Shown here: positions 1-37,742 of the stretch, in pieces
How the letters are laid out: every line of letters begins with the position of its first letter
Numbering within the stretch: the first letter of the stretch is position 1
Origin: an uncultured Chlorobiaceae bacterium
Lineage (GTDB): Bacteria; Bacteroidota; Chlorobiia; Chlorobiales; Chlorobiaceae
Reading direction: 5' to 3'
NCBI GenBank assembly: GCA_903859055.1
Contig: CAIOLC010000167.1
Span: forward strand, 1 to 37,742
Length of the DNA: 37,742 nucleotides
The notes under the pieces: generated by a model
The model's input: the letters and a program-made list of their open reading frames with translations, nothing else
The model's database searches: none
What the model was told of the DNA's origin: nothing
Position numbers and translations under genes: made by a program

Positions 1-1167
1 CTGGCGAATGCGCTCCTCGTTCTCAATCATGGCAACACGAACATACTCGTCGCCGTAAGCGCCGAAGCCGATACCGGGGCTGACGGCAACTTTTGCCTCG
101 CTGAGCAGCTTCTTGCTGAACTCAAGGCTGCCGAGATGGCGGAAGGGTTCGGGAATGTGAGCCCACACAAACATGCTGGCACGGGGAGTGACGACCGGCC
201 AGCCGGCGTTGGCAAAGCTCTTCACCATCACGTCACGCCGCTTGCGATAGACCTCGCAAATCTCCTGCACGCAGCTCTGATCGCCGGTGAGAGCAATGGT
301 TGAGGCAACCTGGATTGGAGTGAATGTGCCATAATCAAGCCAGCTCTTGATCTTTTCGAGAGCACCAATCAGCTTGGCATTGCCAACCATAAAGCCGACA
401 CGCCATCCGGCCATATTGTAGGTTTTCGACAACGTGTAGCTCTCAACTGCAACATCCTTGGCACCCGGAACCTGAAGAATGGAGGGAGTGACATAACCGT
501 CATACGTCAGCTCAGCATAGGCGATGTCGCTGATAATGTAGAAGCGTTCCTGACGGGCAATATCAACCAGCTTCTGGTAAAAGGGCAGCTCTACCGTAGC
601 CGTCGTGGGGTTATTCGGAAAATTCACCACAAGATATTTTGGCTTCGGAGAGGATTCACGCAGTGCCTTCTCAATGTTTCTGAAAAAGCCCTCCTCATCA
701 AGGGTAAAATCTTCATTCATCTCCAGTTTCAGACGATGCACATTACCGCCGGCAAGAATGAATGCCTGCGAATGGATCGGATAACAGGGATCAGGAACCA
801 TGGCAAGATCTCCGGGGTTGGTGATTGCCTGCACCAGATGAACATACCCCTCTTTGGAGCCCATGGTCGCCACCACCTCGCGGTCGAGATCGAGATCAAC
901 ATTGTACTTCCGCTTGTACCAGATGCCCACCGCTCCACGAAGCTTGTAGATACCCTTGGAGACTGAATAACCGTGAGTCCGGGGTTTATTAATGCACTCG
1001 ACCAGTTTATCAACAATATGCTGTGGGGTGGGACCATCAGGGTTGCCCATAGAAAAATCGATAACATCCTCACCGGCACGCCTTTCAGCCATTTTCAGCT
1101 CGTTTACCGCTGCAAAGACATACTTGGGAAGGCGCTTGATCTTGTCAAACTCTATCTCGTCAAACAT
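1..1167 (-). CDS. Pyridoxal-phosphate aminotransferase, class I/II, AlaC-like (C-terminus outside window)
   Basis: The reverse strand is open from an ATG at 1167 to the window edge, giving 389 residues of a protein that is usually about 400-410 long, so only a short C-terminus is missing. The N-terminus (FDEIEFDKIKRLPKYVF) and the early segment SMGNPDGPTP are those of the AlaC/YfdZ alanine transaminase and LL-diaminopimelate aminotransferase-like group. Visible fold-type I landmarks are the NFPNNPT asparagine segment, the ISDIAYAEL aspartate that contacts the pyridine nitrogen, and the SLSK-type site YTLSKTYNMAGWR, whose lysine forms the Schiff base. The protein would be cytosolic and exchange amino groups between alanine or a related amino acid and 2-oxoglutarate or pyruvate. 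Substrate choice cannot be read from sequence. It is transcribed divergently from the hdr-flx operon. Confidence 0.9.
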   Translation of the reverse strand, partial: MFDEIEFDKIKRLPKYVFAAVNELKMAERRAGEDVIDFSMGNPDGPTPQHIVDKLVECINKPRTHGYSVSKGIYKLRGAVGIWYKRKYNVDLDLDREVVATMGSKEGYVHLVQAITNPGDLAMVPDPCYPIHSQAFILAGGNVHRLKLEMNEDFTLDEEGFFRNIEKALRESSPKPKYLVVNFPNNPTTATVELPFYQKLVDIARQERFYIISDIAYAELTYDGYVTPSILQVPGAKDVAVESYTLSKTYNMAGWRVGFMVGNAKLIGALEKIKSWLDYGTFTPIQVASTIALTGDQSCVQEICEVYRKRRDVMVKSFANAGWPVVTPRASMFVWAHIPEPFRHLGSLEFSKKLLSEAKVAVSPGIGFGAYGDEYVRVAMIENEERIRQ

Positions 1168-1370
1168 AGGCTTGTCCCGAAAAAAATCAATTATGCAGAA
1201 AAAAAGAATTGTCGTTTCATCATAAGAAAAAATAATATCATATCAATGGCCTTCCCGTTTTTTCCAGTTCAGCCACCGCCGAAAGCTGGAAAATATGTTT
1301 CCCCAGGCAGGCTTATGGTCATGACAAAAAATGACTCTTTCACTGTTAAAAAAAATAGATTCAGGAATAT

Positions 1371-1398
1371 TTGATTTTAACCTTTTTTTAAGTATCAT
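1371..1398 (+). promoter_or_regulatory. Possible sigma70-type promoter of the hdr-flx operon
   Basis: TTGATT (1371-1376) and TATCAT (1393-1398) are separated by 16 bases in an A/T-rich part of the 282-base divergent region 1168-1449. Each box is a partial match to consensus. The predicted start would leave a leader of about 45 bases before the GTG at 1450. No other feature was recognised in this intergenic region. Confidence 0.35.
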
Positions 1399-1449
1399 TA
1401 TATGTTGGCTTCATTTCGCTTCCCGCTCCAAGATTAAAGCATATACCTC

Positions 1450-2958
1450 GTGTCAAACATCAAGATGACAGGAACTGGTGCCCTTAAGCATCAGCTTGAG
1501 AAGTCCACCGGCAATGATTATAACTGCTGCTACCAGTGCGGTAAATGTACGGCTGGTTGTCCTGCAGGGGCATTCATGGACAGCCCCCCCGCACGCATCA
1601 TGCGTCTCGTCCAGGCTGGATATATTGAAGAGGCTCTGAAAAGTGAAGCACTCTGGTTTTGTGTAGGATGTATGACCTGCACAGCACGATGTCCGCAGAA
1701 TATGGATATTGCCGCAACCATGGACTCCCTCAGAGCACTTGCTCTCGAAAAGGGTCTTGTTTCAGAGAGCAAATCAAAAAAGCTTGTCAACGCATTCCAT
1801 GTCTCCTTCCTCAAAAACGTGCGCAAACATGGCCGTTTGGAGGAACTCTCCCTTGTCAACAGTTACAAGCTCCGCACCAGATCATTTTTGCAGGATGCCT
1901 CTTCAGGTGTCAAAATGATCAAAATTGGAAAGATCAATCCCCTCCATACCCTTACCGGCAAAGGCGGGGTAAAAGAGAAGGAGCAGATCGAAAATATTTT
2001 TGCTGCTTCTGAACAGGAGTCACATCTTGATGTACCGAAACGGCGCCCAATAAAAAAGCAGTTTACCCCTACTGCTCCCCTCTCTATCAAACCAGGTATG
2101 ACCATTGGGTACTATCCTGGTTGCTCACTGAGTGGCACTGCACGGGAATATGATATCTCTGTAAAAAAAATGTGCTCCCTGCTTGGTCTTCATCTCAAGG
2201 AGATTGAAGACTGGAACTGCTGCGGAGCAACATCGGCTCATGCCACCAATCATAAACTTGCTGTGCTCCTGCCTGCAAGAAATCAGGCTCTTGCCGACAA
2301 ACAGGGGCTTGATCTTGTTCTGGCTCCCTGCGCTGCCTGCCAGAACCGACAGGTCACCACACGCAGAACCCTCTTGGGCTCTCCTGAACTCTGCGAAGAG
2401 GTTCGTTCATTGACCGGAATAGCACCAACCTGCAAAGCTGAATTTATTGGCGTTACCCAACTGCTCGGCGCAATGGATCCCGAAGAGATTAAAAAAAGGG
2501 TTACAAAGCCCCTTACCGGCCTCTCTCTTGCCTGCTATTACGGCTGCCTTCTGGTGCGTCCGATGGATGAGATGGGATTTGATGACCCTGAAAACCCGCT
2601 CAAAATGGAAGATCTCATGAGTGCTCTTGGAGCCACACCGGTTGAGTGGGCATTCAAGATAGAGTGCTGCGGTGCAGGACTGACCCTCGCGCAGCAGCCC
2701 CTGGTCGAAGAGCTGACACACTCCATTGCCAAAAACGCATCCGAAAACGGTGCAGCAGCATTTGTTGTTGCCTGCCCGCTCTGCCAGGCCAACCTTGACA
2801 TGCGTCAGGGAAGTATGAGAAAACGGTTTGGGGATGTCAAGGAGATGCCGGTTTATTACATTTCAGAACTCGTTGCCATCGCTTGTGGCGCCGATCCATC
2901 TGAAGTTGCTGTAGGTGAGCATTTTGTTCCTGCACTCGATCTTGTATCGAAACTTTAG
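1450..2958 (+). CDS. Heterodisulfide reductase HdrC-HdrB fusion subunit
   Basis: This 502-residue protein joins two subunits that are separate in methanogens. Residues about 27-200 resemble HdrC, with two [4Fe-4S] motifs (CYQCGKCTAGCP and CVGCMTCTARCP). Residues about 215-502 resemble HdrB, with two CCG domains: cysteines in GYYPGCSLSG, WNCCGA and APCAACQ, then CYYGC, IECCGAG and ACPLCQ. CCG cysteines bind the non-cubane clusters that reduce a disulfide in HdrB. In this setting the disulfide partner is unknown; a small thiol protein such as DsrC is an inference from sulfate-reducer work. The start is GTG at 1450; an ATG at 1465 is the alternative and neither has a clear Shine-Dalgarno sequence. 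It is the first gene of a six-gene plus-strand operon. Confidence 0.9.
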   Translation: MSNIKMTGTGALKHQLEKSTGNDYNCCYQCGKCTAGCPAGAFMDSPPARIMRLVQAGYIEEALKSEALWFCVGCMTCTARCPQNMDIAATMDSLRALALEKGLVSESKSKKLVNAFHVSFLKNVRKHGRLEELSLVNSYKLRTRSFLQDASSGVKMIKIGKINPLHTLTGKGGVKEKEQIENIFAASEQESHLDVPKRRPIKKQFTPTAPLSIKPGMTIGYYPGCSLSGTAREYDISVKKMCSLLGLHLKEIEDWNCCGATSAHATNHKLAVLLPARNQALADKQGLDLVLAPCAACQNRQVTTRRTLLGSPELCEEVRSLTGIAPTCKAEFIGVTQLLGAMDPEEIKKRVTKPLTGLSLACYYGCLLVRPMDEMGFDDPENPLKMEDLMSALGATPVEWAFKIECCGAGLTLAQQPLVEELTHSIAKNASENGAAAFVVACPLCQANLDMRQGSMRKRFGDVKEMPVYYISELVAIACGADPSEVAVGEHFVPALDLVSKL

Positions 2959-3054
2959 AGGAGGTTCAACCATTTGAACTAATACCAGACGCATGGGATG
3001 CCTCAGTGCCCCATGCACCGTTCGATCAGCAGCTTCATACTAAAAGATTGTATC

Positions 3055-5025
3055 ATGGCAAAAATTGGTGTATTTATATGTCATTGCGGCGAAAATATCG
3101 GCGCCAAGGTTGATTGTACAAAACTTGCAGCAACCATGGGAGAACATCCCGGCGTAGCTATAGCCGTCGATTATAAATATTTCTGCTCCGACCCCGGACA
3201 GGAGAGCGTTAAAAGGGCTATTCGCGAAAACAACCTCACCGGTGTCGTTGTTGCTGCCTGTTCACCGAGAATGCACGAAGCCACCTTCCGCAAAGCCTGC
3301 GCTGAAGCTGGCCTCAACCCCTATATGTGCGAGATTGCCAATATTCGTGAGCAGTGTTCATGGGTGCACAACGATCCGGTTATGGCAACAGAAAAAGCTG
3401 CCGATATCACCCGATCCATGGTTGAGAAGGTAAAACGCAACAACAATCTTCAGCCTATTGAGGTGCCGGTAACCCGTCGTGCACTGGTGATTGGAGGAGG
3501 CATTGCAGGCATCCAGGCGGCCCTTGATATTGCCAACGCAGGTCAGGAGGTGGTTCTTGTCGAACGGGAGCCAACCCTCGGCGGCCACATGGCGCAGTTG
3601 TCGGAGACCTTCCCGACGCTTGACTGCTCTCAGTGCATCATGACACCGAGGATGGTTGAGGCTGCCCAGCATCCAAAAATTCGGCTGCTCACCTACGCCG
3701 AAGTTGTGGGCGTTGATGGCTACATTGGCAACTTCCATGTCAAGGTCAAGATGAAAGCCCGCTATGTTGACACCGAGAGTTGCACAGGGTGTGGCGACTG
3801 TATCACCAAATGCCCCAACAAAAAGATTTCAAGTGAATTTGACTGTGGACTTGGCAAACGACCAGCCATCTATACCCCATTCGCCCAGTCTGTACCCAAC
3901 AAACCGATCATCGACAAGGCAAACTGCACCTACTTCAAGAACGGCAAATGCAAAGTGTGCGTCAAGGTCTGTCAGCTCAACTCCATCAACTTTGAGATGC
4001 AGGATGAGTTCATCGACCTTGAAATCGGTGCCATTGTCGTTGCCACCGGATTCCAGGTTCAGGATAACTCGGTTTATGGCGAGTATGGCTATGGCAAATA
4101 CAAGGATATCATCAACGGCTTGCAGTTCGAGCGCCTTGCATCGGCCAGCGGCCCCACCTCCGGAAAAATTCTTCGCCCCTCTGATGGTAAAGAGCCTGAG
4201 ACCATTGTTTTTATCCAGTGCGCCGGATCACGCGACCCGTCAAAAGGGGTTCGCTACTGCTCCAAAATCTGCTGTATGTACACCGCAAAACATGCTATGC
4301 TCTACGCCCATAAAGTGCATGGTGGAAAATCCAACATCTTCTACATGGATATTCGTGCTGCGGGCAAAGGATACGACGAATTTACCCGCAGGGCAATCGA
4401 GGACGATGAGGCATCATATCTTCGTGGCAGAGTCAGCAAGGTATGGGAAGAGAATGGCAAGCTGATGGTTCGTGGAGTTGATACCCTTCTCGGCAAGCCG
4501 GTTGTTATTGCCGCCGACATGGTGGTACTTGCAACCGCTATGGTTTCCCAGCCGGATGCTAAGGATTTTGCGAAAACCATCGGCATTGGCTATGACGAAT
4601 ATGGCTTCTTTAACGAGGCGCATCTCAAGCTTCGTCCGGTCGAATCGTCAACAGCCGGAATTTTTCTTGCCGGAGCCTGTCAGTCGCCAAAAGATATTCC
4701 TGACTCAGTTGCCCAGGCCTCGGCCTCCGCAAGCAAAATTCTTGCCCTTTTCAGCAAGGAGAAGCTTGAGCGTGAGCCAGTTGTGGCAACCAACAACGAA
4801 GCCACCTGTGCCGGATGCTGGGGATGCGTGCTTGCCTGTCCCTATAACGCTATTGATAAAAAGGATATTCTCGACCGCTCGGGCAAGGTGATCAAGCGGG
4901 TCGCATCCGTCAATCCCGGTCTCTGTCAGGGTTGTGGCACCTGCGTCTCCTTCTGCCGTTCGAACAGTCTTGATCTGGCAGGATTTACCGAAAAACAGAT
5001 TTTTGCAGAGGTCATGGGCCTCTGA
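3055..5025 (+). CDS. hdrA: Heterodisulfide reductase subunit A-like flavoprotein (HdrA)
   Basis: This 656-residue cytosolic flavoprotein would be the bifurcating core of the complex. It starts with the HdrA N-terminus MAKIGVFICHCGENIG. A Rossmann FAD motif (VIGGGIAGIQAALD) follows at about residue 147, with the LGGHMAQLSETFPTLDC segment just after. Iron-sulfur motifs follow: CTGCGDCITKCP near 244, a CKVCVKVC group near 295, and two C-terminal ferredoxin-type motifs, CAGCWGCVLACP near 587 and CQGCGTCVSFCR near 626. Length and order fit full HdrA rather than the shorter QmoA. ATG 3055 is preferred over the in-frame ATG at 2998 because family members begin at this point; neither has a strong ribosome site. 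It lies 96 bases after hdrCB. Confidence 0.92.
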   Translation: MAKIGVFICHCGENIGAKVDCTKLAATMGEHPGVAIAVDYKYFCSDPGQESVKRAIRENNLTGVVVAACSPRMHEATFRKACAEAGLNPYMCEIANIREQCSWVHNDPVMATEKAADITRSMVEKVKRNNNLQPIEVPVTRRALVIGGGIAGIQAALDIANAGQEVVLVEREPTLGGHMAQLSETFPTLDCSQCIMTPRMVEAAQHPKIRLLTYAEVVGVDGYIGNFHVKVKMKARYVDTESCTGCGDCITKCPNKKISSEFDCGLGKRPAIYTPFAQSVPNKPIIDKANCTYFKNGKCKVCVKVCQLNSINFEMQDEFIDLEIGAIVVATGFQVQDNSVYGEYGYGKYKDIINGLQFERLASASGPTSGKILRPSDGKEPETIVFIQCAGSRDPSKGVRYCSKICCMYTAKHAMLYAHKVHGGKSNIFYMDIRAAGKGYDEFTRRAIEDDEASYLRGRVSKVWEENGKLMVRGVDTLLGKPVVIAADMVVLATAMVSQPDAKDFAKTIGIGYDEYGFFNEAHLKLRPVESSTAGIFLAGACQSPKDIPDSVAQASASASKILALFSKEKLEREPVVATNNEATCAGCWGCVLACPYNAIDKKDILDRSGKVIKRVASVNPGLCQGCGTCVSFCRSNSLDLAGFTEKQIFAEVMGL

Positions 5026-5077
5026 TGAAGAGCCTTTGTATTGTGAACGAACTGAACTTTGTTACAGGAGCAAGCTG

Positions 5078-5527
5078 ATGAGTGAACCTTTTGAACCAAA
5101 AATTGTCGCTTTTGTCTGCACCTACTGCACCTACGCAGGGGCCGATCTTGCAGGGACAAGCCGATTAAAATATGCGCCGAACGTGCGCATCGTCCGTCTT
5201 CCCTGTACCGGAAGGATCAGTCCGATGTTTATTCTTAAAGCGCTGCAGAAGGGGGCTGATGGCGTGTTGGTCAGTGGCTGCCACCCGGGCGACTGCCACT
5301 TCACCCATGGAAACTATCATGCACGGCGGAGGTGGACCGTTTTTCGTGCACTTCTTGAGTTTACAGGCATACCACTGGAGAGGGTAAAATTTTCATGGAT
5401 CAGTGCCGCTGAGGGTGGAAAATTTGCCGATTTCATGAACAGCGTTACTGAAGATATCCGAAAACTTGGCCCTTTTGATCAGTACCAGAGGTTGATCAAC
5501 GAAACTGAAGCTCCGGCGACACTTTAA
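5078..5527 (+). CDS. flxD: MvhD/FlxD-type [2Fe-2S] electron-transfer subunit
   Basis: This 149-residue protein has the MvhD-family pattern: CTYCTYAGAD near the N-terminus, RLPCTGRI, then SGCHPGDCHF, which together supply the cysteines of a [2Fe-2S] cluster. In methanogens MvhD connects a [NiFe] hydrogenase to HdrA. No hydrogenase gene is present here, and the following genes are flavin oxidoreductase subunits, so it more likely passes electrons from FlxA/B/C to HdrA. The ATG at 5078 is chosen because ACAGGAG lies 7 bases upstream and the protein matches the family from there. A longer upstream open frame overlaps hdrA and is not credible. Confidence 0.88.
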   Translation: MSEPFEPKIVAFVCTYCTYAGADLAGTSRLKYAPNVRIVRLPCTGRISPMFILKALQKGADGVLVSGCHPGDCHFTHGNYHARRRWTVFRALLEFTGIPLERVKFSWISAAEGGKFADFMNSVTEDIRKLGPFDQYQRLINETEAPATL

Positions 5528-5539
5528 AAATAAGAGGTA

Positions 5540-6370
5540 ATGAGTATACAGGAACAGTACAAAAAAAGAGTCAGGGAGATCCTCTCCAGTGGGGCTGTAA
5601 AAATGGTTATCGGCTATCAGGCAGGCACAACGGCCGACCGCCGTCGTCCGCTCTTTATCCGCACCCCTGAAGAGGCAGAGAAGCTTGTTCTTGACAGTGC
5701 CTGCATCGCCAACCTTTCGGGCTATCTGGTCACAGAAGGGCTGTTAAGCGATGAAAAAAGTGTCGGTATCTTTCTCCGCCCTGATGGCATTCGTTCCATC
5801 AACATTCTGGCAGCAGAGGCTCAGCTCAATCCGGAGCAGGTTGTCATCCTTGGATTTGATGGTAATGAGAAAGAGGTCACTGCGCTTCAGGGAGAGAAGG
5901 CCAAAGACTTTACAGCCATTATTGCATCCATCAAGGAGCATGCACCCTCTGCACCCCGAAATCCCCAGCTTGAGCAGATTGAGAAGATGAGCCCGAAAGA
6001 GCGCTTTGAATTCTGGCAGGCGGAGTTTTCACGCTGCATCAAATGCTATGCTTGCCGTCAGGCCTGCCCCATGTGTTACTGCCGAAGATGTATTGTTGAC
6101 AGCAATCAGCCGCAATGGGTCAATACCTCCTCTCATACGCTCGGTAACCTTGAGTGGAATGTGGTGCGTGCTTTCCATCTTTCCGGCCGTTGTGTCGGGT
6201 GCGGCAACTGCGACAGGGCTTGCCCGGTCAATATTCCACTTCGCCTGATCAATGCTAAAATGGCAGGAGAGGTACTTGGTGCATTCGATCATTTTGCCGG
6301 CATGAGCGAGACCCAGGAACCGGTGCTTGCAAGTTTCAAAAAGGACGATTCCGAGACATTCATTCTCTAA
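5540..6370 (+). CDS. flxC: FlxC-like iron-sulfur protein of the Flx-Hdr complex
   Basis: The 276-residue product has no recognisable catalytic domain in its first 160 residues. It then carries an unusually dense cysteine block at 166-184 (CIKCYACRQACPMCYCRRC) and a ferredoxin-type motif CVGCGNCDRACP at 218-229. This layout is known from FlxC and hydrogenase/formate dehydrogenase-associated ferredoxin subunits. The likely job is wiring electrons between the NAD(H)-reactive FlxA and the Hdr side. It begins 12 bases after flxD with AAGAGGT just before the ATG. The B versus C label follows the Desulfovibrio flxABCD scheme from memory and is less certain than complex membership. Confidence 0.78.
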   Translation: MSIQEQYKKRVREILSSGAVKMVIGYQAGTTADRRRPLFIRTPEEAEKLVLDSACIANLSGYLVTEGLLSDEKSVGIFLRPDGIRSINILAAEAQLNPEQVVILGFDGNEKEVTALQGEKAKDFTAIIASIKEHAPSAPRNPQLEQIEKMSPKERFEFWQAEFSRCIKCYACRQACPMCYCRRCIVDSNQPQWVNTSSHTLGNLEWNVVRAFHLSGRCVGCGNCDRACPVNIPLRLINAKMAGEVLGAFDHFAGMSETQEPVLASFKKDDSETFIL

Positions 6371-6383
6371 GTAACCAACGCCC

Positions 6384-7397
6384 ATGACAAGAATTCTTTT
6401 AAGCGATAAACTGGACAATTGTGTTGCGCGATGGCGTAAGGCTGGTCTTACGGTAATCGGGCCAGTCAAGAAGGAGACCTCTTCGAGTTATGCTGCGGTG
6501 GAGAAAGCTGCGGATTTCGACTTTGGGATTGTTCTGCCTGATTGTTCAATCAAGGGGCTCTTTTTTCCACAGACAGAACCAATGACGGGTTACACCATCA
6601 AGAAGCAGGATATTGTCACCAATGACTTTGCTCCACCGGCAGAAAAGAGGATCATTTTTGGTGCACGACCTTGTGATGCCTCAGGTTTGGCCATTGACGA
6701 TCCCCTTTTTGGATGGGACTACAAGGACGACTTCTGGTTTCAGCGCCGCAACGAAACTGTTATTGTCACCATCGCCTGTACCAAAGCTGACAATTTCTGC
6801 ATGTGTACCTCACTGAAGCTGGCACCTGACAGCACCAAAGGTTCAGATGTGCTGCTTCGTCCTCTGCAGAACAACAAGGGATGGCTGGTTGAAGAGCTGA
6901 CTGACCGTGGTCGTGAAGCCTTCAAGGAGATTGCTGATTTACTGCAGGATGGTTCGGAACAGGCTGCTCCTTTGGCGGTGGTTCCTGAAAAATTCAACCT
7001 TGATGCCTGTGTTGCATGGTTGAAAAATCCCGAAAATTTCGACAGCACCTTCTGGAAAGAGATCTCCATGCGCTGTATCGGATGCGGCTCATGCACTTTT
7101 CTCTGCCCCACCTGTCACTGCTTTGACTTTCAGGATGAGGGCGACACCTACAGTGGCATCAGAAGAAAAAACTGGGACAGTTGCTCCTTTTCTCTCTTTA
7201 CCATGCACACTTCGGGTCACAACCCGCGATCCACGCAGTCGGCTCGCTGGCGTCAGCGCATCATGCACAAGTTCAACTATTTCCCGGGCAAGTTCAGCGT
7301 CAACAGTTGCAGTGGATGCGGCCGATGCACGCGCCAATGCCCGGTTGACATGGGTATTACCGAGACTTTACAAGCGATATCAACCTTAAAGCCGTGA
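6384..7397 (+). CDS. flxB: FlxB-like 4Fe-4S protein, anaerobic sulfite reductase A / sulfhydrogenase beta family
   Basis: This 337-residue protein resembles AsrA and the beta subunit of sulfhydrogenases. The N-terminal part holds the family segment FGARPCDASGL, followed by DNFCMCTSL. Two iron-sulfur motifs follow: CIGCGSCTFLCPTCHC near residue 231 and CSGCGRCTRQCP near residue 309. In AsrA/HydB complexes this subunit accepts electrons from an FNR-like partner, and that partner is encoded by the next gene, overlapping by 4 bases. The same pairing occurs in flxABCD loci. It starts 13 bases after flxC. No sulfite-reducing siroheme subunit is present in the window, which argues against a true Asr complex. 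Confidence 0.85.
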   Translation: MTRILLSDKLDNCVARWRKAGLTVIGPVKKETSSSYAAVEKAADFDFGIVLPDCSIKGLFFPQTEPMTGYTIKKQDIVTNDFAPPAEKRIIFGARPCDASGLAIDDPLFGWDYKDDFWFQRRNETVIVTIACTKADNFCMCTSLKLAPDSTKGSDVLLRPLQNNKGWLVEELTDRGREAFKEIADLLQDGSEQAAPLAVVPEKFNLDACVAWLKNPENFDSTFWKEISMRCIGCGSCTFLCPTCHCFDFQDEGDTYSGIRRKNWDSCSFSLFTMHTSGHNPRSTQSARWRQRIMHKFNYFPGKFSVNSCSGCGRCTRQCPVDMGITETLQAISTLKP

Positions 7398-8260
7398 CAG
7401 AAAACATCCAAAGCGCGCACAAGAACATCTACAAGCCGGCCATCATGAAAATCGTCGATCGCCGCGACGAGGCACCCGGTGTCAGAACCCTGAAACTTGA
7501 GTTTCAGAATCCGGCCGACCACGAGCATTTTAAACAGACCTTCCGTACAGGCATGTTCGGGCTCTATGGCGTATACGGTGAGGGTGAGAGCACCTTCTGC
7601 GTTGCAAGTCCTGAGACCCGAAAGGATTACATCGAGTGTACCTTCCGGCAGTCCGGCAGGGTAACATCGGTCCTTGCAAGTGCCGATATCGGTGACCTGA
7701 TTACCTACCGTGGACCTTACGGGAACCGCTTTCCGATTGAGAACTTCTACGGCAAGAATCTCATTTTTGTCTCTGGAGGAATCGCTTTACCGCCAACACG
7801 GAGCGTTATATGGTCTTGCCTCGATCAGCGCGAAAAATTTGGCAAGGTGACGATTGTCTACGGTGCTCGTACTGTCGCTGATCTTGTGTACAAACATGAG
7901 CTTGAAGAGTGGGAAAAGCGGGATGACGTTGATCTCGTTCTCACCGTCGATCCAGGTGGAGAGTCACCGGACTGGAAACACAGAGTCGGCTTTGTGCCGA
8001 CCGTTTTGGAGCAGGCAGCACCATCTCCCGACAACTGCATTGCAGTGATCTGCGGCCCCCCTATCATGATCAAGTTTACCCTGATCTCGCTCAAAAAGCT
8101 TGGCTTTGATGAGACAAATGTCTATACCACGCTTGAGAATCGCATGAAGTGCGGTGTTGGAAAGTGTGGCCGCTGTAACGTCGGATCCGTCTATGTCTGC
8201 AAAGAGGGACCGGTCTTCACTGCTGCAGAGGTCTCCCGTATGCCGCAGGCTGATCTCTGA
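7394..8260 (+). CDS. flxA: FlxA-like NAD(H)/FAD oxidoreductase, FNR family
   Basis: This 288-residue protein belongs to the ferredoxin-NAD(P)+ reductase superfamily, AsrB/HydG/DHOD electron-transfer type. The N-terminal half is the FAD barrel. The nucleotide-binding domain begins at SGGIALPPTRS near residue 129, where most relatives read GGIGLAPLR. The C-terminal CGVGKCGRC...YVC near residue 252 is the [2Fe-2S] motif of this family. It is the expected NAD(H) entry or exit point of the complex. The start is GTG at 7394, overlapping the flxB stop in GTGA, which implies translational coupling. The gene ends 12 bases from the converging murB. Confidence 0.87.
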   Translation: MTENIQSAHKNIYKPAIMKIVDRRDEAPGVRTLKLEFQNPADHEHFKQTFRTGMFGLYGVYGEGESTFCVASPETRKDYIECTFRQSGRVTSVLASADIGDLITYRGPYGNRFPIENFYGKNLIFVSGGIALPPTRSVIWSCLDQREKFGKVTIVYGARTVADLVYKHELEEWEKRDDVDLVLTVDPGGESPDWKHRVGFVPTVLEQAAPSPDNCIAVICGPPIMIKFTLISLKKLGFDETNVYTTLENRMKCGVGKCGRCNVGSVYVCKEGPVFTAAEVSRMPQADL

Positions 8261-8272
8261 CACTCTTTTTCT

Positions 8273-9868
8273 TCACCGAAGCGCGACCCTGAAAAACTGA
8301 TCCGGCTGATGAAAGTCAGCCGGAGATGAGGGTGAGTTCCACCAGGGAAACGAACCATACTCCCCTTTTCCTGATGAGGCACAGCACTGCACCGTCAAGT
8401 TCCTGCTGAATGGTTCCAGCAACGCCCAGGAAAGCTCCATACCAAAAAAGCCCTCCCCTGCAATCAAGTGCACCAACCCGCACCACCTCTCCGGTGAAAG
8501 CCGCTCATACCCTTCGGCCCGTCTCCTTGGTGCAGCAAAACGGAGCGCAACCCAGTGCCCCGCAGGAGTCATCTCAAATTCAAGATAGCTGCCATCCGCA
8601 GCCCCCCCTATAAAGAGTTCTGAAACACTGTATCTCCATAACTCATCGGTAAAAGCGGCTGGAGAGATTGGCTGGAGCGAAAAAAGATCAGGATTGATAT
8701 TCTCAGTTGTCCAGCGAAGAAAAGGTGCCCCGGGAGCCATTCTGGCCTCCTCCATTGAGATCAACTGCTCTACCTTAACCTGAACACCCGCCGGAAACTC
8801 CCGGTCAAGTCCGAAATAACCGACAAGTGGACCCTGCATGAGAAGCCAGGGAGAGAGCGCAGGGAGAGCTTCCTTCTGTTCGGGAGAGCACAAGAGTCCG
8901 CTCCACCCTTTTGAAGCATCCTGACGATCGGGTATCGAACTGACACCTGTTGATACAAGAAGTTCATCATCAAACAACCCGATACACTGCACTTCAAGCT
9001 CCAGCGCCACCCCTGTCCGCTCCAGAGCGGCCGCTCTCATCCGGGCAGCAAGCCTGAGCACATCTTCGGCGGATGCTGTGCCTTTGTTATAAATAAAATT
9101 GGCATGGTGCTCACTGACCATGGCCCCCCCTTCCCGAACTCCCTTGAAACCAAGCTCCTCAAAAATATGGCCGCTTGAACGCCCCAAGGTATAATTGTTC
9201 TTGAAGGTTGAGCCACAACTTGGAAAACCAAAATGGTGCCTCCTTGATCGCTCTGCCTCATGCCCCTCCATCATCAGCCTGATCTCCTCCGCCGTTCGCC
9301 TTTGAGGAAAGCGCAAGAGCACGGCAACCACAATTTCCGGCGTTTCCATCAGCGAAGTGTGCTTGTAGCCATGAAAAACCTCCTCAGGAGAGCGCCATTG
9401 CAACTGGCCATCAACCGAAAGCGTCTGAATTCCAGCCGTTATTTGCGACACTTCGCCTCCAAAACAGCGGGCGTTCATTTTTACCGTTGCCCCAATCTGT
9501 CCGGGAAGCCTATAGAGCCACTCCCCTCCCCCTTTTTCAGCAGAAAGGAGCTCCTGGGCAATCGCGGTATTGTCAACTCCAGCCTCACAGAAAAGTTCAT
9601 CATCCGAGAGCCAGCAGAGGTGCTGCATTTTTTCAAATGAAATAACGATACCCGGAAAAGCCGCATCTGAAAAGAGCGTGTTGCTCCCGCTGCCCATCAG
9701 CGCAAGTGGAAAACGACGGGGACGATTCCAGAGCAGCAGCGTTGAGAGCTCTGCAACCGATTGCGGCATCGCAAAAAAACGGGCCGTGCCACCAATCCCG
9801 TAATATGCCCTGGCAGCAAGTGAGACCTCAGTTTCAAAGGGACAAGGCAGAATCAAGTCAGCAGACAT
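8273..9868 (-). CDS. murB: UDP-N-acetylenolpyruvoylglucosamine reductase (MurB) with extra C-terminal DOMON-like domain
   Basis: The first 300 or so residues of this 531-residue protein are MurB, the FAD enzyme that reduces UDP-GlcNAc-enolpyruvate to UDP-MurNAc in peptidoglycan synthesis. Landmarks are GSGSNTLF for FAD binding, RLPGQIGATVKMNARCFGGEV, the catalytic serine in SCGSTFKN (near 219), SEHHANFIYN, and the late glutamate in ELEVQ. Residues about 305-531 are not part of normal MurB, which is 300-350 long. They read as a beta-rich segment including DELWRYSVSELFIGG, YLEFEMTPAGHWVALRF and MELSW, which I recognise as DOMON/CBM9-like; I recall a DOMON family named after MurB fusions. The role of the added domain is unknown. 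Confidence 0.88.
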   Translation of the reverse strand: MSADLILPCPFETEVSLAARAYYGIGGTARFFAMPQSVAELSTLLLWNRPRRFPLALMGSGSNTLFSDAAFPGIVISFEKMQHLCWLSDDELFCEAGVDNTAIAQELLSAEKGGGEWLYRLPGQIGATVKMNARCFGGEVSQITAGIQTLSVDGQLQWRSPEEVFHGYKHTSLMETPEIVVAVLLRFPQRRTAEEIRLMMEGHEAERSRRHHFGFPSCGSTFKNNYTLGRSSGHIFEELGFKGVREGGAMVSEHHANFIYNKGTASAEDVLRLAARMRAAALERTGVALELEVQCIGLFDDELLVSTGVSSIPDRQDASKGWSGLLCSPEQKEALPALSPWLLMQGPLVGYFGLDREFPAGVQVKVEQLISMEEARMAPGAPFLRWTTENINPDLFSLQPISPAAFTDELWRYSVSELFIGGAADGSYLEFEMTPAGHWVALRFAAPRRRAEGYERLSPERWCGLVHLIAGEGFFGMELSWALLEPFSRNLTVQCCASSGKGEYGSFPWWNSPSSPADFHQPDQFFRVALR

Positions 9869-9916
9869 GGGAAAGGCTCATGGTTTTATCGTTGTATCGC
9901 AATCTCAGTCGCAATC

Positions 9917-10663
9917 TCAGCGGAAAAGGTACTGCTTCGACTTCATCACTCCCCATCGACAGAGGCGGTAGACAAGAGAGACTTTCAGCACACCAAATCC
10001 ATAAATGGTACTGCGATATAAATTAATGGACGATGCCTCCTCAAAATACTTGGTGGGGCAGGTTACTTCACCAATTTCGTATCCGGCATAAAAGATCTGC
10101 GCCAGCATCTCATTGTCAAAAATGAAATCATCCGAATTGATGTTATAGTTGATTTTGCGAAGAACCTCGGCAGAAAATGCCCGATACCCTGAATGGTACT
10201 CGGAGAGCTTTTGGCTCAACAGAATATTTTGTATCAGCGTAAGAAAACGGTTTGCCACATACTTGATCAACGGCATCCCCCCTTTGAGTGCACCCTTGCC
10301 CAAAATACGCGAAGCAAGCACCACGGGATACAAGTCGTTGGCAATGATAGACGACATAGCGTGAATAAGCTTCGGAGAGTATTGATAATCAGGATGGAGC
10401 ATAATCACAATATCGGCACCCAGTTCGAGTGCCCGATTGTAGCAGGTCTTCTGATTCCCTCCATACCCCATGTTCTGCTGATGAATCTGAATCTCTTTGA
10501 TACCAAGCTCCTTAGCCTTTTGAATGGTCTGATCTTTACTGAAATCATCAGTCAGAATAACCTCATCAACAATATCAAATGGAATTTCAGCATAGGTCTG
10601 CTCCAGTGTTTTTTCTGCATTATAGGCAGGCATCACCACCACAATCTTTTTTCCGTTGATCAT
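9917..10663 (-). CDS. Glycosyltransferase family 2 (dolichyl/polyprenyl-phosphate sugar transferase-like)
   Basis: This 248-residue protein is a GT-A fold family 2 enzyme. The N-terminal VVVMPAYNAEKTLEQTY, the acidic DEVILTDDFSKDQT and the metal-site segment IVIMLHPDYQYSP are typical. There is no transmembrane tail, unlike ArnC or GtrB. It probably transfers a sugar from a nucleotide donor to a polyprenyl phosphate carrier. The next gene downstream, 40 bases away, is a GT83 enzyme that uses such lipid-linked sugars, so the two may act in series. ATG 10663 has AAAGAGAGA immediately upstream. Confidence 0.85.
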   Translation of the reverse strand: MINGKKIVVVMPAYNAEKTLEQTYAEIPFDIVDEVILTDDFSKDQTIQKAKELGIKEIQIHQQNMGYGGNQKTCYNRALELGADIVIMLHPDYQYSPKLIHAMSSIIANDLYPVVLASRILGKGALKGGMPLIKYVANRFLTLIQNILLSQKLSEYHSGYRAFSAEVLRKINYNINSDDFIFDNEMLAQIFYAGYEIGEVTCPTKYFEEASSINLYRSTIYGFGVLKVSLVYRLCRWGVMKSKQYLFR

Positions 10664-10702
10664 TCTCTCTTTTCTTGAATTAGCTCACTCTGTTACAATC
10701 AG

Positions 10703-12373
10703 TTAACGCACTGGAGAGCGACTGAAAAAAATAAAGCCATTTTTCTGGTACATCAACCTGGCATCCGGCACGTTACCTCTGAATTCCAGAACATCATCCC
10801 GATAATTTTTAAGCACAAAATAGGCTGGCTTATCAAGTGCTCCATGCATTAAAAACTTCTCGTCAGCACAGTTATTTGCTGGTAAGCGGTCAGAGTAAAA
10901 ATAGTGAGCATAACTTTTGCTTGTCGGGTAAATATAACAATCCTCCCCTCTCCTGCTTTTATAAAACTCAACGGCCGCAGCCTGACTGTATTTTTCAACT
11001 TGCGGCACGACAAGAATGAGAGTGACCGAGATAAAAAAAAGGGCACCTGCGAGCAGAAGCAGCAAGGTGTTGATCGTGGTCGTTTTTTGAATCTTCACAC
11101 AAAAAAGGAGAGTAAGCAGAAAGAGTATCACTCCGACAACAGGTTCAAAACCAATCCAGTGAGCGGTAGCCTGCATACATCCCAGCGAAAATTCATCGGT
11201 GATGTAGGGGAAGAGTAAAGGCTTTATGGTGTCGAAGAGGGTAATAAAGGTGAGTGCTGATGCCAAAATAAGAGCGACGACAATCAGCGCAATTTTGACA
11301 TACCGGTGAAACATCATGCGTCGTTCCAGCACTTTGTCGATATACCATGCTGCCAGAAAGGTAATCGGGAAGTAGCAGAACGAAGAGTAATGGACAATTT
11401 TGGTAGAGACAATGGTGAACAGGAGCAGCACCACCCAGAGGGAGATCATCATCCAGCGGAAAAAATGAGCCACCCTTGCATCACTCTCCTGCTGGAGCAC
11501 CGATTTTTTCAAGGTTGGTAAGGCCAAAAGAGAGGCTGGAAAAACACCAATCATGAGCACAACAAAATGGTAGAGTAAAAAACCCCCGTGTCCGGCATCT
11601 TTGGTTTTGAAAAGCCGGATCTGGTAGATAATAAAATCTTCAAGAATTCGATAATTCCCGTTCAGCAGTTGAAGAGTGAACCAGAATGAGCCAACAAAGA
11701 GCAGAACAGCCATAAACAGGAGAAGCTCTTTCCAGGTGAAGAGCAACCGAAACCTTTTGAGCAGCAGATACACGGCAAAGGTCAGGAGGAATATCAGCAG
11801 GCCAACAGGCCCTTTGGCAAGCACTGCCAGTCCCAGAAAAAGGGCGGACAAGGTGAGCTGATTATAGGTATTGCCTCTGTTTTCCGGAGAAGTATATTCG
11901 GCAAAGGAGCAGATACCCAGAAAAATAAAGAGGTTGAACCAGGGGTCGATAATGCCGGTTCGAAAATATAAAAATGGCAAAACGGAGCTGAGATACAAGA
12001 GCATCCAGAGCAGCCCGAACCGAATATTTTTTAACCTTCTTCCTGCGTTAAACAAAACCAGCAGGGTGGTTATTCCACAAAGGGCATTGGGCAGACGAGC
12101 AGCAAACTCATTGACTCCAAACAGCTTCATCGAGAGTGCCTGCATCCAGATAAAGAGTGGTGGCTTCTCCCAAAAGGGCTCAAAATTTATCTGAACGGTA
12201 AAGTAGTTGCCCGAAACAAGCATCTCCCGTGCCGATTCGGCGAAGTTCAGCTCATCCCAGTCAAAGAGATGGACAATCCCCAACCCGGGAATAAAGAGTA
12301 ATGAGGCAAAAAACACAATGCCAAACTGTAGGAACAACAGTTGCCTGTTTTTTAGAGATTCCGGTATCAGCAT
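10703..12373 (-). CDS. ArnT-like integral-membrane glycosyltransferase (GT83 / PMT superfamily)
   Basis: This 556-residue protein has about a dozen hydrophobic segments. The first periplasmic loop has the signature HLFDWDELNFAESAREML, whose acidic residues are the catalytic region in ArnT and protein mannosyltransferases, followed by FEPFWEKPPLFIWMQ. Such enzymes take a sugar from a polyprenyl-phosphate donor and attach it to lipid A, lipids or proteins on the periplasmic face. The acceptor here cannot be told. ATG 12373 is supported by GAGGAGCG directly upstream. It heads a probable minus-strand unit with the GT2 gene. Confidence 0.86.
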   Translation of the reverse strand: MLIPESLKNRQLLFLQFGIVFFASLLFIPGLGIVHLFDWDELNFAESAREMLVSGNYFTVQINFEPFWEKPPLFIWMQALSMKLFGVNEFAARLPNALCGITTLLVLFNAGRRLKNIRFGLLWMLLYLSSVLPFLYFRTGIIDPWFNLFIFLGICSFAEYTSPENRGNTYNQLTLSALFLGLAVLAKGPVGLLIFLLTFAVYLLLKRFRLLFTWKELLLFMAVLLFVGSFWFTLQLLNGNYRILEDFIIYQIRLFKTKDAGHGGFLLYHFVVLMIGVFPASLLALPTLKKSVLQQESDARVAHFFRWMMISLWVVLLLFTIVSTKIVHYSSFCYFPITFLAAWYIDKVLERRMMFHRYVKIALIVVALILASALTFITLFDTIKPLLFPYITDEFSLGCMQATAHWIGFEPVVGVILFLLTLLFCVKIQKTTTINTLLLLLAGALFFISVTLILVVPQVEKYSQAAAVEFYKSRRGEDCYIYPTSKSYAHYFYSDRLPANNCADEKFLMHGALDKPAYFVLKNYRDDVLEFRGNVPDARLMYQKNGFIFFSRSPVR

Positions 12374-12550
12374 CGCTCCTCAGTCACGGTTACAAATGTC
12401 TGTAAGTTACCGATTTATTCATTTCTCTCACTATACCGACTCCGTCGTTAAGAGGCAATAAGCTTGCCTGACCATGCCTTTTCAGATGCAACCAAGGAAT
12501 TCAAGGAATCTCGAAACATTCTCTCAGATGATACCGGATGGCAAAGGATA

Positions 12551-12579
12551 TTGCGTTTATTTTATTTTTTTGCTATACT
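12551..12579 (+). promoter_or_regulatory. Promoter of modABC
   Basis: TTGCGT (12551-12556) and TATACT (12574-12579) are spaced by exactly 17 bases, giving a start near 12586. A/T-rich tracts fill the spacer. The rest of the 347-base intergenic region 12374-12720 contains the operator described next and a 135-base leader, with nothing else recognised. Confidence 0.55.
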
Positions 12580-12605
12580 CCGTTATGTATGTTAAGATAT
12601 AGCGG
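12580..12605. promoter_or_regulatory. ModE-box-like palindrome overlapping the modA start site
   Basis: The 26-base segment begins CCGTTATGTA and ends ATATAGCGG. The right arm read in reverse is CCGCTATAT, matching the left arm at eight of nine positions. The known enterobacterial ModE site has the same general form, CGnTATAT-type arms around a short spacer. It starts immediately after the -10 box, so a bound ModE-molybdate dimer would block transcription. The regulator is encoded at the end of the same gene cluster. Confidence 0.6.
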
Positions 12606-12720
12606 TTCATTACCGATCGACACCGGGGCATCATCTTCTTCATAAGTAAAGAGAGAGCCAAATATCCCGGTAATCTACAAGTATAAGTGTGCTTTTTCAA
12701 GAACACCATCAAAACCACCA

Positions 12721-13470
12721 ATGATGAACACCATAAAGAGGATCTTTACTCTCTGGGTTGCCCTGCTTGCCATGACTGCATCTGCACGAGCTGGCGAACT
12801 GAATCTCTCCGTCGCAGCCAGCCTTAAAGAGGTCATCAACGAACTGAGCGTAAGTTACACCGCAAAACATCCTGGCACAGTTATTCTGAAAAACTTTGGC
12901 GCATCAGGCACACTTGCCGGACAAATTGAAAATGGGGCGCCAGCCGACCTTTTTATTGCTGCAAACAGTGAATGGATGGATTACCTGAACAACAAAAAGC
13001 TTGTTGATGGCAGCAGCATCAAGAGCTTTGCCTGGAACTCGCTTGTTTTTGTTGGAACCACCAGTAAAAAAGTGGCCTCTGTCAAAGATCTGCCAATTCT
13101 TGAAAAAATTGCCATTGGAAGTCCGAAGAGCGTTCCCGCCGGGGAGTACGCCATGGCGGCCATGACAAAATCAGGAGTTGTGACCAAGCTTGCCGAGAAG
13201 TTTGTGATGGCCAAAGATGTCCGTGAGTGCCTGATGTACGCCGAACTCGGTGAGGTCGATGGTGCATTTGTCTATAAGACTGATGCGTTGCTGGCAAAAA
13301 AATCAAAATTGCTTTTTGCTGTGCCTCAGGAACTTTATCCAAGAGTGGTTTATCCGATGGTGCTGACCATCAAAGCTGCACAAAACCCTGAAGCAAAAGC
13401 ATTCCTTGCTTATCTTCAGGGTAAAGAGGCAAAATGTGTGCTCACCAAGTTTGGCTTTATCCTGAAATAA
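12721..13470 (+). CDS. modA: Molybdate ABC transporter, periplasmic binding protein ModA
   Basis: This 249-residue protein has a Sec signal peptide at residues 1-24 (hydrophobic core LWVALLAMTA, cleavage likely after ARA). The mature protein has ModA hallmarks: LNLSVAASLKEVINEL at the start, NFGASGTLAGQIENGAPADLFIAA, SPKSVPAGEYA and a late GEVDGAFVYKTDA. Serines and backbone amides in these loops hold molybdate or tungstate. It delivers the oxyanion to ModB. Tandem ATG codons begin the gene at 12721 and 12724. The leader is long (about 135 bases) and contains two alternative pairings. Length is normal. Confidence 0.92.
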   Translation: MMNTIKRIFTLWVALLAMTASARAGELNLSVAASLKEVINELSVSYTAKHPGTVILKNFGASGTLAGQIENGAPADLFIAANSEWMDYLNNKKLVDGSSIKSFAWNSLVFVGTTSKKVASVKDLPILEKIAIGSPKSVPAGEYAMAAMTKSGVVTKLAEKFVMAKDVRECLMYAELGEVDGAFVYKTDALLAKKSKLLFAVPQELYPRVVYPMVLTIKAAQNPEAKAFLAYLQGKEAKCVLTKFGFILK

Positions 13471-13548
13471 TTCTTCTTTAATCTTTCAGGCTTGCATTTC
13501 CCAACGATTGCGGAGAAGTTTGTCAAGCCTCTTCTTAAGCAGGATACC

Positions 13549-13574
13549 GTGCAGCTTACTGCGGGAAGCTGCAC
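13549..13574 (+). other. Perfect hairpin between modA and modB
   Basis: GTGCAGCTT (13549-13557) and AAGCTGCAC (13566-13574) form a 9-base-pair stem with an 8-base loop. There is no U-tract after it, so it is not a classical terminator. It lies in an unusually long 144-base gap between binding protein and permease genes and could protect the modA end of a processed message or reduce downstream expression. Confidence 0.5.
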
Positions 13575-13614
13575 TTATGAAAGAGAGAACACACAATGAA
13601 GGTTTTTTGACAAT

Positions 13615-14301
13615 ATGCTGCTGACACCGGAAGATATCACTGCTATATGGCTCTCGTTGAAAGTTGCACTGACGGCAACGCTTCTCTCTTTGCCTTTCGG
13701 TTTTGCTACTGCCTGGTTGCTGGTTTTCAAAACATTGAGGGGAAAAGTGGTTCTGGAAGTTCTTGTCAACCTCCCCCTCACACTGCCACCGGTGGTGATC
13801 GGCTATTTTTTGTTGCTGCTGCTCGGTAAAAACGGATGGTTGGGCAAGGCGCTCGCTGAAACTGGTATTCAACTGATATTCACCTGGAAAGCTGCCGTTA
13901 TCGCCTCGGCAGTTGTCGGTTTTCCTCTGCTGGTACGATCGATTCGTCTTGGCATGGAGTCGATAGACAAGCAGCTTATCGCGGCTTCACGAACCCTTGG
14001 AGCCTCCTGGTATGACAGCCTCTTTACCATTATTCTGCCTCTTTCGCTGCGCGGTATTGTCGCTGGTTCATCGCTGATGTTTGCCAGAAGCCTCGGGGAG
14101 TTCGGAGCCACCATCATTGTTGCCGGAAATATGCCAGGAAGAACACAAACCATCCCTCTCGCAATTTACGATTACACAAGCTCACCCTCAAGTACGGCAA
14201 TGGCCCTTTCGCTCTGCATGGTCTCTGTTGTCATCTCGGTTGCGGTGCTTCTTCTTCATGAAATGCTCGGAAGAAAGCTTGACAGGAGCAGTGCATCATG
14301 A
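13615..14301 (+). CDS. modB: Molybdate ABC transporter permease ModB
   Basis: This 228-residue inner-membrane protein has about five transmembrane segments and the BPD permease signature. The EAA loop reads AASRTLGASWYDSLFTIILPLSLRGIVAGSSL, which contacts the ModC ATPase, and GEFGATIIVAGNMPGRTQTIPLAIY is a well-conserved ModB stretch. ATG 13615 fits the family start. The end overlaps modC by 4 bases (ATGA), implying coupled translation. Confidence 0.92.
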   Translation: MLLTPEDITAIWLSLKVALTATLLSLPFGFATAWLLVFKTLRGKVVLEVLVNLPLTLPPVVIGYFLLLLLGKNGWLGKALAETGIQLIFTWKAAVIASAVVGFPLLVRSIRLGMESIDKQLIAASRTLGASWYDSLFTIILPLSLRGIVAGSSLMFARSLGEFGATIIVAGNMPGRTQTIPLAIYDYTSSPSSTAMALSLCMVSVVISVAVLLLHEMLGRKLDRSSAS

Positions 14302-15356
14302 GGCTTCAACTCAATTTAAAAAAACAATTTGGGTCTTTTTTCCTGAAGATGGATGCTGACATTTCAGGTGAACGCATCGGCATTTTTGGCGACTCCGGCA
14401 GTGGCAAATCATCCATTGTCAACCTTGTAGCTGGACTTTTACAACCGGACAAAGGTGAAATTTTTCTGGATGGAGAGGCTCTTTTCAGCAGCAGAGATCA
14501 TCTCAATATCTCTCCTGAAAAAAGGCGGATTGCCATCGTGCTTCAGCAGGCAATGCTTTTCCCCCATTTGAGCGTTAAAAACAATCTTCTTTATGGCTAC
14601 AGGCGATGTGCCGAGCAACACCGAAAAATCAAACCTGACGCATTGATTGATCTGCTCAAGCTTGAACCACTTCTGCATCGTGGAGTAAATTATCTTTCCG
14701 GAGGAGAAAAACAGCGGGTTGCTCTCGGCAGGGCTGTTCTGGCAAATCCTCGCCTTCTTTTGATGGACGAACCACTTTCGGCCCTGGATGACAAACTCCG
14801 TTACCAGATTATCCCCTACCTGAGAAGCGTCAGCGAAGAGTTCAGGATTCCCTATCTCTTTATATCGCATTCTGTGAACGAGATGCAGTTAATGACAGAA
14901 CAAATTCTTGTCGTGAATGGTGGTGCACTGATCGAAGTGACGACTCCCGAACGACTTGCACGAAACAGAATGGCACAGAGTCAGGGCGGTTATCTCAATC
15001 TTCTGCATCTTGCCGATCCGGTCAATCAGCATGGTTTATTTGCCTGTCGATGGGGAAAGAATACCCTGCTTGTTTCAACCGGAGCGAACTGCTCTGAAAA
15101 ATCGCTGTTTGAACTCTCGTCACGCGAAATTATCCTCTTCAAAAAGCATCCTGAGGCAATCAGCGCCCGTAACCTGCTGGAGTGTACCGTCGAAGAGATG
15201 TTCAATTCCGGGGGAAGAATCGGTATCGTCCTCTCTGCTGATGGCGAAAAGCTTATTGCAGAAATTGTGCAATCGGCGGCTGATGAATTGAATATTACGC
15301 CAGGCTCTCCCCTTTTTGCCGCAATCAAGGCTTCGTCGTTCAGACGGCTTGGCTGA
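14298..15356 (+). CDS. modC: Molybdate ABC transporter ATP-binding protein ModC
   Basis: This 352-residue cytosolic ATPase has Walker A GDSGSGKSS near residue 31, the Q-loop in VLQQAMLFPHLSV, the ABC signature YLSGGEKQRVALGRA, Walker B LLLMDEPLSALD and the switch histidine in FISHSVNEM. The last 70 or so residues (SARNLLECTVEEMFNSGGRIGIVLSADGEK) form a Mop/TOBE-like domain that binds molybdate in other ModC proteins and can inhibit transport. It powers uptake with ModAB. Confidence 0.92.
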   Translation: MRLQLNLKKQFGSFFLKMDADISGERIGIFGDSGSGKSSIVNLVAGLLQPDKGEIFLDGEALFSSRDHLNISPEKRRIAIVLQQAMLFPHLSVKNNLLYGYRRCAEQHRKIKPDALIDLLKLEPLLHRGVNYLSGGEKQRVALGRAVLANPRLLLMDEPLSALDDKLRYQIIPYLRSVSEEFRIPYLFISHSVNEMQLMTEQILVVNGGALIEVTTPERLARNRMAQSQGGYLNLLHLADPVNQHGLFACRWGKNTLLVSTGANCSEKSLFELSSREIILFKKHPEAISARNLLECTVEEMFNSGGRIGIVLSADGEKLIAEIVQSAADELNITPGSPLFAAIKASSFRRLG

Positions 15357-15460
15357 ATGGTTGATTTCGACACTGTATTAACGCGGCGTTTGAATCACGC
15401 AGAAAACATTTATCTTCCAAGCAGAGAGTTTTTATATATATCCAAAGCTGAACCAACGGT

Positions 15461-16270
15461 ATGACAGGCAAAAAAGAGGCAATCGGCCTTGAAGGCTCTC
15501 TCTGGTTTCAGAAGGCGGAGAACAGGTTTCTCGGTGGCGACAGGATTGCCCTGCTGGAGAGCATTGATGCACTTGGCTCCATCAGCAGCGCTGCAAAAGC
15601 CGTCGGCATCAGCTACAAAACAGCATGGCATCTGGTCAACATGATGAATAACCTCTCCGAAAAGCCTCTGGTTGAAAGGATGACCGGGGGAAAAGGTGGC
15701 GGTGGAACCACGCTGACCAGTGAGGGCAAAAATATTATCGAACAGTTCCGGGTTGTTCAGGAGGAGCACCGGAAATTTCTCTACAATCTTGAAGAGCGTC
15801 TCGGAGAGAGTACTAATCTTTATCAATTTCTTAAAAGGATATCAATGAAAATCAGTGCACGTAATGTTTTTTCAGGTACGGTGGAAAAGATCACCATTGG
15901 CTCGGTGAACGCCGAGGTGATCCTGCGACTTAAAGGAGAGAGCAGCATTGCAGCAACCATCACCAACGGAGCCGTTACCAACCTCGGCCTGAAAGAGGGG
16001 ATGAATGCTTATGCCATCATCAAATCAAGCTCTATCATTATTGCCCAGGAGCTGCACGATGCTAAACTGAGTGCCCGCAACGTTCTGCCCGGCACGATCA
16101 GCAAGCTTATCGAAGGCCCCGTCAGCACAGAGGTTGATGTTGCCATTGGAGATGGTAATGTCATCTCTGCCATCATTACGCATGGTAGTTCAGAAAAGCT
16201 TTCGCTGAAAGAGGGCGATACGGCCTGTGCGCTCTTCAAGGCATCAAGTGTTATCATCGGGGTGAACTGA
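15461..16270 (+). CDS. modE: ModE-type molybdate-responsive transcription regulator with two Mop domains
   Basis: Residues about 15-115 form the ModE winged helix-turn-helix: RIALLESIDALGSISSAAKAVGISYKTAWHLVN, then ERMTGGKGGGGTTLTSEG. Two tandem Mop repeats follow at about 130-196 and 202-269, each starting SARNV.(S/P)GT and ending in a K(A)SS(S/V)(I/V)I strand. These bind molybdate and drive dimer binding to DNA. At 269 residues it is the usual full length. It lies 104 bases after modC and probably controls the operon through the palindrome at 12580-12605, by repression when molybdate is plentiful. Confidence 0.9.
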   Translation: MTGKKEAIGLEGSLWFQKAENRFLGGDRIALLESIDALGSISSAAKAVGISYKTAWHLVNMMNNLSEKPLVERMTGGKGGGGTTLTSEGKNIIEQFRVVQEEHRKFLYNLEERLGESTNLYQFLKRISMKISARNVFSGTVEKITIGSVNAEVILRLKGESSIAATITNGAVTNLGLKEGMNAYAIIKSSSIIIAQELHDAKLSARNVLPGTISKLIEGPVSTEVDVAIGDGNVISAIITHGSSEKLSLKEGDTACALFKASSVIIGVN

Positions 16271-16288
16271 AACAGAGCGGCTCTTGTG

Positions 16289-16868
16289 TTACCACCTGCG
16301 TAAAAGAGTCTGCTTCATGGCAGCATTGTCGAGCTGAACCGCGTTACGTTTGCTGCGGGTAGCACGGACAATGCTGGCAACATCCTCAGGAAAGAGCAGG
16401 ATATCGAACGGATTATAAACACTGTCACCCAAAAAGTTATAGCCATTGTACACCCTTTTACCTGCTCCATATCCACCCCTTCAAGATATGAGGCAAAAGA
16501 TACCGGTCGTTCTCCTTGATCTTCGTGTAAAAGTTCCGCATTCCATTCCGAAGGAGCAGGGCCTCGGGGATATTCTCAATATTATCCAGAATCGGCTTGT
16601 CATACTCATCAATCAGGATGACCACCTTCTGGTGATACTTTTGAGAGGCCTTTTTGATGAGTTCTGCGAAACACTGGTTGGGATCCTCTTTCTCCACGCA
16701 AGTAATATCAAGCCGCACCTGATTGTCATTCATGATATAGAATAGATTTTTGCGAAGAGTTTCCCGACTCTCAATCCCGCCACCAAAACTAATCTGGATG
16801 ACCGGATATTTAACCCGAAGTTCCATTGCTCCTCAATCAGCAGCCCCCGGAACAGCTCCCGATTTCCC
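16289..16868 (-). pseudogene. AAA-ATPase-like gene (PF09820/DUF1703 type), multiply broken
   Basis: Pieces of one protein can be read in order on the minus strand but in different frames. FEGNRELFRGLLIEEQWNF begins at 16868. A frameshift near 16817 leads into RVKYPVIQISFG and an ATPase Walker B-like VVILIDEYDKPI. An apparent deletion near 16490 joins KENDRYL to FASYLEGVDMEQV. A one-base loss near 16455 restores YNGYNFLGDSVYNPFDILLF, followed by an unrecognised tail that stops at 16289. The Walker A part that should precede FEGNRELF is absent and is replaced by the transposase fragment. The family is common as accessory, apparently mobile, ATPase-nuclease genes of unknown role. It cannot be functional as read. 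Confidence 0.75.
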
Positions 16869-17147
16869 TCAAACCTTTACGGCGGCTCCACTGTACTGCC
16901 TGTCAACACCAACAGAGTCGTGGCCTTTTTTGATAAATCCACTTTCATCAAAAATCAAGGCACCATCAGGATGACCGAGATCATCATTGACGAGACTATG
17001 ATATTTAGCAATCATTTTTTCAGTTTCCCAAGTGGTATCACTGACAAAACGCTGCATGGCTCTGACATTCCCGTCTTGAATGGCTAACGCTATTTTCTCA
17101 ATAGACTTACGCTCCAATGGACAGAACTGGCCAACCATGTACTTGAG
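16869..17147 (-). pseudogene. IS701-family transposase fragment
   Basis: Frame on the minus strand from a TGA near 17150 to a stop reached just inside the AAA-ATPase remnant. The translated segment (MVGQFCPLERKSIEKIALAI, VSDTTWETEKMIAKYHSLVNDDLG, GALIFDESGFIKKGHDSVGVDRQY) matches the N-terminal third of IS701-type DDE transposases, including the first catalytic aspartate in IFDESGF. The rest of the transposase is missing, and neither inverted repeats nor target duplications were found. The break coincides with the start of ATPase homology, so it marks an old insertion followed by deletion. Confidence 0.78.
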
Positions 17148-17228
17148 TCATCTTTGCAATCCAATATTCTACAAATAGGTGAATAAGTGAGTTCGCCGTG
17201 CAAGTTCACGAAGCTCATGATCGGCATC

Positions 17229-18074
17229 TCAATGCCTCGATGGCGTTCCAATGCCAAGCATGCGGCGAAGGTCGGGCAACGCCTCTTCAGCGGCCTGCAC
17301 TCCGGCCTCGTAGACGGCCTGAGCCTCTGAGAAGTCCCAGTACGATGCCCGTGCGATATCGGGCGTAATAACGAGGTCGGCCTCCTGTGGGTGACAAGCC
17401 GCCGAGTGCACTGCGACGTTCATACTCAGCAGAAGCATGTCAAGCAGATCCTTGGGCTCGGAGGCGCCGTTGGGCAGGGGCATGACATCGACCGCGACGA
17501 CCAGCGTTGCTCCAAGGTCACGCGCTGCGTCGACAGGGAGATTGTCGGTGAGCGCACCATCGACCAGCAAATGCCCTTGCCACCTGATCGGCTCGAAAAG
17601 TCCTGGAATGGCCGACGAAGCGACCAGTGCCTCGCGCAGCGGCCCTTCAGTAAAGACAAATGAGGAGCCATTGAGGAGATCGGTGGCGACGGCCGCGAAT
17701 GGAAGATCGAGCTCTTTGAAGCTCTGCACGGCGACAATGCGCTCAAGGAGCGCACCCAGCGGTTGGGTGTCGAACAAGCTAAGTCGGGAGCCCCACGACG
17801 GTGTAGCCAGGTGCCTCCACCGTGCAGCCTTGAAAAGCTCATACATCTCGGATGAAGGAACCCCTGCAGCTACACCCGCGCCGACGAGGGCTCCGACACT
17901 CGTGCCAGCGACAACGTTGGGGCGGATTCCCTCTCGTTCGAGGACAGAGATCACACCGATGTGCGCCGCGCCCCGTACGGAGCCGCCTCCAAGCACAAGC
18001 CCCAGGCACAATGGCTTTGTCTCAGTCCCGCCCGCCATGGGGGAGGCCTGGCGAGAGGGCCTGTTACGCTTCAT
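17229..18074 (-). CDS. Patatin-like phospholipase, RssA-type
   Basis: This 281-residue protein has all patatin catalytic features: the oxyanion loop LGGGSVRGAAHIG, the nucleophile elbow GTSVG (serine) and the DGA motif in LLVDGALTDNLPV with the catalytic aspartate. There is no signal peptide or transmembrane segment, so it is probably a cytosolic or membrane-associated serine lipid hydrolase. Substrate unknown. The gene is much richer in G+C than its surroundings (40 of 60 bases in 17461-17520 by hand count) and sits beside the insertion-sequence remnant, suggesting acquisition. The start is ATG 18074, with residue 13 as an alternative. It lies 53 bases downstream of the SDR gene on the same strand. 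Confidence 0.88.
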   Translation of the reverse strand: MKRNRPSRQASPMAGGTETKPLCLGLVLGGGSVRGAAHIGVISVLEREGIRPNVVAGTSVGALVGAGVAAGVPSSEMYELFKAARWRHLATPSWGSRLSLFDTQPLGALLERIVAVQSFKELDLPFAAVATDLLNGSSFVFTEGPLREALVASSAIPGLFEPIRWQGHLLVDGALTDNLPVDAARDLGATLVVAVDVMPLPNGASEPKDLLDMLLLSMNVAVHSAACHPQEADLVITPDIARASYWDFSEAQAVYEAGVQAAEEALPDLRRMLGIGTPSRH

Positions 18075-18127
18075 ACTTGCATTGGTTCTGGATTGCTACC
18101 GTCAAAAGGATACCGTCTGGAAAAGAG

Positions 18128-19006
18128 CTACGTCGCAAGTGCCTTACACTGCGTGAAGAAATCGCGCAGGCGGTGGGTGCCATAAAGCGGGGCGACAAAA
18201 TCTACCCGGCTGAGCGTGGTGGCAAAGAGCGCAACATCGTGCACATCGCGATTGAAGAGGCCAACTGCCGCAACCAGGGTGTCAGCCGCCCAGAGTGGCA
18301 AGGGGAAAACAACCGGCTTCGTCTGGGCAATTTCAATCGCCAGATCAACCATTTCGAGGTAGGTGAAGACCTCAGGGCCACCAACCTCAACCTCTTTTGC
18401 CGCTCCATCAACGGCATCAACGCACACCCTGGCAAGGTCAGCGCCATGAACGGGATTTGAGCGCTGATAACCATCTCCAACCATCAGCATGAATCCCTTG
18501 CGAGCCCTGGCAACAAACTGCCCTATCTCCGAATAATAGCCTGTCGGACGAATAATGGCCGACTCAATCTTTGCCGCTTTCAGCTCTCTGACAAATTTCT
18601 CATGCGCCTGGACATTCGGGATATTCATCATCCGGTGAGCGTCGAAGACCGAGACGTAAACAAATTTCTTGACCTTTGCCTTCAGTGCCACCTCAAGGAG
18701 ATTCATGTTTGCCTGATAATCCACCTCAAAAATAGTATGGACAAAATCAGGCTTGATCATACCGAGCGATGAAAAAACAACATCGATACCATCACATGCC
18801 GCAGCTATGGTTTCAGAGATGGTTGCATCACCAACCACAACCTCATCAACCAGGTTTTCAAGAGAAGGCGCAAAGTAGGGGCCGGGTTGCTTGACCTTGT
18901 CGGGGTTACGCACCAGGGCGCGGACCCAATAGCCGCGATTTTTGAACTCCTGCACGGCATAGCGACCGAGATAACCGGTTGAACCGGCCACAAGTACTCT
19001 CTTCAT
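18128..19006 (-). CDS. NAD(P)-binding atypical SDR / NmrA-like protein
   Basis: This 292-residue protein begins with the Rossmann motif RVLVAGSTGYLGRYAV, followed by ALVRNPDKV, and has VVVGDATISETI and VVFSSLGMIKP in the expected order. There is no classical YxxxK pair at the usual position (the region reads YVSVFDAH), so it belongs to the atypical or extended SDR group related to NDUFA9, isoflavone reductase and the BciA-type 8-vinyl reductases. In a phototroph a pigment role is possible but unproven. No strong ribosome-binding site is seen at ATG 19006. Confidence 0.8.
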   Translation of the reverse strand: MKRVLVAGSTGYLGRYAVQEFKNRGYWVRALVRNPDKVKQPGPYFAPSLENLVDEVVVGDATISETIAAACDGIDVVFSSLGMIKPDFVHTIFEVDYQANMNLLEVALKAKVKKFVYVSVFDAHRMMNIPNVQAHEKFVRELKAAKIESAIIRPTGYYSEIGQFVARARKGFMLMVGDGYQRSNPVHGADLARVCVDAVDGAAKEVEVGGPEVFTYLEMVDLAIEIAQTKPVVFPLPLWAADTLVAAVGLFNRDVHDVALFATTLSRVDFVAPLYGTHRLRDFFTQCKALAT

Positions 19007-19161
19007 TGTTTGGCTGATAAGGTTAAAAAATATTTTGAGGCTGCTTCCATAATTTTCAGTGGCCCCCCGTCATGAAATTCATGTTCTTCAATATACAAGA
19101 GAGCCAACCCTTTTCTCCAAGGTATTATAAGGGGCTCCGCATAGTTTTTACGCGATAACAC

Positions 19162-20007
19162 TCAGCCGTGTTGTGACTGACGAATAATTCGGGGTAGAGC
19201 CATGAGTATCCTGAAAAACATCGTTGCAAGCGGTTCATACCTCAAGCGACTGTTCGTCCCCGTGACTGCACGTATTTTTGGTACAAGCGCAGCCGCAACG
19301 ATTTCAGGCTGTTCTGCGACACCGGTTAAAAAGCGTCGCGCCCCGGCTGTTGCATCCCGAAGCAGGAGCTCGGTCAGCACAAGGCCCGGGCTCAGCTCAT
19401 GAACGCCAATGCTCTTTATTCCGGCAGCCTTCAACTCCCGCGAAAGAAAATGGGTCACCTCCGCCACTCCCCTTTTCGAGGCCTTGTGCGGCACGGCTGA
19501 ACGGGAAAAAGATGCTCCAACCATCGAAAAACCCATGTTGAAAATATGGTAGCATGGCTTCCCTGAGGATGGCTGCAGCACCATCACCTTCACCGCTTCG
19601 GCGCATAATAAGAGAGAGCCAGCAAGATTTGTGGTGCATGTCTCAATAATATCGGCAGCATCAAGCTCCCATAACGGTCGCTTCAACATGCCGGCAGTAC
19701 CCGCGTTATTAATCCAGCGATCCACTCTTCCCAGCCTGGCCACAGCAAAATCCGCCAGTAATCTTCCGGCAGTTGGTTCGCCCACATCGCAGACAATGCC
19801 AGAAACCTCCCCTTCCGGCACCGCACTCCGAAGAGAGAGTAACGCTGCATCCAACCCCTCGGGATTTCTGCCACAGATAACCACACGATCACCTGCAGAA
19901 AGAAACTCCAATGCAAGCGCATACCCCAATCCTTTGCTGCCTCCGGTGATAACTACGCCGAGGGAGTGTTCTCCATTCATGTTTTTCACAAGCTTCATTG
20001 GGGCCAC
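19162..20007 (-). CDS. Short-chain dehydrogenase resembling chlorophyll(ide) b reductases NYC1/NOL
   Basis: Classical SDR of 281 residues from a GTG at 20007. It has the cofactor motif VITGGSKGLGYALALEFL, GDRVVICGRN, the CDV acid, INNAG and the catalytic set ending in a YxxxK-like position that reads HKASK (histidine in place of tyrosine). The arrangement GDRV..CGRN, RWINNAGT, TNLAGSLLL, HIFNM, GVHELSPGLVLTELLL and ALVPKIRAV is strikingly like plant and algal NYC1/NOL, which reduce the 7-formyl of chlorophyll b. GTG is chosen over ATG 19998 because AAGGAGG lies 8 bases upstream of it. The upstream frame stops inside that Shine-Dalgarno, so translation is coupled. Substrate is inference only. 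Confidence 0.8.
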   Translation of the reverse strand: MAPMKLVKNMNGEHSLGVVITGGSKGLGYALALEFLSAGDRVVICGRNPEGLDAALLSLRSAVPEGEVSGIVCDVGEPTAGRLLADFAVARLGRVDRWINNAGTAGMLKRPLWELDAADIIETCTTNLAGSLLLCAEAVKVMVLQPSSGKPCYHIFNMGFSMVGASFSRSAVPHKASKRGVAEVTHFLSRELKAAGIKSIGVHELSPGLVLTELLLRDATAGARRFLTGVAEQPEIVAAALVPKIRAVTGTNSRLRYEPLATMFFRILMALPRIIRQSQHG

Positions 20008-20020
20008 GAGAGTTCCCTCC

Positions 20021-20269
20021 TTAATCCACAGAGATATAATCCTTCTCTTTGGTCGCATCCTCAATGACCTGGAGCCCAAAAAACAACTCCGCATTATCGA
20101 TAGTTTTCGGCCCAACCACTTTATCCTTGAAGCTATCTCTTATTTTTATCATCAACTCAGGATGAACCGTTACGGATACGGGATTTTTGATGGTACGGAA
20201 TCCATAAAAAATCGCGGCGATAATCTCTTCCCGAAAAAAATCGCTGCCAACCTCATACTGCTTTTCCAT
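20021..20269 (-). CDS. Small hypothetical protein (82 aa) upstream of the NYC1-like SDR
   Basis: An 82-residue acidic-basic mixed protein without signal peptide, membrane segment or cysteine motif. ATG 20269 is preceded by AGGGAGAAAA, a usable ribosome site, and the stop codon overlaps the Shine-Dalgarno of the SDR gene. That arrangement supports a real, co-translated gene. Family not recognised; the middle segment (GFRTIKNPVSVTVHPELMIKI) looks like a small folded alpha/beta protein. No function is proposed. Confidence 0.6.
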   Translation of the reverse strand: MEKQYEVGSDFFREEIIAAIFYGFRTIKNPVSVTVHPELMIKIRDSFKDKVVGPKTIDNAELFFGLQVIEDATKEKDYISVD

Positions 20270-20282
20270 TTTTCTCCCTGTT

Positions 20283-20477
20283 TTAGTTACAGAAATATAA
20301 ATTAGTTACGAATAAAACAGCTTCACGTGATCGGCAGCAATGGTTGCCGCCCAATGCCTCGTGCGTTGACCAGTACTCCCGTTCCTCCGTATCACTCTTG
20401 AATTCCGAAATCGCTGTTTTTCCGTTGAGCAAATTTATTGTTTCATTTCTCCAGGTCATTCGGCATCCCTTCGCCAT
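20283..20477 (-). pseudogene. CopG/BrnA-like antitoxin remnant
   Basis: The first 42 residues contain ISEFKSDTEEREYWSTHEA, the hallmark N-terminal segment of CopG-type antitoxins (often written FKSEDEER.FW.THD). The sequence then turns into LGGNHCCRSREAVLF, which does not match the expected ribbon-helix-helix C-terminus, and ends after 64 residues. A neighbouring toxin gene is not present. I read it as a degraded antitoxin; a short functional protein cannot be excluded. Confidence 0.4.
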
Positions 20478-20550
20478 CGCGTTGGGTATTCATGCACCGG
20501 GATGCCGAGCCTTCTTAACAAGGCTCAATTTATGAACAACATCTTTGGGA

Positions 20551-21375
20551 TCACTCTTTCATGATATATTGTGACTTTGGATCACGTAAAATATTGAACC
20601 ACGACCCGTAGATGGGATTCGGCAATATAAACCATTTCTTGCCCCAGTTATTTTTGTTTTCAACGACCAGACGATCACGCTCCCGGGGTGTGATATTGGA
20701 TTTCACATCCGGCATAAAATCACCAAGGTCGTCCCCGAACAACATCACGATCCGGTATTTTTTCGAGACGTATTCCCTTCTGCTCTTCTTCTCGGAAGTC
20801 CAGCCATCCTGCTCGCCCAGTAGCAGGAGATTTTCAGGCAGAACATTCGCCACACCGATTTTCGCAAGATTTTCTATCGTACAGGCCTCCTGGGAACATT
20901 CCGATTCCGGATTGACACCTCTCTTGCATTCCCTGTTGGAAATAAAAATAACCTTGACATTTTTGCGTTTCATTGCGTTGATGAACTCGACCGCCCCGGG
21001 AACAGCCGTTGCCTCTTTCAGAGCGACCCACTCATCCCATTTGACAGGACTCCACTCACCACCTTCAAGAACAACTTTTCCCATATACCTGGAGTTATCA
21101 AGAACCGTTTCATCGATATCCATGACAATGGCTGCGGGTAATGACGAGCAGTCACCAACCTGCTCTTTGGCTGCCGTCCATTTGCGATCGCGAAGTGCGG
21201 CATCAATGTTCTTTAACGCTGCATTGTAAACCAGTGTCACGTTGGCTTTGTATTCCGCCGACGCTTGCATCCACAGGAGACTGTTGAAATTATTGTTGGC
21301 GGGCGAAGCGTACCCGGTCGAAACCAGTACAAGTAATAACGTGGCGGTGCAAATCGACCTGCAGAAATTGTTCAT
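20551..21375 (-). CDS. Secreted HAD acid phosphatase (class B/C-like, 5'-nucleotidase P4 family)
   Basis: 274 residues from ATG 21375, which has GGAGGT 7 bases upstream; the longer open frame upstream is not needed. Residues 1-24 are a signal peptide (hydrophobic core ATLLLVLVSTG, likely cleavage after YAS). The HAD nucleophile motif is AIVMDIDETVLDN, with both aspartates, followed by KVIFISNRE (motif II) and MLFGDDLGDFMPD (motif IV). This fits the HAD IIIB group that includes lipoprotein e(P4) and plant vegetative storage acid phosphatases. It probably removes phosphate from nucleotides or other monoesters in the periplasm. No lipobox cysteine is obvious, so it may be soluble. Confidence 0.88.
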   Translation of the reverse strand: MNNFCRSICTATLLLVLVSTGYASPANNNFNSLLWMQASAEYKANVTLVYNAALKNIDAALRDRKWTAAKEQVGDCSSLPAAIVMDIDETVLDNSRYMGKVVLEGGEWSPVKWDEWVALKEATAVPGAVEFINAMKRKNVKVIFISNRECKRGVNPESECSQEACTIENLAKIGVANVLPENLLLLGEQDGWTSEKKSRREYVSKKYRIVMLFGDDLGDFMPDVKSNITPRERDRLVVENKNNWGKKWFILPNPIYGSWFNILRDPKSQYIMKE

Positions 21376-24141
<2,766 letters not shown>

Positions 24142-24454
24142 GACGCTTCCCTCTACCATATTTGCGGTATTTTCCTGTTCCATACTTGGAAACGTTGAAA
24201 ATATTCCGCTTAATGAACCATCGTTAATCAAGAATTGTGAGCAATGAGCATTTTAAAAAGTACATCTCCCCTGCTACCCGGCGCTTGCTGCTGTCGAATC
24301 AGTGTATGCAGCATTAAAGGAGACTCCGGCTTCTGTCGATAAAACCATAGAGCATGATTGCCGTGGCCGGTTCCTGAGATAACAGAGAACCGGTTTTTTT
24401 TTGCATTTTTTTGACTTATTACACTAACTTCAAACACAGTAAAGGGAAGATATC
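24142..24454 (+). other. Intergenic/leader region upstream of sbp with several possible stems
   Basis: In the 313 bases between rimO and sbp, no gene was found. The second half could fold: GCTGC near 24288 pairs with GCAGC about 16 bases later inside a TCTCC/GGAGA outer pairing, followed by the terminator hairpin at 24367. That arrangement (structure, then terminator, then a transport operon) is what a regulatory leader looks like. I did not match it to a known riboswitch class. Confidence 0.35.
24367..24402 (+). terminator. Intrinsic terminator or attenuator upstream of sbp
   Basis: CCGGTTC (24367-24373) pairs with GAACCGG (24387-24393) across a 13-base loop and is followed directly by nine T (24394-24402). 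It could end the tgt-rimO transcript, 226 bases after rimO, or act as an attenuator in the sbp leader, 52 bases before the sbp ATG. Confidence 0.75.
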
Positions 24455-25471
24455 ATGAATTTTGCACTGACTAAAAAAATCACACTTTTTGCCGCACTGG
24501 CATTGGCTTCCGGACTGCCGGGTTCACTTGCTGGGGCTGCGGGTGCCTCTACCCTGCTCAATGTCTCTTATGACCCCACAAGGGAACTCTACCAGAGCGA
24601 AAATTCCGCTTTCATCAAATACTGGCAGCAGAAAACCGGCCAGACGGTGAAAATTGATCAATCGCACGGCGGCTCGGGCAAACAGGCTCGCGCCGTCATT
24701 GATGGTCTGGAGGCTGATGTGGTGACGCTCGCCCTCGCTTATGACATTGATGCCATCTCCGACAGCAAACTTCTCCCCGCCAACTGGCAGAGCAGGATGC
24801 CCAACAACAGCACCCCCTACACCTCGACCATTGTCTTTGTGGTGCGCAAAGGGAACCCGAAGCAGATCAAGTCGTGGGACGATCTTGCTAAAACGGGCGT
24901 TTCAGTCATCACTCCGAATCCAAAAACATCGGGTGGTGCCCGCTGGAACTACCTTGCAGCATGGGGATACAAACAGAAGCAGACTGGTTCAACAGAGCAG
25001 GCAAAGGCTTTTGTCAAATCAATTTACAAGAATGTCCCTGTGCTTGATACCGGTGCCCGTGGCTCAACGTTGACCTTCGCCCAGCGCGGTCTTGGTGACG
25101 TGTTGCTGGCCTGGGAGAATGAGGCTCACCTGATTCTCAAGGAGTTTGGAGCCGACAAGTTTGAAATTGTCGCTCCGGCAGTCAGCATTCTTGCGGAGCC
25201 ACCGGTCGCTGTTGTTGATAAAAACGTTGACAAGCACGGCACCCGTAAGCTTGCCGAGGCTTACCTGAACTTCCTCTACACTCCACAGGCACAGGATATT
25301 ATTGCGCAAAACTCCTATCGCCCTCGCAATCCGGCTGCACTGAAGAAATATGCCTCCAACTTCCCGAAGATCAAGCTCTTTACCCTGAACGAGGTTTTTG
25401 GAAGCTGGCGTGCTGCCCAGAAAGCGCACTTTAATGATGGTGGCGTTTTTGACCAGATCTACATTCCCTGA
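24455..25471 (+). CDS. sbp: Sulfate/thiosulfate ABC transporter, periplasmic binding protein
   Basis: This 338-residue protein has a signal peptide in the first 27-30 residues ([20 protein letters not shown]). The mature start [13 protein letters not shown], the segment [14 protein letters not shown] and the [18 protein letters not shown] stretch are diagnostic for the Sbp/CysP family, where serine and backbone amides bind a dehydrated sulfate. Length is normal. AAGGGAAGA lies about 7 bases upstream of ATG 24455. A terminator follows between this gene and cysT, so the binding protein is probably made in excess. Sbp versus CysP (sulfate versus thiosulfate preference) cannot be decided. Confidence 0.92.
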
Positions 25472-25495
25472 TTCATCTGAACTCTTTTCACCGTG

Positions 25496-25535
25496 CGTGC
25501 AGGGTGCCCCGTTTTCTCACCCTGCACGTTTTTTT
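25496..25535 (+). terminator. Intra-operon terminator between sbp and cysT
   Basis: CGTGCAGGGTG (25496-25506) and CACCCTGCACG (25518-25528) form a perfect 11-base-pair stem with an 11-base loop, followed by seven T (25529-25535). It sits between a secreted binding protein and its permease genes, where partial termination commonly sets stoichiometry. Confidence 0.88.
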
Positions 25536-25551
25536 ATTATTGAAACACACC

Positions 25552-26385
25552 ATGGGACTTTTTCAGACGAAAAGACGCAACATTCTTCCCGGTTTTGGGT
25601 TGTCGATGGGCTACACCGTCTTCTACCTCTCGGCAATTGTGATTGTGCCACTGAGCATGATATTTTTCAACACCTTCCCCATGGGATGGGATCCCTTTGT
25701 TCACGCCGTAACAGCTCCCCGTGTCCTTGCCTCCTATAGATTGAGTTTTTCAACGGCACTTTTTGCCGCACTTTTCGATGCCGTGGCAGGGCTGCTGACC
25801 GCCTGGGTACTGGTACGTTACCGTTTTCCAGGCAAGCAGTTTCTTGATGCTCTGGTTGACCTCCCTTTTGCTTTACCGACGGCCGTTGCCGGTATCTGCT
25901 TCGCCACACTCTACTCTCCAATGGGATGGCTTGGTGCCACCTTGACCAAATGGAATATAACCATCATCAACTCGGCAACCGGCATTGTGATCGCCCTTGT
26001 GTTTATCGGCTTTCCCTTTGTGGTTCGTACCATTCAGCCGGTACTTGAAGAGGTTGAGCAGGAGATTGAAGAGGCGGCGCACTGCCTTGGTGCCACCCGC
26101 TGGCAGACCTTTCGGAAAATCCTGCTACCACATCTCTTCCCCGCCCTGCTGACCGGTTCAACCCTTGCTTTTGCCCGGGGAATTGGAGAGTATGGCTCGG
26201 TTATCTTTATCGCGGGAAACCTGCCCATGAAGACCGAAATTGCCCCCTTGATGATTATGTCGAAACTGGATCAGTTCGACTATGCCGGTGCCTCCGCTGT
26301 GGCGCTGGTGCTTTTGCTTATCTCCTTTTCCATGCTCCTGGCACTGAACGCCATTCAGGAGTGGCAACAGAAAGAATACCGTTAA
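25552..26385 (+). CDS. cysT: Sulfate ABC transporter permease CysT
   Basis: This 277-residue inner-membrane permease starts at ATG 25552. The longer open frame starting at 25504 would begin inside the terminator stem and is rejected. It has about six hydrophobic segments. The cytoplasmic EAA loop reads EEAAHCLGATRWQTFRKILLPHLFPALLTG, and the conserved GIGEYGSVIFIAGNLPMKTEIAPL stretch is specific for CysT/CysU. It forms the membrane channel together with CysW. The next gene begins only 6 bases after its stop. Confidence 0.92.
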   Translation: MGLFQTKRRNILPGFGLSMGYTVFYLSAIVIVPLSMIFFNTFPMGWDPFVHAVTAPRVLASYRLSFSTALFAALFDAVAGLLTAWVLVRYRFPGKQFLDALVDLPFALPTAVAGICFATLYSPMGWLGATLTKWNITIINSATGIVIALVFIGFPFVVRTIQPVLEEVEQEIEEAAHCLGATRWQTFRKILLPHLFPALLTGSTLAFARGIGEYGSVIFIAGNLPMKTEIAPLMIMSKLDQFDYAGASAVALVLLLISFSMLLALNAIQEWQQKEYR

Positions 26386-26391
26386 TCGATT

Positions 26392-27258
26392 ATGCTGAAA
26401 CAACCAACGCCCGAAACTGCGCCCCTTGTCCGAAAAAGAGTTTCAGACCCTCTGCCGGTACAGATTTTACTGATCGGGCTGATGCTGCTCTTTTTTATTG
26501 GATTTATCTTTCTGCCCCTTGGCCTGGTCTTTGCGCAGGCGTTCCAGAAAGGGTGGAGCGTCTATCTGGAATCCATCACCGAGTCTTATGCGCTTGAGGC
26601 GGTAAAACTGACGCTGACCACCGTGGCCATTGTTGTGCCGCTGAACGCCTTTTTTGGCGTGACTGCCGCATGGGCCATCACCAAATTCAATTTTGTCGGA
26701 AAAGCTGCGCTGAAAACACTGCTGGATCTGCCGTTTGCCGTCTCTCCGGTTATTGCCGGTCTTATTTTTGTGCTGCTTGTCGGCAGCCGCACCCCTTTCG
26801 GGAGCTGGCTGGGAGAGCATGGCATCAAAATCATCTTTTCAACACCGGGCATCGTCATTGCCACGCTCTTTGTTACCTTTCCCTTTGTGGTACGTGAACT
26901 GATTCCGCTGATGGAGGCACAGGGACGGGATGAGGAGGAGGCAGCACTTACCCTTGGTGCCAGAGGGTGGCAGATCGTTGGAAAAATCACCCTGCCCAAT
27001 ATCAGTTGGGGACTTCTTTACGGGATGATTCTCTGCGGTGCTCGCTCTATCGGTGAATTCGGAGCAGTCTCTGTTGTCTCCGGCCATATTCGGGGCCAGA
27101 CCAACACCGTCCCCTTGCATGTAGAGATACTCTACAGCGAATACAATTTTGCAGCCTCCTTTGCCGTGGCCTCAATTCTGGTTTTCCTTGCTCTGCTGAC
27201 CGTGGGGCTCAAGGTGAGCATGGAAAAAAAGTTTCAGAAAAACAGCTCTCATCATTAG
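26392..27258 (+). CDS. cysW: Sulfate ABC transporter permease CysW
   Basis: This 288-residue membrane protein is the second half of the sulfate channel. The EAA loop reads EEEAALTLGARGWQIVGKITLPNISWGLLYG, and GARSIGEFGAVSVVSGHIRGQTNTVPLHVEILY is the CysW-specific conserved stretch. The N-terminal 40 residues are soluble and carry one hydrophobic helix after residue 20. It is directly followed by cysA, 9 bases downstream. Confidence 0.92.
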   Translation: MLKQPTPETAPLVRKRVSDPLPVQILLIGLMLLFFIGFIFLPLGLVFAQAFQKGWSVYLESITESYALEAVKLTLTTVAIVVPLNAFFGVTAAWAITKFNFVGKAALKTLLDLPFAVSPVIAGLIFVLLVGSRTPFGSWLGEHGIKIIFSTPGIVIATLFVTFPFVVRELIPLMEAQGRDEEEAALTLGARGWQIVGKITLPNISWGLLYGMILCGARSIGEFGAVSVVSGHIRGQTNTVPLHVEILYSEYNFAASFAVASILVFLALLTVGLKVSMEKKFQKNSSHH

Positions 27259-27267
27259 GAACCGATC

Positions 27268-28341
27268 ATGGGTATAGAACTTAAGAACATTACCAAAAAA
27301 TTTGGCGGCTACACGGCCATCGATGATATCAGCCTCAACGTCGCTTCCGGTGAGCTGGTTGCCCTTCTTGGGCCGTCAGGATGCGGAAAAACCACACTGC
27401 TGCGCATTATTGCGGGTCTTGAGCTGCCGGATGGCGGAAAAATCATTCTTGAAGACAAAGACACCACCAACCTTCCTCCCAGGGAAAAAAATGTCGGTTT
27501 TGTCTTTCAGCATTACGCCCTCTTCCGTCGCATGACCGTCTTTGAAAACGTCGCCTTCGGTCTGAAGGTGCTACCTCGCAAGGCGCGTCCATCCGGCACG
27601 GAGATCCGTGACAGGGTGGAGCACCTCCTGAAAATGGTGCAAATGGAGTGGGCTCTCAAGCGCTACCCCTCCCAGCTTTCGGGGGGACAGCGTCAGCGCA
27701 TCGCCCTTGCCAGAGCACTGGCCGTTAATCCAAAGGTGCTGCTGCTCGACGAGCCCTTCTCGGCCCTTGACGCCAAGGTGCGCCAGGAGCTGCGCCGCTG
27801 GGTGAGAAAGCTGCACGATGATATTCATGTGACCAGCATCTTTGTCACCCATGACCAGGAGGAGGCTCTCGAACTGGCAGACCGGATTGTGGTGATCAAC
27901 AAGGGGCGGATTGAACAGCAGGGCACTCCACAGGAGGTGTACGACCATCCGGCCAACGCTTTTGTCTATAACTTTCTCGGCAACGTCAATGTTTTTCAGG
28001 GACGTGTTCACAACGGCAAAGTGACGCTTGGTTCCCACCGGGTTGATGCCCCTGATGAGTTTAAACATTCAGAGGAAAAAACAAGTCAGGCGTTTGTGCG
28101 TCCCCATGAGATCGGTATCAGCCGAATACGCAGCAGCGAAGCTGATCTGGAGGGCACCATCCAGGAGGTTCGGCTCATGGGTGGCCAGATTGGGCTGAAC
28201 CTGGAGTGCGAAGAGTTTGAGCACCCCATTGAGGCGGAGATACCGAGAGATCTCTACATCAACCTGCAGCTCTCAAGGGGTGACAAGGTCTTTGTCTCCC
28301 TGAACCGGGTCAAGGTGTTTACGGGGGATTATGTGATTTGA
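27268..28341 (+). CDS. cysA: Sulfate ABC transporter ATP-binding protein CysA
   Basis: This 357-residue cytosolic ATPase powers CysTW. Walker A is GPSGCGKTT near residue 35, the Q-loop is in [14 protein letters not shown], the signature is [15 protein letters not shown], Walker B is [12 protein letters not shown] and the switch histidine is in [10 protein letters not shown]. Residues after about 240 form a TOBE regulatory domain. The N-terminal [18 protein letters not shown] is CysA-like. It ends the sbp-cysTWA operon; a cysteine-biosynthesis gene is not seen in the window. Confidence 0.92.
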
Positions 28342-28438
28342 GAGGGGAGCTTTCCTCATCTTGCAGATACAGTAACTTTATACCTGTATTCTCTGCGTGA
28401 TGCGTGCATGAGCTTTTTCAATTTGAGACTATACTATC

Positions 28439-28648
28439 ATGATTACACTTGCTCTCAACTATGAGGTGTTGCCTGACCGGCTTGTGACCATCACGCTTCC
28501 TGAAGGGGTACCCGCAGGTCGTCATGATCTGGTGGTCGTGCTTGATGAAAAAGAGTCAGAACAGAATCCGGCAGAGAGTCGTTCCGGAAAACTGATGCGT
28601 TTTGCAGGAACGGTAACAGCTTTCAACAGCATCGATGGAGTAGCATAG
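28439..28648 (+). CDS. VapB-like antitoxin, truncated by an in-frame stop
   Basis: 69 residues (ITLALNYEVLPDRLVTITLPEGVPAGRHDLVVVL ... GKLMRFAGTVTAF). This is the small antitoxin that pairs with PIN toxins in cyanobacteria and green sulfur bacteria. The TAG at 28646-28648 interrupts the frame; reading on gives QQEIRSEWN before a TAA at 28676, which is the usual C-terminus of these antitoxins. Nine residues are therefore lost and the normal overlap with the toxin start (GTG 28669) is broken. TATACT at 28430-28435 lies just before the ATG and there is no Shine-Dalgarno. Possibly partly functional. Confidence 0.7.
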   Translation: MITLALNYEVLPDRLVTITLPEGVPAGRHDLVVVLDEKESEQNPAESRSGKLMRFAGTVTAFNSIDGVA

Positions 28649-28668
28649 CAGCAGGAGATTCGTTCGGA

Positions 28669-29066
28669 GTGGAACTAACCAACCATTACATCCTCGACAC
28701 CAACGTCGTCATATATTTACTGGGTGGTCGCCTTGCATCTCCTCTGCCAGAGGGAAGCTACAGTGTGTCAATTATCACGGAAATTGAGTTGCTCTCATTT
28801 CACCAATTATCCGACAATGAAGAGCAACAAATACTGGACATGTTGCAGAGCATCAATAAAATTTTGTTAACCGATGACGTAAGCCACAAAACCATTCAAC
28901 TACAACGACAGAATAACAAGCTAAAATTACCCATGCCGTTATCGCCGCAACAACGATCATTAACAATGCCATTCTGTTAACAAACGATCAAGCTTTTTCC
29001 TCTATCTCAGGGTTAAAGACTCTGGCAGTGAAAGTATTTGACTTTGAAACTGAAAACGACAAATAA
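28669..29066 (+). pseudogene. vapC: VapC-like PIN-domain toxin with one-base frameshift
   Basis: The reading begins at GTG 28669 with YILDTNVVIYLLGG, the first PIN acidic motif. VSIITEIELLSF holds the second acidic residue. After KLKLP at 28932 the frame runs to a stop 46 bases later. A single missing base between 28932 and 28933 explains this: in the corrected frame the text reads (D)AVIAATTIINNAILLTNDQAFSSI and ends properly at the TAA 29064-29066. The lost position is the aspartate codon of the third catalytic motif, so the encoded toxin would lack an intact active site. A sequencing error is the alternative. Confidence 0.8.
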
Positions 29067-29081
29067 CGCCCAAAGAATATA

Positions 29082-30010
29082 TTACGCAGCCCAACTGCCG
29101 TCAACATCCCCCCTCACAATGCCGATCAGATGTACATCGAGGTCGGTAGCCAGCGTTACCGGTGTCGGATTGACTGGCCACACGACATTGGTTCGCGACA
29201 TGGTCTCACTGCCAACACTCTCCGGCACAAACAGCCACTCACTGGCTGGCGCAGTATCCAGTTTGACCGCCATTTTCAGGATATTGAGGGCATCAGAAGC
29301 CCTCACCTGACCATCCTTGTTGCTATCTGCTGCAAGATACTGGTATGGTGAAACCGCGCGACCATCAGCATTGGGGTTCATACCAACAGCGATCTTCAAC
29401 GCGGCAAGTGCATCATGGGTTTTGACCGCGTTGCTCTCTGCCATGCCCGACACTTTGGCGCTGGTCAGTGCATAGGTACCATCAGGCATGTCGATGTGCT
29501 GGAAGAGACCATCAGTGCCGGTCGTCATGCTGTCTGAAACAATACTGAACGCAGCAATGATCTCTGTCCCCAATAACCCAGAGGTTAACGACAATTCAAT
29601 GCGTTGCGCATCCGCAGGGGAATTCGCCGCCATCTGCGGTGAAAGGGTAAGGGTTCCAAGTTTTACCGGGCCGGACGACAAGGGAGTTATACCCATTCCT
29701 GCAAGAAGGAATTTACCATGCATCTCGTTATTTGCTGCGGAATTCCACCCTGAAGGCAACCCGACAGCATCCTGCCATGTGGCAACTAATCCTGTCGAAA
29801 AGGCTAACTCCAGTTGCACACTCTCAATATCAGATTTTGCAGAGGTCTCCCATATCTCCATGGTTCTGGTCCCATCTGCGGCTAACTGTACATTTCTGAA
29901 TTCAATTGGTTGTGTTCCTGTGGATACAGGAGCTGAAACGAGAGTACTCGTGACATCTGTAATGGGATCTCCCGTTTTCCAGAAAGTCACTGATCCTGTT
30001 TGATTATGGA
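29082..30010 (-). repeat. C-terminal module copy A (cohesin-like, dockerin-like, GDVDGSW tail)
   Basis: Residues about 1620-1928 of the giant protein. It shares long identical stretches with copy B at 34971-35876, for example TFWKTG/LFWKTG, EIWETS, ATWQDA, GPVKLGTLTL, DGTYALTSAKVSG, SPYQYLAAD and SETMSRTNV. The DNA is also visibly similar (around 29180-29250 against 35070-35140). Confidence 0.85.
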
Positions 30011-33000
30011 ACGTTGAGCCAGCTTTAGTTATAAAGTCAAAGGTCGTCGTGCCTGCATAGCTATTCCCAGCAAAATCATTTATTGCATCCGCGCCAACAG
30101 TGATAAAGTAACTGGTTTTATATTCGAGGTCTGTTGTTGGATTGATAGTAAGCGTATTACCCGTGATGGTGAGGTTTGTGCTTGTCGCAGCATCGTAGTG
30201 GGCAACAAGCGTACCGGCAGCCGATCCACTGTAGATTTCTATAGCACCCGATCCCTTCTGGATTGCTTCGCTGAAGGTGAACACAATGTCATTACCTACA
30301 GCAATGCCTGTTGCTCCATCGACCGGGCTAGCGGAAATGAGAGTCGGCGCAGTATTATCAGAATAGTAATACGTTGATGAGAGCTGTGCAACACGCACCG
30401 AATCGACATCAAAGTAATAGTCTGTGTTGTCGACAAGATTTATGACTGGATTCAGTGCATCGCTGAATCCTTCTATCCATTCCTTCCCTGGTGCCCAGAT
30501 ATTCAGGTGCAGTGCCATCGGCTGCTGTGGAATATTGGTGGTCTCCACGCGCACCAACTGACCATCAACAATCCATCGTACTGCATTTTTGAACCATTCG
30601 ATGCGATAGATATGGGCATCGGTTAGATCACCAGAAATTGGATTAAATTGAGGATTACCTGCGCCACGAGGTTCATTCGCATAGATGTTTGTCTGAATCT
30701 GATCAAGTTTATTCGAAACCGCCTCAAAATCTATCTCGTCATGGAGGCTCCCTGAGTTATTGATGTAGCTGAACATGCCTCCAACAATACCATCTACCAC
30801 GGGATTAACAAAATGGGCTTTAATCTCAAAAACAATACCACCCGCATCGTTTGAAAATTTTGCAGTGGTGATTGCTTCTGAGCCATAAAACGATGGAACC
30901 TGGTTTGGATCGGCCGGATTATAGGTTGGGTTGAACGTATCAAGCTTGAGATGTAACAGGCCATCAGAGACACCAGGAAGCTCCTGACGCTGTTGAGTAC
31001 GTCCGTAAAATGACGGATTATCGATCGCTTTCCAGTGGTTATAATCCCAGCTAGCCGGATTCAGTGAAGTATTGAAATCATCAGTGAAAAGAGTTGCCTT
31101 CTCCACGATTGGCCCATCTGTGGTAAAATCATAGGTTAAGGCTGCAACGGGGTTTCCAGCAAGATCGTTGACTGAACCTGCATCGAGGGTGACGTAATAG
31201 TGCGTGCTCCCGGCAAGATCGGTTGTTGGGTTGACGATCAGTGCATTCCCTGAAATCGTGATGTTGGGGCTTTTCGCCACATCGTAACTTGCCACCACTG
31301 CTCCCGTGGCCGAACCGCTGTGCAAAACTACAGCTCCAGTGCCTGCTTTAACCGGCACATTGAAGGTGAACTCAATATTATCCGAAGCCATAACAGCAGT
31401 TGCTCCTTCAGCAGGACTAAGAGTAAGCAGTGTTGGTGACAAGGTACCTTCAGGATTAACCAGCACCGTTTGAAGACTACTCACCGTCTCGTAGTTCATC
31501 AGATTATCCCAATACCCTGCCTCAACCGTAATGTGCTTGCCTACCTGATACTGAGTCAAGCTTAGCGTGTTCCCCCCTGTAATGACAAGTCCATCAGCTC
31601 TCCACACATAAGAGGGTGGATTCCCAATACCATCCAAATCTTCAAGCGTATGACTGGCGGTCAATACCTGGCCCTGAACAGCACTGCCGGTGATGAGAAC
31701 AGTGCCCGTTGGCGCATTATTGAATTTTGTGAGTGTGCTTCCGGTAACACTTAATGCCCCACTTGCTCCCTGATTACCCGTATTTCCGTCTGTGAACGTC
31801 CAGTCAATCTGCACGGTAGCGGTCGAGGCTTCGGAGTTGTTGCTGTATGCAATCTGCTGAAGTACAGAGTTGACATAGCCTTGCGTTGCATGGTCGTTAA
31901 AGGTGATTTCCAACTGCCCGTCGTTGTTGGAGTTGATAACACCAATCGACAGTCCGCCTATAGTGAGATTGCGGCCATCACTCAATGCTCCAAGAGTACC
32001 GGAATGTTTAGCAGAAAAGAGATCGTTGCTGTTGGCACCGCCATGACGTGAAAGGGTGAGAGTCGCGCCAGAATAGTTGCCAGCCATGGCAAGATCTGCA
32101 TCATAAATCTGAACATCGCTGTCCAGCACCACTGGTGTTCTGTTTCTGTTGTAGACACCCCTGCCATCAAGAGTGTTGATTTGGCCAAAATCATTATCAA
32201 GACTTCCGTCGGTGTTATATCGAACGACAACAACATCACAAACATTGTCTCCATTCCATATATTGTTGCGACGATCGACGCTCCCCGACACCAGAATTTT
32301 GCCGTCTGATTGCACTGTCATATCAGCACCATAGCAAGATCCCCACGCAACATTATTGATAGTGGTAGTAACTCTTCCGTCACCATCGAAGCTTGTATCA
32401 AGGGTTCCGTCACTCTGGTACCGCACTACTGCAATTCCCCATAAAGAGCCCCACTGGGCAGTGCCCGCAACAACAATTTTACCATCGCTCTGGACGGCGA
32501 CACTGTACCCTTTGTCGTATTGACTCAGGCCGGTAGTCACGATACCATCACCATCAAAGCTTATGTCCAGTTTGCCATCACTGTTATAACGTACCAAAGT
32601 AAAGTCATATCTCCCTATGTCAGCGTTATAAGTCATTCCGGCCACAAGAATTTTATTGTCGAGCTGAAGTGTCACACTCTCTGCCGAACTCCAACTATTG
32701 AGACCAGTGGTTAAATCGGTGATGACCTGCCCTCCGGTACCAAACATGGTATCAGGAGTGCCGTCTGTATTGTAACGCGCCAGCGCGAAAGCACGTGAAG
32801 AGGATCCTGCAACAAGGATTTTGCTGTCAGACTGCACTATAACGCTGTTACCCTGATCAGTGCCTCCATTAAAATCCGTAGCAAGCTTGCCATCATCAGA
32901 AAACGTGGTATCAGGCGTTCCGTCCATGTTGAAACGCAGCAAAACAAAGTCAGCATTGCTCCCGCCAGCCAACAGGATCTTTCCGTCAACCTGCACGACA

Positions 33001-34868
33001 CCCATGCTTGCGTAAAAAGGCGATAGAATATCCATCATTACTTTACCATCACCATCAAAGCGCGTATCCAAAGTGCCATCACTGTTGTAACGTGCCAAAG
33101 TAATGCGAGAGTCAGAAGTGCCTGCTACCAGAATTTGCCCATCACTTTGAATCGTGAGACTCCTGCAATACTCCAAACCACCAAAATCAGTGGTCAATAT
33201 GCCATCTTCAGAAAAGCTTGCGTCGAGGCTGCCATCAGCATTATAGCGTGCCAATGCAAAATCACTCGTAAAATTAGCACTGCTGTATCCGGCGACAAGA
33301 ATCTTCAAGTCCCCCTGGAGAGCAATACTGTAGCCAGTGTCAGCTCCGCCAAAATCAGTGAAACTTGTCCCATAACCGTTCTTAAAAAATGTCGGAGCGT
33401 TATTTTCTGGTGTAACACGCACTGTTGCCTGAACAGCCGCAATTGACTCAGCCCCTCCATCATCTCTGGCGACTGCTGTGAACGCATTCACGGTACCATT
33501 GGCACTGGAATCCGGCATCCAGTACGCCTGATGTGTGGCATCAACAGCGTTATTCGTTGCCGCATCATAGGCTGTGGCATTGCTTGCGTCTGTACCTATC
33601 AATAGTGTGCCGCTGCTCACCGCCTTGATCACAAAAGCATCAACAGTGCCATCACTATCAGCAGCATTGCTTTTTGCAAGAAGCTCTGCAAAAGTAACGG
33701 CAACCTTCAGCCCTTCACTTGTTGAGCATATTTCACCAGTAAAAGCACTAAATGCTGGAGCATCGTTTGTTGCGATAATTTTTATGCCAAAGGGTGCGAC
33801 TCCAACGCTTAAACCGCTATAAACGCGAAGATCGAATACTCTTGTACTGCCATTAACAACCTTGTCAGAAGTACTGTTGAACTGCAAGGTATCAAGCAGC
33901 AGTTCATAGCTTGCCATGTCAGAGTACACTGCACTGCCACCGGAACCATCCAGGCTGGTAAAAGTAACCATACGGGTATTGTTTTCATCAGCAATATCAT
34001 ACCTGAAATACGTGCTGTTGAAAAGCACTTCGTCATTCGCTGATGTGCTGCTGGTAAGATCAATCTCGGTACTACCCAAAACGAGAACATCACCCGTGGC
34101 TACAGTGGTACTGTCAATACTAACAGTGAAACTCGAAAGCAAACAAGTCGCCCCCCAAATGTTTGACAACCCGCCATTATTAGTAAAGGACACTGCATGT
34201 GAGCCATCATCTGGACCATTAACCTCCGTAAAATCTCTCCAAATAAAATAATTAAAATCTCCCCGGTCCAGATCTATTGAAAGCACAAACGTAGAGCCAT
34301 AAGCCAAAGCATTCTCAAAAGGAGCAGCAACAGAATCGGCGTTCCCTGAAAACACGTCCGGCAACCAACTACCGCCCTTACTCCTTGCACCCACAAGACC
34401 ATTGAAGGCTGTCACAGCGGAGCCCAATACCTTCGCCACACCATCAACAAAAGCACGACCCTTTTCGCCTGCGCCAGTCAAACATGACCAAAAGTGCAAA
34501 GAGGGCGCTACAGCAAACTTGGCATCCGAAGGCACAGCAAAGTCATCAACCTGAAGTTTCCTTCCCCCAAGAGTTATGGCACCTGGCTGGCCATGCCCCA
34601 AAAAGTGAATTCGCTCATAACCACAAGAAAACGCCTCTTTGAGTAAACTTGAAAAATCTGCGCACAACTCGACACGCCAGAGATCCGTTCCGGTCTCAAG
34701 GCGATCCAGCAAAACATCAACATCTTCAAGAGTGGCATCAGCAATAACCAGCGCCCGCCCCTCTTGACTTTTGATGTCATCCTGAGCTTCCATACAAGGA
34801 GTGCGCATCAACAAATTAATGCTTTGCGAGGTAACACTTTGGGAAGCAACTACAGTTTCACTTTTCAT
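29082..34868 (-). CDS. Giant surface/secreted protein: DUF4347, delta-60 repeats, Ig-like, GH16, cohesin-like and dockerin-like domains
   Basis: This 1928-residue protein starts at ATG 34868, with GAGGTG 5 bases upstream. No Sec signal peptide is visible, which with DUF4347 hints at type I secretion (inference). Order by residue: DUF4347 about 35-195 (HFLGHGQPGAITLG and HFWSCLTGAGEKG give a histidine/cysteine pair); cadherin-like sections 196-490; seven delta-60 propeller repeats 494-893; further beta domains to about 1150; bacterial Ig-like (Big_5) 1155-1250; GH16 laminarinase/agarase-like domain 1255-1497 with catalytic HDEIDFEAV near 1376; second Ig-like 1515-1620; cohesin-like 1624-1804; dockerin-like 1809-1873 with a calcium loop (DSNKDGQVRASDA); tail ending GDVDGSW. 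The GH16 could cut beta-glucans or galactans outside the cell. Confidence 0.88.
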   Translation of the reverse strand: MKSETVVASQSVTSQSINLLMRTPCMEAQDDIKSQEGRALVIADATLEDVDVLLDRLETGTDLWRVELCADFSSLLKEAFSCGYERIHFLGHGQPGAITLGGRKLQVDDFAVPSDAKFAVAPSLHFWSCLTGAGEKGRAFVDGVAKVLGSAVTAFNGLVGARSKGGSWLPDVFSGNADSVAAPFENALAYGSTFVLSIDLDRGDFNYFIWRDFTEVNGPDDGSHAVSFTNNGGLSNIWGATCLLSSFTVSIDSTTVATGDVLVLGSTEIDLTSSTSANDEVLFNSTYFRYDIADENNTRMVTFTSLDGSGGSAVYSDMASYELLLDTLQFNSTSDKVVNGSTRVFDLRVYSGLSVGVAPFGIKIIATNDAPAFSAFTGEICSTSEGLKVAVTFAELLAKSNAADSDGTVDAFVIKAVSSGTLLIGTDASNATAYDAATNNAVDATHQAYWMPDSSANGTVNAFTAVARDDGGAESIAAVQATVRVTPENNAPTFFKNGYGTSFTDFGGADTGYSIALQGDLKILVAGYSSANFTSDFALARYNADGSLDASFSEDGILTTDFGGLEYCRSLTIQSDGQILVAGTSDSRITLARYNSDGTLDTRFDGDGKVMMDILSPFYASMGVVQVDGKILLAGGSNADFVLLRFNMDGTPDTTFSDDGKLATDFNGGTDQGNSVIVQSDSKILVAGSSSRAFALARYNTDGTPDTMFGTGGQVITDLTTGLNSWSSAESVTLQLDNKILVAGMTYNADIGRYDFTLVRYNSDGKLDISFDGDGIVTTGLSQYDKGYSVAVQSDGKIVVAGTAQWGSLWGIAVVRYQSDGTLDTSFDGDGRVTTTINNVAWGSCYGADMTVQSDGKILVSGSVDRRNNIWNGDNVCDVVVVRYNTDGSLDNDFGQINTLDGRGVYNRNRTPVVLDSDVQIYDADLAMAGNYSGATLTLSRHGGANSNDLFSAKHSGTLGALSDGRNLTIGGLSIGVINSNNDGQLEITFNDHATQGYVNSVLQQIAYSNNSEASTATVQIDWTFTDGNTGNQGASGALSVTGSTLTKFNNAPTGTVLITGSAVQGQVLTASHTLEDLDGIGNPPSYVWRADGLVITGGNTLSLTQYQVGKHITVEAGYWDNLMNYETVSSLQTVLVNPEGTLSPTLLTLSPAEGATAVMASDNIEFTFNVPVKAGTGAVVLHSGSATGAVVASYDVAKSPNITISGNALIVNPTTDLAGSTHYYVTLDAGSVNDLAGNPVAALTYDFTTDGPIVEKATLFTDDFNTSLNPASWDYNHWKAIDNPSFYGRTQQRQELPGVSDGLLHLKLDTFNPTYNPADPNQVPSFYGSEAITTAKFSNDAGGIVFEIKAHFVNPVVDGIVGGMFSYINNSGSLHDEIDFEAVSNKLDQIQTNIYANEPRGAGNPQFNPISGDLTDAHIYRIEWFKNAVRWIVDGQLVRVETTNIPQQPMALHLNIWAPGKEWIEGFSDALNPVINLVDNTDYYFDVDSVRVAQLSSTYYYSDNTAPTLISASPVDGATGIAVGNDIVFTFSEAIQKGSGAIEIYSGSAAGTLVAHYDAATSTNLTITGNTLTINPTTDLEYKTSYFITVGADAINDFAGNSYAGTTTFDFITKAGSTFHNQTGSVTFWKTGDPITDVTSTLVSAPVSTGTQPIEFRNVQLAADGTRTMEIWETSAKSDIESVQLELAFSTGLVATWQDAVGLPSGWNSAANNEMHGKFLLAGMGITPLSSGPVKLGTLTLSPQMAANSPADAQRIELSLTSGLLGTEIIAAFSIVSDSMTTGTDGLFQHIDMPDGTYALTSAKVSGMAESNAVKTHDALAALKIAVGMNPNADGRAVSPYQYLAADSNKDGQVRASDALNILKMAVKLDTAPASEWLFVPESVGSETMSRTNVVWPVNPTPVTLATDLDVHLIGIVRGDVDGSWAA
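30380..31105 (-). other. GH16 glycoside hydrolase domain within the giant protein
   Basis: Residues about 1255-1497, starting at LFTDDFNTSLNPASWDYNHWK and ending near YYFDVDSVRVAQLSS. The active-site motif is EIDFE (complement of 30724-30738), the E-x-D-x-E form with the nucleophile and acid/base glutamates. The strands YRIEWFKNAVRWIVDGQLV and PMALHLNIWAPGKEW are standard in the family. Substrate specificity is not readable. Confidence 0.8.
32185..33375 (-). repeat. Seven tandem delta-60 (DUF5122) propeller repeats, protein-level
   Basis: Each unit of about 50-65 residues contains a QSDGKILVAG-like strand, then a (A/V)(L/V)(A/V)RYN.DG(T/S)LD..F..DG turn. Units differ enough in DNA that this is a coding repeat, not a simple DNA repeat. 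Unit boundaries are hand-drawn. Confidence 0.85.
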
Positions 34869-34970
34869 AAATCACCTCACAGATATCTGTCATGATAAAA
34901 ATACTGGCTTGCCTGAATCCATCGTAGAGAAACATAACATAAGAAGAGCTCCTTCTTATCGCCAGAAAGA

Positions 34971-35876
34971 TTACACCAACCAACTGCCATTAACATCACC
35001 AGTAACAATACCGATCAAATTCAGCTCCTGGTCCGTATCCAGCGTAATTGGTACAGGGTTGTCTGGCCAGATAACATTGGTTCTCGACATGGTTTCACTG
35101 CCGATGCTCTCAGGAACAAACAGCCACTCCCTGGCTGGCGCTGTACTGAGCTTGACCGCCATCTTCAGAATATTGAGAGCATCGGCAGCCTTGATCTGGC
35201 CATCCTTGTTCACATCAGCCGCCAGGTACTGATAGGGCGATACTGCACTTCCATCGGTGTTGGGGTTCAGACCTACAGCGATCTTCAACGCAGCAAGCGC
35301 ATCAAGCACATTGACTGCGTTGCTTTCAGCACTGCCGGAGACTTTGGCGCTGGTCAACGCGTATGTGCCATCAGCCATGTCAGGATGCTGATAAAGAGCA
35401 TCCATGCCGGTGATCATGCGGTCCGAAGTGATACTGAACGGTGACACGGTGTCATTGCCCAACTGACCCGCGCTCAATGAGAGGTCAAAATGCTGTGGAT
35501 TGGCTGGAGCCGTGAGCGTCAGGGTTCCAAGCTTGACTGGCCCGACTGACAAGGGAGTTATGCTCATTCCGCTGAGCATGAAATGCCCAGGTTTATCGCT
35601 ATTTCCCAGGAGTTTCCAGCCTGATGGCAAACCTGAAGCATCCTGCCATGTGGCGGCGGATCCAGCAGAGAGAGAAAATTCCAGTTTCACGCTCTCGTTA
35701 TTGCTCTTTGGGGAAGTTTCCCAGATCTCTATGGTTCGGCTTCCATCTGCGGATGCCTGTATATTTCTGAATTCAACAAGTTGTGTGCCAGCGTCGGCAG
35801 AAGCTGAAACGAGAGTGCTCATGACACCTGTGATGGGAGCGCCTGTTTTCCAGAAAAGCACTTCTCCTTTGAGATC
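34971..35876 (-). repeat. C-terminal module copy B (cohesin-like, dockerin-like, GDVNGSW tail)
   Basis: Last 300 or so residues of the second giant protein. Same order as copy A: cohesin-like strand set, dockerin-like pair (VLDALAALKIAVGLNPNTDG and AADVNKDGQIKAADALNIL), conserved SEWLFVPES-like AREWLFVPES, and GIVTGDVNGSW at the end. Confidence 0.85.
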
Positions 35877-37742
35877 GTTAACGACGTTTACCACCGTCAG
35901 GTCAAAGATGTCGCTCGCTGAAGCGCTGCTGCTGTCGGTGGCAATCACTTTAAGACTAATGGCACCCACATTCTCGTTAACCGGCACACCGCTGAAAGTA
36001 CGAGTAGCATTGTCAAAGCTCAGCCAGCCTGGCAGCGGATTGCCGTTGGCGAGCATGGCCGAGTAGCTCAGTGTGTCGCCAGGATCCACATCGGTGAAAG
36101 CATCGGACGGAACCTGGAAAGAGAATGGGTGATCTTCGATGGCTGACTGGTCGACCAGCGCAGTTTGAACGATCGGAGCGTTGTTGATGGTAATACCAGC
36201 CGCAAGAGTGAGATCAACCAGTGGATTACCAGCAACGTCGCGCAGGGTGGCGCCGTTCAGCAGCATGGCGCTTCCAAGCGCTGTACCGTCGGTGTTGCTC
36301 TCACCGTCGGCAATGATGTGGCGGAATATCAGGGTGTCGGTGCCGCTGCCGGATTGATAAGTGGCTTCAATGGCACGCCCACCGATAGTCATGTGGATCA
36401 CTGGTGGAAGAGCAGCGATATCAACAAATAACGACTCGGAGAAACGAACAGAGAAGTCAAGGGAATGGCCTGCCGCATAGATGCCGTCCGTTGACAAAGC
36501 CACTGCCGTAATACAGGGCAGAACAATGTCGGTTGGCGCAGCACTTGATGCAACTTGGATGGTCAGATCTGCCTGCTCTGGAGCGGCCTCTTTATTACCT
36601 GCATTATCGGAGGCGACAGTGTAGAAGGCGTAGGAGTGGCCCGGCAGACCGGCATACGTGGCTTCGATCAGTGTGGTGTTCTCCAGCCATGGTAAGTATG
36701 TGCCTCCGTTACCGGAAACATAAACGGTATAACCGGCAATGGCCGAGCCGACATCGCTGCCTGACCAACGGACAAGGAATTGGGCTGACTCGACGGTGGC
36801 GTTGGCCACGGCTTCAACATGGCTTTCGGGTACCTGGGCATCGAGCGTATTGGAGATTGCCGGGGTGTCAATGGGCTCCTGGGTGGTGAAGATGATGGTC
36901 GCCTTTGCGTCAATCACCGTACCGGTTGGTGCATCGGCATTGGCATTGATCGTGTAGTTGGCATATGCCTGACCAACCATTCCATCAACATCGGGTGGAA
37001 GAAAACCGATGGTAGGATCTTCAGGGATTTCACCGGTTTTGGGGTCAATGGTGGTAAAGCTCCAGTAAGCTTGATGATTTGCCACATCCACCCCTGCCAC
37101 AACATCAACCATGTAGCCTTTAGTTGAGCGCAGATCAATGCGGTTAATATAGAACGAGCTGTTGTCAGGAACAGTAATGGAGATATCGCCCCAGCCGAAG
37201 TCGCCAAGGCGGAAGCTGTTCAGGTTCAGGTCGCTGTCGAGAGTCTGCGTGATCGTGACCTGCTGCGCTGGCGCAGTGGCCGTTGCCAGGTTTTCATAGT
37301 GGATGGTATAGGATAGCGGATTCTTGCTGCTGATCCAGTGTTCGTAGCCGAAGCCTTGCGGGCCGACGATGTCGTTGGGGTCTTTGGGTGCGAGAATTTT
37401 AACAAAATCAACATCCACATTTAACATCATTTGTGGATCATCTAAACCAATATCATAGGGGATGTAGGTCAACTTAATAACAGGGTAGGAAATTTGTCCA
37501 AACAATATGTCTGTCAAACTTCCTAAATCCTGCGTATAATTCTGAAAAATATGGGCTTCAGGCATTATGCCCGGCGTTCCTATTGATACGTTAAATCCCT
37601 CATACTTATTACTACCAACATACTCGTTACCGCCAACATACTCAACTCCTAACCCGTCAGATGCTCCCACTTCATATCCCCCACCAGTCAAATATCCACT
37701 ATTTGGGGCGTTAGTAAAAGTAGCAACAATCGAACCAGAACC
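34971..37742 (-). CDS. Large surface/secreted adhesin-like protein, N-terminus outside window
   Basis: The frame is open to the window edge, giving 923 visible residues (the in-frame TTG at 37691 is not a real start). In order: a repeat-rich opening with GGNEY/GSNKY-like units; a DUF11-like region (AKDPNDIVGPQGFGYEHWI-type text, with APAQQVTITQTLDSDLN and FRLGDFGWG) known from cyanobacterial and Chlorobi giant proteins; a fibronectin type III-like domain (QFLVRWSGSDVGSAIAGYTV, then YAFYTVASDNAGN); a cadherin/Ig-like domain (HSLDFSVRFSESLFVD); a dystroglycan-type cadherin domain (PFSFQVPSDAFTDVDPGDTL, GWLSFDNATRTFSGVP); and the shared C-terminal module. No catalytic domain is seen in the visible part. 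It lies 102 bases upstream of the other giant gene on the same strand, so the two may be co-transcribed. Confidence 0.88.
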   Translation of the reverse strand, partial: GSGSIVATFTNAPNSGYLTGGGYEVGASDGLGVEYVGGNEYVGSNKYEGFNVSIGTPGIMPEAHIFQNYTQDLGSLTDILFGQISYPVIKLTYIPYDIGLDDPQMMLNVDVDFVKILAPKDPNDIVGPQGFGYEHWISSKNPLSYTIHYENLATATAPAQQVTITQTLDSDLNLNSFRLGDFGWGDISITVPDNSSFYINRIDLRSTKGYMVDVVAGVDVANHQAYWSFTTIDPKTGEIPEDPTIGFLPPDVDGMVGQAYANYTINANADAPTGTVIDAKATIIFTTQEPIDTPAISNTLDAQVPESHVEAVANATVESAQFLVRWSGSDVGSAIAGYTVYVSGNGGTYLPWLENTTLIEATYAGLPGHSYAFYTVASDNAGNKEAAPEQADLTIQVASSAAPTDIVLPCITAVALSTDGIYAAGHSLDFSVRFSESLFVDIAALPPVIHMTIGGRAIEATYQSGSGTDTLIFRHIIADGESNTDGTALGSAMLLNGATLRDVAGNPLVDLTLAAGITINNAPIVQTALVDQSAIEDHPFSFQVPSDAFTDVDPGDTLSYSAMLANGNPLPGWLSFDNATRTFSGVPVNENVGAISLKVIATDSSSASASDIFDLTVVNVVNDLKGEVLFWKTGAPITGVMSTLVSASADAGTQLVEFRNIQASADGSRTIEIWETSPKSNNESVKLEFSLSAGSAATWQDASGLPSGWKLLGNSDKPGHFMLSGMSITPLSVGPVKLGTLTLTAPANPQHFDLSLSAGQLGNDTVSPFSITSDRMITGMDALYQHPDMADGTYALTSAKVSGSAESNAVNVLDALAALKIAVGLNPNTDGSAVSPYQYLAADVNKDGQIKAADALNILKMAVKLSTAPAREWLFVPESIGSETMSRTNVIWPDNPVPITLDTDQELNLIGIVTGDVNGSWLV

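Follow-up and report, generated by a model that had tools for sequence, protein, structure and literature searches.

In the available text of PMC3541173 and PMC8621299, the chlorophyll b reductases of the NYC1/NOL type are described in plants. For the green sulfur bacteria, the available part of PMC6166724 calls the enzyme for 1',2'-dihydrochlorobactene the last unidentified one in photosynthetic pigment synthesis. A full-text search of the open literature for chlorophyll b reductase together with green sulfur bacteria and NYC1, with a Chlorobi homolog, or with Asgard returned nothing, and the SDR described here is not mentioned in the available text of PMC13297055 and PMC10158934. Here, we analysed a NOL-like classical SDR encoded in a stretch of 37,742 nucleotides (the window) from an uncultured Chlorobiaceae bacterium. 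Our results place it beside plant NOL and archaeal proteins, with an active site that is changed throughout its clade.

The gene lies at 19162-20007 on the minus strand as a single open frame of 281 amino acids with a GTG start at 20007. ATG starts at 19998 or 19980 are possible alternatives, and a larger ORF ending at 20115 contains the frame; the plus strand holds no open frame at 19162-20007. Numbering takes the Asn that follows the second Met (VAPMKLVKNMNGEH...) as residue 1; its codon begins at 19977. Pfam adh_short matches the protein (E 9e-29), and NCBIfam returned just distant SDR models far under their cut-offs. The motifs HIFNM, SPGLVLTELLL, ALVPKIRAV, and HKASK, listed in the first-pass annotation, were all found in the translation. 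Since 19 of 24 same-genus relatives carry an ortholog with 55-92% identity, chance is excluded as an explanation of the gene.

The protein shares the HIFN, WINNAG, SPGxVxTxLL, and VPxIR motifs with plant NYC1/NOL, for which our reference was an Arabidopsis NOL sequence written out without a database record. Compared with this reference NOL, it showed 42% identity over 239 amino acids (164 bits), against 59 bits for the top solved SDR structure, bearing out the proposed likeness to plant chlorophyll b reductase. No chlorophyll b reductase appeared among the solved-structure matches listed. The reference NOL itself looks sound, because archaeal proteins fetched afterwards match it well: the first, from a Heimdallarchaeota MAG, gave 43% identity and 206 bits, and another reached up to 49% identity.

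Phylogenetic analysis placed the reference NOL, Heimdallarchaeota-type proteins, and the window clade in one group. Its support was 100/96 in a tree of 77 rows, 99/94 in a corrected tree of 64 rows, and 100/97 in a tree of 69 rows in which the L034 row is a wrong ORF. All trees use NOL rather than NYC1 as the plant reference and hold 12 of the 23 rows of group C, one of two other NOL-like groups of green sulfur bacteria (groups B and C). The 64-row and later trees omit the generic rows L040, L007, L096, L084, and L106, which are long, partial, or unintended ORFs, and the archaeal locus L276 has no row in the 77-row tree. Forcing NOL together with the other two green sulfur bacterial groups was rejected in the 64-row tree (AU test, p 1.5e-5). 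When the reference NOL was removed, the archaeal protein still grouped with the window clade (99/92). The order of the NOL and archaeal branches inside the clade had no resolution in the 77-row tree. The phylogenetic check suggested at first pass thus put the protein with NOL and away from generic SDRs, and an assignment as a generic SDR is ruled out by the grouping in the three trees. These comparisons of sequences support a placement near NYC1/NOL.

Among 227 genomes from the phylum to which a Heimdallarchaeota MAG belongs, 26 match the NOL-type profile at E 1e-45. The archaeal rows added to the tree (L138 and the L269-L280 set) match over their full length and fall inside the NOL clade, the same supported clade as the window protein. 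These are the closest bacterial or archaeal relatives found, and Heimdallarchaeota-type archaea are not known to be phototrophic, so that belonging to the clade need not mean a chlorin substrate. Of 400 genomes in the phylum of a Chloroflexi record, 2 match, and both fall among other NOL-like rows outside the NOL clade. Among 386 cyanobacterial genomes, none matched at E 1e-45 when no more than 6 candidates were scored in each, an empty result that carries no weight. In a genome of Microbulbifer elongatus (L139, L034), two genes for NOL-like SDRs are separated by about 27 kb.

The window protein has the classical SDR features, namely the Rossmann fold, TGxxxGxG, and NNAG. However, its Asn-Ser-Tyr-Lys tetrad is incomplete. 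The active-site stretch SMVGASFSRSAVPHKASK (19474-19527, minus strand) contains Ser151, His164 at the place where Tyr is expected, and Lys168; Asn117 is encoded at 19627-19629 on the same strand. With the invariant Lys168 as anchor, we aligned 49 distinct full-length orthologs. Every one of them has His where YxxxK has Tyr (HKASK in 36, HRASK in 8, HRVSK in 3, HKVSK and HRTSK in 1 each), confirming the substitution read at first pass as real and fixed across the clade. Asn117 and Lys168 are kept in every ortholog, and 47 orthologs also keep Ser151, the other 2 having Thr there. Both the catalytic Tyr of NYC1/NOL, in YG(A/S)TK, and the GxGS stretch are missing. In the NOL type, the Ser of GxGS precedes Tyr by 11 residues, whereas in the window protein Ser151 stands 13 residues ahead of His164, and the serine stretch GAGSDG of NOL corresponds to GFSMVGA. 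Two catalytic neighbourhoods hence differ from NOL, because Tyr is replaced by His and the Ser is shifted. With the change to His fixed in the clade, it is unsafe to move chlorophyll b reductase activity onto this SDR. The Heimdallarchaeota-type relatives keep Tyr in L138 and in 10 of 11 newly fetched rows (one not read), whereas the window clade has His. Group C (YGTTK) also keeps Tyr, in 21 of 21 distinct sequences among those listed, one of which is an Oscillatoria protein. A Tyr-to-His change on the stem branch leading to the green sulfur bacterial proteins would fit these alignments, because the archaeal relatives and group C retain Tyr.

Arg37, in the stretch VVICGRN, is invariant in the 49 orthologs, and an acidic residue is absent at the end of the second strand. 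An Arg without an acidic residue at this position is the usual NADP(H) pattern, and the SDR is probably NADP(H)-dependent. The structure model built from a 57-row alignment shows a classical SDR fold with pLDDT 92.7 and pTM 0.91; an earlier model had a mean pLDDT of 63.8. Foldseek/VIA-align ranked ketoreductases and related SDRs highest (Z as high as 29.4, 241 aligned residues, 2.5 Å rmsd), with NADPH-dependent ketoreductases among the top ones. A fold in common says nothing on function.

Among 98 genomes of the class, the SDR was found in 66, all among the 86 Chlorobiaceae and none among the 12 others. We take the family holding all 66 for Chlorobiaceae from its named loci, and presume that one of the 12 may be Chloroherpeton. 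A phylum-wide search at E 1e-45 recovered the same 66 of 394 genomes, in 2 of 170 genera and only in Chlorobiaceae, a phototrophic family. As it is missing from 20 of the 86 Chlorobiaceae, the SDR is dispensable; 11 of these 20 genomes are at least 90% complete, so its absence or loss is real in some. Certain absences may be assembly gaps, as in genome G083, where the NmrA-type gene (see below) begins at the contig end.

The first-pass annotation had related the gene to the C7-formyl group of bacteriochlorophyll (BChl) e. No chlorophyll b is known from the host. The C. limnaeum bciD primers given in the available text of Harada et al. 2013 (PMC3613366) both match a single genome exactly, identifying it as Chlorobaculum limnaeum, which has BChl e. 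A BciD search found 9 of the 98 genomes positive, 8 with a full-length protein and 1 (G094) with a piece of bciD, and none was found in the window's own genome. The SDR occurs in 62 of 77 bciD-less Chlorobiaceae and in 4 of the 9 genomes with bciD, the other 5 being without it; bciD is thus associated with absence of the SDR (Fisher p 0.029, shared ancestry ignored). The C. limnaeum genome carries the window-type SDR, and so do the presumed genomes of C. tepidum (BChl c) and C. parvum (BChl d). This co-occurrence pattern is the opposite of that expected for a BChl e enzyme. Of the earlier interpretation, the placement in the NYC1/NOL family stands on the trees; the C7-formyl role does not fit the bciD distribution, and we reject it. 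The job of the SDR probably differs from C7-formyl reduction, judging from the replaced Tyr and from a distribution that does not follow BChl e.

Groups B and C belong to the same wider family, with about 30-35% identity to the window protein, and form a separate clade from it. Group B (L207:4328-5104, minus strand; also L257, L258, L259, L261, L262, L263, and L268) includes a 258-residue SDR about 3 kb from bciD in the C. limnaeum genome, past an ORF of 513 amino acids. This ORF is taken for cruB according to the cluster account in the available part of PMC3613366; a family search with it gave no match. Group B relatives sharing 55% identity or more were found in 8 of the 98 genomes; 5 of these carry bciD, which makes 5 of the 9 bciD-positive genomes as opposed to 3 of the 77 others (p 0.00018, ancestry ignored). 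In 4 of the 5, the distance to bciD is about 8 kb or less, and the fifth has the two genes on separate contigs. In G062, G021, and the second G066 copy, the group B gene is at most about 330 bases from a bchF-like gene, and TIGR02020 scored above its cut-off in all three bchF-like proteins scanned (G041, G062, G021). Group B genes occupy the bciD-cruB-bchF region in brown green sulfur bacteria, or else adjoin a bchF-like gene with no bciD close by. Phe takes the place of their catalytic Tyr in 6 of 7 distinct sequences (one not read), and the Ser of GxGS is Ala in the 5 rows read. Four bciD genomes are without group B, which is therefore unneeded for BChl e. The group B SDR is a better candidate than the window gene for a C7- or C3-related pigment step.

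The next gene downstream, at 18128-19006 on the same (minus) strand, encodes an atypical SDR of the NmrA/NAD_binding_10 type. Of the 43 loci compared, 13 have the two genes side by side on one strand, and these are the 13 highest in identity to the window protein; in other genomes, a close homologue is located away from the SDR. Close homologues (E 1e-149 or better) are present in 43 of 66 SDR-bearing and 4 of 20 SDR-less genomes (p 0.0006, uncorrected), and an operon partnership in the window subclade is possible. At E 1e-8, the NmrA-type protein matches just three PDB entries, of which two are named as complex I subunits and the third as an epimerase/dehydratase, and the available part of PMC1847441 suggests a Tic62 link. 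The conserved neighbours of the SDR are NlpC/P60, DUF218, UPF0149, D-Ala-D-Ala dipeptidase, Bmp lipoprotein, and sugar epimerase-like proteins, together with a methyltransferase, dihydroorotase, ParA-like protein, Na/H exchanger, SbcC, and GlcD-like protein. No bch or pigment gene was recognised among them across the 43 loci compared, ruling out a pigment operon. Two neighbours of about 1220 amino acids, guessed from their length to be magnesium chelatase, proved to be SbcC and GlcD-like. Elsewhere in the window, a solute-binding protein and a TOBE-domain regulator (Pfam) surround an ABC transporter, named by reading, at 12721-16270 (plus strand), an arrangement resembling a locus for molybdate uptake. 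Two short ORFs on the minus strand (16458-16826 and 16869-17138), situated between the TOBE-domain gene and a patatin gene, resemble by eye pieces of an AAA-ATPase-type protein and of a transposase.

Our preferred reading, to which we give a little less than an even chance, is an NYC1/NOL-type SDR with an altered active site that uses NADP(H) for a redox step on a flat, hydrophobic carbonyl or alcohol substrate, with a chlorin position other than C7 or a quinone the likelier target. The protein would represent the green sulfur bacterial branch of the NYC1/NOL-type classical SDRs, with an active site of Asn117-Ser151-His164-Lys168. It would bind NADP(H) and pass hydride to or from the carbonyl or alcohol carbon of a substrate common in Chlorobiaceae, and His164, or a water that it holds, may serve as the acid/base. 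A chlorin carbonyl other than the C7-formyl, or a quinone, would be a likelier substrate than BChl e; C3-hydroxyethyl/acetyl or C13-keto groups are examples of chlorin targets, in turnover rather than main synthesis. A role in turnover or a side reaction is more probable than one in the main pathway because PMC6166724, as far as its available text goes, leaves that pathway without a gap. Family, phylogeny, fold model, fixed residues including the glycine motif, distribution, and the missing tie to bciD all favour this reading. Against it, the conserved neighbours include no recognised pigment gene, the Heimdallarchaeota-type kin are not known to be phototrophic, the main pigment pathway shows no gap to fill, the gene is dispensable, and the lost Tyr may mean lost redox activity. 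The bolder proposal that a His-for-Tyr SDR, of an ancestor shared with NOL and the Heimdallarchaeota-type proteins, acts on a non-C7 ring carbonyl of bacteriochlorophyll in an undescribed turnover route of Chlorobiaceae appears improbable.

An ordinary carbonyl reductase outside pigment metabolism, acting on a quinone, lipid, or sugar derivative and having just its ancestry in common with NOL, is the rival that survives best, though we regard it as rather unlikely. It would suit a clade common to Heimdallarchaeota-type genomes and a neighbourhood of NlpC/P60, Bmp lipoprotein, sugar epimerase-like, methyltransferase, dihydroorotase, ParA-like, and NmrA-type genes. However, the active site differs from that of an ordinary SDR, and the matches in the gene's own phylum sample are restricted to Chlorobiaceae, phototrophs by general knowledge. 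Less likely still is an inert pseudo-enzyme working as an NADPH-binding sensor, scaffold, or pigment carrier. The catalytic Tyr is gone in all 49 distinct orthologs, and the group B SDRs of the same bacteria are without it too; yet Asn, Lys, and Ser/Thr are retained in all 49, and the replacement is always His, suggesting a working role for this residue. A C7-formyl reductase of BChl e that reverses BciD is highly improbable, since its kinship with NOL and the presence of the gene in the genome matched by the C. limnaeum bciD primers are outweighed by the bciD distribution (own genome, 62 of 77, and 5 of 9), the Tyr replaced in 49 of 49, and a different NOL-like SDR in the bciD cluster.

Returning to the preferred reading, activity of the enzyme would mean that SDR catalysis is possible with His substituting for Tyr, and would provide green sulfur bacteria with a candidate pigment- or quinone-modifying step. 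The C7-formyl question shifts to the SDR of the bciD cluster. Among the bacterial and archaeal genomes searched, the tree suggests that the nearest kin of the reference plant NOL are in Chlorobiaceae and Heimdallarchaeota-type archaea, a kinship that bears on the origin of chlorophyll b reductase.

Follow-up and report, generated by a model that had tools for sequence, protein, structure and literature searches.

Two neighbouring giant proteins of a Chlorobium, a green sulfur bacterium from a lake, end in the same conserved module of about 300 residues, in which a cohesin-like domain interrupts another small domain that is followed by a dockerin-like domain and a distinctive tail. We propose, with moderate confidence, that this module serves giant surface or extracellular proteins of Chlorobium and its relatives as a common C-terminal tag for export and folding. 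Chlorobium genomes contain some of the largest bacterial genes known, and we found no demonstration in the literature of the route by which such giants leave the cell.

Two neighbouring giant proteins share a conserved C-terminal module

The window (the whole 37,742-nucleotide stretch that was analysed) is contig C167 of a 2.65-Mb draft Chlorobium genome. It encodes two giant proteins, A and B, that adjoin each other on the minus strand.

29082..34868, minus strand: protein A, 1928 aa (ORF, BLASTP, Pfam), with DUF4347 (residues 40-185), delta-60/DUF5122 repeats (from about residue 510), two Big_5 domains, GH16 (1342-1464) and the C-terminal module (1622-1928)
29085..30005, minus strand: C-terminal module of protein A, 307 aa (BLASTP and own-genome search)
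34971..37742, minus strand: protein B, at least 923 aa, its 5' end cut off by the contig end (ORF, BLASTP, Pfam), with DUF7619, fn3 (weak), He_PIG and the C-terminal module (623-923)
34974..35876, minus strand: C-terminal module of protein B, 301 aa (BLASTP and genome searches)

The GH16 domain of protein A contains, when read by eye, the motif EIDFE, which is the usual GH16 catalytic pattern. The original prediction that the last 300 or so residues of the two proteins match over their full length is borne out by BLASTP, which aligns residues 1625-1926 of A with residues 626-921 of B at 207 of 302 identical positions (69%, E 1e-128). Both modules carry the predicted GDV(D/N)GSW, with two further residues after it, and the outer limits of the two modules are exactly 29082-35876. 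The module is under purifying selection, with a dN/dS (Nei-Gojobori) of 0.19 between A and B and, among six modules compared, of 0.10-0.21 for most pairs and 0.375 for one nearly identical pair. The original prediction had set a random, degenerate tail lacking a conserved fold against its reading; because of the 69% identity, the dN/dS of 0.19 and the residues that are invariant among copies we reject a tail of that kind, and the fold is conserved as well.

A cohesin-like domain is nested within a CnaB/transthyretin-like domain

The order of parts in the module is a transthyretin/CnaB-like domain with a cohesin-like insert in a loop, then a dockerin-like domain with one canonical Ca2+ loop, then a W(L/R)FV...GDV(D/N)GSW tail. 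The parts lie as follows.

29934..30005, minus strand: protein A, first CnaB-like strands (module residues 1-24; alignment with protein B)
29544..29933, minus strand: protein A, inserted cohesin-like domain (residues about 25-154; boundaries approximate)
29448..29543, minus strand: protein A, remaining CnaB-like strands (residues about 155-186; alignment)
29253..29447, minus strand: protein A, dockerin-like domain (residues about 187-251; alignment, Pfam)
29085..29252, minus strand: protein A, tail to GDVDGSWAA (residues about 252-307; alignment)
35805..35876, minus strand: protein B, first transthyretin/CnaB-like strands (residues 1-24), GxVxFWKTGxPIxxVxSTL (boundary approximate)
35433..35804, minus strand: protein B, inserted cohesin-like domain (residues about 25-148; Foldseek; absent from short versions; boundaries approximate)
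35337..35432, minus strand: protein B, remaining transthyretin/CnaB-like strands (residues about 149-180), SDxMxTGxDxLYQHxDMxDGTYALTS (boundaries approximate)
35142..35336, minus strand: protein B, dockerin-like domain (residues about 181-245; Pfam, structure search, conservation), with a canonical second loop, DVNKDGQIKAAD, and a degenerate first loop
34974..35141, minus strand: protein B, tail EWLFVPES...LIGIVTGDVNGSWLV (residues about 246-301; conservation)

Natural short versions of the module keep residues 1 to about 22 together with residue 149 to the end and lack exactly the middle part. Because exactly residues about 23-148 are missing from these versions, we conclude that the cohesin-like domain is nested in the CnaB/transthyretin-like domain, and we dropped a simple tandem of cohesin and dockerin. 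Both parts named in the original prediction are thus present, but what had been read as a tandem is a nested arrangement in which the cohesin-like part interrupts a third domain ahead of the dockerin. The nesting, together with natural insert-free versions, makes a clean case of domain insertion. The short unit, which occurs in Chlorobaculum, in a few Proteobacteria and, in numerous copies, in Saprospiraceae and other Bacteroidota, is probably older than the insert.

An AlphaFold model of the long module, built from 52 diverse copies, has a mean pLDDT of 90.7 and a pTM of 0.79, and its best PDB matches by Foldseek are the Clostridium perfringens cohesins 2vo8 and 2jh2 (E from 2.8e-5, probability 1.0, TM by target 0.54-0.62). 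On the strength of this model the insert is predicted to have a cohesin-type beta-sandwich fold; the Pfam Cohesin profile (PF00963) matches 0 of the 52 copies at E up to 0.1. A model of the short form (pLDDT 90.2, pTM 0.86) matches the transthyretin-like domain of carboxypeptidase D with probability 1.0, an rmsd of 1.4 Å over 51 columns and 31% identity, but an E of 0.035; it also matches CnaB domains and, more weakly, dockerins (ScaB dockerin 4uyq/4uyp, TM by target 0.55, E about 1). At the profile level CarboxypepD_reg matches 13 of 20 short forms (best 6.5e-8). By these comparisons the compact N-terminal domain has a CnaB/transthyretin-like (carboxypeptidase-regulatory) fold. Kinship with CLIPPER/DUF11, hinted at by a Foldseek match, was set aside as generic Ig-like resemblance alone, following the CLIPPER paper.

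The dockerin-like domain is matched by Pfam Dockerin_1 (PF00404) in 50 of the 52 copies at E up to 0.1 (best 6.7e-5), the window copy scoring 7e-4 and 20.2 bits, below the curated cut-off of 22.9. Its second Ca2+ loop is conserved almost throughout (D221 in 52/52 copies, N223 in 51/52, D225 in 51/52 and D232 in 52/52), only the last Asp of the first loop (Asp 192) is kept, and loop positions 10-11 are mostly Ala-Ala. Residues Gly 289, Gly 293, Asp 294 and Gly 297 of the tail do not vary among the same 52 copies.

The module marks the C-termini of many unrelated giant proteins

Genome-wide, eight module copies or pieces are present in the window's own genome, the search that the original prediction had put forward as its first check. 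A first sample of the genus gave the module in 7 of 25 genomes (the window's own included) and in 0 of 16 outgroup genomes, and a scan with the short-form model gave a match in 19 of 65 genomes of the genus; many of the genomes compared are fragmented drafts. The named relatives are Chlorobiaceae, for the most part metagenome-assembled genomes from lakes. In one congener, G013, 40 matching stretches fall on about 30 intact open frames, each 600-9840 codons long; together these frames amount to about 62,000 residues or ~190 kb, 6% of the 3.3-Mb genome. Carrier genes often stand in head-to-tail arrays; on contig C21 of G013, such a unit closes each of seven large genes that follow one another on one strand (11995-57442). 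The short form also occurs on a contig of a C. chlorochromatii metagenome-assembled genome (L073), in an ORF of 2214 aa or more.

The position of the module within these proteins is strict. Among distinct copies from Chlorobiaceae, counted over loci fetched by sequence similarity to the module, all 53 full-length modules end 0-5 residues before the stop codon and none is internal, and the same holds for all 17 copies without the cohesin part (0 internal). The payloads ahead of the module are unrelated to one another: DUF4347, delta-60 repeats and GH16 in protein A of the window, and elsewhere RTX with cadherin, FG-GAP, choice-of-anchor I with alkaline phosphatase, and lipase with RTX and RCC1. 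By hydropathy, no N-terminal signal peptide was found in the complete Chlorobiaceae carriers (best 11-residue mean at most 2.24); the same measure gives 2.3-3.3 in gammaproteobacterial and Saprospiraceae relatives. Unrelated payloads that lack N-terminal signals but share one C-terminal end are what a C-terminal tag for export or sorting would produce. Because Saprospiraceae carry the short unit internally, or terminally on proteins with a signal peptide, the fold of the short unit is not an export signal per se. As a mark of C-termini, the module is a handle for listing the whole set of giants in any genome.

The original prediction had offered self-folding, head-to-tail assembly and an uncharacterised export or anchoring signal. 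The third fits best, given the strict C-terminal position, the unrelated payloads, the missing signal peptides and a type I operon adjacent in two genera (below). The first, that dockerin and cohesin-like parts pack against each other within one chain and merely protect or stabilise the protein end, agrees with the high-confidence single-chain models (pTM 0.79 for the whole module, 0.86 for the short form). By itself, however, it leaves unexplained why so many unrelated payloads without signal peptides bear the module, and the choice-of-anchor domain of one carrier points to a role in sorting or anchoring; we regard a mere C-cap as quite unlikely. Choice-of-anchor families of Pfam occur with different C-terminal sorting tails.

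Type I secretion is a circumstantial candidate for the export route

We reject type IX secretion as the route: its marker SprA (TIGR04189) was found in none of the 25 genomes of the genus that were searched, and in 15 of the 16 outgroup genomes. Many genomes of the genus have a PrtD-type type I operon, made up of two ABC proteins, HlyD and TolC; 46 of 65 carry HlyD. Genome G000 also has such genes, with a PrtD-type ABC gene, HlyD and TolC on contig C210. In the closed Chlorobium genome G107, two PrtD-type ABC genes, HlyD and TolC are preceded on the same strand by a giant of 4661 aa, with a single 260-aa ORF in between; the giant's C-terminus is a module-like unit (short-form model, E 2e-22) with a cohesin-like stretch above it, as read by eye. 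On a contig of Chlorobaculum sp. 24CR, three giants, two of which end in the short unit, lead into an ABC gene whose product is 66% identical to the operon's first ABC protein.

The link between the module and this operon is circumstantial. Linked transporter genes, which the original prediction had suggested looking for, thus exist beside carriers in two genera, but most modules lie far from a type I operon, the giant next to the operon in G013 and G017 ends in a hydrophobic segment, and PrtD-type HlyD and ABC genes are absent from the assemblies of 3 of the 19 carrier genomes: G270 (98% complete, with six matches), G012 (85%) and G308 (80%). Enrichment of HlyD among carriers is not significant across the 65 genomes (16/19 versus 30/46, Fisher p = 0.11). 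HlyA is transported by its type I system C-terminus first and folds outside the cell, driven by Ca2+ (PMC4648471). A dockerin-like domain that binds Ca2+, placed at the very C-terminus, would fit a type I route.

In the mechanism that we propose, a type I machine would recognise the module end, most plausibly the tail with GDV(D/N)GSW, and would move that end out first. The dockerin and the CnaB-like and cohesin-like sandwich would then fold in extracellular Ca2+. This step may keep the chain from sliding back and start off the folding of the long stretch still to follow, in a way comparable to RTX repeats. A more tentative suggestion is that the cohesin and dockerin, once exposed, might hold the protein on the cell or to its sister proteins. 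The module allows type I export to be asked about in a green sulfur bacterium.

Cohesin-dockerin pairing at the cell surface

The module also raises the question of cohesin-dockerin pairing for surface assembly outside cellulosomes. Each secreted giant could bind another, its dockerin pairing with the cohesin-like insert next door, so that chains joined head to tail or networks would form, with type I export a separate matter. Every long-form protein carries both putative partners, the cohesin-like fold is supported by modelling, the Ca2+ loop is conserved, up to about 30 carriers occur per genome, and some carriers have weak extra cohesin-like matches elsewhere. A binding module, however, needs no strict C-terminal position, and the many members without the insert that retain dockerin and tail at the C-terminus indicate that the cohesin-like insert is not essential. 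The mostly Ala-Ala pairs at loop positions 10-11 also speak against such pairing, since these positions set specificity in cellulosomal type I dockerins. We consider assembly of this kind, as the module's role, unlikely.

A dockerin might instead retain its protein at the surface by binding a separate, anchored cohesin receptor, possibly a helix-ended giant beside the type I operon. The candidates are as follows.

L072:8491-14625, L073:6733-11286, L120 and L121: candidate receptor giants ending in a hydrophobic helix

The C-termini of these giants are SAGEMLAGVAGLGLLAFIIF-like segments, and in two of the giants cohesin-like sequence stands at the start or further on, as judged by eye. Against this, the candidates gave no significant cohesin match, neither with Pfam (none up to E 1) nor in a PDB sequence search nor with an HMM of the cohesin insert, and we hold a receptor of this sort to be very unlikely.

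A fuller version of the export-and-folding tag joins several of these elements: in giants exported by a type I system, the nested cohesin/dockerin module would emerge first, fold on Ca2+ and link up with sister giants or with a cohesin protein bound to the cell, giving a green sulfur bacterium an exchangeable coat of up to about 30 giants. This composite is quite unlikely; if true, it would provide a photosynthetic Gram-negative bacterium with a plug-and-socket surface resembling a cellulosome.

Comparison with known C-terminal modules and tags

One of the closest plans is that of the X-dockerin dyad, the C-terminal X module and type II dockerin of cellulosomal scaffoldins (4u3s, 4wi0, 3kcp), in which a small beta-sandwich stands directly before a C-terminal Ca2+-binding dockerin, as the sandwich of our module does before its dockerin-like domain. 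Unlike in the dyad, the sandwich of our module matches transthyretin-like/CnaB domains and holds a cohesin-like insert, the dockerin is followed by the 55-residue W(L/R)FV...GDV(D/N)GSW tail, and the module is found in a green sulfur bacterium. Cohesin- and dockerin-like modules of the non-cellulosomal kind (C. perfringens cohesins 2vo8, 2jh2) share with it a cohesin-like fold and a dockerin-type Ca2+ loop outside cellulosomes, but in our module the cohesin is nested in another domain and the unit is fixed at the C-terminus of many giants in a single genome; we file it as a novel variant among such modules. Non-cellulosomal cohesin- and dockerin-like modules were reportedly reviewed by Peer et al. 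in 2009.

Like the signals of RTX type I substrates, the module is C-terminal, presumably uncleaved and Ca2+-binding and comes without a signal peptide; some carriers have RTX repeats, and a PrtD/HlyD/TolC operon lies nearby in two genera. It differs in being a predicted folded module of 170-300 residues rather than a short signal after nonapeptide repeats, and its export is a proposal. The C-terminal domains of T9SS substrates and the PEP-CTERM and LPXTG tails resemble it in placing one conserved C-terminal end on many unrelated surface proteins, a likeness that extends to one carrier with a choice-of-anchor I domain; unlike them, the module occurs in a genus without SprA and has no transmembrane helix or sortase motif at its end. 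Very large RTX/adhesin-like proteins of the same genus are like the carriers in kind. By analogy the module would work like a C-terminal sorting tag on an X-dockerin-like plan, probably for type I export. A literature search of incomplete coverage found neither the nesting nor a C-terminal tagging role for it described, and no paper on the function of DUF4347 or on dockerins as type I signals.

Payloads and ends of carrier genes

A plasmid search with protein B gave matches in its upstream repeats, from rhizobial and cyanobacterial plasmids; among the eight records listed, none covered the module and one reached its first residues. The A-B pair is kept in the same order in G017, where payload A is 98% and payload B 90% identical to those of the window. 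G013 has two genes with the B payload (70-73%); the end of the first is a long module (70% identical), that of the second a divergent short module (37%). Because these two genes end in different forms of the module, we infer that the B payload was retained while the end was swapped. Many short open frames near carrier genes consist of dockerin-plus-tail pieces alone and look like debris.

Domains and genes accompanying the module

The N-terminal domain DUF4347 recurs among module carriers and might serve, alongside the module, as another marker for these proteins; an incomplete search of the literature found no function for it. In the window it lies in one of the two giants:

29082-34868, minus strand, residues 40-185: DUF4347

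One carrier in the Chlorobium genome G013 (contig C27, 29650-30546) reads as an open frame of 9840 codons, which would rank among the larger bacterial genes. Adjoining the window giants, on the opposite strand, are transporter genes:

24455-28341, plus strand: genes for an ABC transporter of the sulfate/molybdate type (a solute-binding protein gene, an ATPase gene and permease-like genes)

Because genes of this type occur in identical order in G013 (contig C2, 2254-6136), the locus is syntenic between the two genomes.

Helix-ended giants, short units and fragments

In four giants with RTX repeats the C-terminus is not the module but a hydrophobic helix that is conserved among them, with sequences such as GAGVALLGAGALGVLAWIIF:

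L120, 3-2525
L121, 1-4455
L072, 8491-14625
L073, 6733-11286

The PrtD-type type I operon adjoins the giant in three of these four loci, and the helix-ended proteins are possible candidates for a membrane-retained partner.

When 20 short units, which lack the cohesin-like insert, were aligned (first row L068:7673-8185) and compared with NCBIfam NF052345, which represents the C-terminal portion of Kustd1514, an anammox S-layer protein, four of the 20 gave weak matches (best E 9e-4), suggesting a possible relationship to an S-layer protein.

Numerous short open frames of 30-160 codons, some interrupted by stops, carry dockerin-plus-tail pieces only (L014, L015, L017, L042, L046, L048, L067, L070 and others) and are probably remnants of truncated giants.

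Proteins that by eye resemble PD-(D/E)XK Rpn-type recombination-promoting nucleases adjoin module genes in two genomes:

L010, 5465-6517
L129, 9785-10765 (G013 contig C2, 29785-30765)

Such neighbours could be relevant to the array expansion and C-terminal exchange of module genes.
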